Below are positions 1 through 64,000 of a DNA stretch of 64,000 nucleotides, one piece after another. The stretch's first letter is position 1; each line of letters starts with the position of its first letter. Source of the stretch: Cyanobacteria bacterium FACHB-63 (GTDB taxonomy: Bacteria > Cyanobacteriota > Cyanobacteriia > Leptolyngbyales > Leptolyngbyaceae); assembly GCA_014695255.1 (NCBI GenBank), contig JACJNX010000075.1, positions 186,001-250,000 on the forward strand, read 5' to 3'. The notes below the pieces were generated by a model that saw nothing but the letters and a program-made list of their open reading frames with translations, did no database searches and was not told the DNA's origin. Position numbers and translations under genes: made by a program.

Positions 1-1
1 T

Positions 2-76
2 GCCCGCTTTGAAGCGCCATTAGCCCTGCTTCTAGCTGATTCTGACAAGAAGCAGACTCCGGAAAAGAAGACATAG
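2..76 (+). CDS. 3' end of an unidentified gene (partial)
   Basis: An open frame runs in from the left edge and stops at TAG (74-76). It encodes 24 residues: a leucine/alanine-rich stretch, then a lysine-rich hydrophilic tail ending KKT. The composition looks like the C-terminus of a real protein, but there is too little sequence to name a family. It could be a chance frame. Confidence 0.4.
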   Translation, partial: ARFEAPLALLLADSDKKQTPEKKT

Positions 77-184
77 GGTTCCCTGAACGACAGCGATTCT
101 AGAGTACCCAACGAAATCTTTAAAGAATGGTCGGTGTGAATTCCAATTCAAAAAACAAACGCGGCAAATTACCCATTCGTTGTG

Positions 185-213
185 TCGTGGTCGTCGTATT
201 CGTGGTCGTCGTA
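185..213. repeat. two tandem copies of a 15-bp unit
   Basis: TCGTGGTCGTCGTA occurs at 185-198 and again at 200-213, giving a period of 15 bp in the non-coding stretch between the upstream partial gene and the panC/cmk stop. No function is apparent. The rest of 77-297 shows no convincing gene. Confidence 0.6.
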
Positions 214-297
214 GAGACGCGAACACCGAAGGTGCAGCGAAGCTCCTAATCGCGTCTCTATCCAGCGCAAATCCCCTGACGATCGACAATATCGACA

Positions 298-1869
298 TCA
301 AATCGAAACCGGTGCCGTTTTTTCCTGATACAGACTGACAATCCGTTGTAACACTTCCGCCACCGCCAAGTTGTCGGATTGAATCTCGATCGCATCCTCC
401 GCCTTCCGCAACGGTGAAATGACGCGAGTGCTGTCCTTACGATCGCGCTCAAAAATCGCGGCTTCTAACTCTGCCAAACTCACCTCTGGCTGTCCCAGAG
501 TCTTTAGATCGTGCTGTCTACGCCGCGCTCTTTCTTGAATCGAAGCCGTTAAATAAATCTTGACTTCGGCATCCGGGAAAACGTGCGTTCCAATATCGCG
601 ACCATCAACCACGATGCCCCCGCGCCGACCGTAATTCTGCTGCTGCTTTACTAATGCTTCCCGCACCGCCGCCTGTGCCGCGATCGTCGAAACATGCGCC
701 GTCACTTCTGGAGTCCGAATCGCCTGCGTCACATCTTGCCCGTTGACAAACACGATCGGAGTTGCCGTATCGGTCTGAAAATCGATCTCACACTGATGCG
801 CCAATTCTGCAACCGTCGGTTCATCGTTCAAATCTGCGCCCGATTGCAGCACAAACCAAGTCAGCGCCCGATACATCGCGCCCGTATCCAAATAAAACAA
901 GCCCAACTCAGCCGCTACTGCCCGTGCCACCGTCGATTTTCCCGCTCCCGCAGGACCATCAATCGCAATCATCGGGCGACGATCGCGCAGCACACAATTG
1001 TCAATCAGGCGGGTCGAACCCAAACGCGCAGCCAGCGCTAACAAACCCTCATCAGTCACAGAGTCTAAAGATTTCAGCGTCATCGGATCAACAAGTTCGA
1101 TATATTCTGGTCGCAGTTCAGAAACTTTTTCGAGTTCCTGTTTTACTGCCTGCACTAAGGTAGCACTTACACGCTCTCCAGATCGAAACAGTTTTTCAGC
1201 TTGTGACAATCCTCGATAAAGCGCAGTTGCCTTTATTTTCTCTTCATCTGATAAGTATTGATTTCGGGACGAAAGCGCTAAACCGCTGGGTTCCCGCACG
1301 ATCGAGCAGGGTACAATCTCAACTGGCAAATTCAAATCTTTCACCATTTGCTGAATTACCGCGAGTTGCTGAGCATCTTTTTGCCCAAAATAAGCTCGAT
1401 CGGGCTGCACCAAATTAAAAAGTTTTGTCACAATTGTCACCACGCCTTCAAAATGCCCAGGACGAAACGCGCCACATAGTCCAGAAGTTAGCTCGATCGG
1501 CGGCTGAACTCTCGTCGGAGTAGGCGGACTGACTCCCATTTCTGCGGCATCAGGCGCAAAGATCACGTCAACCCCAACCGCTTCACACAGAGATCGATCG
1601 CGCTCCAAAGTGCGAGGATAGCGGCTCAGATCCTCGTTTGCCCCAAATTGCAGCGGATTGACAAAAATGCTGACGACAACGATTTGATTTTCCTGGCGCG
1701 CTCGTTGAATCAGGCTCAAATGTCCAGCGTGGAGTGCGCCCATCGTAGGAACAAACCCGATCGTTGATCGTGAGATCGTCGATTCAGTGGAACCCGTCGT
1801 GATCGGTTGTTTTCCCTGAGCTAAGTTCAAGTAGCACCGCAATCCTGCGACGGTCGTAAACAGGCGCAC
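298..1869 (-). CDS. panC/cmk: bifunctional pantothenate synthetase / cytidylate kinase
   Basis: This is the cyanobacterial fusion of two cytoplasmic enzymes, about 523 aa. The N-terminal half is PanC, which condenses pantoate and beta-alanine with ATP to give pantothenate for CoA. It shows VPTMGALHAGH, the nucleotidyltransferase HxGH region, plus FVNPLQFG and YFGQKDAQQ. The C-terminal half, from about residue 300, is cytidylate kinase, with the P-loop DGPAGAGKST, YLDTGAMYR and VDGRDIGT. Both halves look complete. I place the start at GTG 1869, because AGGAGG lies 5-6 nt upstream and family proteins start MRLFTTVAGLR. An ATG 27 bp further upstream is in frame but lies before this Shine-Dalgarno site. 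The gene stands alone. Confidence 0.95.
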   Translation of the reverse strand: MRLFTTVAGLRCYLNLAQGKQPITTGSTESTISRSTIGFVPTMGALHAGHLSLIQRARQENQIVVVSIFVNPLQFGANEDLSRYPRTLERDRSLCEAVGVDVIFAPDAAEMGVSPPTPTRVQPPIELTSGLCGAFRPGHFEGVVTIVTKLFNLVQPDRAYFGQKDAQQLAVIQQMVKDLNLPVEIVPCSIVREPSGLALSSRNQYLSDEEKIKATALYRGLSQAEKLFRSGERVSATLVQAVKQELEKVSELRPEYIELVDPMTLKSLDSVTDEGLLALAARLGSTRLIDNCVLRDRRPMIAIDGPAGAGKSTVARAVAAELGLFYLDTGAMYRALTWFVLQSGADLNDEPTVAELAHQCEIDFQTDTATPIVFVNGQDVTQAIRTPEVTAHVSTIAAQAAVREALVKQQQNYGRRGGIVVDGRDIGTHVFPDAEVKIYLTASIQERARRRQHDLKTLGQPEVSLAELEAAIFERDRKDSTRVISPLRKAEDAIEIQSDNLAVAEVLQRIVSLYQEKTAPVSI

Positions 1870-2047
1870 AAGCCCTCCTAACTCTGTCTCATACAAATCT
1901 CTCTAAGTTTAGTGAATCCCCAGGATTTTTTGCGTATATCCGAGTGGATTCGGAGACGAAAATGAAATACTGACCCAATGTTCAATACCAAATCTCTAAG
2001 TGGGTAGTTTCGACTAGCGTAGTGGGACAATGAGTTCGATCGCCGAA

Positions 2048-2644
2048 TTAAGGCTCTCTGATTTCAGGCGATCGTACTTCCTTCCGCAAAAACATCCGTC
2101 TCGGTTTTCCCAAGAACCAATCCCAACTCGGCTGAATCTCTTCTAGCTGATATCCCAACTTAAAGTAAAGCCGCTTTGCTGCCTCATTTGTTTCCAGCAC
2201 ATGCAGATAAATATTGCGATAGCCCCACTCCCGCACATACGGCTCACACGCCAATAGCAACTGCTGCGCTACTCCTTGCCGCCTCGCGTCTTCCTGCACA
2301 GCTAAATTCGACAGATACATATACTGATTGGTACGCACCTGCCATGGGTTCACACCGCGTAATCCAATCTCAACCGTTCCCACTAATCGCTCTGCTCGAT
2401 CGCTCGTATCAATTGCTACCAAACAAACATAATTCGGTGCCGGAAATCGTGTTCGGCTCCTTAGATCCTCATGAATGCCGACTCGAATCACTGGAGCCAG
2501 CCACGGCAAAAACGACGGGTACAGCGGAAAGCTATCTACCAAAATTCCCGCAATTTCATACAAATCTGAAGGCTGTACCGCCCGAACGCGATAGCGAGTC
2601 GGACTGGAAAAATCTGTTTGTCGCGAAGAAACGCTCACAAGCAC
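2048..2644 (-). CDS. GNAT-family N-acetyltransferase
   Basis: A 198-aa acetyltransferase of the GNAT fold, which transfers acetyl from acetyl-CoA to an amine. The substrate cannot be read from sequence. The core motifs are in the second half: a beta4 strand with YLSNLAVQED, the acetyl-CoA pyrophosphate-binding motif RRQGVAQQLL, and the late motif NEAAKRLYFKLGYQ. This resembles RimI-like or general stress acetyltransferases. The longest frame begins with GTG at 2644, and a second GTG lies two codons in; neither has a strong Shine-Dalgarno. It is separated from psbT upstream by a strong hairpin terminator, so it probably has its own promoter. Confidence 0.85.
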   Translation of the reverse strand: MLVSVSSRQTDFSSPTRYRVRAVQPSDLYEIAGILVDSFPLYPSFLPWLAPVIRVGIHEDLRSRTRFPAPNYVCLVAIDTSDRAERLVGTVEIGLRGVNPWQVRTNQYMYLSNLAVQEDARRQGVAQQLLLACEPYVREWGYRNIYLHVLETNEAAKRLYFKLGYQLEEIQPSWDWFLGKPRRMFLRKEVRSPEIREP

Positions 2645-2700
2645 CGAGTAAACCCAACATTCACATCCTAAATCAGCTTGTCCGAAACCGTTGCAAAAAA

Positions 2701-2729
2701 AGAACCCGCTTCAGACTGAAGCGGGTTCT
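2701..2729. terminator. strong bidirectional hairpin terminator (psbB-psbT)
   Basis: A 13-bp perfect stem (AGAACCCGCTTCA / TGAAGCGGGTTCT) with a 3-nt loop is flanked by an A-run on the left and a T-run on the right. It can therefore act as an intrinsic terminator in either direction. It lies directly after psbT on the minus strand and upstream of the acetyltransferase gene. Confidence 0.9.
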
Positions 2730-2745
2730 TTTTGTAATCGTGAGA

Positions 2746-2841
2746 TTACTTACCAATTCTCGGCGGTTCCCGAAACGCGATCGCAAAGAATAAAACGCCA
2801 ATCGCCAAAGCCAAAATCAAGATATATGCAACGCTTTCCAT
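2746..2841 (-). CDS. psbT: photosystem II small subunit PsbT
   Basis: A 31-codon frame reading [15 protein letters not shown], then [11 protein letters not shown], with a short basic tail. This is the single-helix thylakoid subunit PsbT, which sits at the PSII dimer interface. One transmembrane helix spans about residues 4-24, with a short cytoplasmic tail. It lies 62 bp downstream of psbB on the same strand, the conserved psbB-psbT arrangement, and is followed by a terminator. The length matches the family (about 31-35 aa). psbH and psbN, often nearby in plastids, are not present here. Confidence 0.95.
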
Positions 2842-2903
2842 GATGTGTCCCAAGATAAAGAATCGAGTCGGGTCTAAGCGAATTGCCTAGACCCGTGAAG
2901 CCA

Positions 2904-4436
2904 TTACGCTTCTGTTCTCTGAAGTGTAGTTTTGTCACCCACTTTCGCGAAGCGTCCCCATTCGACTTGCTCTTCTGACAGATCCGGGTCAACCCCAGCA
3001 AACACATCCCGGAAGATGGTTCGAGATCCGTGCCAGATGTGACCAAAGAAGAACAGCAGCGCAAACACAGCATGACCAAACGTAAACCATCCACGCGGGC
3101 TGGTGCGGAACACACCATCCGAATTTAGAGTTTCACGATCGAATTCAAACGGTTCGCCTAACTGAGCAGCACGCGCATAACGCTTAACCTGCGCCGGATC
3201 GCTGATGGTCTGTCCATCTAACTTACCGCCATAGAAGCTAACGGTTACGCCCGCTTGCTCAAAACTGTACTTCGACTCAGCTTTACGAAACGGAATGTCT
3301 GCGCGAATCACGCCATCGCTATCTTGGAGAATCACAGGGAAGTTCTCGAAGAAGTTCGGCAAGCGACGGACAAACAATTCACGACCTTCGCCATCCTTGA
3401 ATACCGGATGTCCGACCCAAGTCTGAGCAATTCCATCGCCTTTGTTCATCTGACCCGTACGGAACAAGCCACCTTTCGCGGGGCTGTTACCAACGTAATC
3501 GTAGAACGCCAGCTTCTCAGGAATTTGGTTGTAAGCCTCAGACAGGCTTGCGCCATCTGCAACCGAATTTTGAACGCGACGATCGATTTCCTGGCGGAAG
3601 AAGCTGCTATCCCACTGATAGCGCGTCGGACCAAAAAGCTCGATCGGAGTGGTTGCGTTGCCGTACCACATCGTTCCTGCAACTACGAATGCTGCAAAGA
3701 ACACAGCTGCAATACTGCTCGACAACACCGTTTCGATGTTCCCCATTCTCAGAGCGCGATAGAGGCGCTCTGGCGGACGGACGCTGAGGTGGAATAAGCC
3801 AGCAATAATGCCAACAATGCCCGCTGCAATATGGTGCGCCACGACTCCACCCGGATTAAACGGGTTAAATCCAGCCGGACCCCATTCAGGCGCGACAGCC
3901 TGAATGTGACCCGTTACACCATAGGCATCAGACACCCACATTCCGGGACCAAACAGTCCAGTTAAGTGGAACGCACCGAAACCAAAACAAAGTAATCCTG
4001 ACAAGAACAAATGAATCCCGAACATTTTCGGCAAGTCGAGCGCAGGTTCACCTGTGCGCGGATCGCGGAAAAGCTCCAAATCCCAATAAACCCAGTGCCA
4101 GCAAGCTGCCAAGAACAGCAAGCCCGATAAAACGATGTGGGCAGCCGCAACGCCCTCAAACGACCAGAAGCCTGGATCGGTGACGGTTTCACCCGTAACG
4201 CTCCAACCGCCCCAGGAAGAGGTTACGCCGAGTCTTGCCATAAACGGCAGCACGAACATACCTTGTCTCCACATGGGGTTCAGAACTGGATCGCTTGGAT
4301 CAAAAATGGCAAGCTCATAAAGCGCCATTGATCCTGCCCAACCTGCTACCAGTGCGGTGTGCATCAGGTGAGTCGCAATCAACCGTCCCGGATCATTCAC
4401 CAGAACTGTGTGTACGCGGTACCAGGGTAGTCCCAT
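2904..4436 (-). CDS. psbB: photosystem II CP47 chlorophyll-binding protein
   Basis: A 510-aa core antenna protein of photosystem II, in the thylakoid membrane, that binds chlorophyll a and carotene and passes excitation to the D1/D2 reaction centre. The N-terminus [19 protein letters not shown] is diagnostic. Six hydrophobic segments carry histidine ligands (for example [13 protein letters not shown] and [10 protein letters not shown]). A large lumenal loop separates helices 5 and 6, and the last helix contains [20 protein letters not shown]. The length is normal for the family and the frame is intact. It is transcribed with psbT. The divergent 362-bp region upstream separates it from the ferredoxin gene. 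Confidence 0.98.
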
Positions 4437-4798
4437 TTGACTACTCTCCTCCTCTAAATTACGTCTACTGCAACGCTTCTTTCAGCCTTTTGTTAAAGTG
4501 CCTAATACTGGTAACTTTACCAGACAAAGCATCCCGTAACCCCGCCGTTTCTGCGCTCCAGCCGTTCACAAGAACGTTGAATCGCGACCATGACAAGGGA
4601 TTGATAAAAAATGAAAGTGTATAAAGAAGTGTAACCAGTGTTAGAAGCGATTGCAAGCGAATCGCGATCGTCTGAAATTCTTTCCCATTCCTGCTTTTCA
4701 CTTATTAATATTTCTTAATTTTTGAGCGAAATGAGGTACAACTAAAGAAAGCATTTTGAGTGCCAATCAATCTAAAAATTCTCTTCAAGAGGAAGACT
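4437..4798. promoter_or_regulatory. divergent intergenic region between psbB and a ferredoxin gene
   Basis: A 362-bp region lies between two divergently transcribed genes, so it must hold promoters for both. An AGAGGAAG ribosome-binding site precedes the ferredoxin ATG and TCCTCCTCT (AGAGGAGGA on the minus strand) precedes psbB. The stretch near 4700-4745 is AT-rich. A 78-codon minus frame inside it resembles nothing and is not called. Confidence 0.6.
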
Positions 4799-5170
4799 AT
4801 GCAACCAGCAGACACCGATCTCCAACCCGTTGAAGAAGCTGTCGTTCAGGAGCCACCGAAACCTGCATTCCAGTCTGCCAGCATCAATTTTGTCAAAGAA
4901 GGTAAAGAAGTGGTCGCGGCTCAAGGCGCGAATCTGCGGATTAAAGCGATCGAGAATCAAGTTGATCTCTACACCTTTGGTGGCAAGTTAATGAACTGCG
5001 GCGGCAACGGTCAATGTGGCACTTGCATTGTCGAAGTGATTGAAGGGATGGAAAATCTCTCGCCGCGCACTGCATTCGAGGAGCGCAAATTAAAGAAAAA
5101 ACCTGCTTCTTATCGTCTCGCTTGTCAAGCGCTAGTCAACGGGGCAGTCAGCGTTAAGACCAAGCCTTAG
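4799..5170 (+). CDS. 2Fe-2S ferredoxin
   Basis: A 123-aa soluble electron carrier with a beta-grasp ferredoxin domain in its last 90 residues and a 30-residue acidic N-terminal extension. The cluster ligands are visible: [12 protein letters not shown] gives C-x5-C-x2-C, with the fourth cysteine in RLACQA near the C-terminus. The first spacing is x5, as in adrenodoxin-type ferredoxins, rather than the x4 of the photosynthetic PetF type. The preferred start is ATG 4799, with AGAGGAAG just upstream; the frame itself opens 39 bp earlier. It sits between psbB (divergent) and psbM (48 bp downstream), a context that suggests a role linked to photosystem II. The electron partner is unknown. Confidence 0.85.
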
Positions 5171-5218
5171 TGGTATTCTAGAAAGTGTTGATGCCAAGTT
5201 TAAAAGGGGTCGTGCTTT

Positions 5219-5335
5219 ATGCAAGTTAATGATTTGGGATTTATTGCGTCGATTCTGTTTGTGCTTGTGCCGAGCGTGTTTCTGCTGATTCTCTATATCC
5301 AAACCGCCAGCCGCCAGCCCAAAGACGAGCAATAA
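5219..5335 (+). CDS. psbM: photosystem II small subunit PsbM
   Basis: A 38-aa single-helix protein beginning [19 protein letters not shown], with a short polar tail ending in QPKDEQ. This matches PsbM, which lies at the PSII dimer interface near PsbT. The hydrophobic helix spans about residues 6-28. AAGGGG upstream serves as ribosome-binding site. It is 48 bp downstream of the ferredoxin stop and probably co-transcribed with it, and is followed by a hairpin terminator. Confidence 0.95.
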
Positions 5336-5355
5336 AACTTCACAATCTCACTCAG

Positions 5356-5392
5356 AAAAAGCGCTGAAGATCGAGCATCTTTGGCGCTTTTT
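5356..5392. terminator. bidirectional hairpin terminator after psbM
   Basis: AAAAAGCGC pairs with GCGCTTTTT, and an inner AAGAT/ATCTT stem continues the hairpin. The ends are A-rich and T-rich. It separates psbM from the convergent hypothetical gene. Confidence 0.8.
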
Positions 5393-5394
5393 GC

Positions 5395-5745
5395 TTATCT
5401 TTCGGTTTCAGAGCAAGTGTCATCTTCGGCAATCAGATTTCGCAGAAACTCCTGAAGCGGCATGCGATTGATGTAGGGCCATCCCCCCGTCGCTTCAATA
5501 TCTTTCAATAAACTATAGAGCGCCTGACGATTACTGGGTAGTGCCTCCTGAAACAAGCCTTCTCGAATCTCCCGATGCAGAATTTCGAGGACTCTTAGCA
5601 AGGCAAGCAGCGCGAGTCCGTCTCCGGTTGAATCCTCCGCGATCGAGCGAATCGTCTGCGCCAACTGCTCAAGCTCTGCTGATCGCTGCGTAATTTCCTC
5701 CGCCTTACTCTTGCCATAATCTCTGATCATCGTGTCGTGATCCAT
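5395..5745 (-). CDS. hypothetical protein, helical, 116 aa
   Basis: An unrecognised protein. It is predicted mostly alpha-helical and soluble, with no signal peptide or membrane segment. The N-terminal half is acidic and Glu/Gln/Ala-rich with a heptad-like pattern; the C-terminal part contains an aromatic GGWPYINRMPLQEFL segment and an acidic tail. A GAGGAGCGACC ribosome-binding site precedes the ATG. The gene converges with psbM across a shared terminator. The good start signal and non-random composition suggest a real gene, but I cannot assign a function. Confidence 0.7.
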   Translation of the reverse strand: MDHDTMIRDYGKSKAEEITQRSAELEQLAQTIRSIAEDSTGDGLALLALLRVLEILHREIREGLFQEALPSNRQALYSLLKDIEATGGWPYINRMPLQEFLRNLIAEDDTCSETER

Positions 5746-6010
5746 GCTGGTCGCTCCTCAGTTGCATCTACTTACCAGGAAAAGGCTTTAATACCCTATC
5801 GCTTTTTGGCGATCGAGACCGTTGCCCTCAGCACTGTAACTTCTTCTGTTCTATCCGCGATCGTCTTCGATTCTTAAAATGTTTACCAATATCTGTAAAA
5901 TGCTATGAGAGGTTCGATTGAACCACACCAGAATTTATAGAAACTCGATGAGATCTGACAGCAGTGCCAAAACACCCTGACAGAATTTTTACATTACTTT
6001 GAGGTTGACC

Positions 6011-6838
6011 ATGAGGTATCGCGCATTAATTGTGACACTGCTGGCGTTCTGCCTGAGTGTTCTAACGGCTTGTAGTGACGCTACTGCTACTAGTACGGAA
6101 GGATTGACCTACGAGCAAATTCGCGGCACAGGCTTAGCCAATAGCTGCCCCCAAATTGAGGAAACATCTCGCGGCTCGATCGCGATCGAAGCCGGCAAAT
6201 CCTACAGCATCACCGGATTGTGCCTCCAGCCCACGACCTACTTTGTCAAAGAAGAATTGGTCAACAAGCGCCGTGAAGCTGAGTTTGTCCCCGCGAAAGT
6301 GATGACCCGCTACACCTCGTCGATCGATGCGGTGTCAGGAACATTGACGGCAAACCCAGATGGTAGCTTGACCTTTGTCGAAGAAGATGGTCTAGACTTC
6401 CAGGCAATTACCGTTCAGCTACCGGGTGGCGAACGGATTCCCTTCTTGTTCACCATTAAAGGATTGGTGGCGACGACCGCGCCGGGTTCGTCCACGATTA
6501 ACACTTCAACCGACTTCATTGGAAACTTCCGCGTTCCGTCCTACCGGACCTCTAACTTCCTCGACCCGAAAGGCCGCGGTTTGACCACAGGTTACGATAA
6601 TGCCGTAGCGCTTCCAGCTTCAGCAGACTCAGAAGAGTTGAGAAAAGAGAACGTCAAACGTTTCCAGCTTGACAAGGGCGCAATTTCGCTGCAAGTGGCA
6701 AAAATTGACAGCGCTACTGGCGAGATTGCAGGAACGTTTGAGAGTGAACAGCCCTCTGAAACTGATATGGGATCTCGTGAAGCCAGCGAAGTGAAGATTC
6801 GCGGCTTGTTCTATGCACGAGTTGCGCCTGCTGCTTAG
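6011..6838 (+). CDS. psbO: photosystem II manganese-stabilising protein PsbO
   Basis: The 33-kDa extrinsic lumenal subunit that stabilises the oxygen-evolving Mn4CaO5 cluster, about 275 aa. Family marks include LTYEQIRGTGLANSCP, the second conserved cysteine in ITGLCLQP (the disulfide pair), FTIKGLVA and the C-terminal SEVKIRGLFYARV. The export signal is a hydrophobic stretch ending LSVLTACSDA, which fits a lipobox (L-T-A-C), so the mature protein may be lipid-anchored at Cys21. A TTG lies 12 bp upstream in frame, but GAGG seven bases before the ATG supports the start used here. The gene is monocistronic, with a terminator 60 bp downstream. Confidence 0.96.
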   Translation: MRYRALIVTLLAFCLSVLTACSDATATSTEGLTYEQIRGTGLANSCPQIEETSRGSIAIEAGKSYSITGLCLQPTTYFVKEELVNKRREAEFVPAKVMTRYTSSIDAVSGTLTANPDGSLTFVEEDGLDFQAITVQLPGGERIPFLFTIKGLVATTAPGSSTINTSTDFIGNFRVPSYRTSNFLDPKGRGLTTGYDNAVALPASADSEELRKENVKRFQLDKGAISLQVAKIDSATGEIAGTFESEQPSETDMGSREASEVKIRGLFYARVAPAA

Positions 6839-6899
6839 ATTCTCGTTGATCTAGGAACTGCCAATTTAACGCGCTCTTTTTCAGAGCCATTTATTTCTT

Positions 6900-6922
6900 G
6901 GGGCAAGCTGCCCCATTTTTTT
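6900..6922 (+). terminator. rho-independent terminator after psbO
   Basis: GGGGCA-AGC-TGCCCC, a 6-bp GC stem with a 3-nt loop, is followed by A and seven T. This is a textbook intrinsic terminator on the plus strand. The remaining sequence to 7228 is the AT-rich leader of the sigma-factor gene and shows no other gene. Confidence 0.9.
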
Positions 6923-7228
6923 GCGCATTTTAATTTTGTAAAATCCAATCTTCATACTTGTTCAGAATTTATCCATAAAGTGATTCAGATCACGGTGAGC
7001 TAACGTTCCGTGGAAATGCAGTTGTACGCAATTCGATTAAAGAAATAAGTTTAATTTGTCACCAAGAGGAGAGCAAAAATCCAGCAGTTTCAACGACCTG
7101 CTTGAAACTTTTGTTCTTATCTCTCCGATCGCATCTGGGTGTGATTTCTACCATCACAGTTCTCACAGAAGCAGCAAAAAATCGGGTTTGACACCTTCTT
7201 AAGCGTAAGCTCATCACTGAAATTCGTC

Positions 7229-8002
7229 ATGCCTAATCTTGTCTCTACCGATTTAAGAAACGAAACGTTACAACTGCTCCGTGAGTATCAAAAGTCGGCA
7301 TCGGCTTCTATCCGTAATCAACTGGTTGAACTGAATATTGGGCTAGTGAGAAAAGAAGCGCATCATTGGGTGAATCAGTGTACGGAAAGCTACGATGATC
7401 TGCTTCAAGTTGGATCGATTGGATTAATTCGGGCGATCGAGCGCTTTGATATGTCGAAAGGGCACGCCTTTAGCTCGTTTGCGATTCCCTACATCCGGGG
7501 TGAGATTCAGCATTATCTGCGCGACAAAAGCCCCTCGGTGCGAATTCCGCGTCGTTGGCAAGCGCTTCAACGCCAAGCGGTCTGGGTGATTCGAGACTTT
7601 CAAGCGCAACATCGCAGACCCCCCACTGATGCTGAAATCGCGGCGGCGCTGGATATTGCGCTCGGAGAGTGGCAGGAAATTCGATTAGCGGGTCAAAATC
7701 GCGCCCTGCTGAGCCTAGATACCCCAATTGGTGACGAAGAAGGGACTGCATCCCTAGGAGATCTCGTTCCAGATGCCCGTTATCGCAGCTTTCAACTCGT
7801 TCAGGAAGACCGCATTCGACTTCAGCAAGCTTTGGTTCAGTTAGAACATCGAACCCGTGAAATTTTGGAATTCGTTTTTCTCTACGATTTAACTCAGAAA
7901 GAAACCGCAGAACGCTTGGGAATTAGTGCTGTTACCGTCTCTCGTCAAGTAAAAAAAGGACTGCAAAAGCTGCAAGCCATCATGGTTTGTACTGAAGCTT
8001 AA
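7229..8002 (+). CDS. sigF: RNA polymerase sigma factor, group 3 (SigF-like)
   Basis: A 257-aa alternative sigma factor with the full sigma-70 layout of the SigB/SigF/FliA group. Region 2 spans about residues 30-110 (YDDLLQVGSIGLIRAIERFD, then FSSFAIPYIRGEI). Region 3 includes RRPPTDAEIAAAL, and region 4 has a helix-turn-helix LTQKETAERLGISAVTVSRQ near the end. Region 1.1 is absent, as expected for group 3. In Synechocystis, SigF controls type IV pili and motility; a similar role here is inference. It is followed 164 bp later by a lipoprotein gene that may belong to the same envelope theme. Confidence 0.9.
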   Translation: MPNLVSTDLRNETLQLLREYQKSASASIRNQLVELNIGLVRKEAHHWVNQCTESYDDLLQVGSIGLIRAIERFDMSKGHAFSSFAIPYIRGEIQHYLRDKSPSVRIPRRWQALQRQAVWVIRDFQAQHRRPPTDAEIAAALDIALGEWQEIRLAGQNRALLSLDTPIGDEEGTASLGDLVPDARYRSFQLVQEDRIRLQQALVQLEHRTREILEFVFLYDLTQKETAERLGISAVTVSRQVKKGLQKLQAIMVCTEA

Positions 8003-8166
8003 GCAGAAAAGCTACGAGAATTTACGCAAAAATTTTTAGCGAGTCGTCTCTTGAGCGAGATCGGGGCACACTGTCATCACACGGATCGTTCTCTGTTGCG
8101 GGTCATTTAAGTTTGGGCTGTGAACCGCGATCGAGGCTAATCCTAAGTCGAATTTTGGGAGTGATC

Positions 8167-8937
8167 ATGAGCAAGCGGTTCACAAAGCAAGTTACGGGGA
8201 ATCTTCCAAGCAGAACACTGATTCTTTGTGCGGGTGCATTTACGCTTTGGCTGAGCGGCTGCACGACGGGCGAGGAAACTGCGACGATTAATCCTTCGCC
8301 CGCAGCTAACCTATCCACACCTGCTCAGGCATTTGCCAAGCCAACCGTCCCTGCTAAAGACGCAGCAAAATTGGGAGGCGAGCAATCAGGAAACAAAATT
8401 GCGGGTCTACTGCAATCGACTGATCCATTAGAGCGAGCGAAACAAGTTCAGCGTGGCATCAGTAGCGGGAAAGATCCGTTTTCAAGTGTTCCACCGCTTG
8501 TTTCGTTCAAGGTTCCGGTGGCACCGCTATCTACAGCACAGCCAACGGAATCTACTCCCACTCCACAGCCACAAGTGAAACCCGAACCCAGCAATCGACC
8601 AACTGCGACTTTGCCAAAACCAGAGCCGCAGTCGCCGATTCGCCCGCTTCCGCCGCTGCCTGATTCGAGCTTGGCAAAGGGAGTGCAAATCACGGGTGTC
8701 GTGGTCGTGGGTGGTGTACCGCAGGTGATTGTGCAGGCTCCGAATGAAGCAACCAGTCGCTATGTCCAAGTAGGACAGCGCATTGCAAACGGGCAGGTCT
8801 TGATCAAGCGGGTCGAAATGAATAGCGGATCTGAACCGATTGTGATTCTGGAGCAAAACGGCGTTGAGGTAGCGCGATCGGTGGGAGGTGGAACTCAACC
8901 CACTGCAACCCTGCTGACGGTTCGATTGTTTGGCTAA
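8167..8937 (+). CDS. proline-rich lipoprotein with PilP/GspC-like C-terminus
   Basis: A 256-aa exported protein. The first 32 residues form a signal ending in the lipobox LSGC, so the mature protein should be lipid-anchored. Residues of about 110-180 are Pro/Thr/Gln-rich and probably disordered. The last 80 residues form a compact beta-rich domain (ITGVVVVGGVPQVIVQAP, VQVGQRIANGQVL) resembling the homology region of PilP or GspC, which links inner- and outer-membrane parts of pilus or secretion machines. That similarity is by eye only. I start at ATG 8167, preceded by GGGAG, not at the TTG 54 bp upstream. Its position behind sigF, a pilus regulator elsewhere, fits loosely. Confidence 0.7.
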   Translation: MSKRFTKQVTGNLPSRTLILCAGAFTLWLSGCTTGEETATINPSPAANLSTPAQAFAKPTVPAKDAAKLGGEQSGNKIAGLLQSTDPLERAKQVQRGISSGKDPFSSVPPLVSFKVPVAPLSTAQPTESTPTPQPQVKPEPSNRPTATLPKPEPQSPIRPLPPLPDSSLAKGVQITGVVVVGGVPQVIVQAPNEATSRYVQVGQRIANGQVLIKRVEMNSGSEPIVILEQNGVEVARSVGGGTQPTATLLTVRLFG

Positions 8938-9037
8938 GACTCGCTACAATTTGCAACAGCTTGCAGTCAACTTCGGGAGACAAGCGCTAGAGTTGAAACA
9001 CTGATTCTCTAGCGCGGGTTTCCGAAGTTGTTGGGTT

Positions 9038-9664
9038 ATGACTGCAAGTGTTTCTGAATTTGATCAATTTTTGAGTTCGTTGCTCCCAACTCCCCAAGCG
9101 TCTCAAGATACGGAGTTGCTTCAGCAGATTGGATTTATTCCTGGACTGCGAGAAACACTGATGGTGCGGCAGGTTCATGCACTTGAACATGCAACAGTCT
9201 GGATTTTAAGTGGCTTGCCCGATCGTCGAATTGCACCGCCTGATTGGACGGATAACAGCGGGCTAGGCGGATTATCGACCGAAGAAGGATTTTATTTGTA
9301 TGGTCAGGCGGATACGGTTGAGGTTAGACGAGCGGTAAATCAAGCCCTAGAGCGCATTACTCACGGGGAATGGAACTTGGCGGTTCACCCGCGTTGTGGG
9401 ACAAATCTCTCGGTTGGAATGCTGCTCACCGCCTCGATGGCGCTTGGAATTCACTTGCTCTTACCGCGTAACCCGATCGAGCAGCTATTAGGATTAGGAG
9501 TTGCAGCAACAACCGCTTCGCAGATTGCTCCAGAATTAGGGCGGCTTGTGCAGCAATACGTAACGACTGCGATTCCGTTTAATTTAAGAGTGCGCGAAGT
9601 CTCTGTCGTTCAAGATGGTTGGGGTCGCCCCGCTCATTTTGTTCGGACAGAGTGGATCGATTAA
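9038..9664 (+). CDS. DUF6391-like conserved cyanobacterial protein
   Basis: A 208-aa protein of unknown function. It has the motif RQVHALEHATVWIL near residue 50, a conserved CGTNLSVG, and two hydrophobic segments (about 130-150 and 155-175) that may be membrane-associated. The His/Glu-His cluster looks like a possible metal site. I believe it belongs to the DUF6391 family, but this was recognised from memory, not searched. Its TAA stop overlaps the stop of the convergent ubiA gene by 4 bp at TTAA. Confidence 0.7.
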   Translation: MTASVSEFDQFLSSLLPTPQASQDTELLQQIGFIPGLRETLMVRQVHALEHATVWILSGLPDRRIAPPDWTDNSGLGGLSTEEGFYLYGQADTVEVRRAVNQALERITHGEWNLAVHPRCGTNLSVGMLLTASMALGIHLLLPRNPIEQLLGLGVAATTASQIAPELGRLVQQYVTTAIPFNLRVREVSVVQDGWGRPAHFVRTEWID

Positions 9665-10560
9665 CTTCCAGCAATCATTCCGGCTAATAAGAGAAAACCA
9701 ATCCAGACATTCTGCTTAAAGCTGAACGCATAGAATGAATGAGGAATTGAGGGCTGGATCAGTTTGTATGATTGCCACGCCCACACGATCGTACTTAGTC
9801 CTAGTGCACCCCAATACCAAAGATTCAACTGCATCACGGTTCCCAATTTTGCCAAAATCACCGCCGTTCCCATATAGAAGGCAGTGATCGCATAAGGAGC
9901 ATATCGTCCAAAAAACAAAGCGCTAGATTTGACTCCAATGCGGCGATCGTCCTCGCGATCGGACATCGCATATACGGTGTCAAAACCCAACGTCCAAAGT
10001 ACCGTTGCGCCCCAGAGAAGCCACATTGGTTGAGTCAGGCAAGCCGTGTTAGAAGTCGTGCTACAGCTCAGGGCACTCCAGCTAATTAAGACGGCAAATC
10101 CCCAAGCGATCGACAAGACCAATTGCGGCACTGGAAACACTCGCTTAGCAGCAGGATATAGGAGAATCACGGGAACAGCAGCGACACAAAGCCAAAACGT
10201 TAAGGGATTGAGAAATATTGCTAACCCTGCCGCACAGAGTAGCGAAATCAAGCCTACTGCAATTCCAACCTTGACGGAAAGCGCTCGTGAAGCCAAGGGA
10301 CGATCGCGAGTGCGTTCGACGTGCGGATCAATATTGCGATCCCAGAGATCATTTGCCACACAACCTGCCGCACTGGTTGCCAAAGTGCCTAAAATAATGA
10401 TGACCACTAATAACCAAGGTGGCGTTCCTCGTCCTGCGAGAAACACCGCCCAGAGTGCCGGAATCATTAAGATCAAACGCCCTTCGGGTTTGTGCCAGCG
10501 CAAGAGTCGTGCAATGGTGAGCCAGGTTGGTTCTGAAGAGGGTTTCGGCTGAGTCCACAT
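9661..10560 (-). CDS. ubiA: 4-hydroxybenzoate polyprenyltransferase, UbiA family
   Basis: A 299-aa integral membrane prenyltransferase with about eight or nine helices. Both Asp-rich Mg-pyrophosphate motifs are visible: NDLWDRNID (NDxxDxxxD) and DREDDRRIG. In cyanobacteria this enzyme joins a C45 prenyl chain to 4-hydroxybenzoate on the way to plastoquinone-9. The frame opens at a TTG 15 bp upstream, but ATG 10560 (MWTQPKPS) is the likelier start. It is convergent with the DUF6391-like gene and divergent from ppx. Confidence 0.9.
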   Translation of the reverse strand: MWTQPKPSSEPTWLTIARLLRWHKPEGRLILMIPALWAVFLAGRGTPPWLLVVIIILGTLATSAAGCVANDLWDRNIDPHVERTRDRPLASRALSVKVGIAVGLISLLCAAGLAIFLNPLTFWLCVAAVPVILLYPAAKRVFPVPQLVLSIAWGFAVLISWSALSCSTTSNTACLTQPMWLLWGATVLWTLGFDTVYAMSDREDDRRIGVKSSALFFGRYAPYAITAFYMGTAVILAKLGTVMQLNLWYWGALGLSTIVWAWQSYKLIQPSIPHSFYAFSFKQNVWIGFLLLAGMIAGS

Positions 10561-10734
10561 AGAATTCGATCGCAAGTCTATAAAAAGACCTTAGCGTGGT
10601 TTTCGCCTAAAAATCGGTTGACTTACTCAAGAATTGCGGTAAAACCTTAATCTAGGAAATGGTTTTACTCACTCGATCGCGGTTTGAATACTCAGTGCTT
10701 TCGCTTTTAGACACATTAGGTCGCAGTACGTTTA

Positions 10735-12390
10735 ATGCTCATGGTTAATTCTCTCTCGAACCCTCCTCAAGAGAATCCGGTGACACTGCCTACAGTCCCA
10801 TCGGATCGCGATCGAATTCTGGCAGCGATCGATGTCGGAACGAATTCAATTCACATGGTGATTGCCCGGATTCAGGCAGATATTCCAACTTTTACGATCA
10901 TCGGTCGAGAAAAGGCGACGGTGCGACTGGGCGATTTTTGTAAGAAAACGGGCGAACTGTCAGCCGAAGCGATGGAACGGGCGTTCGTTGCGCTGAAGCG
11001 CTGTCAGGAAGTTGCGAAAAGTTTGAACGCTGAGCAGGTGATCGCAGTGGCAACTAGTGCGGTACGAGAAGCGCCAAATGGACAAGAGTTTTTACAACGA
11101 ATTGAGAATGAACTGGGGCTGTGGATTAATCTGATTTCTGGAGCTGAGGAAGCACGACGGATTTATCTCGGTGTGCTATCGGCGATGAATTTCAACAATC
11201 AGCCGCATGTGATTGTAGACATCGGTGGTGGTTCAACCGAGTTAATTTTGGGCGATGGACATGAACCAAGAACGCTCAGTAGTACCAAAGTCGGAGCGGT
11301 TCGGCTCACGGCTGAACAAGTTAGAACTGATCCCATTAGTACGACTGAGTTTGCTGGGCTGCAAGCTTATATTCGCGGAACGCTGGAACGATCGATCGAA
11401 GACCTACAAGCACATCTCAATCCTGGAGAACGTCCGCGCCTTATCGGGACATCGGGAACGATCGAGACGCTGGTGGCATTGAATGCTCGCGAGAAGTTTG
11501 GCGCAGTTCCAGTGCCGCTCAACGGTTGTGAATTATCGCTGAAAGATCTGAAAGATTGGATCAACCGCTTGCGAAAAATGACCTTGGCAGAGCGTTTGGC
11601 GATTCCAGGATTATCAGAGCGACGCTCAGAAATTATCCTGTCTGGAGCGATGATTTTACAGGAAGTGATGACTCAGTTGAGAGCAGAATCGATCGTCATT
11701 TGTGAACGATCGCTACGAGAAGGAGTCATCGTCGATTGGATGGTCACGCATGGGCTGATTGAAGATCGGCTGCGCTATCAGGGATCTGTCCGCGAACGTA
11801 GCATCTTCAAAGCGGCTCAGAAATATCAAGTCAACCTAGAGCACAGTCAGCGAGTTGCAGAATTTGCGCTGAGTCTGTTTGATCAAACGCAGGGGAAACT
11901 GCATTTTTGGGGGGATGAGGAGCGAATGCTGCTTTGGGCTGCGGCGATTTTACATAACTGTGGGCATCACATCTCGCATTCTTCGCACCACAAGCATTCT
12001 TACTATCTGATCCGCCATGCGGAGTTGCTGGGATTTACAGAGATGGAGATCGAAACGATCGCGAATCTTGCCCGCTACCACCGCAAAAACAGCCCGAAAA
12101 AACGTCACGAAACTTACCGCAATCTCACCAGTAAGCGACATCGGCGCGTTGTCGAGCAGCTATATCCACTATTACGGCTGGCGGTGGCGCTCGATCGTCG
12201 CCAAATTGGAGCCATCCGATCGATTCAATGTCAGTTTAATTTAGAACAAAGAGAAATGCGACTGTTAGTTAAACCATCGCGTTTTGATGATCCTTGTGAA
12301 TTGGAGCTTTGGAGCTTAGAAGGGAAGAAGGAAAGCTTTGAAACAGAATACGGTGTGAAGTTTACGCCCGTGTTGCAGATGAGTGAATAA
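10735..12390 (+). CDS. ppx: exopolyphosphatase, Ppx/GppA family
   Basis: A 551-aa cytoplasmic enzyme that hydrolyses terminal phosphates from polyphosphate (or pppGpp in the GppA branch). The N-terminal actin-like ATPase fold carries AAIDVGTNSIHMVI (phosphate 1 loop), VATSAVREAPNG and the second phosphate loop VDIGGGSTELILG. From about residue 350 an HD-type helical domain follows, with AAILHNCGHHISHSSHHKHS, the His-rich metal site expected for long bacterial Ppx. The length fits the full two-domain family. ATG at 10735 and 10741 are both possible. It ends in a strong hairpin. Confidence 0.93.
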   Translation: MLMVNSLSNPPQENPVTLPTVPSDRDRILAAIDVGTNSIHMVIARIQADIPTFTIIGREKATVRLGDFCKKTGELSAEAMERAFVALKRCQEVAKSLNAEQVIAVATSAVREAPNGQEFLQRIENELGLWINLISGAEEARRIYLGVLSAMNFNNQPHVIVDIGGGSTELILGDGHEPRTLSSTKVGAVRLTAEQVRTDPISTTEFAGLQAYIRGTLERSIEDLQAHLNPGERPRLIGTSGTIETLVALNAREKFGAVPVPLNGCELSLKDLKDWINRLRKMTLAERLAIPGLSERRSEIILSGAMILQEVMTQLRAESIVICERSLREGVIVDWMVTHGLIEDRLRYQGSVRERSIFKAAQKYQVNLEHSQRVAEFALSLFDQTQGKLHFWGDEERMLLWAAAILHNCGHHISHSSHHKHSYYLIRHAELLGFTEMEIETIANLARYHRKNSPKKRHETYRNLTSKRHRRVVEQLYPLLRLAVALDRRQIGAIRSIQCQFNLEQREMRLLVKPSRFDDPCELELWSLEGKKESFETEYGVKFTPVLQMSE

Positions 12391-12396
12391 ATCAGT

Positions 12397-12428
12397 GGAG
12401 GAGATCGTGAATCAACACGATCTCCTCC
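12397..12428. terminator. hairpin between ppx and the sugar operon
   Basis: GGAGGAGATCGTG and CACGATCTCCTCC form a perfect 13-bp stem with a 6-nt loop, between two convergent genes (stops at 12390 and 12449). There is no long T-run on the plus side, so it may act as a transcript-stabilising hairpin as well as a terminator. Confidence 0.75.
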
Positions 12429-12448
12429 CTCTTCCAAAGCAGAAATGC

Positions 12449-13108
12449 TTAAAATACTAGCTTTCGGCTATAAAGTGCTTCTGCAAACTTACTGGGTGAA
12501 TTAGCTTCAATGCCCCGCAACCGTAAGATCGCTTGAAACGTATCTTCAGTAAACCACTGTCGCTGTTTCTGAGTTTCAAACACCTCCATCAACGTGTGAA
12601 TTTTACGCTGACAAATTGCTTCACTCAAAGGCACGTAGAAGTTTGGATTACCGATATCACCATCGTACTTAGGAATTTCGTACTCTAAGATCAGATGGTT
12701 CCGATAGCTATTCCAGGTTAAATCTGAAATAACTCGATGATCCTGGTGAGCATCGTGCTTGTAGTGCGTCAGAATCAGATCTGGTGAAAACGCTTGGCTG
12801 AGTTCGTTGAAGTACTCTTTGATTTCGATTCCCACATACGGAAAGAAGCTATTGCGGAAGTTTTTCACCACAATGTTCTCAACTTTCGCACCTGCGAGGA
12901 ATCGATCGGCACTTGCAAATGCTTCTTTCGATCGAATTTCACTAGAGCTAAACACAACCCAGTAAAACACAGCATTCGGATACTCTTCAATCAGCTTTAA
13001 GATAGTTCCTCCACAGCCAATCTCAATGTCATCACAGTGAGCACCAAGACACAGAATGCGATATTCGGCATCTTTGCCGCGATCGAACATCAGTTTCAGC
13101 ATTTTCAC
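12449..13108 (-). CDS. PIG-L family deacetylase
   Basis: A 219-aa Zn-dependent deacetylase of the LmbE/PIG-L fold. The signature GAHCDDIEIGCGG (HxDD, metal ligands) is near residue 22 and the second histidine motif THYKHDAHQDHR near residue 113. Family members remove acetyl groups from N-acetylglucosamine-type sugars or conjugates. It is the last gene of the six-gene sugar operon, 16 bp after the cytidylyltransferase. A role in unmasking an amino group on a surface sugar is the natural inference. Confidence 0.85.
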   Translation of the reverse strand: MKMLKLMFDRGKDAEYRILCLGAHCDDIEIGCGGTILKLIEEYPNAVFYWVVFSSSEIRSKEAFASADRFLAGAKVENIVVKNFRNSFFPYVGIEIKEYFNELSQAFSPDLILTHYKHDAHQDHRVISDLTWNSYRNHLILEYEIPKYDGDIGNPNFYVPLSEAICQRKIHTLMEVFETQKQRQWFTEDTFQAILRLRGIEANSPSKFAEALYSRKLVF

Positions 13109-13124
13109 TTTCCCAGATTAACGA

Positions 13125-13913
13125 TTACACCACTTTACGAGTCTTCCAAACTTCCCAAGGTGGATTGCCCTGAGTGTATAAATCATCAAGATTCTGCTTA
13201 TCACGGAACGTATCCATACAAGTCCAGAAGCCATCGTACTTGTAGGCGACCAATTGCTCTTTCTCAATCAGGCGTTGGAAGGGTTCAATCACCAATTCCT
13301 CACCGGGTTGCATATATCTGAAGATTTCAGTTTTAAGCGCAAAGAAGCCGCCATTGATTCGTAAATCTGCGCTGTTCACGTGCTCAATGCTTTTTACTAA
13401 TCCATCTTCTTCTGTTGAAACCACATGGAAGGTCTGAGTCGGCTTTACTGACAGAAAGCTTGCAACTCTATCATGACGCATGAAATGATCAATAAAGTTA
13501 TCAAGCGGCAGGTTGCTTAAACCGTCGCTGTAGTTCGCCAGAAACATTTCTTCGCCTTCTAGGTACTTCTCAACTGCTTTGAGGCGCTGTCCAATGTTGG
13601 AATTGAGTCCGGTGTCAACGAAGGTGATTTTCCAATCGTGAATGTCGCTGCCGATCATTTGAACCTGCTTACCACCCGCTGACAAGACAAAATCATTTGA
13701 GAGGCATTCGTTGTAGTTCAGGAAATACTCTTTGATGTAGTCTGCTTTGTAGCCAAGACAGAGGATGAAATCTTTGTGACCATAGTGAGCGTAATACTTC
13801 ATCAAGTGCCACAGAATCGGGCGATACCCAATGTTGACCATGGGTTTCGGAATCTTTTCCGAGTAGTCTCTCAGCCGAGTGCCTAGACCGCCACAAAACA
13901 AAACAACTTTCAT
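13125..13913 (-). CDS. rfbF: glucose-1-phosphate cytidylyltransferase (RfbF-like)
   Basis: A 262-aa sugar nucleotidyltransferase that makes CDP-glucose from CTP and glucose-1-phosphate. The N-terminal motif VLFCGGLGTRLRDYSEKIPK contains the GGxGTRL nucleotide loop and the catalytic PKP region. GYKADYIKEYF and WKITFVDTG match RfbF better than dTDP- or UDP-specific relatives. It is intact and of normal length. CDP-glucose normally feeds RfbG (4,6-dehydratase) and then CDP-dideoxyhexoses or heptose-like sugars, but no rfbG is present in this window. Confidence 0.9.
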   Translation of the reverse strand: MKVVLFCGGLGTRLRDYSEKIPKPMVNIGYRPILWHLMKYYAHYGHKDFILCLGYKADYIKEYFLNYNECLSNDFVLSAGGKQVQMIGSDIHDWKITFVDTGLNSNIGQRLKAVEKYLEGEEMFLANYSDGLSNLPLDNFIDHFMRHDRVASFLSVKPTQTFHVVSTEEDGLVKSIEHVNSADLRINGGFFALKTEIFRYMQPGEELVIEPFQRLIEKEQLVAYKYDGFWTCMDTFRDKQNLDDLYTQGNPPWEVWKTRKVV

Positions 13914-13958
13914 GCAGATTTCCCTCTCTATTTATTTTGCTTTTACAAATCAATCCCG

Positions 13959-15275
13959 TCAGATAGCCACTTCTTTCAGCAGGTTAGTTTCAATCAATGC
14001 CTCTGCAACCCGCCTAATAGTATCAAACTGATATCCCGATCGCTCTGCAATGTCTAACAATGAATGCTGTCCATCCGATAGATTCAACGTCCACAGCAAA
14101 GCAAGCTCATCTAACCCGGTTCCAGAAGCGCCGCCGATCGATCGATATAATCCTCGTCGCCCTAACTGGGGTTCACACTTCGGATTCTGGTTGAGATAGA
14201 CCTTGTTATGTTCCAGCACTGTCAGCACATTCAAGCACTTGAAGAATGAATCAATGAGGTATTCAGGTCGGATAAAATCGAGGTTGTCAGCCGAGGTGTG
14301 ATATTCAGGGAACTTACTGTTAGGCGATCGCATCAAGCATCCAACAGGTAAGTTAAATCCGGGTGAGCAGAACTGCCGCTCATCATAGCCATAAGGAAAG
14401 AAATCAATGATGTTGTAGTCTTGTCCAGAGTGCTCCAAAACATGACTCACAATGCGATCGATTTCTGCATCTCCCCGCCGACTTTTCTTGTAGGTTGACT
14501 TACCCGGATCGCCCAAACAGCTTAAAACTAAACCGTGTTTGATCCGATGCACTTGGTCTTCGTTTTGACTCAGCCAAGTAATTGATCCGATCGTCGCTGG
14601 AATGAAGATAAAGCGGTAGGAATAGCGATGTGTAATCTCACTTAAAGACTTTGCTAGGTGAACTGCGATCGCAATGCCTGATAGATTGTCATTTGCCAAA
14701 GACGGATGGCAAGCATGACAAGAAATTAGAACTTCATCTTCAATCTCACCCGGTAGATAACACTCACCATAAGTCAGATTTCCAGCTTCTAGCGTCGAAT
14801 CAATGAAAACCTCATACTGATCCTCTGGTAGTTCAAGTAGCTGCTTGTGAGTGAGACAGAACCCCCAGGTATCTTTGTAGTAAGACGTGCGATAAGGAAT
14901 CCAATCGGGACGATCAGGCAGACTGAACAGGTGTGGCTTTAGTTCTTCCAAAGACATCGTTTGATGTACTGGAATGCTGTAATTAACGACGTGCAAATTG
15001 CACTGCTGGAAGTCGATGACGCGATCGCCGCGTGAGTTCTTCACATAAGCATCGCGAATATTCCATTCCCGTGGTACTGTCCAATCAAATACCTGTGTCC
15101 CGGTTGGGACTTCAAACCGCTTCAGGGGAATGAAGCGTTCGATTTGGCGCAGCGTTTCCCGAAAGCCATCACCCGTGATGCTGCGACAAATTGGGTACAA
15201 TTCGGCAGCAAAGCGATGGAGATCTTCACCGATCGCTTGGGGATCGAGAACTGTTTTGAGGTCAGTAATGTTCAT
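13959..15275 (-). CDS. DUF4910 aminopeptidase-like protein with C-terminal winged helix
   Basis: A 438-aa protein combining a DUF2172-like insert (about 45-140), an M28-like aminopeptidase fold and a C-terminal winged-helix segment (about 375-435). Likely zinc ligands are His187 or His190 in SCHACHPSLANDNLSG, Asp196 in the same motif, and the late EYHTSADN histidine. Such DUF4910 proteins recur in surface-polysaccharide clusters, where the substrate is unknown; removal of an amino-acid substituent from an amino sugar is one idea. Its start lies 3 bp after the stop of the upstream dehydrogenase gene, so it is translated from the same transcript. Confidence 0.85.
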   Translation of the reverse strand: MNITDLKTVLDPQAIGEDLHRFAAELYPICRSITGDGFRETLRQIERFIPLKRFEVPTGTQVFDWTVPREWNIRDAYVKNSRGDRVIDFQQCNLHVVNYSIPVHQTMSLEELKPHLFSLPDRPDWIPYRTSYYKDTWGFCLTHKQLLELPEDQYEVFIDSTLEAGNLTYGECYLPGEIEDEVLISCHACHPSLANDNLSGIAIAVHLAKSLSEITHRYSYRFIFIPATIGSITWLSQNEDQVHRIKHGLVLSCLGDPGKSTYKKSRRGDAEIDRIVSHVLEHSGQDYNIIDFFPYGYDERQFCSPGFNLPVGCLMRSPNSKFPEYHTSADNLDFIRPEYLIDSFFKCLNVLTVLEHNKVYLNQNPKCEPQLGRRGLYRSIGGASGTGLDELALLWTLNLSDGQHSLLDIAERSGYQFDTIRRVAEALIETNLLKEVAI

Positions 15276-15278
15276 TGC

Positions 15279-16616
15279 TTAAAGTCCAATGCCCTCATAG
15301 CGCTGAATTGAGTGCTTATCCAACATCCGGCGACCATCTACAAAAACAGGCTGTGGATCGAATTCAGCAATCAGTTCAGGCACAGCGCGGAACTCATCCC
15401 AGCGCGTCACCAGCACGATCGCGTCAACGCCTTCAAGCACTGACGCCAAGCTCTCACAAAGTTCTACATCCTCTGGTTTGATTAGCTTTGCAGCTTCAGG
15501 GATTGCAACCGGATCGTAAGCTTTGAGTGTTGCATTTTGCGCTTTGAGTGCCTTGATCAATGGGATCGCTGGCGTTTCACGCATATCATTCGTATTGGGT
15601 CTGAAGGAGAGTCCCAAAATTGCAATTTTCACGCCATCAAGTGACGGGAAATGCTTATTGAGTCTCGCAATCACTTGCTGGGGTTGCGCCTGATTGATTT
15701 GAATAACAGCGTCTAACAAGGGCATCTGGCTCTGATGTTTCTCGCCATGAGCAATCAAAGCCTTGACATCTTTAGGTAGGCAGCTTCCACCAAACCCGCA
15801 ACCTGCGGCGAGGAAGCTGGTAATCGGTGGAACAATTCGCTCTCCGTTCGGTAGTACCGTGGTCAGGTAGCGACTGTTATGTACACCCTTCATCACTTCT
15901 ACAACGTCGGTGTTGCCGATCGCAGAGCATAGATTGCCAATCTCGTTTGAGAACGAAATCAACAGTGCTAACAATGAATTAGAGGTGTACTTGATCATCT
16001 CAGCAGTTGAGTTGTTCGTACGTAGGCGATCGACTCCTTCAAATCCGGTGTAGAGAGCATCCAATTGATCGATGCTGCGTTCATCAATTCCACCCAGAAC
16101 AATGCGATCGGGATACATAAAGTCATCGATCGCTTCTCCTTCGGTGAGAAATTCTGGGTTCATTCCTACTCCAAAATCAACACCTGCTTTTTTGCCCGAA
16201 GCCGCTTCGAGAATCGGTAGCACCACTTGATCAGTCGTTCCCGGAACAACCGTACTTTTAACCACAACTAAGTGATAGGAAGACTTTTCTTTCAGCGCTT
16301 CACCGATTTGCTGTGCGACTTGCTTAACATAAGTGAGATCAACTTCTTTGCCGTCGAAAGGAGTCCCCACTGCGATCAAAGAAAGCTCAGTTTCGAGAAT
16401 TGCTTGGCGAAAATCAGTGGTTGCTTTGAGACGGGTGCTAATGTTGCGCTCTAACAGTTCATTTAGTCCAGGCTCATAGAAAGGAGAGATGCCTTGATTA
16501 ATCAGATCAACCTTGGATTGATCCACATCAACGCAATACACTTGATGCCCTTTTTCAGCAAAGCAAACACCCGAAACTAAGCCAACATAACCCGTTCCAA
16601 TGATCGAAACTTGCAT
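15279..16616 (-). CDS. ugd: UDP-glucose/GDP-mannose-type nucleotide sugar dehydrogenase
   Basis: A 445-aa NAD-dependent dehydrogenase that oxidises the C6 hydroxyl of a nucleotide sugar to a carboxylate, most likely UDP-glucose to UDP-glucuronate. It has the Rossmann motif IGTGYVGLVSG at the start, a central helical dimerisation region with NEIGNLCSAIG, the catalytic cysteine in GCGFGGSCLPKD, and a C-terminal UDP-binding domain with SFRPNTNDMRETP. Start ATG 16616 overlaps the upstream TAA as TAATG, with GGAGG 7-8 nt before it, which indicates translational coupling. The longer frame upstream is the tail of the previous gene. Confidence 0.93.
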   Translation of the reverse strand: MQVSIIGTGYVGLVSGVCFAEKGHQVYCVDVDQSKVDLINQGISPFYEPGLNELLERNISTRLKATTDFRQAILETELSLIAVGTPFDGKEVDLTYVKQVAQQIGEALKEKSSYHLVVVKSTVVPGTTDQVVLPILEAASGKKAGVDFGVGMNPEFLTEGEAIDDFMYPDRIVLGGIDERSIDQLDALYTGFEGVDRLRTNNSTAEMIKYTSNSLLALLISFSNEIGNLCSAIGNTDVVEVMKGVHNSRYLTTVLPNGERIVPPITSFLAAGCGFGGSCLPKDVKALIAHGEKHQSQMPLLDAVIQINQAQPQQVIARLNKHFPSLDGVKIAILGLSFRPNTNDMRETPAIPLIKALKAQNATLKAYDPVAIPEAAKLIKPEDVELCESLASVLEGVDAIVLVTRWDEFRAVPELIAEFDPQPVFVDGRRMLDKHSIQRYEGIGL

Positions 16617-17806
16617 TATGCGTCCTCCGCTTCTTGGTTGTCTTGATACCAAATCAGCGATCGTCGAAGTCCTTCATCGATCAAGATGGTCGGATTGTAG
16701 CCTAGGTGAGTCCGAGCTTTTTCAACCACCGGGCAGCGACGATTCGGATTGTCTACCAAATAGTCTTTGTCTTCGCTGATCTTGCGAACCACTTTACCTT
16801 CGTATCCAAACAATTCTTTGGAGATTGCAACCACTTTTTCTGCAAGTTCTGCAACAGAAATCTCAGGAGTTTCGATCCCGATGTTGTACGCTTCACCCGT
16901 ATGACCTTTGACTAAAACCTTGTAGTAGCCTGTGATCGAGTCAGCAGAATAGCAGAATGTCCGCTTTGGTGAACCATCAGACAGCATGGTAATGTCCCGA
17001 CTGCTGAAGATGTCACGCGCAAAGTCGGGGAGCAAGCGTCGATCGGTAATCTTTAACCCAGGACCATAGTTGTTAAATGGACGGGCTGATTTAATCGGTA
17101 AGTTATATTGCTGAGCAAAATTCACACACAGCGTTTCACCATAGCGCTTCGCTTCGTCATAGCAAGCGCGAGGCCCAGTACAAGACACATTGCCGCGATA
17201 GTCTTCGGGTGTGGGAATGTTCTCTGGTGTGGGATCGCCGTAGATCTCGCTGCTGGAGAAGAACAGGAAGCCACCCACTTCTTTACCTTGATCCCGCTGA
17301 TTTTTGAAGTATTCCAGCAGATTACGGAGTCCATTCACATTGGCATCCATTGTGCCGATCGGATCTCTGCGATAGAACGTAGGAGATGCGATCGAAGCTG
17401 CATGAATGATGTACTGAAAATCGCCCATGTCGCTCGGCAATGGCTGCGTCATGTCATGCTTGAGCAGCGTTAGGGTTGGATCATCTTTAAGATCAGTGAG
17501 CCAAGCAGGTACGCCTCGCGAATAGTTATCATAAACAGTCAGATGAATTTGTTGTGCTGACTCTTTCTTTTGATTCCAGTGCAGAACCGATTGCACAAAG
17601 TAATAGCCTAGAAAACCTGCACCACCTGTAATTAGCAAGTTTTTGCCTGCCATTGTGCCAAACTCTTCGGTAAGATTGCCACAAATATAATCTAGGTCTT
17701 CAACAATGATGTCTTTCGCCCGGAGTTGTGTTTTGGGCTGGATCTTAGTTTGATTACTCATGAATCGCTCTTGATTAGGGCTAGTGACACTACTTATTCC
17801 ACTCAT
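16616..17806 (-). CDS. NAD-dependent epimerase/dehydratase (UDP-glucuronate decarboxylase-like)
   Basis: A 396-aa extended short-chain dehydrogenase acting on a nucleotide sugar. It has the Rossmann motif GGAGFLGYYFV, the SSSEIYGDP strand, the catalytic YDEAKRYGE (YxxxK) and RPFNNYGPG. The last two resemble UDP-xylose synthase / UDP-glucuronate decarboxylase. With the UDP-glucose dehydrogenase immediately downstream (1-bp overlap), a UDP-glucose to UDP-glucuronate to UDP-pentose route is plausible. About 55 residues precede the Rossmann fold, more than usual. An alternative ATG at 17761 (MSNQTKIQ) has an AAGAG site. Confidence 0.87.
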   Translation of the reverse strand: MSGISSVTSPNQERFMSNQTKIQPKTQLRAKDIIVEDLDYICGNLTEEFGTMAGKNLLITGGAGFLGYYFVQSVLHWNQKKESAQQIHLTVYDNYSRGVPAWLTDLKDDPTLTLLKHDMTQPLPSDMGDFQYIIHAASIASPTFYRRDPIGTMDANVNGLRNLLEYFKNQRDQGKEVGGFLFFSSSEIYGDPTPENIPTPEDYRGNVSCTGPRACYDEAKRYGETLCVNFAQQYNLPIKSARPFNNYGPGLKITDRRLLPDFARDIFSSRDITMLSDGSPKRTFCYSADSITGYYKVLVKGHTGEAYNIGIETPEISVAELAEKVVAISKELFGYEGKVVRKISEDKDYLVDNPNRRCPVVEKARTHLGYNPTILIDEGLRRSLIWYQDNQEAEDA

Positions 17807-17872
17807 ACATCCGTCTCCACAGCGTTAGGAGCGACATACATCATCGAGAACACAAGACTGACAGCGCCATCG

Positions 17873-19105
17873 CTAGGCGTAGATTTTAACTTCAGGGATA
17901 GGAACCACGAACTGACCGCCCCATTCACGAATGTAGGAGACTTGCTCCATAATTTCGTCTTTGACGTTCCAAGGAAGGATCAACAGATAGTCTGGTTTTG
18001 TTTCTCGGATTTTGTCCGGAGAGTAGATGGGAATATGAGTTCCAGGAGTGAACTTGTTTTGCTTGTAAGGATTGCGATCGACCGTGTAATCGAGAAAATC
18101 GGTGCGAATGCCGCAGTAGTTAAGCAAGGTGTTGCCTTTTCCGGGCGCACCGTAGCCTGCGATCGTTTTCCCTTTCTGCTTTGCCGTAATCAGGAACTCT
18201 AGCAGCTTCCGCTTGGTTTCTTTGACTTGCTCCGTGAAGTGAGCATAGGTTTCAAGCTTGTCAAATCCTGCTGCTTTCTCTCGCTCTAACAGTTCAGTGA
18301 CACGATCGCCCACAGGCTTCGAGTTGTCGTCTGTATGCCGAGCGTAAATCCGCAGAGATCCGCCGTGAATTGGAATCTCTTGCACATCGAACAAGGTCAG
18401 ACCATGATGTGCAAAAATTCGCTGCACTGCCATAAACGATAGATACGAGAAATGTTCGTGGTAGATCGTATCAAACTGATTCTCTTCCATCAGGCGTATC
18501 AGATGGGGAAACTCCATCGTAATCACCCCATCGGGCTTCAGCATGATTTTCATGCCGCCCACAAAATCATTGATGTCGGGAACGTGCGCTAGGACATTGT
18601 TGCCCAACAGCAAATCTGCTTTACCATCGGCTGCAAGCTCGGTTGCGGTTTGTACCCCAAAGAACTTATTGACCACTGGAATTCCCTTATCTTTTGCAAC
18701 TTGGGAGACATTCACCGCAGGTTCAACTCCCAAGACTGGAATGCCCTTTTTCACAAAGTATTGCAGGAGATAGCCATCGTTACTGGCGATTTCAACCACT
18801 TTGCTTTGAGAATTCAAGCCAAACCGCTCTACCATTAAATCGCTGTAATCACTGGCGTTCTTTAAAAGAGCATCAACATAAGACGAAAAATAAGCGTACT
18901 CCGTAAAGATGTCTTGGGGGCTGACAAACTCTTGTAGTTGAACCAGAAAACAATTGTCACAAACATAAGTATGCAACGGATAGAAGGGTTCCATCTCGTT
19001 TAATTGCTCTGGAGTGATATGGGTTTGACAAAGCGGTGACATCCCCAGATCAACGAATGTATGATGCAGCGCAGAGCCACAAAACCGACAGTTTGAACTA
19101 CTCAT
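17873..19105 (-). CDS. sugar C-methyltransferase-like SAM-dependent methyltransferase
   Basis: A 410-aa three-part methyltransferase. It has an N-terminal zinc-ribbon (CRFCG and CDNCF pairs, Methyltransf_13-like), a central class I SAM domain (VVEIASNDGYLL, LGNNVLAHVPD) and a C-terminal Methyltransf_14-like domain (GYGAPGKGNTLLNYCG). The layout is that of NovU/TylC3-type enzymes that C-methylate keto-sugars, and IYHEHFSYLS is the conserved catalytic region. ATG 19105 is preferred over a GTG 12 bp upstream. It is the first gene of the operon, 66 bp before the epimerase. It suggests a branched-chain sugar end product. Confidence 0.88.
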   Translation of the reverse strand: MSSSNCRFCGSALHHTFVDLGMSPLCQTHITPEQLNEMEPFYPLHTYVCDNCFLVQLQEFVSPQDIFTEYAYFSSYVDALLKNASDYSDLMVERFGLNSQSKVVEIASNDGYLLQYFVKKGIPVLGVEPAVNVSQVAKDKGIPVVNKFFGVQTATELAADGKADLLLGNNVLAHVPDINDFVGGMKIMLKPDGVITMEFPHLIRLMEENQFDTIYHEHFSYLSFMAVQRIFAHHGLTLFDVQEIPIHGGSLRIYARHTDDNSKPVGDRVTELLEREKAAGFDKLETYAHFTEQVKETKRKLLEFLITAKQKGKTIAGYGAPGKGNTLLNYCGIRTDFLDYTVDRNPYKQNKFTPGTHIPIYSPDKIRETKPDYLLILPWNVKDEIMEQVSYIREWGGQFVVPIPEVKIYA

Positions 19106-19117
19106 AAAATCATGCAC

Positions 19118-19483
19118 CTTACAGCATTAGGGCGCTACAACAGCGCAGCAAGCTTTGAATCGCGCTTCTAACCAGAGAACAGTTACGATCGGAGATTGAC
19201 ATTACTCCTGACTCATATCCAATCTCTTCTGAGAGTTAGCTGAGATAAGTCTCTACCATCTCTGCATAATTTTCCAGTGTTTCTACTTAATCTTTATCGA
19301 AACCTCAGCATCTTTACTTAAACAAAATGCAGATGCAAAAAATGTGGTTTGACGGTTGAAAATTTTACGGAAATAAATATTGATCGAATCTCTAATTGAT
19401 CGAATCTCTATACGTATGAAGATTCAATCTTATTAATTAACCACTTTATTTCCTGGTCTTAGCGATTCATATCATGATGTGAG
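19118..19483. promoter_or_regulatory. AT-rich intergenic region upstream of the sugar operon
   Basis: A 366-bp AT-rich stretch without a gene. It must contain the promoter of the six-gene minus-strand operon starting at 19105, and the 3' flank of the cysQ-type gene. The one clear structure is a 15-bp direct repeat at 19380-19410, listed separately. Confidence 0.55.
19380..19410. repeat. two 15-bp direct repeats, period 16
   Basis: TTGATCGAATCTCTA occurs perfectly at 19380-19394 and 19396-19410, separated by a single A. It could be tandem operator half-sites or a replication slip. Confidence 0.8.
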
Positions 19484-20443
19484 CTATAGATCTGCTGCGG
19501 TATTGGCCGCGATCGCGGCCAATACCGCAGCATGAATTTCTCCCTGGCTTACCACAATGCCGCGATTCTCAATCAGTTGAGCACTTGCTGAAAAGTTCAA
19601 CGGCTTGCCGTGCATATCGCTGACGCGCCCCCCTGCTTCCTCAACAACGATCGCGCCTGCTGCATGATCCCAGATGTTTTCAAGATAGTCTGGATTTTGC
19701 GACCAAGGCAACCGTAAATAAAGTTCGGCATGACCCGAAGCGATCGCGCCATATTTGGCTTGACTGTCCATTTGCAAAGAAGGTGCAGTGAGTCCGACAG
19801 CTTGAGCAATCGATCGCTGCCATTCTGGATCGCCATGACTTGTTTCTACACTTTCGGCTAAACGAAATTTGGGGGACGCTTGAACGTTCAAAACCTTGAG
19901 CACCTGCATCTGTCCAGTTTTAAGTGAAATCCTTTTTGCTCCTTGTCCCCGAATTGCTGTGAAGATGCAGCCTTCTTCAAACGCAGGACAAGCGATCGCG
20001 CCCAGTTTCACTTCTCCAGATTCAATCAGCGCGATCGCAATCGCATACTGATCGCCTCTGAGAAACCCTTTCGTTCCATCGATCGGATCAAGCGTCCAAA
20101 ATCGTTCTCCGACTTTTCCTTGACCTAGATCAATCCAACCGGTGACTTGTTCAGGTGTAGCTCCTGGAATCAACGCTTTCAAAACTCCCGTCACCTTTGT
20201 TAACTGTGAGGGAGATTTATGTAGAAGCGCGGCGGATTCTTCTGCAACAATTTGATCCTGCGGAAAGGCTTGATTAAGTTGACGGCAAATCATCGCTTGA
20301 GCCGCAAAATCCGCGATCGTCACCGGAGAGCGATCCGGTTTATCTAAACTTGCGAAATTCACTGATCGGCGCACTGACTCACAGAGAACAGCAGCTTGTT
20401 TTGCGGCAGCGATCGCAACGTTGAATTCGTGTTCATACTTCAT
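19484..20443 (-). CDS. 3'(2'),5'-bisphosphate nucleotidase / inositol monophosphatase family (CysQ/HAL2-like)
   Basis: A 319-aa Mg-dependent, Li-sensitive phosphatase that removes phosphate from PAP or PAPS during sulfur assimilation. Motifs are VAEESAALL (metal ligand Glu), WTLDPIDGTKGFLRG (the DPxDGT metal site) and the late IWDHAAGAIVVEEAGGRVSD (WDxAAG). The length and the KGFLRG extension fit HAL2/CysQ better than plain inositol phosphatase. The last 14 codons are built from a 40-bp perfect palindrome (19493-19532), which encodes an Ala-rich tail and could also fold as an mRNA hairpin at the stop codon. Confidence 0.9.
   Translation of the reverse strand: MKYEHEFNVAIAAAKQAAVLCESVRRSVNFASLDKPDRSPVTIADFAAQAMICRQLNQAFPQDQIVAEESAALLHKSPSQLTKVTGVLKALIPGATPEQVTGWIDLGQGKVGERFWTLDPIDGTKGFLRGDQYAIAIALIESGEVKLGAIACPAFEEGCIFTAIRGQGAKRISLKTGQMQVLKVLNVQASPKFRLAESVETSHGDPEWQRSIAQAVGLTAPSLQMDSQAKYGAIASGHAELYLRLPWSQNPDYLENIWDHAAGAIVVEEAGGRVSDMHGKPLNFSASAQLIENRGIVVSQGEIHAAVLAAIAANTAADL
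19493..19532. repeat. 40-bp perfect palindrome with a HIP1 core, inside the 3' end of the cysQ-type gene
   Basis: TGCTGCGGTATTGGCCGCGA is followed immediately by its exact reverse complement, with no spacer. The centre is GCGATCGC. It lies wholly in coding sequence, just before the stop at 19484-19486. Confidence 0.95.
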
Positions 20444-20578
20444 TTGCTGTCATGCTCCGTATTCCTCACCGTAACCGTAATTCACAGTTACCATAGACTA
20501 CCTTTTTTGTTGCAGGATAAGGTTTTGTTGCACAATGAGGGACTGAATAAAACTGATGCCCAGACCGAGGAAGTTCAC

Positions 20579-21514
20579 ATGAGCCAAGATTCTCCTATTT
20601 CTACGATCGAGCCGCTAGACGGAATTGGCGGGACGATTCGAGAACATAAATGGAGTTGGAAAGGCAGGGCGTTGACACTGGTGTACGAGGTGCTGGGGGA
20701 AGGTAAGCCGATCCTATTACTCCCGGCGCTGAGTTCGGTGTCCAGTCGATCGGAAATGCGAGGTTTGGCAAAGCAGTTGGCAGACGGATATCAGGTTTAT
20801 GCGATCGATTGGGTCGGATTTGGCGATTCGTCGCGTCTTACGATGCCCTACACGCCTGCTTTATATGAAACCTGTTTGCGGAGTTTTGTGCAGACGATGT
20901 TCTCTGAGCCTGTGGTTGTAATCGCGGCGGGACATGCAGCCGGGTATGTAATGGAGTTGGCTCAGAAGCAGTCGCCTTGGGAATGGGCTGTGTTGGTCTG
21001 TCCGACTTGGCGCGGCCCTTTACCGACGGCGATGGGAGAGCACCGTTGGGCGTATCGCCTGCTGCAACAACTGATTGGATTACCGCTGATTGGGCAATTT
21101 CTTTATTCTTTAAATACGACTCGCGGTTTCTTAAGCTGGATGTGTGAGCGACACGTTTTTGCAAAGAAGGAAAATATCACTCCTGAGTTGATTGAGCATA
21201 AGTGGAAGACGACCCAGCGAAAAGGAGCGCGATTTGCATCTGCTGCATTCGTGACTGGGGGACTGGATCGAGTACGATCGCGCCAAGATTGGTTGAATTG
21301 GTTTCAGCCGCTTCCTGTGCCCGCGATGATGGTAATCGGTGAAGAGATGCCCCCAAAATCCCGGCAAGAGGTTGAAATATTGGCGCATTTCTCCGGGGTG
21401 CAAGTGTTTCGAATGCCCGGATCGCTTGGGTTGCATGAGGAATATCCGGAGCAGTTAGCCGCAGGAATTCTGTCGTTCCTTGAGAAATATCGATCGCGAA
21501 AACGCAAATTTTAA
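20579..21514 (+). CDS. alpha/beta-fold hydrolase homologue with a degenerate nucleophile
   Basis: A 311-aa alpha/beta hydrolase fold. It has an oxyanion-side strand GKPILLLPALSS, a YAIDWVGFGDS strand and the nucleophile elbow at residues 118-122. That elbow reads GHAAG where an active enzyme has GxSxG, so residue 120 is Ala (codon GCA). The C-terminal histidine is present (GLHEE, H286), but the usual acid position reads VIGEE. The protein may therefore be non-catalytic or use another mechanism. I start at ATG 20579, with GAGGAAG upstream; the frame extends 183 bp further upstream across the divergent promoter, which is unlikely to be coding. Confidence 0.85.
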   Translation: MSQDSPISTIEPLDGIGGTIREHKWSWKGRALTLVYEVLGEGKPILLLPALSSVSSRSEMRGLAKQLADGYQVYAIDWVGFGDSSRLTMPYTPALYETCLRSFVQTMFSEPVVVIAAGHAAGYVMELAQKQSPWEWAVLVCPTWRGPLPTAMGEHRWAYRLLQQLIGLPLIGQFLYSLNTTRGFLSWMCERHVFAKKENITPELIEHKWKTTQRKGARFASAAFVTGGLDRVRSRQDWLNWFQPLPVPAMMVIGEEMPPKSRQEVEILAHFSGVQVFRMPGSLGLHEEYPEQLAAGILSFLEKYRSRKRKF

Positions 21515-21521
21515 GTAAAAA

Positions 21522-21542
21522 CCAGGAGCCGATCGCCCCTGG
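21522..21542 (-). terminator. hairpin terminator of hfq
   Basis: Read on the minus strand, CCAGG...CCTGG forms a short GC stem followed by TTTTTACTT. It sits 14 bp after the hfq stop and 7 bp from the convergent hydrolase stop. Confidence 0.65.
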
Positions 21543-21555
21543 CTCAGTGTGATTT

Positions 21556-21771
21556 TCAGAGTTTAGGTTTGATAAACACGATCGACTGTCTCCAGACAAT
21601 CGTCGGCTGATCATAGTGATCGATGATGCAGATACAATGGGGGTCTTGCCAACGTACCTTTCCGGTGAGCAAATCTCCAGTCGAAAGTTTCATTTCGATC
21701 TCTTTCTCTTCGCGGATAATCGTCTGGATCTGACGAGTGCTTGGCAATCCGGTATCTAGTTCAATACTCAT
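21556..21771 (-). CDS. hfq: RNA chaperone Hfq
   Basis: A 71-aa Sm-like protein of the divergent cyanobacterial Hfq type. It starts MSIELDTGLPSTRQIQ, carries the Sm1 region with LLTGKVRWQD, and ends IVFIKPKL. The classical Sm2 motif YKHA is replaced by IVWRQSI, as is usual in cyanobacteria, where Hfq acts with type IV pili rather than as a general sRNA matchmaker. The divergent neighbour dapF is the common cyanobacterial arrangement. Confidence 0.9.
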   Translation of the reverse strand: MSIELDTGLPSTRQIQTIIREEKEIEMKLSTGDLLTGKVRWQDPHCICIIDHYDQPTIVWRQSIVFIKPKL

Positions 21772-21856
21772 TGGGGGAAGTCCTCGATCGAAACCGTTCT
21801 AACCTACTAGAGTGCCTTAATTCACCGAATCTTACACATTCTTGTAACCGATCATC

Positions 21857-22702
21857 ATGACGATTGAATTTACGAAGTATCACGGGCTGGGCAACGATTT
21901 TATTTTGATCGACAATCGCACGTCCGATCAGCCGAAACTGACTCCTGAAGATGCGGTAAGGTGGTGCGATCGACATTTCGGCATCGGAGCAGACGGAGTG
22001 ATTTTCGCGCTTCCGGGTCAAGATGGCACCGATTATACGATGCGAATTTTTAATTCAGATGGCTCAGAACCAGAAATGTGTGGCAACGGCATTCGCTGTT
22101 TGGGGCGGTTTCTGGCAGATTTAGAAGTTGCAGAAACCGGAAAATCTCAGCCCCAATACCGCATTCAAACTTTAGCAGGGGTAATGACTCCGAAGTTTGA
22201 AGCCGATGGTCAAGTGACGGTAGATATGGGAGAACCGCGTCTATTGGCAGGAGAAATTCCGACGACGATCGCGGCTCCAGATCAAAAAGTGATCAACCAA
22301 CCGCTTGAAGTGGCTGGACAAGTTTGGAATGTCACTTGTGTCAGCATGGGAAATCCCCACTGCATTACCTTCGTGGAGGATGTTGCCGCGATCGAGCTTG
22401 AAAAAATTGGTACCATGTTTGAAAACCATTCTGTTTTCCCACAGCGTACCAATACCGAGTTTATTGAAGTGGTGCGATCGGACTACCTTAAAATGCGAGT
22501 CTGGGAGCGCGGAGCCGGAATTACCTTAGCTTGCGGAACCGGAGCTTGTGCCTCGCTGGTTGCGGGTGTGCTCAATCAAAAGTGTGATCGTCGCGTCACA
22601 ATTGAGTTGCCCGGTGGCTGTCTGCAAATTGAATGGGCAGTCGATAACAGACTGTATATGACAGGCAGCGCTGAGAAAGTCTTTACTGGAATGAGGCAGT
22701 AG
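21857..22702 (+). CDS. dapF: diaminopimelate epimerase
   Basis: A 281-aa cofactor-independent epimerase that converts LL- to meso-diaminopimelate for lysine and peptidoglycan synthesis. The two catalytic cysteines are visible in [10 protein letters not shown] and [11 protein letters not shown]. Other marks are [15 protein letters not shown] at the start and MGNPHCITF. It is intact and of normal length. It is divergent from hfq and followed by a clear terminator. Confidence 0.97.
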
Positions 22703-22703
22703 G

Positions 22704-22747
22704 GAGCGGGGAGTGGGGAGAATGCTGAATGGATTTTCTCCCCGCTC
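22704..22747 (+). terminator. hairpin terminator after dapF
   Basis: GAGCGGGGAG pairs with CTCCCCGCTC (10-bp stem) across a 24-nt loop, followed by TTTCT. It lies 2 bp after the dapF stop and just before the convergent DUF4327 gene. Confidence 0.75.
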
Positions 22748-22750
22748 TTT

Positions 22751-22972
22751 CTAATCGTTATCCCAGCATTCCTGACAAATCAGATCGCCAATGCGATCGC
22801 GCAGCAGAAAATCATAGCGCTCTAACTCGGTTTCAAAGCGCACCCACTCACGGGCTGGAATGTGCTTACAAAGGGTGTAAATCGGCTGTTGTTTGCTGAT
22901 AACGCCGCGATCGATCAATTGGCGTACTTCGTCTTGAACCATTTCAAGCGAGTACCGTGCAGTCTGAAGCAT
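22751..22972 (-). CDS. DUF4327 family protein
   Basis: A 73-aa protein of a small cyanobacterial family of unknown function. Recognisable stretches are YSLEMVQDEVRQLIDRGVIS, QQPIYTLCKHIPAREW and a C-terminal LLRDRIGDLI with the WDND ending. It is soluble and acidic, with two cysteines near the C-terminus and one in the middle. It converges with dapF. Confidence 0.85.
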   Translation of the reverse strand: MLQTARYSLEMVQDEVRQLIDRGVISKQQPIYTLCKHIPAREWVRFETELERYDFLLRDRIGDLICQECWDND

Positions 22973-23272
22973 GGGTCTACCTTCCTGAGAAATCTGGGTG
23001 TCGAAGATATCAACCTAACTAGCGTATAGGGACTAACTAAAAAGATATCCAAAGCTTAGCGCTATTTGTCTCCCCCAAACAGCGTGCTTTGTAGTGAGAT
23101 ATACTGAATTCCTTCTTATTTTCTACCTCATTTCTGGGGCAAAAATTTAAGAACGGTTACTAATGTCAGCAATTTATGACATATGTTTTTGCCCTAAGTC
23201 TGCCCTTCCAAACGAAGGTCTGGCTTATCAGGCAGATCCAAGTGATTACAATCTATGAAAATCATTCATAGG
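22973..23272. other. intergenic region without recognised features
   Basis: 300 bp between the DUF4327 start and the pdxA stop. It presumably contains the DUF4327 promoter. I see no gene, repeat or RNA structure in it. Confidence 0.5.
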
Positions 23273-24304
23273 TTAAATTGCTTCAACTGAAAGAAAATCT
23301 GCTCGGCGCTGCACCAGTTCGATCGCCAGCGCGATCGCAGCTTTCATGCTAGTTGCATCAGCAATTCCTTTGCCCGCAATATCGAACGCAGTCCCATGAT
23401 CCGGTGAAGTTCGCACAAACGGCAACCCGATCGACGTATTGACAGCACGATCAAACGCCATTAACTTCACAGGAATTAAGCCTTGATCGTGATACAGCGC
23501 CAGATACGCATCATGAGCCGTCACGGGAGCACTTCCAAACCAAGCCTGACCCGGCTTAACCCACATCGTATCCGGGGGCAGTAATCCATCCAGTTGAGCC
23601 TGAGGAAATCGCTCGCGCATCTCCTCCAGCCAAGTAAAGATCCAGTCGATTTCTTCGCGTCCAAGTTGTCCCTGTTCGCCGCTGTGGGGATTCAGTCCAG
23701 CGATCGCAATTCGCGGCTTGGTAATTCCAAATGCGTGTTCAAGACATTCAATCAGAAGTTCTAGTTTGCGCGTTAATCCGTGTGACGTAAGGGCATCTGC
23801 GACCTGCCGGAGTGGAATATGCGTGGTTGCCAAGAGGGTACGTAATGTCCAATCGGTGTAGGGCGATCGAGCAACAAACATCATGCCGTAGCGATCGACT
23901 CCTGCTTTTTCGGCTAGAAGTTCGGTCTGTCCGGGATAAACGTGACCTGCCGCTTTCCAGGCAGATTTAGCGATCGGAGCGGTGACGATACCTTCAAACT
24001 CACCCGCTAAAGTTCGATCGATCGCTGTTTCTAAATACCGAAAACTGGCTTCGCCACTATGGGCATCCCCCGTGCCGAGTGTGATCTTTCCTGGACTATC
24101 AAAATGCAGGATCTTGAGATCTTTTGGATTCGCTAAATCAGAATACAAGGATCTGAGGCGATCGTACACTTCATGGAGATAATCGCGATTTCCGGCGATC
24201 GTAAGATCGGCACTTTCAGTGATCGTCGGATCAGCCAGCGCCTTGAGAATAACCTCTGCGCCAATTCCCGCAGGGTCGCCGATTGGAATAATTAAACGAG
24301 TCAT
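23273..24304 (-). CDS. pdxA: 4-hydroxythreonine-4-phosphate dehydrogenase
   Basis: A 343-aa NAD-dependent enzyme of pyridoxal-phosphate biosynthesis. It has [18 protein letters not shown] at the N-terminus, the metal-ligand histidines in [14 protein letters not shown] and [29 protein letters not shown], and the C-terminal [21 protein letters not shown]. The start is set at ATG 24304 ([11 protein letters not shown]), as in the family. The 20 codons upstream overlap the petM promoter side and are unlikely to be translated. Confidence 0.96.
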
Positions 24305-24424
24305 AGAAAACGTGATGAAAAACCCGTGACTGAACTGCTTTACAATACTTATGAACGGTTTCAAATTTCAAAAACGAACTTCGACAACCGAACTCGATCG
24401 CTGTTTAACAGGAGAATTGACACA

Positions 24425-24529
24425 ATGGCTGGAGAGATTTTTAACACTGCAATCCTGGCGTTTACCCTGATCTTGGTTGGGTTGTCGCTGGGCTTTTTGC
24501 TTCTCAGACTTCAGGGCGGCGAAGAGTAA
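24425..24529 (+). CDS. petM: cytochrome b6f complex subunit PetM
   Basis: A 34-aa single-helix thylakoid protein. It starts MAGEIFNTAILAFTLILVG and ends RLQGGEE, the conserved end of PetM (subunit VII). The helix spans about residues 5-27. AGGAGA lies 9 nt upstream of ATG 24425. The frame is open further upstream, but that part is leader sequence. It is divergent from pdxA and convergent with the metal-sensor gene. Confidence 0.93.
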   Translation: MAGEIFNTAILAFTLILVGLSLGFLLLRLQGGEE

Positions 24530-24562
24530 TCACACGAAGCGAGAGTGACGGAGCCGTTTCCC

Positions 24563-24946
24563 TCACTCTTCTTCATCTAAATGCTCAGCAACCTCGCGGT
24601 AGAGATTAAACACATGATGGTCTTTGAGCGAGTAATAGACGTTGCGACCCTGTTTCCGATATTCCACTAAGCGCATCGATCGTAGCGCCCTTAACTGATG
24701 CGAAACCGCCGATTCTGACATCTTTACCGCAGCAGCAAGATCACAGACGCAAAGTTCTTGAATGGATAGCGCTGAGAGAATTCTCAATCGATTGCCATCT
24801 CCCAATAAGCTAAAGAATTCTGCCATTCGCTGAGACTTTTCCACACTCAGAAGGTCGCGGTGCAGAGAGCGAATATGATCTAAGTTCACCGGATGCTGAT
24901 CGCTGCATTGGTCAGCCGTAGGTGTCACAGGATTAGGATTTGCCAT
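24563..24946 (-). CDS. ArsR/SmtB-family zinc-responsive repressor (ZiaR-like)
   Basis: A 127-aa winged-helix metal sensor. The recognition helix is [18 protein letters not shown]. Both zinc sites of SmtB can be placed. The N-terminal/alpha3 site has Cys14, His18 and ELCVCD at 64-69. The C-terminal alpha5 site has Asp109, His111, His122 and Glu125, with the same spacing as SmtB D104/H106/H117/E120. The CxC in ELCVCD is as in Synechocystis ZiaR. ATG 24946 is used; the 38 codons upstream are not family-like. No metal-export ATPase or metallothionein gene is adjacent, so the target is unclear; the divergent ycf39 is one candidate. Confidence 0.88.
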
Positions 24947-25057
24947 AGAGATTCGAGAACGTAGCCTGCTACGATCGTAGATGCCTTCAGGGTAGCGCAC
25001 CCAGCTCTCTGGAATAAAAATAAATGAGAGTTTTAACCCGCTCAAAGAAAACCGATA

Positions 25058-25088
25058 CATTCCTTTACCTACGCTACGATAAGGAATG
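25058..25088. promoter_or_regulatory. inverted repeat between the metal sensor and ycf39
   Basis: CATTCCTT and AAGGAATG form an inverted repeat with a 15-bp spacer, 112 bp upstream of the repressor start and about 100 bp upstream of ycf39. It does not match the classical SmtB operator (TGAACA...TGTTCA), so a regulatory role is only a possibility. Confidence 0.3.
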
Positions 25089-25189
25089 CTTGATTCCGGA
25101 TCTCAAAACTCGATCGCCCTTATCGTGCTTTCAATGCGAGATTTCTGATAGAATTTAGCGAAAAGTTAACATTTTGTCACAAACTCCTC

Positions 25190-26173
25190 ATGAGCGTATT
25201 GATTGTAGGTGCCACTGGTACCCTGGGAAGACAGATTACTCGTCGCGCCTTGGATGAGGGATATAAGGTACGCTGTCTCGTCCGTAGTCCCAGAAGAGCT
25301 GCCTTTCTCAAGGAATGGGGAGCCGAACTTGTCGCCGGGAATCTGTGCTACCCGGAAACGTTACCTGCGGCGCTAGAAGGGGTCACAGCAGTGATTGATG
25401 CTGCAACGGCTCGCGCAACGGATTCGCTCAGCATCAGGCAGATCGACTGGATCGGCAAAGTTAACTTAATTCAAGCGACGAAAGCAGCAGGGGTCGATCG
25501 CTATATTTTCTTTTCTATTTTGGATGCTGAAAAATTTCCCGACGTTCCCTTAATGGAAATTAAGACCTGCACCGAAAAGTTTTTAGCAGAGTCAGGATTG
25601 GACTATACAATTTTGCGCCCTTGTGGATTCTTACAGGGATTAATCGGACAATACGCTATCCCAATTCTAGAAGGGCAAGGCGTTTGGGTCATGGGAAATA
25701 CTGCTCCAACTGCCTACATGGACACGATCGATATTGCCAAATTCGCTGTGCAATGCCTCAAAGTGCCGGAATCGATCGGCAAAACTCTTCCTGTTGTGGG
25801 TTCAAAAGCTTGGAGCGCCGACGAAATTATAAAGCTTTGTGAACGCCTCTCCGGTAAAGAAGCGCGAGTGACAAAAACACCGATCGGAGTCGTTAGGGCT
25901 ACTCGTCGCATTGCTCAATTCTTCCAGTGGACTTGGAATATTGCCGATCGACTGGCATTTACTGAAGTGGTCGCAACCGGAAGACCGCTTGTGGCTTCGA
26001 TGGATGAAACTTATCAAATTTTGAATCTGAATCCGCAAGAGATGACAACGCTGGAATCCTATATGCAGGAGTATTTCAGCCGCATCCTGAAGAAGCTCAA
26101 GGAAGTCGAATATGCCCAAGAGCAAGCCAAGAAAAAGAAAGAACGCACCAAGAAAGCGTATCCTCGATTCTAG
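25190..26173 (+). CDS. ycf39: Ycf39/HCF244-like atypical short-chain dehydrogenase
   Basis: A 327-aa NAD(P)-binding protein of the NmrA-like atypical SDR group. The Rossmann motif VGATGTLGRQITRRAL is at the N-terminus, followed by VRCLVRSPRRAAFL. The active-site YxxxK is absent, as in the family. The C-terminus is Lys-rich. In Synechocystis, Ycf39 acts with high-light-inducible proteins in early photosystem II assembly (D1 complex, pigment delivery), and the sequence is consistent with that role. No membrane helix is needed for thylakoid association. The start ATG 25190 is unambiguous. Confidence 0.9.
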   Translation: MSVLIVGATGTLGRQITRRALDEGYKVRCLVRSPRRAAFLKEWGAELVAGNLCYPETLPAALEGVTAVIDAATARATDSLSIRQIDWIGKVNLIQATKAAGVDRYIFFSILDAEKFPDVPLMEIKTCTEKFLAESGLDYTILRPCGFLQGLIGQYAIPILEGQGVWVMGNTAPTAYMDTIDIAKFAVQCLKVPESIGKTLPVVGSKAWSADEIIKLCERLSGKEARVTKTPIGVVRATRRIAQFFQWTWNIADRLAFTEVVATGRPLVASMDETYQILNLNPQEMTTLESYMQEYFSRILKKLKEVEYAQEQAKKKKERTKKAYPRF

Positions 26174-26213
26174 AATTAGATGTTTCCTGATTGTTTAGGA
26201 TAGGTTTTTGCTT

Positions 26214-27128
26214 GTGCCGAAAGCTGGCATTATCTACAACGATGGCAAAGAAATTGCTTGTCAGGTTGCGACGCAACTCGAAGACAAGCTGATTTCGCTG
26301 GGCTGGGACGTGGCACTTGCACCCGGTGCAGGTGGCATTTTAGGCTATGCCTCACCGGAAAGCCCGATCTGCCATACGCCGATCGATCGCTTAGTTCCGC
26401 CAGGGTTTGATGCAGAGATGAAATTTGCGATCGTGCTGGGGGGCGATGGCACTGTTCTTTCTGCATTCCGCCAGGTTGCCCCTTGTCATATTCCTCTGTT
26501 AGCCGTGAATACAGGGCATCTAGGATTCTTGACAGAAATCCTCCTCGACCAATTACCGAGCGCGATCGAATCCATCTTGGCAGGTGAGTACGAGATCGAA
26601 GAACGCACCATGCTGCGGGTACAGATTATTCGCGAGAATGCCATGCTGTGGGAGGCGCTCTGCCTCAACGAGATGGTGCTTTATCGAGAACCGCTCACCA
26701 GTATGTGTCATTTTGAAATTGAGGTCGGACGGCATACCCGCGTCGATATTGCTGCCGATGGAATCATCGTCTCGACTCCGACAGGTTCAACTGCCTATTC
26801 TTTATCCGCAGGTGGCCCTGTGATCGTTCCGGGGGTTCCGGTGATGATTTTAGTCCCCATTTGTCCGCACTCCTTAGCCTCACGAGCGCTGGTGTTTACC
26901 AATAGCGAACCCGTCACGATTTATCCCGCTAATCCGAATCGGTTAGTGTTGACGGCTGATGGCAATGCAGGCTGCTATGTCTTTCCACACGATCGAGTCT
27001 GTGTGCAAAAAGCGCCGTATCCGGCTCGATTTGTTCGATTAGGCCCGCCCGAATTTTTCCATGTTCTCAGAGAGAAGTTAGGCTGGGGCTTACCACATGT
27101 CGCGAAACCTTCCTCTGAGCAATGCTGA
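26214..27128 (+). CDS. nadK: NAD kinase
   Basis: A 304-aa enzyme that phosphorylates NAD to NADP. The conserved motifs are [11 protein letters not shown] (GGDG), [19 protein letters not shown] (the NE motif), and [21 protein letters not shown]. There is no ATG at the start. GTG 26214 gives [10 protein letters not shown], the usual cyanobacterial N-terminus, with AGGATAGG 9-10 nt upstream. A TTG two codons earlier would leave too short a spacing. It is 35 bp downstream of ycf39 and is followed 81 bp later by the response-regulator gene. Confidence 0.95.
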
Positions 27129-27209
27129 CAACTTTCTGTAATTGAGGCACTTTCGCAGATTGATCCGTCTATGGTTAAAATGGCGGCGTGAATTGTAAGC
27201 GAGTCGAGT

Positions 27210-27899
27210 ATGAGTCTTGCAGATGCTACCCCCTGTGTCCTGATTGTCGAAACTGATCCAGCATTAGCCCATCACGTTAGCGTTGATTTACAAGAATCGG
27301 GATATGACACGATCGTTGCCCATGATGCCCGTGCTGGATTGCGGCAGGCGATCGAGAAGCATCCGGCTCTTATCGTGGTCGATCGTCTGTTAGATGGAGA
27401 TTCTGGTCTGACGTTCTGCCATGATCTTCGCACCACCGGAACTCGAACCCCAGTGCTACTCCTGATGGCGCGGGATACGGTAGACGATCGGGTTGCTTGT
27501 ATTGAAGCAGGAGCGGATGATTATTTTCTCAAGCCTTACCGCAGTGAGGAATTTCTCAAGCTTGTCCGGTCGTATCTCAAGCCAGATGTTTCGGTTTCTG
27601 AACAATTACGGTTTGGGGACTTGGTGCTAGATTTGGCAACTCGCCAGGCGTTTCGCAATGGACGAGCGATCGATCTCACGATGAAAGAGTTTGAATTGCT
27701 CAAATACCTAATGGAGCATCCCCGCGAGGTGCTAACACGGGAGCAAATTCTAGAGAATGTTTGGGGATATGATTTTGTCGGAGAATCGAATGTGATTGAA
27801 GTTTACATTCGATACCTCCGCTTAAAGATCGAAGACGAAGGCGAAAAGCGCCTGATTCAAACGGTACGCGGTGTTGGCTACGTTTTAAGAGAGTCATGA
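27210..27899 (+). CDS. nblR: NblR-like OmpR-family response regulator
   Basis: A 229-aa receiver plus winged-helix regulator. The DNA-binding domain (about 135-227) is typical, with DLTMKEFELLKYLMEHP and RGVGYVLRES. The receiver is atypical. The usual DD acidic pair reads ETD (LIVETDP), the conserved Thr/Ser is replaced in LLLMARD, and the acceptor-like Asp58 in VVDRLLDGDSG and Lys108 remain. This pattern matches NblR, which promotes phycobilisome degradation under nutrient or high-light stress and can act without phosphorylation. Its ATG/TGA end overlaps the next gene by 4 bp, so the two are coupled. Confidence 0.78.
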   Translation: MSLADATPCVLIVETDPALAHHVSVDLQESGYDTIVAHDARAGLRQAIEKHPALIVVDRLLDGDSGLTFCHDLRTTGTRTPVLLLMARDTVDDRVACIEAGADDYFLKPYRSEEFLKLVRSYLKPDVSVSEQLRFGDLVLDLATRQAFRNGRAIDLTMKEFELLKYLMEHPREVLTREQILENVWGYDFVGESNVIEVYIRYLRLKIEDEGEKRLIQTVRGVGYVLRES

Positions 27900-28432
27900 A
27901 ATTAACGCATCAAATGATCTGGGCGAGTTTGGGATTGCTATTAGTCAGTTGCTCTACGATGCCCTCGGGACCTGATGAGATCAGGACTGGGGCAAAACCC
28001 GCGCCTTCTGCCACAGTCCCTACGGTTTCCGACTCATCGATGGGTCAAATTCTGCCGCTTTCAGCATCATTTAAAGTTGCAGATCAGGTGATCAAGCTAG
28101 AAGTGGCAAGAACTCCAGACGAGCAAGCAACGGGTTTGATGTATCGCACAAGTTTGGCAGACGATCGAGGAATGCTGTTTCCGTTCAATCCCCCCCGTCC
28201 TGCCCAGTTTTGGATGAAGAACACGCTGATTCCTCTGGATATGCTGTTTTTACGCAACGGAATTATTCGATCGATCGCTGCAAACGTGCCTCCTTGCCAA
28301 GCAAACCCCTGCCCAACTTACGGTTCCCCCACCGAAGAAATTGATCAAGTGATCGAACTGAGAGCCGGTAGAGCCGCAGAACTTGACCTAAAAGCGGGCG
28401 ATCGCATTACGATTCAGCCAATCAGACAATAA
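27896..28432 (+). CDS. DUF192 lipoprotein
   Basis: A 178-aa exported protein. The signal peptide ends in the lipobox LVSC (Cys19), then a 40-residue Pro/Ser linker leads to a DUF192 domain: ARTPDEQATGLMYR, GMLFPFNPPRPAQFWMKNT, IPLDMLFLR. DUF192 is a small beta fold of unknown biochemical role, usually exported. The start overlaps the regulator stop as ATGA, so both are on one transcript. Confidence 0.88.
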   Translation: MKLTHQMIWASLGLLLVSCSTMPSGPDEIRTGAKPAPSATVPTVSDSSMGQILPLSASFKVADQVIKLEVARTPDEQATGLMYRTSLADDRGMLFPFNPPRPAQFWMKNTLIPLDMLFLRNGIIRSIAANVPPCQANPCPTYGSPTEEIDQVIELRAGRAAELDLKAGDRITIQPIRQ

Positions 28433-28899
28433 AATTCTCTCAGGAAATAGACTCAGCTTCTAATTCTTAACTTTTTCGGAAAAAATTCCTGTCTACTTGT
28501 ATCATCGCTTACACTCTATGTTCATCAACATTTGTCATGCAATGTTGCGTTAAAACAATAGTTCTGAAGTCCTATGACAAGACGCAATCACTCCCTAGAT
28601 AGAGACACTCTAAAGAATCAATCTTTACACTTGGGGTCTCATAGCCGGCTGCAATCATTAAGCTACAAACTTTGGTAGCGGAGTGAACAGATTGTGAATC
28701 AGGCTAGCCGTTGCGATCCTCGTCCGATGCCAGAGTTGATTCAAACGACTTGCTATCCTTTGAGTTACATTCTCTACTCGTTTCGTTACAAAAAGTTTCA
28801 GCTTTATAGCAAGTAAACGTAGGCTGTAAAGCTCACTCTCATCTAACTTGCCCATTATTGGACAAAATCTAATCCTTATTGCTCCAGAGGTGCTATCTG
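28433..28899. other. 467-bp intergenic region, no convincing gene
   Basis: AT-rich non-coding sequence between the DUF192 gene and the small DUF2949 gene. A 65-codon minus-strand frame (28658-28855) has no start signal or recognisable features. CCAGAGG near 28884 is the ribosome-binding site of the next gene. No RNA element was recognised. Confidence 0.5.
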
Positions 28900-29097
28900 A
28901 TGCTGTCTGCTACTCACTCTAAATTTATTCGCTTTCTCCAGGAAGAGCTTTCGCTTTCAACGTCTTCGATCGCTCTCGCTTTACGATATCGGGAACAAAA
29001 TCCTGGCCCCTTGCCGATGATTCTCTGGCAGTATGGATTGGTCACGATAGAGCAGCTTGACAGAATCTATAGCTGGTTAGAATCCTCCGATCGTTAA
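28900..29097 (+). CDS. DUF2949 family protein
   Basis: A 65-aa small cyanobacterial protein of unknown function. Recognisable features are FIRFLQEELSLSTSSIALAL, the NPGPLPMILWQYGLV centre and the IEQLDRIYSWLE end. It is predicted helical and soluble. ATG 28900 is preceded by AGAGG; the open frame begins 21 bp earlier. The family is often found near transcription or phycobilisome genes, but nothing here fixes its role. Confidence 0.85.
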   Translation: MLSATHSKFIRFLQEELSLSTSSIALALRYREQNPGPLPMILWQYGLVTIEQLDRIYSWLESSDR

Positions 29098-29159
29098 ATT
29101 CTTATACGATCAAAAAATCCCTCTAATGATCTGATCGTTAAAGCTTGAGGATTGGTGGA

Positions 29160-30305
29160 GTGAAACTTCTATTTCTAGACCAGACTGGCAAATCTGGTGG
29201 TGCAGAACTCTGCTTGCTGGATATTGCAGCTGCCTACCAGAACTCATGCCTAGTATGTCTATTTGAAGATGGAGACTTTCGGCAGCGATTAGAACAACGA
29301 AAAATTCCAGTCCAGGTTTTAGCTGAAAAAGCGATCGCAGTTCGCAAGTCGAGCGGAGCGATCGCGGGCTTGTTGAGTCTGGGTCAATTGCTTCCGTTAA
29401 TCCACCGCGTTGCAAGCTTGAGTCGCGAATACGATGCCATCTACGCCAATACACAGAAAGCGCTAGTCGTCGGCGCGATCGCGAGTAGGCTGTCTCGCCG
29501 ACCCTTGATTTATCATTTGCATGACATTCTTTCGCCCGGCCACTTTAGTAGCACCAATCGCCGCCTCGCCGTATTGATGGCGAATCAAGCCAGATTGGTG
29601 ATCGCAAATTCTAAGGCAAGTCGAGTCGCATTTATCGAATCAGGCGGCAATCCAGCGTTAGTTGAAGTGGTTTACAACGGATTTGAACCAGAAGCTTACA
29701 CCGTCGAAGTAGAGACGAATGAGTTGCGATCGTCGCTTGGTTTGACAGGGCGATTTATTGTGGGTCATTTCAGCCGCCTATCGCCCTGGAAAGGACAGCA
29801 CGTTCTCATCGAAGCATTGCAGTATTGTGACGAAGCCGTTAGTGCAGTCTTTGTTGGAGATGCACTGTTCGGAGAGCAAGCTTATGTTCAGCAGCTACAG
29901 CAGCAAGTTCAGCAGCGAGGACTGCACGATCGCGTGAAGTTTCTGGGATTTCGTGAGGATGTGATTCCACTGATGAAACTGTGTGATGTGGTAGCGCATA
30001 CCTCGATCGCGGCTGAACCTTTTGGGCGAGTGATTGTAGAGTCGATGCTCTGTGGCAAGCCGACGATCGCAGCCGCATCAGGTGCGGCAGTAGAGTTAAT
30101 CAATCCGGGTGTCACAGGATGGCTGACTCAATCCGGGGATGCAAAAGCCCTAGCAGAAGCGATCGAATCTTGCCGCAAATTCCCAACCGAAGCGGCTCAA
30201 ATCGCTGCTTTTGCTCAACAGCAAGCTTGTCAGAATTTCCAACTTACCCAAACTAATGCTCAAATTCACCAGCATTTGCAGAATAAGCTCTATCCAATGA
30301 AATAG
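29160..30305 (+). CDS. glycosyltransferase family 4 protein
   Basis: A 381-aa GT-B glycosyltransferase, the first of three in a row. The N-terminal acceptor domain starts MKLLFLDQTGKSGGAELCLL. The donor-binding domain has VGHFSRLSPWKGQHVLIEAL, KFLGFREDVIPLMKLCDV and the E-x7-E-type motif AEPFGRVIVESMLCGKPTIA. GTG 29160 is preferred, with GAGG upstream; the open frame starts with TTG 15 bp earlier. It likely adds a sugar to an exopolysaccharide repeat unit at the cytoplasmic membrane. The donor is unknown. Confidence 0.88.
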   Translation: MKLLFLDQTGKSGGAELCLLDIAAAYQNSCLVCLFEDGDFRQRLEQRKIPVQVLAEKAIAVRKSSGAIAGLLSLGQLLPLIHRVASLSREYDAIYANTQKALVVGAIASRLSRRPLIYHLHDILSPGHFSSTNRRLAVLMANQARLVIANSKASRVAFIESGGNPALVEVVYNGFEPEAYTVEVETNELRSSLGLTGRFIVGHFSRLSPWKGQHVLIEALQYCDEAVSAVFVGDALFGEQAYVQQLQQQVQQRGLHDRVKFLGFREDVIPLMKLCDVVAHTSIAAEPFGRVIVESMLCGKPTIAAASGAAVELINPGVTGWLTQSGDAKALAEAIESCRKFPTEAAQIAAFAQQQACQNFQLTQTNAQIHQHLQNKLYPMK

Positions 30306-30415
30306 CTCGATCGGAATAACTAAATTTCACCCGCTCGATCTTGTATTCCAAACTACAGAGGGACGAATTCTCTCTGAAATTACTTCACTCTAAAATTTTA
30401 CCTTCGTCTAAAAAT

Positions 30416-31552
30416 ATGGCTGTTCGCCCACTTTTGATCACTGCCAAACCACTGATCAGCGTCTTTCTGCCTGCTTTAGCGGGAGGAGGAGCCGAACGCG
30501 CCATGTTGTACCTTGCTGTGGGATTGGCGGAGCGGGGTTGGCGAGTCGATCTAATTGTAGCGGAGGCAAAAGGCGCTTATCTCGATCGTGTTCCGCCCGA
30601 TGTTCAGCTAGTCGATTTGAAGGCAAGGTTTCCTGTAATTTTGTCTAAAACGATCGCCCTGCGCCACTATCTCCAACAGGCACAACCTGCCATTCTATTT
30701 TCAGCCTTAGATATCCTGAGTTCAGCATATTGGGCACGATTGGGCGCAAATGTTTCGACTCGCATTGTAATGTGCGTTCAAACCTATTTATCGGAACAGT
30801 TTAGAAATGATCAAACACAAACCTTCGGCAAACTGCGATCGCGCATGGTGCAATGGCTTTATCCTAAGTGCGATGCGATCGTTGCCGCTTCCTGGGGAAC
30901 CGCAAAAGATGTGGCAGGGTTGACACAACTTCCGTTAGAGCAGATTCAGGTGATTTACAATCCTGTCATCACTGAAGAAGTATTTCAAAAAAGCGAGGAA
31001 CCGCTAGAGCATCCCTGGTTTCAGCCCGGAGAGCCTCCCGTCATCTTAGGAATTGGACGATTGGTTAGCCAGAAAGATTTCCCCACCCTAATTGCAGCGT
31101 TTGCGAAAGTGCGAGAACAGCGTCCAGTGCGATTGATGATTTTAGGCGAAGGGGAAAAGCGATCGTCGCTGGAGGCTTTGATTCACACACTTGGACTCGA
31201 CGCAGAGGTTGCGCTACCAGGATTTATAGAAAATCCTTATGTCTACTTATCAAGAGCAGCGCTATTTGTGCTGTCATCACGGTTTGAAGGATTTGGCAAT
31301 GTGGTTGCAGAAGCCTTAGCTTGTGGTGTCCCTGTTGTGTCTACAGATTGCCCTAGTGGTCCTGCTGAAATTTTAGATTATGGAAAATACGGTAGGCTAA
31401 TTCCAGTTGGTGACTCCGCCGCCATGACCACCGCAATTCTAACCCTGTTAGATACTCCAGCCGATCGTGCTGCGCTGAAGCGTCGATCGCAATTATTCGA
31501 GCGAGATCGCATCGTCGATCAGTATGCGGCACTTATAGAGCGATTGCTATAG
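30416..31552 (+). CDS. glycosyltransferase family 4 protein (WaaG/WbnH-like)
   Basis: A 378-aa GT-B enzyme. It starts near a glycine-rich loop, PALAGGGAERAMLYLAVGLA, which is typical of GT4. It carries VILGIGRLVSQKDFPTLIAA, ALPGFIENPYVYLSRA and SRFEGFGNVVAEALACGVPV with the donor-binding glutamates. I start at ATG 30416; the frame is open for 25 codons upstream, but those residues are not family-like. The gene begins 110 bp after the first glycosyltransferase and is 5 bp from the third. Confidence 0.88.
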   Translation: MAVRPLLITAKPLISVFLPALAGGGAERAMLYLAVGLAERGWRVDLIVAEAKGAYLDRVPPDVQLVDLKARFPVILSKTIALRHYLQQAQPAILFSALDILSSAYWARLGANVSTRIVMCVQTYLSEQFRNDQTQTFGKLRSRMVQWLYPKCDAIVAASWGTAKDVAGLTQLPLEQIQVIYNPVITEEVFQKSEEPLEHPWFQPGEPPVILGIGRLVSQKDFPTLIAAFAKVREQRPVRLMILGEGEKRSSLEALIHTLGLDAEVALPGFIENPYVYLSRAALFVLSSRFEGFGNVVAEALACGVPVVSTDCPSGPAEILDYGKYGRLIPVGDSAAMTTAILTLLDTPADRAALKRRSQLFERDRIVDQYAALIERLL

Positions 31553-31557
31553 CTAAG

Positions 31558-32640
31558 ATGCGAATTCTTCATGTTCTCAATCATGTCCAGGATATCGGTA
31601 ACGGCATCGTGAACGCCGCGATCGATCTTGCTTGTTATCAAGCACAGGCAGGATTGGAGGTTGCAATCTTATCCAGCGGTGGGGAATATGAATCTTTGAT
31701 GAAGCAATATCAAATCCGGCATTTCACGCTCAAAATTCCTCGATCGCCTCTAGATGTTGTTAATTTTACTCGCGCTTTCCGAGAAATTACGCAAATATTT
31801 TCACCCGATGTAGTACATACCCACATGGTAACAGGCGTAATTTCCGCAAAGACATTACGCAGAAACTCCGATTACGTCTTGATTTCAACCGTGCATAACG
31901 AATGGCAATTTCACGCCCCTTTAATGGGGATCGCCGATCGAGTGATTGCCGTTAGTCGATCAGTCGCACGCTCAATGCAACATCGAGGAATCCCAATCCA
32001 GAAGCTACACATTGTCGCCAACGGCACGATCGGTAGCCCGCGTCACCCACCCCTCGATCGCGTCAAACCCTTACCACTCCAACATCCTGCGATTACGACC
32101 GTCGCTGGACTCTATCCCCGTAAAGGAATTCGCGACTTACTTGAAGCCTTTGTGCAGGTAGCTGACGAATCTCCAGCCGCCCATCTATATTTAGTAGGAA
32201 ACGGACCTCATCGGGCAGCGTTTGAGCGGCAAGCTCAGCAAAGCGCTCACTCAGAGCGGATTCACTTTGAAGGATTTCAAACCGAGCCACAACGCTATCT
32301 GCTCTCGACCGACATCTTCGTGCTTGCCTCGCGTCAAGAACCGTTTGGACTGGCACTTTCTGAAGCGCGAGAAGCGGGATGCGCGATCGTAGCAAGCGAC
32401 GTGGACGGGATTCCCGAAGTCCTAGAGGGTGGAAACGCAGGTCAACTCGTTCGATCCGGAGACGTGAAAGCGCTCTCTCAAGCGCTCTTAGGGCTGCTTC
32501 GATGTCGCGAAGACCTCGAATCCTGGAAACACCGCGCCCAGACGAATCTCGACTGGCTGCGAGTGGAACGAGTGCATCAAGAAACGCTAGGAGTGTACCA
32601 GGCTGCGATCACAGAAATGACTCGGACTGTTTGTGCTTAG
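31558..32640 (+). CDS. glycosyltransferase family 4 protein
   Basis: A 360-aa GT-B glycosyltransferase, 5 bp downstream of the previous one. It starts MRILHVLNHVQDIGNGIVNA. Other marks are VVHTHMVTGVISAKTL, TTVAGLYPRKGIRDLLEAF and SRQEPFGLALSEAREAGCAIV (donor-binding). The tight spacing and the following Wza-like export gene indicate one exopolysaccharide operon. Confidence 0.88.
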   Translation: MRILHVLNHVQDIGNGIVNAAIDLACYQAQAGLEVAILSSGGEYESLMKQYQIRHFTLKIPRSPLDVVNFTRAFREITQIFSPDVVHTHMVTGVISAKTLRRNSDYVLISTVHNEWQFHAPLMGIADRVIAVSRSVARSMQHRGIPIQKLHIVANGTIGSPRHPPLDRVKPLPLQHPAITTVAGLYPRKGIRDLLEAFVQVADESPAAHLYLVGNGPHRAAFERQAQQSAHSERIHFEGFQTEPQRYLLSTDIFVLASRQEPFGLALSEAREAGCAIVASDVDGIPEVLEGGNAGQLVRSGDVKALSQALLGLLRCREDLESWKHRAQTNLDWLRVERVHQETLGVYQAAITEMTRTVCA

Positions 32641-32656
32641 GAGACTTAAAAGATTT

Positions 32657-34114
32657 ATGGATTTGAATTCAGCAGTTAGAAAGGTTCAGCCTAACCCGCT
32701 GATGATGGTGACACTACTTGGATTGACAGCGATGCCTCTAGCGCAAGTGGCTCCTGCTCTGGCTCAAAGTTCGGGCAGTCAGACGCAAGCGGCTCCTGCT
32801 GCTGTGCGGGTCGATGAAGGCTATTTGCTCGGCTCAGGCGATCGCCTCCGAGTTGACATCTTTGGTGTACCAGAATACAGCGGCGAATATCAAGTCATGG
32901 CAGACGGCTCGATTAACTTCCCGCTTATCGGGGGCGTGTCCGTGCAAGGACTGACGCTGCGCCAAGCCTCCACGACTGTCGCTAAACGCTACAACGAGTA
33001 TCTCACTCGCCCAGTCATTACCATTAGCCTCCTCGCCGCCCGCCCGATTCAAGTCGCCGTTTCCGGTGAGGTTTCGCGTCCCGGAACCTACACCACTACC
33101 CTAAACGACGGGGGCATTCCCACCTTGAGCCGCATGGTACAAATGGCAGGCGGCATCAAACAATCCGCAGACCTCAAGCAAGTGCAGGTGATTCGTCGTC
33201 GTCCGGGAGGAAGCGGGATGCAGACGTTTAATGTGGACTTGGGCAAGCTGCTGCGATCGGGCGATTTGTCGCAAGATGTGCAGTTGCGAGATGGCGATAC
33301 CGTGATCGTTCCCGCCGCGACCGCGCTAAATTTAGCAGCTTCAAGTGCCTTGGCAAATTCGAGTCTAAGCGCGAGTTCCGATCGCCCCATTAGCGTGATT
33401 ATCGCAGGTGAAGTGAACCGTCCAGGACCGCAAACCGTCCGGGGTGAAACGATCGCCGTCTCTGACGCAGGTGCAGCGGCAACGCCCGGACAGCCCGCAA
33501 CGACGCGGCAGCGACTCCAAGCTCCGACAGTTACCAGAGCGCTTCAGCAAGCAGGCGGCATTACGCAACGGGCAGATATTCGCGTAATTGAAGTGCGGCG
33601 CACTGTCTCAGACGGAACTGAGCAGCTGATCAAGGTCAATTTGATGAGCCTGCTGCGCGAAGGCGATGCAAAACAAGACATCATTCTTCAAGAAGGCGAT
33701 CGCGTGATCGTGCCAATGGCAACGGTGGCAGTTACGCCGGAAGATGCCGCCATTATGGGTCGCGGAGTCATTTCGCCTGAACTAATTACCGTTAACGTTG
33801 TGGGTCAGGTCGAGCGACCCGGTGCAGTTCAGGTTGCACCCTACACCACGATGAATCAGGCGCTACTTGCGGCCGGTGGGTTTGCGCGAGGTGCGAAGCG
33901 CGATCGAGTTGAGTTTATCCGACTTCAACCCAATGGAACCGTCGATCGCCGCAGCGTCGATATTGATTTTTCACGAGGGATTGACCAAGCGAAGAATCCA
34001 CCCCTGCAAGCAGGCGATACGATCGTGGTTCGTAAGACCGGATTCCAAAACATAACCGAAGGCTTGGGTCAAGTCTTAGGACCAGCGCTCGGAATTTTCG
34101 GGATTTTCCGTTAA
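32657..34114 (+). CDS. polysaccharide export protein with SLBB domains (Wza-like)
   Basis: A 485-aa exported protein. The signal peptide ends near ALAQSS. A Poly_export domain follows (LLGSGDRLRVDIFGVPEYSG through RPVITISLL), then at least three SLBB beta-grasp repeats: VAVSGEVSRPGTY, VIIAGEVNRPGPQ and VNVVGQVERPGAV. The C-terminus has a short hydrophobic segment. This is the outer-membrane polysaccharide export channel or auxiliary protein of a Wzx/Wzy-type system. ATG 32657 is used; an upstream GTG frame overlaps the previous gene. It terminates the three-glycosyltransferase operon. Confidence 0.92.
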   Translation: MDLNSAVRKVQPNPLMMVTLLGLTAMPLAQVAPALAQSSGSQTQAAPAAVRVDEGYLLGSGDRLRVDIFGVPEYSGEYQVMADGSINFPLIGGVSVQGLTLRQASTTVAKRYNEYLTRPVITISLLAARPIQVAVSGEVSRPGTYTTTLNDGGIPTLSRMVQMAGGIKQSADLKQVQVIRRRPGGSGMQTFNVDLGKLLRSGDLSQDVQLRDGDTVIVPAATALNLAASSALANSSLSASSDRPISVIIAGEVNRPGPQTVRGETIAVSDAGAAATPGQPATTRQRLQAPTVTRALQQAGGITQRADIRVIEVRRTVSDGTEQLIKVNLMSLLREGDAKQDIILQEGDRVIVPMATVAVTPEDAAIMGRGVISPELITVNVVGQVERPGAVQVAPYTTMNQALLAAGGFARGAKRDRVEFIRLQPNGTVDRRSVDIDFSRGIDQAKNPPLQAGDTIVVRKTGFQNITEGLGQVLGPALGIFGIFR

Positions 34115-34360
34115 ATTTCAACTCAGTTTGATTCAAAGGGAGCGAGGCTTGATTACCATAGAAAAAGCCTTGTTCCCTTATTGTATTGATTTGTAAATCT
34201 AATCGTTCAGTTAAGGAGATTAAATCACTCTTTATTCTGAGGCAGAAAGCCAAAGAAACCAGTACACTGAATCAAAGCAAACTTTCTACTTCATTCCAGG
34301 AGAATGAATGAGTGAGTAATCACAGTCGTACTTGGTCGATCGCGTAGGATGGTGAAGTAG

Positions 34361-35404
34361 ATGAGCGAGCTAGAACGCTGCTATCAATTATTAGGAATAG
34401 AGCTTGGAGCCTCGCTTGAAGAAGTGAACCAGGCTTACAAAGATCTTGTGTTTATTTGGCATCCAGATCGCGTTCCCAAGGATAATCCGCGTTTGGTTCA
34501 AAAAGCAGAAGCAAAGATCAAAGAGCTAAACCATGCGCGGGATACGCTGCGATCGCACTTGAAAAATGGAACGGCTGCGAAACCCACTGCGGCACAGCCG
34601 AAGCCTGCATCGCAAACCTACTACCAGTCCTACTATTACCGCCCACCAACTCACTCGACTAACGCTCAAACGAATGGGAAGTCCGGACAGGCTCACGGGC
34701 ATTCCACCAACGGGCATTCTCAGGGTCACTCAACGAATGAGCATTCGGCGAATGGTCATTCGTCAAACGGGCATTCGTCAACTGGTCACTCGTCAAACGG
34801 GCATTCGTCAAACGGGCACACCAATCCCCGTCCGAATTACCAAACTTATCAGCCCTATCCTCGTCCGAACTATTCTGCAAATGGTCGATCGGATCAGACG
34901 CGATCGACCGATGCGAGCCGAAAAGCTGAACCGCCTAAATCTCCAGACAGTACGCAAAATTATTACCGTCAGTCGCATTACCGCGCCGAGTATCACCACC
35001 CACCGAAATCTCCGGCACGTCCTCAAATGCAGGATATGACCGGGAAGGACTTGAGCGGACAGAACTTGAAGGAGAAGGACCTCTCTGGCTACAATCTCAG
35101 TCGCGCCAATCTCTCTCGTGCCGACCTCAGCGACACGTTTATGCACAAGGTAAATCTTGAAGGGGCGAAGCTGGAGAAAGCGAATTTGTTTCGAGCGAAC
35201 TTGCTAGAAGCGAATTTGTGCGGGGCGGATTTGCGCGAAGCGAATTTAATTGGTGCAGATTTGAGTGGAGCCGATTTACGCGGGGCAGATTTGCGCGGGG
35301 CAAAAGTCGGCTTTGAAGATCGGGTGATGGTAAAACTCACTGGAGCAAATCTGCAAGGCGCAATCATGCCCAACGGTAAAGTTCACGGAGCGCAGTCGTC
35401 TTAA
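34361..35404 (+). CDS. J-domain protein with His-rich GHSSN tract and pentapeptide repeats
   Basis: A 347-aa three-part protein. Residues of about 1-70 are a J domain (YQLLGIELGASLEEVNQAYK and the catalytic HPD in IWHPDRVPKD), which would stimulate a DnaK-type chaperone. The middle (about 75-215) is disordered, Tyr/Pro- and His-rich, with at least six near-identical GHSSN units encoded by a 15-bp DNA repeat. The C-terminal 110 residues are pentapeptide repeats of the A(D/N)Lxx type, forming a beta-helix. DnaJ-pentapeptide fusions are known in cyanobacteria; the His tract is the odd part and might bind metal. The target of the chaperone is unknown. Confidence 0.85.
   Translation: MSELERCYQLLGIELGASLEEVNQAYKDLVFIWHPDRVPKDNPRLVQKAEAKIKELNHARDTLRSHLKNGTAAKPTAAQPKPASQTYYQSYYYRPPTHSTNAQTNGKSGQAHGHSTNGHSQGHSTNEHSANGHSSNGHSSTGHSSNGHSSNGHTNPRPNYQTYQPYPRPNYSANGRSDQTRSTDASRKAEPPKSPDSTQNYYRQSHYRAEYHHPPKSPARPQMQDMTGKDLSGQNLKEKDLSGYNLSRANLSRADLSDTFMHKVNLEGAKLEKANLFRANLLEANLCGADLREANLIGADLSGADLRGADLRGAKVGFEDRVMVKLTGANLQGAIMPNGKVHGAQSS
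34695..34822 (+). repeat. 15-bp coding tandem repeat (GHSSN units)
   Basis: Units of the type GGGCATTCGTCAAAC recur in register with the reading frame. They encode GHSTN, GHSQ, GHSTN, EHSAN, GHSSN, GHSST, GHSSN and GHSSN. The later copies are nearly identical at DNA level, indicating recent expansion by slippage or unequal exchange. Confidence 0.85.
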
Positions 35405-35495
35405 CGGAAGCTCTCGCCTACAGTTTATAGAACTCCAGGATTAATGAGCTGACCCAATCAGCCTCAACTACCTGCCAAACTAGTTCCCTTCATGT

Positions 35496-36590
35496 TCAAG
35501 AGTGCGGCTGAGGAGCTGAATCTACTGTAGAAGGGATGCTGTAGTGCTGTTTCATACAGGACAAGTAGGAGCCAGAGTGCACTTGCTCAACCCAGTCCGG
35601 GTTCTCTAAATACCAGTGAATCGTTTTGCGCAATCCGCTTTCAAAACTTTCTTGTGGTTGCCAACCGAGTTCAGCGAGAATCTTGCTGCTATTAATGGCG
35701 TATCGTCGAGCGTGCCCAGGTCGATCTTTCACAAACGTAATCAGTGAAGTGTAATGAACATCTGGTTTGGGCACCCACTCTTGAAGAATTGAACAGATTT
35801 GCTCAACGACCGTGATGTTCCTGCGTTCGCTATTTCCACTAATATTGTAGGTTTCACCAGCTTTCCCTTTTTGAAGAACGAGTTGGAGTGCGTCGCAATG
35901 ATCTTCTACATAAATCCAATCTCGAATATTTTGACCATCTCCATAAATGGGAAGCGCTTGACCCTCTAGCGCGTTTAGAATCATTAGCGGAATCAACTTT
36001 TCAGGAAACTGCCGAGCACCATAGTTATTAGAACAATTTGTCGTGAGTGTTGGCAGTCCGTAAGTGTGATGAAATGCCCGGACTAAATGATCTGAACTGG
36101 CTTTTGAGGCGGCATAAGGACTGTTGGGAGCATAGGGACTGTCCTCGCAGAATGGCGAATCATCTAGGCCGAGTGATCCATACACTTCATCCGTCGAGAC
36201 GTGCAGGAAGCGAAATTTTTCTTGCTTATCTCCACAAAGACACTGCCAATAGTCTCTGGCTACCTCTAAGAGTTTGAAGGTTCCTACGATGTTTGTGGCA
36301 ATAAAATCATCTGGGCTGGAAATCGATCGATCCACATGGCTTTCTGCCGCGAAGTTGAGAATGGCATCGGGCTGATGCTGCTCCAGCAGTTGACTGACGA
36401 GTTCGGCATCTCCAATATCGCCTTGGTAGAATCTGTAGCCCGAATCTTCTGATAGGGTTGCTAAAGTTTGAGGGTTACTTGCGTAGGTCAACTTGTCTAG
36501 ATTGACAATGCTGCTCCAGTGTTGGTGCCGCGCTTTCAAAATGTAGTTTGAGCCAATAAAGCCCGTTCCACCAGTAACTAGAGTTTGCAT
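35496..36590 (-). CDS. rfbB: dTDP-glucose 4,6-dehydratase
   Basis: A 364-aa extended SDR that converts dTDP-glucose to dTDP-4-keto-6-deoxyglucose. It has the Rossmann motif TGGTGFIGSNYIL, FAAESHVDRSI, STDEVYGSLG, YAASKASSDHLVRAFH (catalytic YxxxK) and NCSNNYGARQFPEKLIP, all typical of RmlB. It is of normal length. The rmlA, C and D partners are not in the window, so it may serve rhamnose or another deoxysugar made elsewhere. A perfect 18-bp tandem duplication lies 53-88 bp upstream. Confidence 0.94.
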   Translation of the reverse strand: MQTLVTGGTGFIGSNYILKARHQHWSSIVNLDKLTYASNPQTLATLSEDSGYRFYQGDIGDAELVSQLLEQHQPDAILNFAAESHVDRSISSPDDFIATNIVGTFKLLEVARDYWQCLCGDKQEKFRFLHVSTDEVYGSLGLDDSPFCEDSPYAPNSPYAASKASSDHLVRAFHHTYGLPTLTTNCSNNYGARQFPEKLIPLMILNALEGQALPIYGDGQNIRDWIYVEDHCDALQLVLQKGKAGETYNISGNSERRNITVVEQICSILQEWVPKPDVHYTSLITFVKDRPGHARRYAINSSKILAELGWQPQESFESGLRKTIHWYLENPDWVEQVHSGSYLSCMKQHYSIPSTVDSAPQPHS

Positions 36591-36642
36591 ACGATGAGTT
36601 AGAAGTCAAGTTTTGATGAGGACATTCCCCGTAACTTTGATT

Positions 36643-36678
36643 GTCTTTACTTAGTGAGAGGTCTTTACTTAGTGAGAG
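36643..36678. repeat. perfect 18-bp tandem duplication upstream of rfbB
   Basis: GTCTTTACTTAGTGAGAG occurs twice with no spacer (36643-36660 and 36661-36678), in the promoter region of rfbB. Confidence 0.9.
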
Positions 36679-36738
36679 GGTCTTGCAATTGAGTAAGACC
36701 AGTCTACACACTAATGGACAGTTTCTCAGCGGCACCGA

Positions 36739-38190
36739 TTAAGCTTCAACCTCCAGAGAGCCAACCGGGTAAGCAATACAAGACAGCACAAAACCCTTTT
36801 GCTGATCTGCGATCGCTAATGCTGTCGGGGAAGATTGATACCGAACCTGCCCCTTACGCACTTTCACTTTACAAATTCCACAAGCTCCAGCGCGACAAGA
36901 ACGGCGAATCTGAATCCCTTCTTGTTCTGCAATCTCCAAAATCGGAGTAATGTTATCTACTACAGCTTGCTGCTTGGATTCAGTAAAGTAAACTGTGGGA
37001 GCCTCATCAGGCTGAAGAGTGTTTTGGTCTAGCCTGATCGTCGGTAGCTCAGAAGCTGCCTGTTGCTGCGATTGTATCAAGGAGTGATCCCCGAAGCTTT
37101 CCTCTTGATAGTTTTGCATCGGAAACTTCAGGTTTTCTAAAGCAGACCGAATGCTTTGCATAAATCCAGTTGAGCCACACACGAAAACCGATCGCTCAAG
37201 CAGATCCGGAACCACCAACGCCAACATCGCCTCAGAAACGCGCCCAGTCAGACCCATCCAAGCGGGTTGAGCGCGAGTGATAGTGACTGCAAGCCGTAAG
37301 TTCGGCATCTGTGCTGCGATCGCTTCGAGTTCTCTGCGGAAAATAATCTGATCTGGAGAAGTAGCACTATGCAGAAAGACAACATCACAGTCAATCAAAG
37401 TATCTTGTATCCAGCGCAGCATTGACATCATCGGGGTAACGCCGCTTCCAGCCGAAACCAACAGCAGCTTCGCAGGCACATCAGGAACACAGGTAAATCG
37501 CCCGATCGCTCCACCGATCAGCTTGACGCAATCCCCCACTTTGAGCTGATCATGCAGCCAATTCGAGACAAGACCAGGAGGATATTCTGACTGATCCGGG
37601 GGACTGGGAACCCGCTTAACGGTGAGACTCAGATGGTAAGGACGAGTCGGAGAAGAAGAAATCGAGTAAGGGCGAATCACAGATTTGCCATTGATGATCA
37701 CTTCTAAATTGACAAACTGACCCGGTTTGTAGCAGAACTGCACCGCAGGCTCTGCCACAAAATGAAAGGTCTTGACATCAGGAGTTTCATTAACAATGCG
37801 ACGACAGCGACACACTAGATCTTCAGCTTGCCAAGTGGGTATCGAAGGCGCGATCGTACCTGTCACAGCGTCTACTGGCGTTAATGCCTCAATGTGTAGA
37901 AACGTTCCTCCTAATTGCAGCAGATCGCCTGATTGCAGTTGACGAGGTTCTTCAGCTGGAACAATCTCACCGTTGAGCATTGATCCAGATGCACTTCCCG
38001 TATCAATAAAGTAGTAAGCACTATTACGGTAGATAATTCGTCCATGCACACGACTGATCTCTGGACTCGCAAGCACTAAATCACAAGTCATACTCCGCCC
38101 GATCACCCACTCTGTTTGATCCGGGTGAGAGCGAAGCTGATGAACTTGAAACTCTCCTTGCTCAAAGTTAACTGATTTCAGCATTAACAT
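36739..38190 (-). CDS. FHA domain / ferredoxin-NAD(P) reductase / 2Fe-2S ferredoxin fusion
   Basis: A 483-aa three-part cytoplasmic protein. Residues of about 25-95 are an FHA domain (VIGRSMTCDLVL, ISRVHGRI, SGSMLNGE), which reads phosphothreonine. Residues of about 125-345 form an FAD/NAD reductase, with the flavin motif RPYSISSSP and the NAD motif SAGSGVTPMMSML. The last 90 residues are a plant-type ferredoxin domain with C-x4-C-x2-C in SCRAGACGIC and the fourth Cys in VLSCIAYP. The reductase-ferredoxin half resembles Hcr/VanB-type reductases; the N-terminal FHA makes it unusual. GAGG lies 9 nt before the ATG. The start is 19 bp after the iron-sulfur membrane gene, so they are co-transcribed. 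Confidence 0.88.
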   Translation of the reverse strand: MLMLKSVNFEQGEFQVHQLRSHPDQTEWVIGRSMTCDLVLASPEISRVHGRIIYRNSAYYFIDTGSASGSMLNGEIVPAEEPRQLQSGDLLQLGGTFLHIEALTPVDAVTGTIAPSIPTWQAEDLVCRCRRIVNETPDVKTFHFVAEPAVQFCYKPGQFVNLEVIINGKSVIRPYSISSSPTRPYHLSLTVKRVPSPPDQSEYPPGLVSNWLHDQLKVGDCVKLIGGAIGRFTCVPDVPAKLLLVSAGSGVTPMMSMLRWIQDTLIDCDVVFLHSATSPDQIIFRRELEAIAAQMPNLRLAVTITRAQPAWMGLTGRVSEAMLALVVPDLLERSVFVCGSTGFMQSIRSALENLKFPMQNYQEESFGDHSLIQSQQQAASELPTIRLDQNTLQPDEAPTVYFTESKQQAVVDNITPILEIAEQEGIQIRRSCRAGACGICKVKVRKGQVRYQSSPTALAIADQQKGFVLSCIAYPVGSLEVEA

Positions 38191-38209
38191 TAGGCAGAAC
38201 CTCGTTAAA

Positions 38210-39898
38210 TCAATTGTTGAAGCGTTGAGAGGGTTTCGCGATCGTTTTTGCCACAGTCAGGGCAGTATGAAGCTGCTCGATCGCCTGCGGGGACAAAACT
38301 TCGGGATTGCTGATGACGATTGCTTCGATCGCCGAGAAATGTTCGGCATCAGTAATCTGGAGTTCTTGCCGCAGTTGATAGCAATATTCAAAGCTATCGG
38401 AGACACTGACGGTTTGTTGGCGCACTAAGTCTAATACAACTTCGCGATAGGTCTGTAGCCGAATCTGTTGAGAAACACCCTGCAATACTTTCACAAGCGT
38501 ATAGATTTCATCTGGTGTTAAATCATTGATCGATCGCCCCTCCAAAAGCTTAGAATCAAGCGGCAATTTTTGAAGTTGCTTCCGCAAACTGCTTGCCATG
38601 TTCTCCCGCTCATATTGCATTCGAGTCCGGCGCAAAGTGCGGTAAAGCCACAGAGAGCCAACTAAAACAATCAAGGCGTTAAAGGCAAGCAACGGATAGG
38701 TCGGTAATCGATTCAGTGTCGGACGTGCTCCATAGGAAAAGAATGTCCAAAAGGATGCGATCGTAAATAAAGTGAATGCGATATGCTGTGCCTGCTCTTT
38801 TGAGACAGCATGGCCATCAGATCCCGGAAGCCTACGGCACAGTTTTTCCAGGATCAATCCGATTCCAAAGGTAATTGCAACTAACACGGCAAAGGTAATG
38901 AAGACTGCAAGTGCTTTAGGAATTGGAATCGTATGGCGATATAAATAGAAGCCTGCATCAGCTACTTTTGCAACTTGATCCGCTTCGTGTGTCCATGCGC
39001 CTGTAAAATAATAGTCCCAATTACCCGCGTAAAGGAAATAGTACAGATAAAAAGCGATGACCATCCCCAGATAGCCATATTGAACTAGCCTTCGACCCGG
39101 CTTATTAAGTTCAGTCCAATAGCTATTTTCAGCATCAATATCAACGCAGGCAGACTTACAACCGACACAGGCGCTTTGCTCTTGGTCGGTTTCAGGATTT
39201 ACAGTGCGGCACATCGATTGAGTTGTTACTGCTTTCGGTCGATGATAGTTTTGGCTACCGAGCAGCGCTCTCGGACCCGTATACACCATTTGCACAGGTG
39301 CCATTGGGCAGAAATATTGACACCAGCTTTTACCTGCATACAGATAGCCAATCATGATCGCGCAGCAGATTGTGAGAATCAAGAATAGTCCCAGCGAAAC
39401 TCGATCAGAGTTCACATACAGCAAGCGAAGCGCTAAACCCAATACAAATAGACCAAACTGCACATACAAATGATTGCGTCCAAGCCAAGAGTCTGGGCTG
39501 ATGGTTACAACTTCGCGCCGCACTTCACCTGTTGTCCGATCGGTGACTTTCCGGTGTCGCTGCACGCCTAGCGATCGCGGAATCTGAGATAAAAACGAAA
39601 GCGGACAAATGCGCCGCCAAAATTCATGTCCCAGCACCAGCAAAATAAGAATTCCACTAGGAACAATCATTGCCCACCAGATCAACGCACTCATCGAGAA
39701 GGAAGACTGGGGTAAACACGTCTCCCGAATCTTGATGCACTGATCTAAGTTCACATGAAACGGGCTAATGTGATTCGCGGGATCAGTGAATATGGGTGTG
39801 ATGGGATCGTAAAAAAGGGATGCAATCAGTAATAACCAACCGAGAGTTAGCACCCAGCGAACTCGGTGCATGATTTTTTCAGGAACTTGATGCAGCAT
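38210..39898 (-). CDS. polytopic iron-sulfur membrane protein (NapH/NosR-like)
   Basis: A 562-aa protein with about six to eight transmembrane helices. Between them are cysteine motifs seen in NapH/NosR/CcoG-type electron-transfer proteins: RRICPLSFLSQIP, SWCQYFCPMAPVQ and a ferredoxin-like SACVGCKSACVDID. At least one 4Fe-4S cluster is likely. A 170-residue soluble helical C-terminus (from about 390) has no recognised family. No haem-binding CxxCH is present. It is followed 19 bp later by the FHA-reductase gene and preceded by the kinase gene (72-bp gap). The likely job is to move electrons between a soluble reductase and a membrane or periplasmic acceptor. Both that job and the acceptor are inferred. 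Confidence 0.83.
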   Translation of the reverse strand: MLHQVPEKIMHRVRWVLTLGWLLLIASLFYDPITPIFTDPANHISPFHVNLDQCIKIRETCLPQSSFSMSALIWWAMIVPSGILILLVLGHEFWRRICPLSFLSQIPRSLGVQRHRKVTDRTTGEVRREVVTISPDSWLGRNHLYVQFGLFVLGLALRLLYVNSDRVSLGLFLILTICCAIMIGYLYAGKSWCQYFCPMAPVQMVYTGPRALLGSQNYHRPKAVTTQSMCRTVNPETDQEQSACVGCKSACVDIDAENSYWTELNKPGRRLVQYGYLGMVIAFYLYYFLYAGNWDYYFTGAWTHEADQVAKVADAGFYLYRHTIPIPKALAVFITFAVLVAITFGIGLILEKLCRRLPGSDGHAVSKEQAQHIAFTLFTIASFWTFFSYGARPTLNRLPTYPLLAFNALIVLVGSLWLYRTLRRTRMQYERENMASSLRKQLQKLPLDSKLLEGRSINDLTPDEIYTLVKVLQGVSQQIRLQTYREVVLDLVRQQTVSVSDSFEYCYQLRQELQITDAEHFSAIEAIVISNPEVLSPQAIEQLHTALTVAKTIAKPSQRFNN

Positions 39899-39970
39899 AA
39901 GAAATTACCTGTTGTAAGAGTAGCCAGTGTTGCTTAAGGAGTAACAATCAAAGCAGTACTGAGATGAAGG

Positions 39971-41851
39971 CTAATGAATGACGCGATCGGGAATTTGCCA
40001 AAAGCTTAACCGTTGGTTTGTGTTCCAACTGACTAGATAGTCATGTGCCGGACTAAATGCGATCGTTTTCGGATTATCTAGCTTGCCTGCTTCTTGCATC
40101 ACTAGCTTTCCGTCTTTCGGCACCCATGCACGAATACTTCCGTCTTTGTGAACCGTCATTAGATGACGATCGCACTTAGAAACCATAATCGAGTCCGCCG
40201 ATGCTTTCGGTAGCGCTTGTGCCAAGATTTCACGTTTGAGATCCCAGACCAGTCCTCGATCTTTTCCAAAGCTAACCAGCGTGTGATCACTCACGATCTG
40301 TAAGCTTACAATCTCATCGGTATGACCTGAGAAGGTTCGCTCAATTTCCCCGCTGTGTAGATTCCAGACTCGAAGCTGGCGATCGCTACTGGCGGTAATC
40401 AGTCGGTCAGGAGAGGGATAGGTCATCCCTATCACATCGGCTGAGGGAAAATTTTGCGTTTTTAGCAATCCACCCGTTTGTAAGTCCCAGTGACGAATGG
40501 TTCTGTCTTTACCGCTACTGGTCAATGTTTTTAGTCCTGGGCTAAATGCGATCGCAATAACAGATTGCTGGTGCCCCCTAAATTGCCTCAGTAATTGACC
40601 TCGATCGATATCCCAAAGTTGAAGCGTTCCATTTTTGCGCCCACTCACCAGAAACTTGCTGTCTGAGCTAATTGCTAACGTTGTCACAGGTGAACGATCG
40701 GCGGCTAAGGTTGCAACAAGCTTACTATGAGGGAGCGACCATAAACGCAATCGTTGATCGGTTCCTACACTTACCATCACTCGTTTATTCGGCGCGATCA
40801 GCAGTTGATCAATTCCCGATCGCATTGAAACTTCTCGCAGCCTTGTTAACTGATGTTCTGCTTCGGGAAAAAGCTGTTGTTCAAACTGTTCGACGACCGA
40901 TTTTACCGAACGACCGTAACGCCGCTCTAAGTCCTGCAACTGCAAGAATCCAGTTCCGACCAATAGCACCGTACTGGCTGTAAAAATTGCGGGTTGTGCC
41001 CGTGACCAGAGACTTGTGCTGGCTTTAGAGTCTTGCTGTAATTGCTGGAGATCCGACAAAACCTCGGAAACTTGTTGATAACGATCGCTCGATCGACTCC
41101 GCACCATTCGATTCAGAATCGCCAGGAAGTTCGACGGAAGCGATCCCGCTTTTAAGTAACGCTGCCAATCAAGCTCACCCGAAATTAAATCTTGCTTAAA
41201 CTGCTGTGGATCGGTTCGTGTAAGTAAATGAATGACTAGAATGCCTAAAGCGTAAATATCGCTATTCATCTGCGGCATGCCTAAGCATTGCTCATCTGGG
41301 ATATAGCCAGGAGTTCCGATCAGCAATGGGACATCTAAATTTCTCCCAGTTTCCGAACAATAATGAGCTGCGCCAAAATCAATCAAAACAATCTCGCCAG
41401 TGCAACGACGGATGATATTGCTGGAAGTAATGTCACAATGAATGGCTTGGTGAGAATGAACGTAGTCCAGCACCGGAAGCAATTCCAGCAGCAGTGCGAT
41501 CGCTGCCTTTACTGTGAAGCGCTTCTGAGGATTGAGCCAAGCGCTCAAGCTTTCACCTTCAATGTACTCCTGCACTAAGTAAGTCGAATCCTGCTCTTGA
41601 CCATAGGCAAAGAGCGTTGGAATTTGGGAGTAGTTTTGTCCAAGCTGTCCTAGCAAATACGCTTCGTTCTCAAATAAATGACGGGCTGTTTCTAGCGAGA
41701 TTTTGCTGTCTAACGGCAGTTTAAGCTGTTTGACCACGCACAAGGGATGCTGAGGAAGATATTTATCACGAGCGAGGTAAGTCTCGCTAAATCCTCCTGC
41801 GCCTAGTTTCTCTAAAATTAGATAGCGCCCAGTTAATAGTTGCCCAATCAT
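39971..41851 (-). CDS. membrane-anchored Ser/Thr protein kinase with C-terminal WD40 repeats
   Basis: A 626-aa Hanks-type kinase. The kinase domain (about 8-270) has a glycine loop LGAGGFSETYLA, Lys41 in CVVKQLK and DFGAAHYC. The catalytic loop reads HCDITSSN (138-145), in place of the usual HRDxKxxN; the catalytic Asp140 and Asn145 are kept. A transmembrane helix (about 285-305, AIFTASTVLLVGTGFLQL) separates it from WD40 repeats (about 365-620), marked by TLQLWDI, TIRHWDL, QLRVWNL and GLVWDL. I start at ATG 41851, with GAGG nine bases upstream. Activity is likely but not certain. It lies upstream of the iron-sulfur membrane and FHA genes. Confidence 0.87.
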   Translation of the reverse strand: MIGQLLTGRYLILEKLGAGGFSETYLARDKYLPQHPLCVVKQLKLPLDSKISLETARHLFENEAYLLGQLGQNYSQIPTLFAYGQEQDSTYLVQEYIEGESLSAWLNPQKRFTVKAAIALLLELLPVLDYVHSHQAIHCDITSSNIIRRCTGEIVLIDFGAAHYCSETGRNLDVPLLIGTPGYIPDEQCLGMPQMNSDIYALGILVIHLLTRTDPQQFKQDLISGELDWQRYLKAGSLPSNFLAILNRMVRSRSSDRYQQVSEVLSDLQQLQQDSKASTSLWSRAQPAIFTASTVLLVGTGFLQLQDLERRYGRSVKSVVEQFEQQLFPEAEHQLTRLREVSMRSGIDQLLIAPNKRVMVSVGTDQRLRLWSLPHSKLVATLAADRSPVTTLAISSDSKFLVSGRKNGTLQLWDIDRGQLLRQFRGHQQSVIAIAFSPGLKTLTSSGKDRTIRHWDLQTGGLLKTQNFPSADVIGMTYPSPDRLITASSDRQLRVWNLHSGEIERTFSGHTDEIVSLQIVSDHTLVSFGKDRGLVWDLKREILAQALPKASADSIMVSKCDRHLMTVHKDGSIRAWVPKDGKLVMQEAGKLDNPKTIAFSPAHDYLVSWNTNQRLSFWQIPDRVIH

Positions 41852-42602
41852 GGTCACTTGCCTCAATGCACAATGCTGACAGGCATCGTTGTCTGTGAAA
41901 TCAAAAACTGATTAATCACGCTGCCTGCTGTGAATTTTGCAGCGCTTAAGTTTTGGTCAGGACAATTACAAACTCTACTACGATCGCTGCTGACCTTTAT
42001 CAGCGGACTTTCTAGCTTATTTTGCAAATACTGTCGCAACTCGGATGGGGTGGTAGCAGAAGGTAGAAAGCTACTCAACCTGGAGATTCTAATCTTGGTG
42101 CTGGCTAGATGCTGCCATAATTATAACGATTTATGCGATTTTCGATCACTTAGTTTTGTTAAATTGGAACCAGATTTTAGAAATCTGGTTCCAATTAATT
42201 TATCAATCTATCCTAATTCGGCTCATTCAGTAAGATGGCGATGCTAAGCATAAAACACTGTGGCAATTCTTAAACTGTCACAAGTTCGGCGTACTATTGA
42301 TCTATGATCCCTGAGTCTAAACGCAGATATCAGGCGTGTTCGCGGAAAAACTACGTAGTATTACAGATGCAAACATAAAGCGAATTTGATAAAAATTGCA
42401 ATGGTTTGAGCAAACGATCTCAAACTCCTCCATATTGATCGACAATAAACTAGACTGTAGACGTTTGTGAAATTGGGTGTAGCTGCCAGGAAGTTCATCA
42501 ACCAGGCTGAGTGACTGCAATTTAATCGAGTAACCTGACCACTCGCTTCGATGCGAGAAGGGACGCTCACAGCACTGCAAAACCGACATACTGGCATCAA
42601 AA
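41852..42602. promoter_or_regulatory. 751-bp divergent region between the kinase and PAS genes
   Basis: AT-rich sequence with several short open frames on both strands (up to about 105 codons), none with recognisable composition. It contains the perfect 16-bp-arm hairpin at 42162-42196. It should hold promoters for the minus-strand kinase operon and the plus-strand PAS gene. Confidence 0.5.
42162..42196. repeat. palindromic element with 16-bp arms (AATTRGAAC family)
   Basis: AATTGGAACCAGATTT, then TAG, then its exact reverse complement. One of four palindromes in the window sharing a TAATTRGAA-type outer sequence (also 48668, 48777 and 54376). Confidence 0.9.
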
Positions 42603-44147
42603 ATGATTCTACCTTTTTGGAATATTCCTGAGCTTCAGTCTCGTAAGCTATCAAAATGCCTTGAGCGATCGCTCAAGCCAATTTGTGTGTACGACGATCG
42701 AGGGCGCACGGTTTACGCAAGCCAGAGCTTCTTGGAACTGCTGCAAACTCAAGGGGCGCAAGCCAATTTCTTTGATTGTTTTCCGTCTGCCCTGCGAACA
42801 AAGCTGGTAAAGTTTTGGCACCAAGCTCTAATTGGGGAAACGATTCAGTTCATCGCTCAAATTAAAGACGTAGAGGCGACCCTAAAAGGTTCCCTAGAAT
42901 TTGATGAAACTGTCAAATTAATGTTTTTTACTGCTGCAAGAAGTGATGTAGCAGAAAACACTAATGATCTTACAAGAGCGTATGAAAACGCCGTCTTACG
43001 ATCAGCGCATTCTAACTTAGCAACGGCTCTGATTAATCCAAACGGTGATGTAATTCAGTGCAATCAAAATCTACACAGCTTACTTGGAACAAGTGAGCAA
43101 GATGTAATTAATCTTGAGCAATTTGTGCATCCAGATGACCATCTAATTGATGAACTGCTCAAGCAAGATTTGCTCAACGGAGCGATTGACTCTTACGCGA
43201 TCGAGAAGCGATTTGTTTCTAGAAATTATGATCTACTTTGGCTAAAATTAAACGTTTCAGTGCTAGAAGCTCCAAGCAGTGAGAATGGCTATTTGTCTCA
43301 TTTCGCTGTGATATTAGAAGATATTACAGATCACAAAAAAATCTATAGTACGCTCGTTAGAACCGAAGAGAAATGGAAGACGTTATTCTTAAATAGTCCT
43401 TATTTGTTTATTCAAACTAGCAGCACTGGACAGATTATTCACGTGAGTCCGGCGGTTGAGATGCTGTTGGGCTATCAACCCGAAGAATTGCTGGGTTATC
43501 AAATTAGAGACTTGATACATCCCAGTAATTTGAATGAAGTCAATCTTGCTCTTCAGTTGTGGAGTAATGATATCCAAGCTAAACCAACCGGGATCGAGTG
43601 TTGGTGGAGAGCTAAGTCGAATCGGTGGGTCGCGTTATCCATCCAGGGACAGCGATTTCCGACCATGCTGGAAATCGATGGATTGATGATTAGTGGTCAT
43701 AATATTACCGATCGTAAAGCATTAGAAATTGAACTGAGAGACAACGAAGAGAAGTTTAAATCTCTAGTCGTAAACAGTTTAGGCGCTGTATTTCGTTGCG
43801 ATTCGAGCTATACGATGCAGTTTATAAGCGATAAGACTCAGGAAATTACTGGCTATCCAGCCTCAGTATTTATCAATAATCAAGTTCGATCGTATCTCAG
43901 CATCGTTCATCCAGACGACATTACAATCCTGAAAGATTCGTTAATGCTAGCCATTTTGGATCATCATGCTCATCCGATCGAATATCGAATTATTGATGCA
44001 AATGGACAAATTCGTTGGGTAGCTGAGCGTAAACAAGGATTCTTCAGCCAAAACGGAGACTTATTATGGATCGATGGGTTGCTGTTAGAAATTAGTGATC
44101 GTACACGACTCGAAGTCGAGTTGCCTGATTGGGAGTCAACCTATTAA
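42603..44147 (+). CDS. PAS-domain sensor protein without output domain
   Basis: A 514-aa soluble protein made of about four PAS domains: about 20-110 (divergent), 130-250, 255-375 and 380-505. The last three show the usual PAS/PAC ends (FVHPDD, IHPSN, IVHPDD; DITDHKK, NITDRKA, EISDRTR). It ends shortly after the last PAC motif, with no histidine kinase, GGDEF or other output domain. The next 280 bp hold only a terminator, so this is not a simple frameshift. It diverges from the kinase operon. It may pass signals by protein contact, perhaps to the adjacent kinase (inference). Confidence 0.85.
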   Translation: MILPFWNIPELQSRKLSKCLERSLKPICVYDDRGRTVYASQSFLELLQTQGAQANFFDCFPSALRTKLVKFWHQALIGETIQFIAQIKDVEATLKGSLEFDETVKLMFFTAARSDVAENTNDLTRAYENAVLRSAHSNLATALINPNGDVIQCNQNLHSLLGTSEQDVINLEQFVHPDDHLIDELLKQDLLNGAIDSYAIEKRFVSRNYDLLWLKLNVSVLEAPSSENGYLSHFAVILEDITDHKKIYSTLVRTEEKWKTLFLNSPYLFIQTSSTGQIIHVSPAVEMLLGYQPEELLGYQIRDLIHPSNLNEVNLALQLWSNDIQAKPTGIECWWRAKSNRWVALSIQGQRFPTMLEIDGLMISGHNITDRKALEIELRDNEEKFKSLVVNSLGAVFRCDSSYTMQFISDKTQEITGYPASVFINNQVRSYLSIVHPDDITILKDSLMLAILDHHAHPIEYRIIDANGQIRWVAERKQGFFSQNGDLLWIDGLLLEISDRTRLEVELPDWESTY

Positions 44148-44187
44148 TTAAATGGTTTAGCACCTATCGGTAGAAAGATTCTTTTAA

Positions 44188-44217
44188 GCTCAGAGCCGTC
44201 ATCGCCTCTGGGCTTTT
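44188..44217 (+). terminator. hairpin terminator after the PAS gene
   Basis: GCTCAGAG pairs with CTCTGGGC (one G-T pair), followed by TTTTCTG. It lies 40 bp after the PAS stop. Confidence 0.75.
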
Positions 44218-44426
44218 CTGTGTAATATTTGAAACTTCGTTACTTTCTAACCTCATTAACTCTTCATAAAGCGCTTATTCCCTTTTTCCAATCTTTTACT
44301 TAGAAGCTATAGATTTAGGCGGCTTTAGGATAGAATTAGCCTATGTAAAGAGCCAGTTTGGATATGAACAGCTAGTTTACTAAGCTGTTCATTGTATTTA
44401 AGTTCCATAATTATTTTGCCCTAATT

Positions 44427-45815
44427 ATGAGTCGTGAAGTTCCCGAAGCGGACGTTGATGAGCGGCTGATTGAAGCAACGATTAAGCCAGAAGTTGATGC
44501 AAATCAGGAACTTCTTCAAACTGAGCTTGATCCAGAAGATTTGGTGCCTGAGCGCGATCGAGTGAGTGAAAGTGACTTGCTAAAGAGCACAACCCAGTTA
44601 TCACCGAAAGCAAAGATTACTCTAATTCAAAAATTAATTTCTCAACTCGAACCAGATAGCGTTCAAGCCGTCGTGGAATTCGGATTAAAAGAGATTGCCC
44701 ATCATCATCGCCGTCATGTAAGTTCAGTCGAACACAACACCCGTCTACTGCTTAAGAAGGATTACAGCTATCAAGCGCGTGGATTAAGTGAGCCAACGCA
44801 ATATTTTGTCTATCTCAGGCGGCGTAAACCCAAGCTCGATCGCTACATTGGCGCATTATTTCATGTTCCTCAAGGGTGTGCTTTATCTTACTTTTTAGAT
44901 ACTGAGGAACGCTTGATCTTCAATCCGCCGCACAATGTATTTGAACTGCACGATAGCAACCAACCGAATCATACTCAAGTCGTCCGTCTAATATGCTTGG
45001 AGCCTCCTCCGCCCGACTATACGTTTGATAAGCAGCAAAATGATGTGCCAGAAATCAAATTGCACCTCGAATACCTGCATCCTCAGACGTATCAATTGCT
45101 CTCAAAACAGACTTATCCGTTTCCCAGGTGTATGTATGAGGGAGGTGAACTCGACCGATATCGTTGGGAAGTGAAAGCGATCGAGCTTTCTCCTGAACTC
45201 TCCGTATCGCCCCGGAACGCATTACCAACCTCTGTTGCTGAACCTTTGCTTGCTGTAGATGCTTCACCTGCTCAATTTGATCTCGATGCACCCCTAATTG
45301 ATCGATCTGAAGCGATCTCGCCTCAATTTTCCAATGAAGCGATCTCGATCGAACCGCAACGTCAAGTGCTAGAACTGCAACCAAAACTGCTCACCTATTA
45401 CCTATCGCAGCAAAATGATGCCGATGCAATCTTGAAGCGAATGCGGCTGTGGGTGACTTGGAGCGAAAAAGCAATGCCACAGTCAAGATGGGAAATTGTT
45501 CAGGAGAATGGCAGCTATACGCTGATGAATGCGCGATTTAAGCGACGAATTCTCCGATTTTCACCGGCTTCTAACTCGATCGTGCTTGAGAACTCACTGC
45601 CTGTATTGATGAAGTGGTTTCAGGATTTGAGTCTAGCTGTATCTCAGTCTCAAAGCCGCAGGCAGTATAGCGCAACGCAATTAAAACTGGCTCACAGCTT
45701 GTTTATTGAAATGAGTCTTCCTCAAACTGATCCGGCGATCGTGCTGAAGAAGTTATTCGGAGTGAAGTTTGCTAACTCTCCAACGAGTCAGAGTAATTCT
45801 TCTCAAGGAGTCTAA
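44427..45815 (+). CDS. hypothetical protein, 462 aa
   Basis: A large soluble protein I do not recognise. The first 75 residues are acidic and low-complexity (Glu/Asp). A conserved-looking core follows (about 80-250), with HHHRRHVSSVEHNTRLLL, a YFVYLRRRKPKLDRYIGALF strand pair and RLICLEPPPPDYTFD. A flexible Ser/Pro segment spans about 255-320. The C-terminal 140 residues are helical, with LRLWVTWSE-like and WEIVQENGSYTLM motifs. There is no signal peptide or membrane segment. Promoter-like AT-rich sequence and a hairpin downstream indicate a monocistronic gene. The frame is clearly coding, but the function is unknown. Confidence 0.75.
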   Translation: MSREVPEADVDERLIEATIKPEVDANQELLQTELDPEDLVPERDRVSESDLLKSTTQLSPKAKITLIQKLISQLEPDSVQAVVEFGLKEIAHHHRRHVSSVEHNTRLLLKKDYSYQARGLSEPTQYFVYLRRRKPKLDRYIGALFHVPQGCALSYFLDTEERLIFNPPHNVFELHDSNQPNHTQVVRLICLEPPPPDYTFDKQQNDVPEIKLHLEYLHPQTYQLLSKQTYPFPRCMYEGGELDRYRWEVKAIELSPELSVSPRNALPTSVAEPLLAVDASPAQFDLDAPLIDRSEAISPQFSNEAISIEPQRQVLELQPKLLTYYLSQQNDADAILKRMRLWVTWSEKAMPQSRWEIVQENGSYTLMNARFKRRILRFSPASNSIVLENSLPVLMKWFQDLSLAVSQSQSRRQYSATQLKLAHSLFIEMSLPQTDPAIVLKKLFGVKFANSPTSQSNSSQGV

Positions 45816-45820
45816 TAAGT

Positions 45821-45847
45821 GTGGAGCAAGCATCTTGCCTGCTCCAC
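45821..45847 (+). terminator. hairpin after the 462-aa gene
   Basis: GTGGAGCA pairs with TGCTCCAC (8 bp), with an inner AAG/CTT pairing, 5 bp after the stop. There is no T-run; it could be a weak terminator or RNA-stability hairpin. Confidence 0.5.
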
Positions 45848-45961
45848 TGAGGCTCACATCAATGTGAGTTCGACGAGTCTTTCCGCTTCGGTTCTGCCGC
45901 GCCCGTGTAAAGCCTACTAAAGGGGGCTAAAGATAAATAAAGGTTTGCAGTCCTGAAGGGA

Positions 45962-46009
45962 CTTCGCACGACTCGCCCCGAATTCTATTCCGGGGCGAGT
46001 CGTGCGAAG
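45962..46009. repeat. 19-bp perfect inverted repeat (large GC-rich hairpin)
   Basis: CTTCGCACGACTCGCCCCG and its exact reverse complement flank a 10-nt loop. It lies between two convergent genes (stops at 45815 and 46038). It could terminate both transcripts, but the absence of T-runs and the size suggest a mobile palindrome. Confidence 0.85.
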
Positions 46010-46037
46010 CGAAGAGTCTTATCGAACTTGCGTCACG

Positions 46038-46919
46038 TTACTGAGCGGCAACTTTTGACATCATTGGAATGTCTTCGATCGCAATTTGCAGCAAGACTGG
46101 ATCGGGTTCATAGCGATTGATCATTGCTTGCTGTAATAATTCCTGTACAGGCAAGCTGTTGTAGAGCGGTGTTCCCTCCAATGCTTTGATTGCATTAATC
46201 GTTTTCTGCCAATCTTGCGCTGTTTTGGCAGATTTTGCTTGACTGAGCAATTGAGCTTGCTGCTTCCATTGTTGTTTGAGTTCTGTACCGCGATCGTGCC
46301 ATTGACTCGTCTCCGGAATCTTATCGAGCAGCGCGATCGAGGTTTTGACATCTGCTTGCTGAAAGCGATTAGTCGCTTGCTGAACTAATTCTTTTGACCA
46401 GTCTTCTTCAAGCTGCTGTGCAACTTCATAATGCTGACTGTTTTTAGGAATTCCAGCGACGACTTCAACCGCAGTGGTTAACTGATCGCGACTTGCGGCA
46501 GCTTGGGCGCGATTGAGCAGTTCAGCATAAGTCGTTTCAACTTCCTTTGGTAATTGATCCGAGTGGTTGTTGAATGGCAGGTGTTCAACGACACGATCGC
46601 TCCATTGTTGAGCCGGGATCGCTTCTGGAGCAACGTTCTCGCGCTGCTGTCCAGTTTGTGAACATTGGTCTGAATCAGAGGAAGCTGAAGCAGGGTCACA
46701 AGGTTGAAGCGAAGGTTCTGACTCAGTTGCTTGTAATCCTGTATTTAGGAGCGCAACAGAACAGAGAATCATGCCGCTGCTGGCAACAAGTTTGAAATTA
46801 GTCGATCGGTATTTGAACGACGATCGACCTTGGTTCTGGAGCGTGAGCGCTGTTTGGGTTAGATTTCGCTCAGAGCGAATTGCTTTGTCTCTTGATAGTG
46901 TTAAGGACTGAGGCTTCAT
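46038..46919 (-). CDS. hypothetical membrane-anchored protein with TPR-like helical repeats
   Basis: A 293-aa protein of unknown function. One hydrophobic segment near residues 42-62 (VASSGMILCSVALLN) could be a signal anchor. Three or so repeats of about 45-50 residues follow, each with A-rich helices and a turn such as GIPKNSQHYEVAQQL, KIPETSQWHDRGTEL or ALEGTPLYNSLPVQEL, resembling TPR or SEL1-type solenoids. The start is put at ATG 46919 (MKPQSLTL); the frame opens at TTG 30 bp upstream. The neighbours are the RTX protein gene and palindromic repeats, but no functional link is evident. Confidence 0.7.
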   Translation of the reverse strand: MKPQSLTLSRDKAIRSERNLTQTALTLQNQGRSSFKYRSTNFKLVASSGMILCSVALLNTGLQATESEPSLQPCDPASASSDSDQCSQTGQQRENVAPEAIPAQQWSDRVVEHLPFNNHSDQLPKEVETTYAELLNRAQAAASRDQLTTAVEVVAGIPKNSQHYEVAQQLEEDWSKELVQQATNRFQQADVKTSIALLDKIPETSQWHDRGTELKQQWKQQAQLLSQAKSAKTAQDWQKTINAIKALEGTPLYNSLPVQELLQQAMINRYEPDPVLLQIAIEDIPMMSKVAAQ

Positions 46920-46974
46920 ATGAGGAAATTTCAGAATGTACAGCAGCAATCAATGCACCCTGTCGAACACTCAG

Positions 46975-47017
46975 CACTTTACCCCCACAAGAGAATGACT
47001 TTTGTAGGGGTAAAGTG
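46975..47017. terminator. hairpin between the RTX gene and the TPR-like gene
   Basis: CACTTTACCCCCAC pairs with GTAGGGGTAAAGTG with one mismatch (14-bp arms). It lies 24 bp past the RTX gene stop on the minus strand and is a likely transcriptional boundary. Confidence 0.65.
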
Positions 47018-47040
47018 AGGACTAACTTACTGGAAACGAG

Positions 47041-47988
47041 CTAGACAAGGGTAAAGTCGGCGGCCGAGAAGTTCTTCAGATTTGCTAAACCTAGATCGCC
47101 TCGTTGGTTATCCAGGTTTGCAAGAACGCTGACATTTCCGCCGTCGCTGAGATCTTGGGAGTACGCTAAACGAGTCAAGCCAAGGGTCGAGTTAAAGTAG
47201 GCAAACACACCTTCATCTGATGCGATGTTGTTATTGTTTGCGATCGCACGAGCGGCAGCACCCGCCGCCGGAAACGGATCAGTTAAGACAATCACATTGC
47301 CGTCTCCAGCGATTTCAGCGGATTTACCCTGCTGAAACTTAATGTCACTGAGATTTAGATCAAATTTGCCAAAAGCAAACTTATCCTGACCGATCGTGAA
47401 GTCGGAGATGACATCTGGCTGATTCAAAACATTGATCCCCGTTTGCCCGGCCGGAGCAGGAGTTCCATTGGCAAACACATCACCTACATAGGCAAATCGA
47501 TCTTGTCCTACGCCGCCTGTTAGTTGGTCAATGCCTGCATCTCCAACTAAAATATCATCTCCCACATCGCCAAAGCTCGTATCGTTGCCGCCATCGCCTC
47601 TAAAAAGGTCAGCACCGATGCCACCAAAGATTTGGTCATCTCCAGCGCCACCGAATAAGCGATCGTCTCCAGCATTGCCAAGTATGGTGTCGTTGCCTCC
47701 TTTGCCTCTAAAAGTGTTACTTGCTGCATCTCCAATTAAGACTTCTCCAGGTTGAACGGTGAGCGGTGGCGCACTGGGCGGTACCGGCGCGGCTGGAGTT
47801 AACGGATTAGAAGGAGGCTGAACGGCGAGTGGTGGCACACTGGGCGGTATCGGCGCGGGTGGGGCTAACGGACTAGAAGACTGAGCGGCTGGTGGCGCAC
47901 TGGGCAGTATCGGCGGAGCGGGTGGGGTTCGCGGATTAGAAGAAAGTGAAGAGTTAGGGATTGAGCGATTAGTGAAAGGAGTAGACAT
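47041..47988 (-). CDS. RTX-type hemolysin-like calcium-binding protein
   Basis: A 315-aa protein likely secreted by the adjacent type I system. Residues 1-85 are Pro/Ala-rich with two near-identical PPSxPPLxVQP units. A glycine/aspartate-rich RTX block follows (about 85-165), with GGNDTILGNAGDDRLFGGAG and GGIGADLFRGDGGND, the GGxGxDxLx nonapeptides that bind Ca2+. The C-terminal 130 residues form a hydrophobic-polar beta domain (IGQDKFAFGKFD, NLKNFSAADFTLV end) typical of uncleaved C-terminal secretion signals. It has no Sec signal. AAGGAA precedes the ATG. Confidence 0.85.
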   Translation of the reverse strand: MSTPFTNRSIPNSSLSSNPRTPPAPPILPSAPPAAQSSSPLAPPAPIPPSVPPLAVQPPSNPLTPAAPVPPSAPPLTVQPGEVLIGDAASNTFRGKGGNDTILGNAGDDRLFGGAGDDQIFGGIGADLFRGDGGNDTSFGDVGDDILVGDAGIDQLTGGVGQDRFAYVGDVFANGTPAPAGQTGINVLNQPDVISDFTIGQDKFAFGKFDLNLSDIKFQQGKSAEIAGDGNVIVLTDPFPAAGAAARAIANNNNIASDEGVFAYFNSTLGLTRLAYSQDLSDGGNVSVLANLDNQRGDLGLANLKNFSAADFTLV

Positions 47989-48109
47989 GACAATTTCCTT
48001 GTGATTGCGTGGACTTCAAACCTGCCGAAAAAGCTCATCCATGATAGATGTGAGCAGTTTGGGTGAATCTAAATTTGATTGATGTACCAAGCCATGAATT
48101 CTGGTAGCA

Positions 48110-48314
48110 CTAGGGCGTGTTTTAGAACCTCGCGCTTCGTTTACTTCCGCCCCGGCATGACATTCGGGGTTAATGGTGCGAAGTCCGTTTCAACGGACTG
48201 AAGATGCTCAATTTGGCTTTTAGTCCCCGGAGCATGGACTTCGTTCTGTTGGTTCCCCGGATTTCATGCCGAGGCGAGTGAGCAACGCCGCGCAAAGGTT
48301 TCAAAACATCCTAG
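48110..48314. mobile_element. MITE-like non-coding element with terminal inverted repeats
   Basis: Imperfect terminal repeats match: CTAGGGCGTGTTTTAGAACC on the left and CTAGGATGTTTTGAAACC as the reverse complement of the right end. Inside these, CGCCCCGGCATGA pairs with TCATGCCGAGGCG, then GAAGTCC with GGACTTC, and a central AGTCCGTT/AACGGACT hairpin. The element is about 205 bp and has no reading frame, the pattern of a miniature inverted-repeat element. The parent transposase is not in the window. Confidence 0.6.
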
Positions 48315-48667
48315 ATTGTGAGCGTTAAGAGGAAACGATTTCCCACATGAACAGGACGAATAGTTCGATCGACAATCTCGCTCTCTCAATGCTGCACAAG
48401 CTTGCAATATTGGTGATGCAATGAAACTTCTAGTTGTGAATTCATGAGCTTCTGTGTGAAGCGTAATTCCGTTCTGCTCTAAGACTAATCACTAATCAGC
48501 ATTTAGCCAACCTGATATTCTCAGAACTTTAATCGATGAGCTATACTTTTTTATACCTTTTGAATCGAGAAGAATTCCGCGTCTATTATCTAATATATCA
48601 AGGAATTTCAAGTCAGGGTTCTTTCTGTACTGATATTATTTTATACGATATTATCTGTATTCGGCCT

Positions 48668-48705
48668 TAATTAGAACCTAAAAATATAGAAGTTAGTTCT
48701 AATTA
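48668..48705. repeat. palindromic element (AATTRGAAC family, imperfect)
   Basis: TAATTAGAACCTAA faces TTAGTTCTAATTA across an 11-nt loop; one extra C in the left arm breaks the match. Confidence 0.75.
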
Positions 48706-48776
48706 GATCCTTAAGAAGTTGTCTAATATCTAATCAATACTGTTTTAATTTGTGTAAAGGCATTTGCAAGTCGATC

Positions 48777-48831
48777 GCGTCTAGCAATAATTAGAACAAA
48801 TTTAGATTTTGTTCTAATTATTGCTAGACGC
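48777..48831. repeat. palindromic element with 24-bp perfect arms
   Basis: The left arm 48777-48800 (starts GCGTCTAGCAATAATTAGAA) and right arm 48808-48831 are exact reverse complements around a 7-nt loop. They contain the same TAATTAGAAC core as the other family members. Confidence 0.95.
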
Positions 48832-49020
48832 TTGACAGATTGTGATGTAGCCTGATGAGATACAGGGTTGGTGCTGGATTCGCTGTGGATTGACTAGAAA
48901 TCAGGGGTCGATCGTTCTGCGTCAGAGTAATTACTGAGTAGAGTACGAGAAATTGTCATTGGTGCTGCATTTGTTAAATCAGGGGAATGCAGCCTACGCT
49001 CATCAACATGGAATTCTCAC

Positions 49021-49812
49021 ATGAGTCGTCGTTTAAAGATTGGAAGTCGCTTACTCGATAGCGACCAAATGATTTCTGCCTTAGTCCAATACAAGCTTCT
49101 AGAACCGCTGATTGGACAGCTTTTGTTAGATGAAGTGTTCAAAGAGGTGCCGCTACTGCGGCAAGAGGTGTTTCAAACCTTAACCGGAGGATCTGACACA
49201 CCGATGCCGGAGAATTTTGAAGCGTTTTTGATGCAGTGGTGCCAACAGCAAAACATTACGCCAGAGTATTTTCAGACGGTAATTGTGCGCGAGTGGCAAC
49301 TGCAAAAATTTAAGCAAATTCAGTTTGCAGGTCAGGTGGAGTCGGAATTTCTTCGTATCAAGCCGGATCTCGATCAGGTGGAATTTTCGCTGATTCAGCT
49401 TGAGGATTTATCGCTCGCTGAAGAGATCTATTTTCAGCTTCGGGATGATGGCATCACGTTTGCTCAACTTGCGCGAGAACATTCACTGGGCAATGAGCGC
49501 CAATCAGAAGGTTGGGTAGGCCCTGTGCCGCTCTCTACACTCCCGATCGACATTGCTACCTTATTTCGCCATCAACAAATTGGAACCGTTTATCCTCCGG
49601 TAGCCGTTCACGATCGATTTTGGGTTGTTCGACTAGAGCAATTTATCGGCGCACGCCTGACCGATGCCACTCGCGCCCAAGTGATTGATCGTCTCTATAC
49701 TCAATGGCTGCAAAGCCAAATTCAATCCGTTATGAATACACCTGGCGCGATCGCGGTGCAGTCAGTTCCAGCCGAGCAGCATCACACTCAAGATGCTCTA
49801 GCGATCGCATAA
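49021..49812 (+). CDS. parvulin-like peptidyl-prolyl isomerase (secretion accessory)
   Basis: A 263-aa protein with a helical N-terminus (about 1-110, SurA-N-like) and a parvulin domain (about 115-215). The latter has FAQLAREHSLGNERQSEGWVG and WVVRLEQF, the usual PpiC-type core. There is no export signal, so it is cytoplasmic. In cyanobacteria such genes precede HlyB/HlyD genes and may help keep type I substrates unfolded. It is the first gene of the operon, 41 bp before the ABC transporter gene. Confidence 0.8.
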   Translation: MSRRLKIGSRLLDSDQMISALVQYKLLEPLIGQLLLDEVFKEVPLLRQEVFQTLTGGSDTPMPENFEAFLMQWCQQQNITPEYFQTVIVREWQLQKFKQIQFAGQVESEFLRIKPDLDQVEFSLIQLEDLSLAEEIYFQLRDDGITFAQLAREHSLGNERQSEGWVGPVPLSTLPIDIATLFRHQQIGTVYPPVAVHDRFWVVRLEQFIGARLTDATRAQVIDRLYTQWLQSQIQSVMNTPGAIAVQSVPAEQHHTQDALAIA

Positions 49813-49853
49813 CCCAAAATCGATTCAAGTTCACGATTCTGAGGCTTCGCAAG

Positions 49854-52841
49854 ATGACACAAAGCGATGAACAACTACAACTGCATGTAACAGACTTCTT
49901 TCAAACCTGGCTGTTCAAAGACTTGCCAATCAAACTACAACGAACGATCGCGGCAAAGTTGGAGCTTTGTTCTTTTCAGCCAGGAGAAGTCATCTATCCT
50001 GCTCTAGAACTCCCCTCGGCTGTGCATTTTATCGTGCAGGGAAACGTGCGGATTCTAGGCGCAACTTCAAAACATAAGCCAACTTTAGCCGTTCTAGGTC
50101 AAGGAACTGTGATCGGCTGGGATAGCCTGCTGCGTCGCACTGGGGCAGGAGAAGTGAGAGCCGCAATGTCACCCCAAGAGCGCGATCGTCCTGTGCTAAC
50201 TTTGGCGCTTCCTGCCGATGAATTTGAAGCGGCTGCCCTAAAGCATTTGATGCCTGCCTTGATACAGCAGGTAAGTTTGCTAGAGCTATTTGATACGCTT
50301 TATTATTCTTTGTCACACTTGTTTGATCCGGTTACTGATTTAGAGCTGCCAGAAGTTGTGCGGTGTATCGAGCAAAGGCAACTTGCAGTCGTTAAACACT
50401 GCACGATGGAGGCTCCAGATCTGCTGCCTGAAGATCGAATTTGGCTAGTGAGTAGCGGCGAATTTCTCAGCGTACCGATCGGAACTCGCATTACCAGTAT
50501 TCGGGAATTGCAGCAAGTTCGCTCTTCTCGCTTTCCGGTGCGGTTGCTGGGGATCGATCGTGACTATCTCACCTCAACACTGCAACAAAAAGCGACGACT
50601 CCGATTGATACCGCGATCGATTTCCCCAGTGCGGTCACGGTTGAACTGCCTGCGCCTGTGGATACGACCTATCCGGTGTGGAAGTCGCGATCGGCAGATT
50701 TGACCGAAGATATGGTGGCGTGCTTTGGCATGGTGTGCGACTATCTCAAAATTCCCTATCGTCCAGATTCGCTGCGCCGTTGGTTAAAGCAGCAAGCGAT
50801 CGACCGATTTGAGCCGATTGATCTGTATGGTCGAGTTGCTCAAGCGATCGGGGTAGAAGCTCAGGTCGTTCGCTTTACGCCCTCTGGTGGTGGGATTAAT
50901 CGACTGAAGACTCCTGCATTGATTCAGTTCGGGGATTTTTTCGCCGTTTTGTATGAAGTGACTCCGACCTCAGCAGTGCTCGGTTCACCGCGAACGGGAT
51001 TAATCAAGGTATCTCCGAATCGTTTAGCTTCTCGTTTAACGATCGAACCCACTTCAAAGCGAGGAATTGCTGCTTGTCGGGCGATTGTCCTCGATCGACT
51101 AGCCACTACGCCGACTAAGCGATTTGGCTTCCAGCGATTTGTGCCGATGGTCATCAAGCAGCGCGGTGTTTTGGTGCAGGTGTTGCTCGCATCAGTCGTG
51201 ATACAGCTTTTGAGCTTAGGAAATCCGCTACTGGTACAGCAAGTCATTGATAACGTCATCATCAGCGCCAATGCGGGAGCAATGCCGACCTTTGGTGCTT
51301 TGATGATTGGCTTTGCACTGTTAGAAGGAGTTTTAACCATTCTACGGACGCAAATGTTAGTGAGCACCACAAATCGCCTTGATTTGCATTTAGGCGTTGA
51401 GATTGTGCGTCACTTATTGCACTTACCGCTCAAGTTTTTTGAGCAGCGATCGGTGGGAGAACTAGCATCACGCTTACTCGAACTGGAAAACATTCGTCAG
51501 TTTATGACGGAAACAGCGATTACAACCGTGATGGATGTGGTGTTTTCGCTCTTTTACATTCTGGTGATGTTTCTGTACAGTGCCCGCTTAACGTTCTGTG
51601 TTCTTGCGACTGTGCCGATCGTGATTATCTCTACGTTGCTGATGTCTAAAATTCAGCAAAAACTGATCCGGCTCAAAGCGGATCAAGGTGCAAAAGTGCA
51701 ATCTTACATGGTTGAAGTACTGAGCGGCATTACGTCGGTGAAGTCCCAACATATGGAGTCGTTAGTCGAAGCAACTTGGCGCGATCGCTATGTGCAATAT
51801 CTCACCAGTGGCTTTACGACTTCCAATATCAATACAGTCTTTTATTCATACAGTAATTTTCTTAATACGATCAGTAGTTTGCTGGTGCTGTGGGTCGGTG
51901 CTGAACTTGTTCTAAAAGGAGAATTAACTCTGGGTGGAATGATTGCCTTTCGGATTCTAACGGGCTATGTTACAGGCCCGCTCCTACGTTTAGCACGACT
52001 CTGGCATCGATTTCAGGAAACCTCACTGTCCATGGAACTCCTTGCCGACATTGCCGATGCACCGATCGAAGAAGAACTCACACCAGGACAACAGTTACAG
52101 ATGCCGCCGATTTCTGGGCGAGTGCAGTATCGCAATGTTTGTTTTGGCTTCAAACCCGGACAACGACAACTCTCCGATATTTCTTTAGAGATTGCACCGG
52201 GGACTTTTGTAGGAATTGTCGGACAAAGTGGCTCCGGTAAAAGCACCTTAATGAAGCTATTACCACGCTTATATTTGTCTGATAGTGGCAGCATTACGAT
52301 CGATGATTACGATGTCAGCAAAGTTGATTTACATTCACTGCGATCGCAAGTAGGTGTAGTCTCTCAAGATGCGGTTTTATTTCAAGGAACGATTCGCGAC
52401 AACATCGCCTTATTTGAACCTTTGCCCGATGAAGTAGTGATGGAAGCGGCGCGGATTGCTGAAGCACATGATTTCATCATGCAGTTGCCAGAAGGGTATC
52501 AGACTCAAATTGGGGAACGCGGCGCGGCGCTTTCTGGAGGACAACGGCAACGCATCGCGATCGCTCGCGTTGTGATTCGCAATCCTCGATTATTGATCTT
52601 TGATGAAGCGACCAGTGCTTTAGATTACGAAACGGAACGCCGCGTCTGTGTCAATCTAATGCGGCGATTCCAGGGTCGCACTTGCTTTTTTATTACACAT
52701 CGACTGAATACGATCGCTCATGCGGACTGGGTGCTATTTATGCAGTCGGGCATGATTGCTGAACAAGGAACGCATCAAGAGTTAATGGCGCTGCGTCAGC
52801 TTTATTACTGTCTTTATACCCAACAATCGCGAGAGCCTTAA
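49854..52841 (+). CDS. type I secretion ABC transporter with N-terminal cNMP-like and degenerate C39 domains (HlyB-like)
   Basis: A 995-aa permease-ATPase. The N-terminal region (about 1-130) is a cyclic-nucleotide-binding-like fold (FQPGEVIYPALELPSAVHFI, GTVIGWDSLL). Residues of about 305-440 are a C39 peptidase-like domain in which the catalytic Cys position reads TEDMVACFG, so it is probably inactive, as in HlyB. The transmembrane domain (about 450-720) is followed by an ATPase with Walker A GQSGSGKST, signature LSGGQRQRIAIARV and Walker B LLIFDEATSAL. ATG 49854 has GAGG upstream; the frame extends 150 bp further across the PPIase gene. It works with the HlyD gene downstream. Confidence 0.92.
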   Translation: MTQSDEQLQLHVTDFFQTWLFKDLPIKLQRTIAAKLELCSFQPGEVIYPALELPSAVHFIVQGNVRILGATSKHKPTLAVLGQGTVIGWDSLLRRTGAGEVRAAMSPQERDRPVLTLALPADEFEAAALKHLMPALIQQVSLLELFDTLYYSLSHLFDPVTDLELPEVVRCIEQRQLAVVKHCTMEAPDLLPEDRIWLVSSGEFLSVPIGTRITSIRELQQVRSSRFPVRLLGIDRDYLTSTLQQKATTPIDTAIDFPSAVTVELPAPVDTTYPVWKSRSADLTEDMVACFGMVCDYLKIPYRPDSLRRWLKQQAIDRFEPIDLYGRVAQAIGVEAQVVRFTPSGGGINRLKTPALIQFGDFFAVLYEVTPTSAVLGSPRTGLIKVSPNRLASRLTIEPTSKRGIAACRAIVLDRLATTPTKRFGFQRFVPMVIKQRGVLVQVLLASVVIQLLSLGNPLLVQQVIDNVIISANAGAMPTFGALMIGFALLEGVLTILRTQMLVSTTNRLDLHLGVEIVRHLLHLPLKFFEQRSVGELASRLLELENIRQFMTETAITTVMDVVFSLFYILVMFLYSARLTFCVLATVPIVIISTLLMSKIQQKLIRLKADQGAKVQSYMVEVLSGITSVKSQHMESLVEATWRDRYVQYLTSGFTTSNINTVFYSYSNFLNTISSLLVLWVGAELVLKGELTLGGMIAFRILTGYVTGPLLRLARLWHRFQETSLSMELLADIADAPIEEELTPGQQLQMPPISGRVQYRNVCFGFKPGQRQLSDISLEIAPGTFVGIVGQSGSGKSTLMKLLPRLYLSDSGSITIDDYDVSKVDLHSLRSQVGVVSQDAVLFQGTIRDNIALFEPLPDEVVMEAARIAEAHDFIMQLPEGYQTQIGERGAALSGGQRQRIAIARVVIRNPRLLIFDEATSALDYETERRVCVNLMRRFQGRTCFFITHRLNTIAHADWVLFMQSGMIAEQGTHQELMALRQLYYCLYTQQSREP

Positions 52842-52899
52842 AGCCCCTCAATTTAAAATCAACAGTCTTAGATCTCCAATTCCAACCAGGAAAACCCTT

Positions 52900-54369
52900 A
52901 TGAGCCGTCCTCGTTTTTTTGCTCCGCTGACTCTGCTACGATCGCGCTACCAATCCATACAAGACCGAGTTGAACACACATTAGAGTCCGAAGCCACAGG
53001 ATTACCTAGCGCCGCAAATTGGACAAAACAACTAACACAAGTAATTTTGCTGGGCGTTGCGGCTGGAGTTGGCTGGTCAGTGCTAGCGCGAGTAGATGTC
53101 GTCGTTCACTCAAGCGGTAAATTAGAGCCACAATCACAGTCACAGATTGTTCAAGCGAGAGCCGGAGGAGTCGTTACATCGATTTTAGTGCGCGAGGGTG
53201 AAGCCGTTAAACAAGGACAATTGTTAATGCAGTTCGATCGTACTGCGCTACTCAATCGACTACAGCAATTGTTAATTCAGCGTCAGCGACTGGTTAAAGA
53301 AACCGCAGTTCTGCGATTAGCTCAGCAAGGAAAGTCGATCGAGTCTGTCAACAGTAATGTTGCAATTTCGCCCGAACTGATGAGCCAGGTTCAAACTCGA
53401 TTGCTGCTTGTCGCTCAACTGACTGGAGATCCAAATGCTCTTGCTTCTAGCCAACAGCAGCGATTCAACTTATATCAAAAACAGTTGCGCGATCGTCAGT
53501 CTCTCACGCAGCTACAAGATACGACGCTGCAAACTAAGATTGCAGAAGCAGATGCACAACTTCGTCAAACTCAGTTCCAACTGCAACGCGAACAAGAGCT
53601 TTTAAATAGGCTGCGCCCATTAGTCACTCAAGGCGCAATTCCTCGTGTCAGTCTATTACAGCGCGAAGTGTCGATCGGAGATCTACAAAAGCAACTGGTG
53701 CAGAGTCGCTTACAAAGACAGCAGGTAGAAATCAGCCAGGTACAGGGCAAAGTTGAAGCAGGTCAAGTGTTCAACAAAACACAGCAAGACATCCAGCAAC
53801 AATTAGCCGAGCTAGATACTAAGTTCGATAGCATTATCAAAGACAATCAGCGCCAGCTGATCGAGATCACCGCACAGTTAACCCAAATTCGCCTTGATCT
53901 AAAAAATCAGGGATTACGATCGCCCTCTGATGGTGTCGTTTTTGAACTCGCATCAAAGCTACCGGGAGCCGTGACACAGCCGGGACAAACGCTGATGCAA
54001 GTCGTTCCCAATGAGTCTTTAATCGCACGAGTTCAGGTTGCGAACGCTGATATTGCCAATGTCGAAGTAGGATTGCCAGTGGATGTCAGAATTGATGCTT
54101 ATCCATTTACTGAGTTTGGTGCGGTTCGGGGAGTCATTTCTAAGGTAGGCAGTGAGGCAGTTCCAATTAGTCAGCAGGCTCCGCACTCTACGGCGTTTCC
54201 AGTTGAAGTGCGCCTCGATCGTCAATTCCTAGAGCGACGATCGCAGCGCTTTTCACTCCGCCCAGGAATGACAATTACGGCAATGGTTAAAGTCCGTCAA
54301 CGAGCGCCCATTAGCTATGTGACTGAAGAAATCACTAAAGCATTCGACGGCATGAAGACGGTTCGTTAA
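52900..54369 (+). CDS. HlyD-family membrane fusion protein
   Basis: A 489-aa periplasmic adaptor of type I secretion. It has a short cytoplasmic N-terminus, one transmembrane helix (about 45-63) and a biotinyl-lipoyl half (VVTSILVREGEAVKQGQLLM). A long Gln-rich coiled coil spans about 120-325. The second lipoyl half has LRSPSDGVVFELASKLPGAV, and the beta-barrel ends with LRPGMTITAMVKVR. It starts 58 bp after the ABC gene. A TolC-type outer-membrane partner is not in this window and presumably lies elsewhere. Confidence 0.92.
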   Translation: MSRPRFFAPLTLLRSRYQSIQDRVEHTLESEATGLPSAANWTKQLTQVILLGVAAGVGWSVLARVDVVVHSSGKLEPQSQSQIVQARAGGVVTSILVREGEAVKQGQLLMQFDRTALLNRLQQLLIQRQRLVKETAVLRLAQQGKSIESVNSNVAISPELMSQVQTRLLLVAQLTGDPNALASSQQQRFNLYQKQLRDRQSLTQLQDTTLQTKIAEADAQLRQTQFQLQREQELLNRLRPLVTQGAIPRVSLLQREVSIGDLQKQLVQSRLQRQQVEISQVQGKVEAGQVFNKTQQDIQQQLAELDTKFDSIIKDNQRQLIEITAQLTQIRLDLKNQGLRSPSDGVVFELASKLPGAVTQPGQTLMQVVPNESLIARVQVANADIANVEVGLPVDVRIDAYPFTEFGAVRGVISKVGSEAVPISQQAPHSTAFPVEVRLDRQFLERRSQRFSLRPGMTITAMVKVRQRAPISYVTEEITKAFDGMKTVR

Positions 54370-54375
54370 GCGAGT

Positions 54376-54408
54376 TAATTGGAACTAATCTTTAATAAAT
54401 TCCAATTA
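54376..54408. repeat. palindromic element after the HlyD gene (AATTRGAAC family)
   Basis: TAATTGGAA faces TTCCAATTA across a 15-nt loop, 7 bp past the stop. It could also end the secretion operon. Confidence 0.7.
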
Positions 54409-54479
54409 TTCAGAAAACAGGGGTGCAATACGATAGAAGTCTGTTATAGTAAACTCAAGGCGATGAGATAGATAAAAAT

Positions 54480-54674
54480 TCATCTTTGCCTAGAGCTTTT
54501 ATTTCCTTCAATTAGAGATGTTAGCTGCGTATCATCCCTACTGTTCAAGAAATAAGCTCTTTTTCTGAATTCGTCATCACTGTTGAGCGCGATCGTGGTT
54601 TCACTCGTGAAACCTAAGTAGTGTAAGGGTGTGTTACTGAACTGTGAAGCGTTAAGCACTACATCTGTTTTCAT
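54480..54674 (-). CDS. small hypothetical protein, 64 aa
   Basis: A minus-strand frame with ATG 54674 preceded by GAGG 8 nt upstream. It encodes a polar protein starting MKTDVVLNASQFSNTPLHYL. No family was recognised. The ribosome-binding site is the main support; the frame could be chance. Confidence 0.3.
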   Translation of the reverse strand: MKTDVVLNASQFSNTPLHYLGFTSETTIALNSDDEFRKRAYFLNSRDDTQLTSLIEGNKSSRQR

Positions 54675-54783
54675 CAGTATTACCTCGATCATCTCCTCAG
54701 CATTGTAGAAATCGATTATCAATTACGCATTTGTATTGATCATTGTGATCAGTCTTTGCGTCCTTAAATCTTTAGGAGTTGTT

Positions 54784-56169
54784 ATGGAAGCCTTCGACAA
54801 CAAAACTCAGCAAAACCAGTCCACTGCGGCTGGAACTGCTGCCCCTCTTAGTTCTGATGCTGACCTCGCTATTGCATCAAAAGGATCTTCAGCGCAAGCG
54901 ACCGAACTAGAAAAAGCCCTCAATGAAGCTCTGCCCTCAGAGGAGAGCCAAGCAGTCATCTCTACACCCGATGACCACAATCATAGTCCAGTGGTAGGCA
55001 AATTTCAGCTACACGTCGAGCTAGATCAAGTTGCTTCTGCCAAGGGTCTTGATGCAAGCAAGCTCAGCCGTGACACTTCTTTTCGAGATAATCTTGGCTC
55101 CAAAGGCGATTACCTCAATCCAAAAGAAGGTAACAACGTGGTGATTGGCTCAGGGGATAGTGATGTAATCAGGGGAGCGGGGCGTGGCTTTAACACCATT
55201 ACTACGGGCACTGGCAAAGATACAATCATTCTTGGACAAGAAACAACAAACCGGATTTTGGACTTTGACCCCAACAACGATCGCTTCGTGCTGTCAGGAC
55301 TCAATCCCAAAAACATCGTCATTGGTCAAGGTAAAAATCCCGGTAAAGGCGGACTCGATCAACCGCTCGATTCCGTGAACAACGCACTGATCATCGACAA
55401 AAAAACAGAACACATCCTTGCAACTCTTCCGTTTGTGAAAGCATCAGACATCTCTGAAAAGAACTTTGCCAGAGGTAGCGTTGAAGCAAACAAAAGCCTA
55501 CAGAATCTCAAAGATGACGGCTTCAAAACCCAGAGAGGCAGCGGCAAGATCACGGGAACTCAAGGACACGATCGCTTAATTGGCGGTGGTGGGGATGACT
55601 TCCTTTATGTTGGGGATGATGGCTTCAAAATCGACACTGCAAAAGGTTCGGGTGCAACTGAGTTCCCGTTCCGGGTCGATACCACCAGCGGCACGACAGA
55701 ACTGAAATCAGAGTTAAAGGATGGAGTTCTTCGCGTCACAGGCGACTACAAGGATTTTGATGCCTTCCCATTGTTTAGCCAGGGTGAGAAAGAGATCGAT
55801 CCCAAAGCTAAAATCCTCAACGGTTCAGATCCAAAAGCATTGATCGACAACTTCTTGAAAGTTCCCAAAGATGTAGAAGGAAACGCCATCTCTGGAACTC
55901 ATTTACACTTTAGTCCCTCCGGAGATTCTCGCGGCAGCTTCGCAGATGCAACCGTTGTTCGTTACTTTACCAACACTCCGACTGATCCTAAATCAGGCAA
56001 GATTTCCGGTGAATTTGAACTCAATCCAGCCGAGCAAGCAGCGTTATTAGCAGGTAACTTCTACACCAATATTCATAGCAATGTGGATGGCGATGGTGAT
56101 GGTAAAGCTGGCTATCCAACCGGTGAGAACCGGATCAACTTCAATCGAGATGTAGTGAAATTTACCTAA
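54784..56169 (+). CDS. CHRD-domain protein with RTX-like repeats
   Basis: A 461-aa protein with no Sec signal. Residues of about 120-190 hold glycine/aspartate RTX-like repeats (NVVIGSGDSDVIRGAGRG, GTGKDTIILG), and GTQGHDRLIGGGGDDFL follows near 275. The C-terminal 170 residues form a CHRD domain (LRVTGDYKDFDAFP, SGTHLHFSPSG, FYTNIHSN, GENRIN), also found in chordin and microbial surface proteins. With the Ca-binding motifs and the type I genes just upstream, it is a good candidate substrate (inference). ATG 54784 is preceded by AGGAG; the open frame begins 48 bp earlier. Confidence 0.85.
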   Translation: MEAFDNKTQQNQSTAAGTAAPLSSDADLAIASKGSSAQATELEKALNEALPSEESQAVISTPDDHNHSPVVGKFQLHVELDQVASAKGLDASKLSRDTSFRDNLGSKGDYLNPKEGNNVVIGSGDSDVIRGAGRGFNTITTGTGKDTIILGQETTNRILDFDPNNDRFVLSGLNPKNIVIGQGKNPGKGGLDQPLDSVNNALIIDKKTEHILATLPFVKASDISEKNFARGSVEANKSLQNLKDDGFKTQRGSGKITGTQGHDRLIGGGGDDFLYVGDDGFKIDTAKGSGATEFPFRVDTTSGTTELKSELKDGVLRVTGDYKDFDAFPLFSQGEKEIDPKAKILNGSDPKALIDNFLKVPKDVEGNAISGTHLHFSPSGDSRGSFADATVVRYFTNTPTDPKSGKISGEFELNPAEQAALLAGNFYTNIHSNVDGDGDGKAGYPTGENRINFNRDVVKFT

Positions 56170-56188
56170 GCAGTCAGATTGCAAATCC

Positions 56189-56222
56189 GGCTGAGAATTG
56201 AGAACTTTCTCAATTCTCAGCC
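56189..56222. terminator. 16-bp perfect hairpin between the CHRD gene and the DUF2808 gene
   Basis: GGCTGAGAATTGAGAA and its reverse complement are separated by only CT, 19 bp after the CHRD stop. No T-run follows on the plus strand. Confidence 0.7.
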
Positions 56223-56255
56223 CGTGAAGATGGATCGCAGCACTGGAGATACCTA

Positions 56256-56798
56256 ATGAAGAAAACAATCTGCCAAATTCAAACCGCCGTCGCACTGGCG
56301 ATCGCAAGCACATTGATCACTGGATCAGCACTTTCTCAGCCTGATTACTCTTTTTCGTCCCCGCCTCGCCTCGATCGCTCGACTGCGGCAAAGCGCAGCT
56401 TTGCAAAGGTTAATGGGAATTCCTACTCGTTTACGATGACATTACCACGCCGATCTGCAAGTCGCTTTACAAAGCTGTCCTTTTCAGTGACCAATCTGGA
56501 TCGAGCCAATGCAATTGTTCCCCTACCGCTCAGTCTCCAAGAAACTGTTGCTCAAGTGAAAACAATGAATGATCGATCGCAATCGATTCCCGTAAAAGGA
56601 GCATTCATTGATGAGGCAGGAACCGTATGGGTTGAGTTCAATTCATCCCTGCCTGCGAATACAGTGCTCACGATCGTATTTAAGACGCGAGCACCACTTT
56701 TAGCTGGACAGTACGCCTATCAGATTGCTGCTTACCCTGAAGCAATGGGTGTTAGTCCTGCATTTGTGGGAGATGGAACTTTTCGCGCTGCGAAATAA
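56256..56798 (+). CDS. DUF2808 family exported protein
   Basis: A 180-aa protein with a Sec signal (LALAIASTLITGSALS, cleavage near residue 27) and a DUF2808 domain. The family marks are FTMTLPRRSASRFTKLSF, IPVKGAFIDEAGTVWVEF and the C-terminal YAYQIAAYPEAMG, then FVGDGTFRAA. These are cyanobacterial exported proteins of unknown role. The gene starts 86 bp after the CHRD gene. Confidence 0.88.
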   Translation: MKKTICQIQTAVALAIASTLITGSALSQPDYSFSSPPRLDRSTAAKRSFAKVNGNSYSFTMTLPRRSASRFTKLSFSVTNLDRANAIVPLPLSLQETVAQVKTMNDRSQSIPVKGAFIDEAGTVWVEFNSSLPANTVLTIVFKTRAPLLAGQYAYQIAAYPEAMGVSPAFVGDGTFRAAK

Positions 56799-56988
56799 AG
56801 GGAGTTGCCCAATCGATCGCACCGTTAGTGGCGAAATGGGGGAGCGCCATCAGTAAAATAACAGCAACGACTATGAGCAGCCAGGAAGTCCATTCGGGTA
56901 AACCGACTCTACCTGTAAAGCGATTGATCAATTGCAAAAGAATAAGGATAACAACAAGACCCAGAAGTTGTACGGGTAATTGACTCAC
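56752..56988 (-). CDS. small membrane protein, 78 aa
   Basis: A two-helix hydrophobic protein (LLGLVVILILLQLINRF, then WLLIVVAVILLMALPHF) encoded convergently to the DUF2808 gene and overlapping its 3' end by 47 bp. The start would be GTG 56988, without a strong ribosome-binding site. The hydrophobic pattern argues for a real gene; the weak start and overlap argue against. No family recognised. Confidence 0.45.
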   Translation of the reverse strand: MSQLPVQLLGLVVILILLQLINRFTGRVGLPEWTSWLLIVVAVILLMALPHFATNGAIDWATPFISQREKFHLPQMQD

Positions 56989-57183
56989 CAATAATGCTTA
57001 ATTACAGCGGTTGCACACATGGCTGAATTAACGCCTGAGCAGTCGGTGAATGACTTCAGAGCGATAACAGATTTTGTCTAGCGACTAGAACTCCTCCATG
57101 AATCTACAAAGACACTGCTTGAGTACCTAAATTTCTACCTAAAATTGCTGTACCCTTTCGGTGAACGCCACATTTTGTAATAG

Positions 57184-58284
57184 CTAGCGTGGGTAACGTG
57201 GTATTTCGCGGATGGGGATAGCACTAGGCTCTGCAAGCAGATAGCCTTGTGCAAAAGTCGCTCCGTGCTTTTGCAGCCAGTGTAACTCGCCGATCGATTC
57301 GATGCCTTCTGCTATTGTCGGCACACCGAGCGCTTGAGCAATCTCTAATAGCTTCTCAGTAATTGAGGCTTTATAAGGGTCTTGATCCACATTCCGAATC
57401 AACGCCATATCTAACTTAATAAAGTCAGGACGTAGCTGATGCAGTAGGTTCAGACTCGAATATCCCGCACCCAAATCATCGAGCGCCACTAAAAAACCCG
57501 CCTCTCGATAGTATTTCAGCACGGTTTTGAGATGGCTGAGGTCTTGCGGCGTATCTGTCTCTACCACTTCAAATACAATACGCTCATGAGCAATGCCTGC
57601 TCTGTCGATCGCTTCTACGGTGCTTCGTAAGCAAGATACGGGATCATAAAGAGCCGTGGGAATGAAGTTGATAAAGATGCGACCGCTCAATTGATGTTGA
57701 CTGGCGTGAGCGATCGCGCTGAGACGAGCGACTCGATCAAGCTGTGGGAGCAAGTCTGCTTTCGTAGCTTGATCCAGGATCAATCCGGGCAGCACTAAAT
57801 TACCGTCGGCATCTAGACCGCGTAGAAGTAATTCATATGCATAAATTTGAGCGGTATCCTGAGCCGAGACAATCGGCTGAAAATAGGTTGTAAACCGTTC
57901 GCTTGTGAGCATCTCGATCAACCAGTCGCTTTCGTTCCGCTCAACAAAGTGCTGTAGTGAAGTGATGTCGCTAAAGTCGTGTAGTTGGGGCTGAGCCATG
58001 CCCTGTAAAAACAAAACTCGTGTCTCTCCTAGCTCTCTGGGTGCAAGTAGGTGAGCAATCTTGGCGGCAACTTCTTGAACCTGTCCAGGTTTGCAAGTCA
58101 CATTCAGCCCCGATCGCTCTTGCATAAGTGCATAGTCAAGGGCAGCTTGCTTGAGAAAAGGAATGACTTTGACCAAAGCATGGGGAACTGGAAACCAGAT
58201 GAAAAGCTGTCCTGCCTCTCCACTGGAGCCATCTCTAAGATTATGGCAAACACAGGTTTTAGAGACTGGTAGAGACTGGCTCAT
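57184..58284 (-). CDS. EAL-domain c-di-GMP phosphodiesterase
   Basis: A 366-aa protein. The N-terminal 110 residues are an uncharacterised region with CVCHNL near the start. Residues of about 115-365 form an EAL domain. Catalytic and metal residues are all visible: YELLLRG, FINFIPTALYDP (Asn), FEVVETD (Glu), LDDLGAGYSS, FIKLDMALIR (Lys), IAEGIES (Glu) and AQGYLLAEP (Gln). It should therefore hydrolyse c-di-GMP. No GGDEF domain is attached. ATG 58284 has GGGAG at 8 nt; the frame is open 54 bp upstream. It is monocistronic. Confidence 0.88.
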   Translation of the reverse strand: MSQSLPVSKTCVCHNLRDGSSGEAGQLFIWFPVPHALVKVIPFLKQAALDYALMQERSGLNVTCKPGQVQEVAAKIAHLLAPRELGETRVLFLQGMAQPQLHDFSDITSLQHFVERNESDWLIEMLTSERFTTYFQPIVSAQDTAQIYAYELLLRGLDADGNLVLPGLILDQATKADLLPQLDRVARLSAIAHASQHQLSGRIFINFIPTALYDPVSCLRSTVEAIDRAGIAHERIVFEVVETDTPQDLSHLKTVLKYYREAGFLVALDDLGAGYSSLNLLHQLRPDFIKLDMALIRNVDQDPYKASITEKLLEIAQALGVPTIAEGIESIGELHWLQKHGATFAQGYLLAEPSAIPIREIPRYPR

Positions 58285-58623
58285 CGAAATAGCTCCCAAA
58301 CTTACTTTATTTGATCTAGTGTTTCCGCACTTCCTCACTGAATAAATACCTCTAAAGGAGTAGATTGAATCCTGCTGGTATGAGGATGAAATAAATTACA
58401 ACATCTCTATTACTAATTTTCATCAGCACAAAAACTTAATCAGAAAAAACAATACGCCATGTTTTGTTGCAGTCGAGTTACGAGAGGTGAGCGGTAAGAA
58501 ACTATGAAGACTCTTGGCAAAATCAACCCTAGATCTCGAACTAAGAATTAAATTTTGATAGCTATAAGGTGCCCACTAGCGCTATCTATGTCACGATCGA
58601 TTTCAGCGTCAATTTTGTGATCG
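58285..58623. other. 339-bp divergent intergenic region
   Basis: AT-rich sequence between the EAL and DUF370 genes; it should contain promoters for both. No other feature seen. Confidence 0.5.
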
Positions 58624-58887
58624 ATGAGTGAACTCAGACTGATTAATATTGGATTTGGCAATATCGTCTCGGCTCATCGGGTGATTGCGATCGTCGCTCC
58701 AGAATCCGCCCCGATTAAGCGCATTATTCATGATGCCCGCGAACACGAAAAACTGATTGATGCCACCTACGGAAGGCGTACCCGTGCAGTCATCGTCATG
58801 GATTCCGGTCACATTATTCTTTCAGCAATTCAACCTGAGACGGTCGCAAATCGATTTCTATTCACCAAAGACAGTACGGATCTCTAG
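58624..58887 (+). CDS. DUF370 / RemA-like regulatory protein
   Basis: An 87-aa small protein with the DUF370 pattern: [59 protein letters not shown]. The Bacillus relative RemA activates matrix genes by binding DNA; the role in cyanobacteria is not settled. The gene lies 116 bp before gmk, the usual arrangement across many bacteria. Confidence 0.9.
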
Positions 58888-59003
58888 AATTTGCAAAATC
58901 ATCCCAATCCTTCACCCTTTTATTAACTAATTCAGTCGAGTTGCAAGCTATACTCACAGAATCAGAAAACTGGGAACACTAGCGCACAAAATTATACGTA
59001 GCT

Positions 59004-59573
59004 ATGAGCAAGGGTAGACTCATTGTTTTAACAGGACCAAGCGGTGTCGGCAAAGGAACCTTGCTTCGATCGCTTCTTCAGCGTCACGAGCAGCTTTATC
59101 TCTCAGTCTCCGTCACCACGCGATCTCCTCGTCCTGGAGAAGTCGAAGGCAAAAATTATTACTACGTCACTCGCCCTCAATTTGAGCGGATGGTGGCGCA
59201 GGGAGAATTTTTAGAATGGGCAGAATTTGCGGGAAATTGCTACGGTACACCCCGCCGCACCGTGGAAGAGAAAGTTCGCGAGGGCAGATGGGTGATTTTG
59301 GAAATCGAGCTTGATGGCGCTCGCCAAATCCGCAAGTCATTTCCGAGTGCGCTCCAAATTTTCATTGCACCCCCTTCGATGGTGGAACTCGAATCTCGCA
59401 TTCGAGGACGTGGGCAGGACTCTGAAGCCGCGATCGTGCGTCGGATGGAGAGAGCTTGGCAGGAAGTAGATGCCGCTGGAGAATTTGACCTTCAGGTGGT
59501 CAACGACGATTTAGAACGTGCGGTAGGAGAAATTGAGCAGACGCTGTTTAAGCCAGTCGCAGCAGTGTGTTAA
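59004..59573 (+). CDS. gmk: guanylate kinase
   Basis: A 189-aa enzyme that phosphorylates GMP to GDP with ATP. It has the P-loop [37 protein letters not shown] (GMP-binding), [15 protein letters not shown] and the LID region [11 protein letters not shown]. It is intact and of normal length. A strong terminator follows at once. Confidence 0.97.
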
Positions 59574-59608
59574 TCGTATTGCGCCATGCAGAGACGTGCA
59601 GTTAATTT

Positions 59609-59658
59609 CACAATAAAACGAGTGGGTATCCAAACGATCGCCCACTCGTTTTATTGTG
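59609..59658. terminator. bidirectional terminator between gmk and psaL
   Basis: CACAATAAAACGAGTGGG and its exact reverse complement form an 18-bp stem with a 14-nt loop between two convergent genes. A/T-rich stem ends give U-tracts in both directions. Confidence 0.85.
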
Positions 59659-59666
59659 TAGCGGTT

Positions 59667-60191
59667 TTATAGTCCGCTTGTGAAGTTTTTGAACAGCGCT
59701 AGATTGGTGAGCAGGAAGTACGCCAAGGCTGCACCGCCAACACCGCCGACTAAGAAGCCAGCAGCATACTCGTTCCAACCATGTCCGGTTTTGAGTTCCG
59801 AGGGTGGGTTCGGAGTGGTAATCGTCGTCATGGGTGCTGGCGGATTGCTTGCGCCGTAGAGCGAAATCGCCAGCGTGGAGATAATCAGGAGTCCGATCGT
59901 GCTGAGCAATCCAGCTAAGTTGGCCAAGTCGGTGTCACGCAGAGGACCCAATTTCGCAAAAGGGCCAATGATCCAATAGCCATGAGCGAGTCCCACTTCT
60001 AATCCACGGCGCAGCGGGGAAAGACCTTCGCGATAAGCAGGGAGAGCATTGATATAAGTCCGAACGAGCGGAGAGGCATTAATTGGCGTTGCGAGGTTGC
60101 CGTTTTGAATATCGAAGGCAGGATAGATAACCTCTTTATTGCGGGGATCGTCAGGACGATCGGTCGCTTCTGGATGTCTAAGAATTTGCAT
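59667..60191 (-). CDS. psaL: photosystem I reaction centre subunit XI
   Basis: A 174-aa thylakoid protein at the trimer interface of photosystem I. Marks are VIYPAFDIQNGNLATPIN, the chlorophyll-ligand region RRGLEVGLAHGYW, GPFAKLGPLRDT, and two or three hydrophobic segments, the last being WNEYAAGFLVGGVGGAALAY. ATG 60191 (MQILRHPEATD) is the family start; the frame runs a further 84 bp upstream. psaI, which often follows psaL, is absent here, and the terminator sits directly after psaL. Confidence 0.95.
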   Translation of the reverse strand: MQILRHPEATDRPDDPRNKEVIYPAFDIQNGNLATPINASPLVRTYINALPAYREGLSPLRRGLEVGLAHGYWIIGPFAKLGPLRDTDLANLAGLLSTIGLLIISTLAISLYGASNPPAPMTTITTPNPPSELKTGHGWNEYAAGFLVGGVGGAALAYFLLTNLALFKNFTSGL

Positions 60192-60488
60192 AAATAAAAT
60201 GTCCTGTTTTACAAGGGTGCTGGAAGCGTATTGTAGGGGGTTCGTTTTTGCGGCTTCATCACTCTCAAGACACAACCTGAATTATCAGGTCTTCGAGAAT
60301 GTAAGAGTTTGTGAACGGTGCGATCGATCAAACCCTTGAGCTTAGATAATCACAAAGTCATCGCACGACTTAACCAAGTTTCTTTATAAAGATTTAAGAT
60401 TTTGCAACATCGTGCCCCAAACCGAGAATTCCCCCGTATCTTTAGGAAAGTTCCAGCCTCTTATTCGTTTGCGATGGAAAGGTGAAGT
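60192..60488. promoter_or_regulatory. divergent region upstream of psaL
   Basis: About 300 bp between psaL and a small membrane-protein gene, transcribed in opposite directions, so promoters for both lie here. No further feature recognised. Confidence 0.5.
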
Positions 60489-60803
60489 ATGTCATTTAGC
60501 CCCACCCTAAGTTATCTACGATCGCTCTTGTTAGCCAGTTTGCTGAGCTTTCTTGCGCCGATCGCCTTGATCGGGGGAACAATTGCGCTGCTGCTGTTGC
60601 TTGGCGTTGTACCGGGATTGATGCCGTTTGGACAAACTTGTGCGGCTCAGATCCTGTCATTTCTTGAAACATTTGGAAATGGTAGCGCTTGGGAAGGAAC
60701 GATCGTGATTGGTTGTACCTGCGGTGTCGTCGGTGCTCTATTTGATACCTATATTTTTACAGTGACTCACTCGCTGACCTTGAGCAAGCCGCTCTCGAAG
60801 TAA
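60489..60803 (+). CDS. small membrane protein of unknown function, 104 aa
   Basis: It has two strongly hydrophobic segments (about 13-46 and 68-92) and short polar ends. The loop region contains PFGQTCAAQILSFLETFGNG and cysteines at the second segment (VIGCTCGVV). ATG 60489 is preceded by AAAGGTGAAGT. It is probably a real cyanobacterial gene but not one I recognise. Nothing about the neighbours (psaL divergent, M16 peptidases downstream) fixes a role. Confidence 0.65.
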   Translation: MSFSPTLSYLRSLLLASLLSFLAPIALIGGTIALLLLLGVVPGLMPFGQTCAAQILSFLETFGNGSAWEGTIVIGCTCGVVGALFDTYIFTVTHSLTLSKPLSK

Positions 60804-60858
60804 GCCATTGCCGACAAAACTCCCTATGCTAGAGAACATGCCTTAAGAGTTCGTTGAC

Positions 60859-62382
60859 ATGGTGAGAATGAGTCGGACGATCGTAATCTTTGTTTTAGTG
60901 TTTCTGCTGGGTTGGGGTAGCGCTCCTGGAATTGGCGTAGCGCGAACGCTGCCTTCACAGTCGATTCAGCCTTATCTGGATCGAGTAATCCAGAATGTGA
61001 CCGAGTTTAAGTTAGAAAATGGTCTGAAGTTTATTGTTTTAGAGCGTCATCAAGCTCCAGTCGTTTCGTTTGTAACTTACGCAGATGTGGGTGGAGCGGA
61101 TGAGCCGGAAGGAAGAACCGGAGTCGCACACTTTCTAGAACATTTGGCGTTTAAGGGTACCACTCGCATCGGCACACAGAATTTTCAGGCGGAAAAGCCG
61201 TTATTAGACAAGCTAGATCAGCTTGCAGCACAGATTAGAACCGCAAGAGAGCAGAAAAAAGATGTTCGCGCTCTGCAAGCGGAGTTCGATCGCGTTGAAG
61301 CCGAAGCAACGAAATTGGGACGGCAAAACGAATTAGGACGCATTGTGGAGCAAGCGGGCGGAGTCGGGCTGAATGCTAATACTTCAGCAGATGCCACTCG
61401 CTATTTCTATAGTTTTCCGTCAAACAAATTAGAGCTTTGGATGTCGTTGGAGTCGGAACGCTTTCTCGATCCGGTGTTTCGAGAGTTCTACAAAGAGAAA
61501 GCAGTGATTTTGGAAGAGCGACGATTAAGAACAGAAAATTCACCGATCGGGCAATTGATCGAAGCGTTTACGGGTACTGCCTTTAAGGTTCATCCCTATC
61601 GTCGTCCGGTGATTGGTTATCCAACCGATTTAGCGAATTTGACGCGCCAAGACGTGCAAACGTTCTTCGACACGCATTATGTTCCGAATAATTTGACGAT
61701 CGCGATCGTCGGCGATGTCAATCCAACCGAAGTCAAGCGCCTTGCTCGAACCTACTTTGGTCGCTACAAAACGAAGCCCGCGCCGCCGGAAGTGGCTGCC
61801 GTTGAACCACCACAGACTCAGCAGCGTGAAGTCAGTTTGAAATTACAATCTCAACCCTGGTACGTGGAAGGCTACCACCGTCCTGCGTTAAATCATCCCG
61901 ATAACGTCCTGTATGAAGCGATCGCATCAATTCTGAGTGATGGGCGCACTTCTCGACTGTACCGATCTTTAGTGGAAGAGCAGAAGGTTGCCTTAGCCGC
62001 TCAAGGGATTAATGGATTTCCGGGCGATAAGTTTCCGAATTTGATGTTGTTTTACGCGCTGACAAGTCCGGGTCGATCGATTGAAGAAGTCGCGCCTGCT
62101 CTGAGAGCCGAAATCGATCGCCTGAAAACTCAGCCTGTTTCGGCGCAAGAACTTGATCGCGTCAAGACTCAAGCGAGAGCCGGATTGTTACGATCGCTCG
62201 ATTCCAATATGGGCATGGCTCAATCGTTATTGGAGTACGAAGTTAAGACCGGAGACTGGCGCAACTTATTCAAGCAAATTGATGCGATCGCCAAGATTAC
62301 GCCTGCTGATATCCAGCGAGTTGCAACCGCCACGTTTACCGATTCTAATCGCACGATCGGAAGAATTCTGCCGCAAGGATAA
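60859..62382 (+). CDS. M16-family zinc peptidase (catalytic subunit)
   Basis: A 507-aa exported peptidase with an N-terminal signal (IVIFVLVFLLGWGSAPG). The inverted zinc motif HFLEH lies in RTGVAHFLEHLAFKGT, with the downstream Glu in the VILEERRLRTENS region. The two M16 halves are complete. It is likely periplasmic and degrades or processes small peptides. The next gene is a paralogue without the motif, as in two-subunit M16 enzymes; the gap is 19 bp. Confidence 0.9.
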   Translation: MVRMSRTIVIFVLVFLLGWGSAPGIGVARTLPSQSIQPYLDRVIQNVTEFKLENGLKFIVLERHQAPVVSFVTYADVGGADEPEGRTGVAHFLEHLAFKGTTRIGTQNFQAEKPLLDKLDQLAAQIRTAREQKKDVRALQAEFDRVEAEATKLGRQNELGRIVEQAGGVGLNANTSADATRYFYSFPSNKLELWMSLESERFLDPVFREFYKEKAVILEERRLRTENSPIGQLIEAFTGTAFKVHPYRRPVIGYPTDLANLTRQDVQTFFDTHYVPNNLTIAIVGDVNPTEVKRLARTYFGRYKTKPAPPEVAAVEPPQTQQREVSLKLQSQPWYVEGYHRPALNHPDNVLYEAIASILSDGRTSRLYRSLVEEQKVALAAQGINGFPGDKFPNLMLFYALTSPGRSIEEVAPALRAEIDRLKTQPVSAQELDRVKTQARAGLLRSLDSNMGMAQSLLEYEVKTGDWRNLFKQIDAIAKITPADIQRVATATFTDSNRTIGRILPQG

Positions 62383-62401
62383 GCCACTCCACATAACTCA
62401 A

Positions 62402-63850
62402 ATGAAAACTTTCCGAATCTCAACTCTATTTGTTTTGGCGTTTCTGGCTGTGTTGTTGTTCGTATATCCAGCGATCGCAGATACACCGAAACACTATACC
62501 GACCTAAAATTCTCACCACCCCCAGAAGTCAGAGTCCCGGAGTACACGCGGTTTCAGCTTCAGAATGGCATGATCGTTTATCTCATGGAAGACCACGAAT
62601 TGCCTCTAGTGAGCGGAACGGCGCTTGTTAAAACGGGAGATCGCTTTGAGCCTGCCAATCAGATCGGACTCGGAGATCTCACAGGAAGCGTGATGCGATC
62701 GGGTGGAACGCAAAAACGTAGTGCCGATCAACTGAATCAACTGTTAGAACAACGCGCCGCAGTAGTTGAAACCGGAATTGGCACCACTGCGGGGAGTGCT
62801 GGATTCAACACCCTCACAGAGGATTTGCCGGAAGTATTTGACTTGTTCGCGGAGGTCATTCAGCAACCTGCATTTGCACCTGACAAGTTTGCGATCGAGA
62901 AAGTCCAGCTTCAAGGTGGAATCGCTCGACGCAATGATGATCCCAACGGAATCGTCGATCGAGAATTTCAAAAGCTCATTTATGGTAGCGATAGCCCTTA
63001 TGCTCGTACTGTGGAGTATTCGACGATCGCGAACATTTCTCGCAATGATTTGATTCAGTTTTATCAGCGATCGTTCCGTCCCGATCAAATGCTGCTCGGA
63101 ATCGTCGGCGACTTTGACTCGAAACAAATGCGAGCGGCGATCGAATCGAAGTTCGGAGCTTGGAAACCCGCAGGACAAGGCATTTCAACACAGCTTCCAT
63201 CGGTTTCTCAGGCGAAACAAGGTGGAGTCTTCTTCGTCAATCAGCCTCAACTCAATCAAAGCTATTTGCAAATTGGGCATCTAGGCGGACAGTTAAACAG
63301 CCCGGATTATCCAGCATTAAGCGTGATGGAAGATGTATTAAGTGGATTCGGGCGGCGATTGTTTAATGAAGTGCGATCGCGTCAAGGGTTAGCGTACTCA
63401 GTTGGGGCGAGTTGGAGCGCTCAGTTTGATCATCCAGGCACATTTATTGCCAGTGGCGAAACGCGATCGGATGCAACTGTTCCCTTTATTCGCTCTGTGA
63501 TGAAGGAAGTCGATCGCATTCGCAAAGAGCCGATTTCAGCAGAGGAGTTAGCCTTCGCAAAGGATACAGTTTTGAATTCTTTTATCTTCAACTTCCAAGA
63601 TCCGAGTCAAACCCTTTCGCGTTTGCTGCGATATGAATACTATGGATATCCCAAAGATTTCATCTTCCAATATCGCAAAGCGGTAGAAGCAACAACAATT
63701 CCCGATGTCCAGCGAGTCGCTCAGAAATATCTTCAGCCTGAAAAGCTTGTTACTTTGGTTGTCGGCAATGAAAAAGAAATTCAGCCGCCACTGTCGAGCC
63801 TGGGGCAGCCTGTAACCTCGATTGATATCACGATTCCAAAACCGCAATAG
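62402..63850 (+). CDS. M16-family peptidase homologue (non-catalytic partner)
   Basis: A 482-aa exported protein paired with the previous gene. The signal is ISTLFVLAFLAVLLFVYPAIA. It has the M16 fold but no HxxEH: the corresponding region reads GLGDLTGSVMRSGG. It keeps the RSRQGLAYSVGASW segment (R/Y pair) that contacts substrate in the partner subunit. It likely forms the heterodimer clam-shell with the upstream peptidase. ATG 62402 is used because the longer frame overlaps the upstream gene. Confidence 0.9.
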   Translation: MKTFRISTLFVLAFLAVLLFVYPAIADTPKHYTDLKFSPPPEVRVPEYTRFQLQNGMIVYLMEDHELPLVSGTALVKTGDRFEPANQIGLGDLTGSVMRSGGTQKRSADQLNQLLEQRAAVVETGIGTTAGSAGFNTLTEDLPEVFDLFAEVIQQPAFAPDKFAIEKVQLQGGIARRNDDPNGIVDREFQKLIYGSDSPYARTVEYSTIANISRNDLIQFYQRSFRPDQMLLGIVGDFDSKQMRAAIESKFGAWKPAGQGISTQLPSVSQAKQGGVFFVNQPQLNQSYLQIGHLGGQLNSPDYPALSVMEDVLSGFGRRLFNEVRSRQGLAYSVGASWSAQFDHPGTFIASGETRSDATVPFIRSVMKEVDRIRKEPISAEELAFAKDTVLNSFIFNFQDPSQTLSRLLRYEYYGYPKDFIFQYRKAVEATTIPDVQRVAQKYLQPEKLVTLVVGNEKEIQPPLSSLGQPVTSIDITIPKPQ

Positions 63851-63858
63851 TTCCAAGT

Positions 63859-64000
63859 TCAGACTCGATCGAGCGGTTGGTGGGGAACTGGTGGTAGTTC
63901 AACTTGAATCACATCGCCAGGGCGCACCTCGCCATCCGCTACAACAATACTCATCACTCCAGACTTGCGAATCAGCTTTCCTTGTTCATCGTGATCGAGC
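63859..64000 (-). CDS. MOSC-domain protein (3' end only)
   Basis: The C-terminal 46 residues of a minus-strand gene cut by the window edge. GKLIRKSGVMSIVVADGEV, then RPGDVIQVELPP, is the conserved end of MOSC domains, which carry sulfur or handle molybdenum-cofactor sulfur in bacteria. The stop is at 63859-63861, convergent with the M16 gene 8 bp away. Confidence 0.8.
   Translation of the reverse strand, partial: LDHDEQGKLIRKSGVMSIVVADGEVRPGDVIQVELPPVPHQPLDRV

Follow-up and report, generated by a model that had tools for sequence, protein, structure and literature searches.

We tentatively propose that three adjacent genes in a 64,000-nucleotide stretch of DNA from Cyanobacteria bacterium FACHB-63, henceforth referred to as the window, encode a regulated transmembrane electron-export module that has O2 as its likely acceptor and is gated by signalling. 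The predicted export of electrons across the membrane by two of the gene products, an FHA-reductase and an iron-sulfur membrane protein, is well supported by domain content, topology and near-obligate pairing of the genes. Periplasmic O2 is probably the acceptor, judging from gene neighbourhood in relatives. The signalling architecture attached to the pair is observed as such, and it would serve to gate the activity.

Layout and conservation of the locus

The trio (kinase, Fe-S membrane protein and FHA-reductase) lies operon-like on the minus strand, with open reading frames where the first-pass annotation had placed them (Table 1). The genes are separated by 72 bp (kinase/membrane protein) and 19 bp (membrane protein/reductase). 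The kinase gene start given in the table is a TTG, and an alternative ATG start would move it to 41851. Two divergently transcribed genes adjoin the kinase at window positions 42603-45815; one encodes a multi-PAS protein, the other a protein of 462 aa that matched nothing in Pfam. Both (clusters c4 and c5) are also found beside the module in many related Leptolyngbyaceae-type loci. At 34361-35404 the window encodes a DnaJ domain joined to pentapeptide repeats via a low-complexity NGHS-rich linker.

Table 1 Genes of the module in the window and the basis of each assignment.
Feature	Position	Strand	Basis
Membrane Ser/Thr protein kinase with WD40	39971..41866	-	Pfam; positional orthologue at 21 related loci
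Fe-S membrane protein of ~8 TM helices, distant NapH/CcoG relative	38210..39898	-	562 aa; alignment, AlphaFold model
FHA-FAD-NAD(P)-2Fe-2S reductase	36739..38190	-	Pfam; residue conservation among 75 homologues

Genome contigs yielded 251 relatives of the membrane protein, from which 80 loci were kept. All 80 are cyanobacterial by title, save for a single MAG named as a Gracilibacteria bin, and none is an occurrence clearly outside Cyanobacteria. The order kinase/membrane protein/reductase is kept in 21 of the 23 related loci of Leptolyngbyaceae type that offer sufficient sequence, so the three-gene neighbourhood first described from this genome extends well beyond it. Of the four window-clade loci outside the 21, two (L012 and L025) are truncated at a contig end and two are incomplete, L026 being without the kinase and L031 without both kinase and reductase. 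In a set of 386 genomes from the phylum, the membrane protein (strong match) was present in 50 and the reductase (E<=1e-40) in 16, with both in 15 (Fisher p 9e-14, kinship ignored).

Recurrence of the trio in 21 further loci, together with a reductase that is hardly ever found apart from its membrane partner (15/16), makes a chance neighbourhood unlikely. It is also very improbable that the genes are neighbours merely through lineage history, without functional coupling. Surrounding genes in the window clade are indeed partly syntenic (clusters c4, c5 and c8), but reductase and membrane protein stay paired where all surrounding genes differ and co-occur genome-wide, and in Nostocales a kinase gene again adjoins the pair, in another order and with another sensor domain.

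Regulatory parts vary considerably around the same core. The Nostocales membrane protein is ~1100 aa long and carries C-terminal FHA and cNMP-binding domains; next to it comes the FHA-reductase and, in many cases, a CHASE2-kinase. EF-hands or a cNMP domain are attached to the core in genomes of the Microcystis, Crocosphaera and Synechocystis types, where no FHA-reductase adjoins it; the EF-hand members, among them L098, L101 and L110, end in EF-hand pairs. On the branch that includes haloperoxidase neighbours, CHAT-CHASE2 or CHASE2-HATPase proteins follow the pair and replace the Ser/Thr kinase (L152:4250-6568, L153:573-2474). The kinase is thus only one among several interchangeable inputs (FHA plus cNMP, EF-hand, CHASE2 kinases, CHAT-CHASE2).

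Other genes were seen beside the core in particular lineages. A ParA/NUBPL-like P-loop ATPase is encoded just upstream of the membrane protein in Crocosphaera/Cyanothece (L080:6838-7614, L079, L081, L085). A cupin adjoins the module in several lineages (L040:7208-7879, L041:14659-15267, L051:2179-2850, L141:9906-10493), and these cupins, judged by eye, resemble cysteine-dioxygenase-type proteins.

Components of the predicted electron route

The kinase gene product matches Pkinase (PF00069, 6e-28) and WD40 (5e-28). Its kinase domain (residues ~17-263) is of Hanks type, with the catalytic Lys46, Asp145 (HCD) and DFG 163-165 present. A single TM helix follows at ~292-310, and the WD40 repeats, C-terminal of this helix, probably lie across the membrane from the kinase domain.

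The reductase comprises FHA (PF00498, 2e-17; residues 28-94), FAD_binding_6 (135-232), NAD_binding_1 (244-348) and Fer2 (406-475), the last a plant-type 2Fe-2S ferredoxin domain. The FHA assignment is borne out by R32, S46 and N73, the phosphothreonine-binding Arg/Ser/Asn on which the first-pass annotation depended, each of which is kept in 73 of 75 homologues. Taken together, R32, S46, H49 and N73 and the cluster cysteines C432, C437, C440 and C471 are kept in 72-74 of the 75. Conservation of R173xYS, GSGVTP and the four cluster cysteines (CX4CX2C...C) identifies the remainder as an FNR-like reductase with a plant-type 2Fe-2S domain. The best NCBIfam match was GbcB (NF058606), and identity with that equivalog was rejected at 321 bits against a curated cut-off of 500. 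A fused form was observed at L163:6661-9384, where an FHA-FAD-NAD reductase is joined to an MFS transporter domain in a 907-aa protein without a Fer2 match.

The membrane protein of the window had no Pfam match at 1e-3. Forty-one relatives align with it across the whole core at 47-82% identity, and 41 of the 42 family members match Fer4_5 (PF12801) weakly (E<0.01); the window protein scored 17.5 bits against a cut-off of 22, which some relatives exceed. The CcoG model TIGR02745 matched it at E 7.7e-4, with 18.5 bits against a cut-off of 316.7. This model and the NapH model (TIGR02163) each match 8 family members, weakly, and hhalign to E. coli NapH (Prob 17%, E 0.0014) covered the second CX3CP region only. 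Membership in NapH, CcoG or Fer4_5 was rejected on these curated thresholds, and the protein is, by its sequence, a distant NapH/CcoG relative.

The second CX3CP motif (C193-x3-C197-P198) is invariant in the family, and the first is degenerate in all 42 sequences, with its first Cys lost (W94-x3-C98-P99); only one of the two CX3CP motifs that define the NapH/CcoG/Fer4_5 superfamily is therefore intact. Invariant C98, C193, C197, C230, C244, C247 and C251 lie on the face predicted to be cytosolic by charge, and a further invariant pair, C54/C61, lies in the first periplasmic loop. H91 and H372 are invariant as well, each close to the cytosolic end of its own TM helix, and could supply remaining cluster ligands or hold a different cofactor. 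T123, T232, T421 and T548 are cytosolic and conserved in the window clade, as candidate phosphothreonine sites only.

The AlphaFold model was of medium quality (pLDDT 77, pTM 0.75). With it, Foldseek returned no match at E<=0.001 and VIA-align gave fragment matches only (best Z 5.0), which are uninformative as to kinship; a profile search of PDB sequences recovered no relative. A flavinylation motif of the [S/T]GAT type is absent from the window protein, whose periplasmic loops measure no more than about 40 residues, and the flavinylated NosR/PceC subgroup, with its FMN domain, was rejected on these grounds. The earlier description as a NapH/NosR-like 4Fe-4S protein consequently stands as to a polytopic, distant NapH/NosR relative, and requires amendment as to the degenerate first motif and the missing flavinylation motif. 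No ferric-reductase TM domain (PF01794) was found in Pfam scans of the membrane protein, which excludes membership in the NOX/ferric reductase superfamily, and no haem or O2-activating site was recognised in the module, which weighs against O2 as acceptor. Neither was a conserved terminal oxidoreductase found beside the pair in the window clade, in agreement with the first-pass annotation, which had seen no haem and no such enzyme.

The route suggested by that annotation, from NAD(P)H through FAD and 2Fe-2S to the membrane Fe-S protein, is supported by these domains and by the topology. The FHA-reductase would oxidise NAD(P)H and pass single electrons via FAD to its 2Fe-2S domain, from which they would reach the 4Fe-4S clusters on the cytosolic face of the ~8-TM protein and then the periplasmic side. 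There, O2 would take up the electrons to give superoxide and hence H2O2, so that the pair would be NADPH-oxidase-like with iron-sulfur clusters in place of haem. In the window lineage the membrane kinase, with its WD40 part outward, would gate the flow, and the FHA domain would read phosphothreonine, either on the membrane protein, where the first-pass annotation suggested docking, or just as well on the autophosphorylated kinase. In other lineages the gate would be formed by FHA and cNMP domains, EF-hands or CHASE2 kinases on or beside the same core.

Neighbouring genes and the electron acceptor

In an even draw of 173 Nostocaceae genomes, 43 contained the reductase. In 19 of these 43, from three genera, the reductase gene is followed on its own strand, at a distance of 240-1220 bp, by a gene for a Cu/Zn SOD with a lipoprotein-type signal. 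Co-occurrence of SOD and module was absent phylum-wide (p 0.57), and the SOD argument accordingly concerns adjacency within Nostocaceae only.

Vanadium haloperoxidases, which consume H2O2, were found as a second class of neighbour. An enzyme of the VCPO/NapH1-3 type (PDB 9ptr, E 2.5e-53) is encoded directly 3' of the reductase in L145, L153 and L154 and, in L161, 1.2 kb ahead of the membrane-protein gene; in L171, from another family, a frame-shifted copy lies 1.1 kb downstream. The names NapH1 and NapH3 in PDB titles denote haloperoxidases and are unrelated to the nitrate-reductase protein NapH. A Corallina-type bromoperoxidase (PDB 1qhb, E 3e-115), unrelated to the VCPO/NapH1-3 type, is encoded directly 5' of the membrane protein in L151, L155 and L172. 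All three full-length copies found in the genus of these loci adjoin the pair, and a fourth, divergent homologue lies elsewhere. In L040, too, a divergent protein matching VCPO_N was seen near the pair. Co-occurrence of vanadium haloperoxidase and reductase was not significant alone (2 genomes, p 0.21), though the genes are adjacent in both.

The SOD and the two unrelated haloperoxidases share superoxide/H2O2 chemistry, which points to O2 as the acceptor. Counting against this, no SOD or haloperoxidase is encoded near the window locus, and the window genome contains neither a Cu/Zn SOD (PF00080) nor a PF22778 haloperoxidase anywhere. The function is transferred to this locus through the core tree, in which the window clade joins first the SOD clade (support 0.82) and then the haloperoxidase clade (0.78), both with moderate support. 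DPI, an inhibitor of flavoenzymes, often affects extracellular superoxide production in phytoplankton, cyanobacteria among them, with Synechococcus WH 5701 as an exception (PMC12684733), and this sensitivity is counted in favour of O2 as acceptor and of the NOX-like reading.

The same neighbours were weighed against other acceptors. Reduction of periplasmic Cu(II) or Fe(III) by the pair, for metal uptake or enzyme metallation, is unlikely. It would suit the nearest characterised relatives by profile, CcoG and NapH, the former of which has been reported as a cupric reductase (PMC8267372), as well as the copper requirement of Cu/Zn SOD and the periplasmic C54/C61, which could bind metal. The score is nevertheless far under the CcoG cut-off, the neighbours examined included no recognisable metal transporter or chaperone, and metal reduction has no obvious use to haloperoxidases, which need vanadate(V) and H2O2.

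A role in oxidative-stress defence, with exported electrons reducing periplasmic superoxide, peroxide or oxidised thiols and with SOD and haloperoxidase as part of the same protective set, appears rather improbable. The examined neighbours included no thioredoxin-like, peroxiredoxin or Msr partner, and supply of H2O2 explains two unrelated H2O2-dependent halogenating enzymes more readily, even though the SOD and haloperoxidase neighbours fit a defensive role too and C54/C61 could be a redox-active dithiol.

Delivery of electrons to the quinone pool, a periplasmic cytochrome c or another enzyme, with no ROS function, is similarly doubtful. In L171 a c-type cytochrome, a possible alternative acceptor, is encoded at 4784-5356, co-directional with the membrane protein and 600 bp upstream of it, so that a protein acceptor may operate in some members, and NapH-like proteins are modular electron conduits tied to many oxidoreductases (PMC8238504). 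The cytochrome gene was found at this one locus only, and the pair in the window clade has no conserved terminal oxidoreductase adjoining it.

Electron export to periplasmic O2 is therefore the reading we prefer. A more specific form, held with greater reserve, is that the pair is a haem-free NADPH-oxidase-like enzyme that evolved in cyanobacteria from NapH-like Fe-S proteins, produces superoxide/H2O2 outside the cytoplasm under kinase/FHA, Ca2+ (EF-hand) or cyclic-nucleotide control, and feeds a dedicated secreted SOD and vanadium haloperoxidases. If this is true, the module supplies candidate genes for the extracellular superoxide/H2O2 measured in several cyanobacterial species and an H2O2 source for cyanobacterial vanadium haloperoxidases. 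Signal-gated oxidant export would then have been built twice, on haem (NOX) and on Fe-S clusters, with similar regulatory add-ons. Even with another acceptor, the genes would encode a transmembrane redox pair gated by phosphorylation or second messengers, and no description of the membrane-protein/FHA-reductase pair was found in the literature searched.

Comparison with known systems

GbcB/Hcr-type reductases share the domain order FAD-NAD-Fer2 with the window reductase, which differs in its N-terminal FHA domain and in having a near-obligate membrane partner in place of a Rieske oxygenase or Hcp. The membrane protein has in common with NapH, NosR, PceC and CcoG several TM helices, CX3CP-type cysteines, a ferredoxin-like cysteine set on the cytosolic side and predicted transmembrane electron transfer. 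It differs from them in the degenerate first CX3CP motif, the single C-x13-C-x2-C-x3-C set, the number of TM helices (about 8) and the lack of an FMN-binding domain; its family also has a periplasmic Cys pair, a C-terminal helical or regulatory tail and a feed from an NAD(P)H reductase. NapH-like conduits with interchangeable redox partners, as here, have been catalogued in ApbE-flavinylation clusters, a class reportedly under-represented in Cyanobacteria (PMC8238504), whereas the window protein is without the ApbE-type flavinylation motif.

The likeness to NOX5/RBOH/DUOX and the bacterial SpNOX is one of working, read here from the genes: an NAD(P)H-FAD dehydrogenase would feed a membrane conduit, some members would be under EF-hand or phosphorylation control, and SOD and peroxidases are associated with the system. 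Unlike NOX, the module would conduct electrons through Fe-S clusters instead of a PF01794 haem domain, and its dehydrogenase part is a soluble FHA protein of its own that includes a 2Fe-2S domain.
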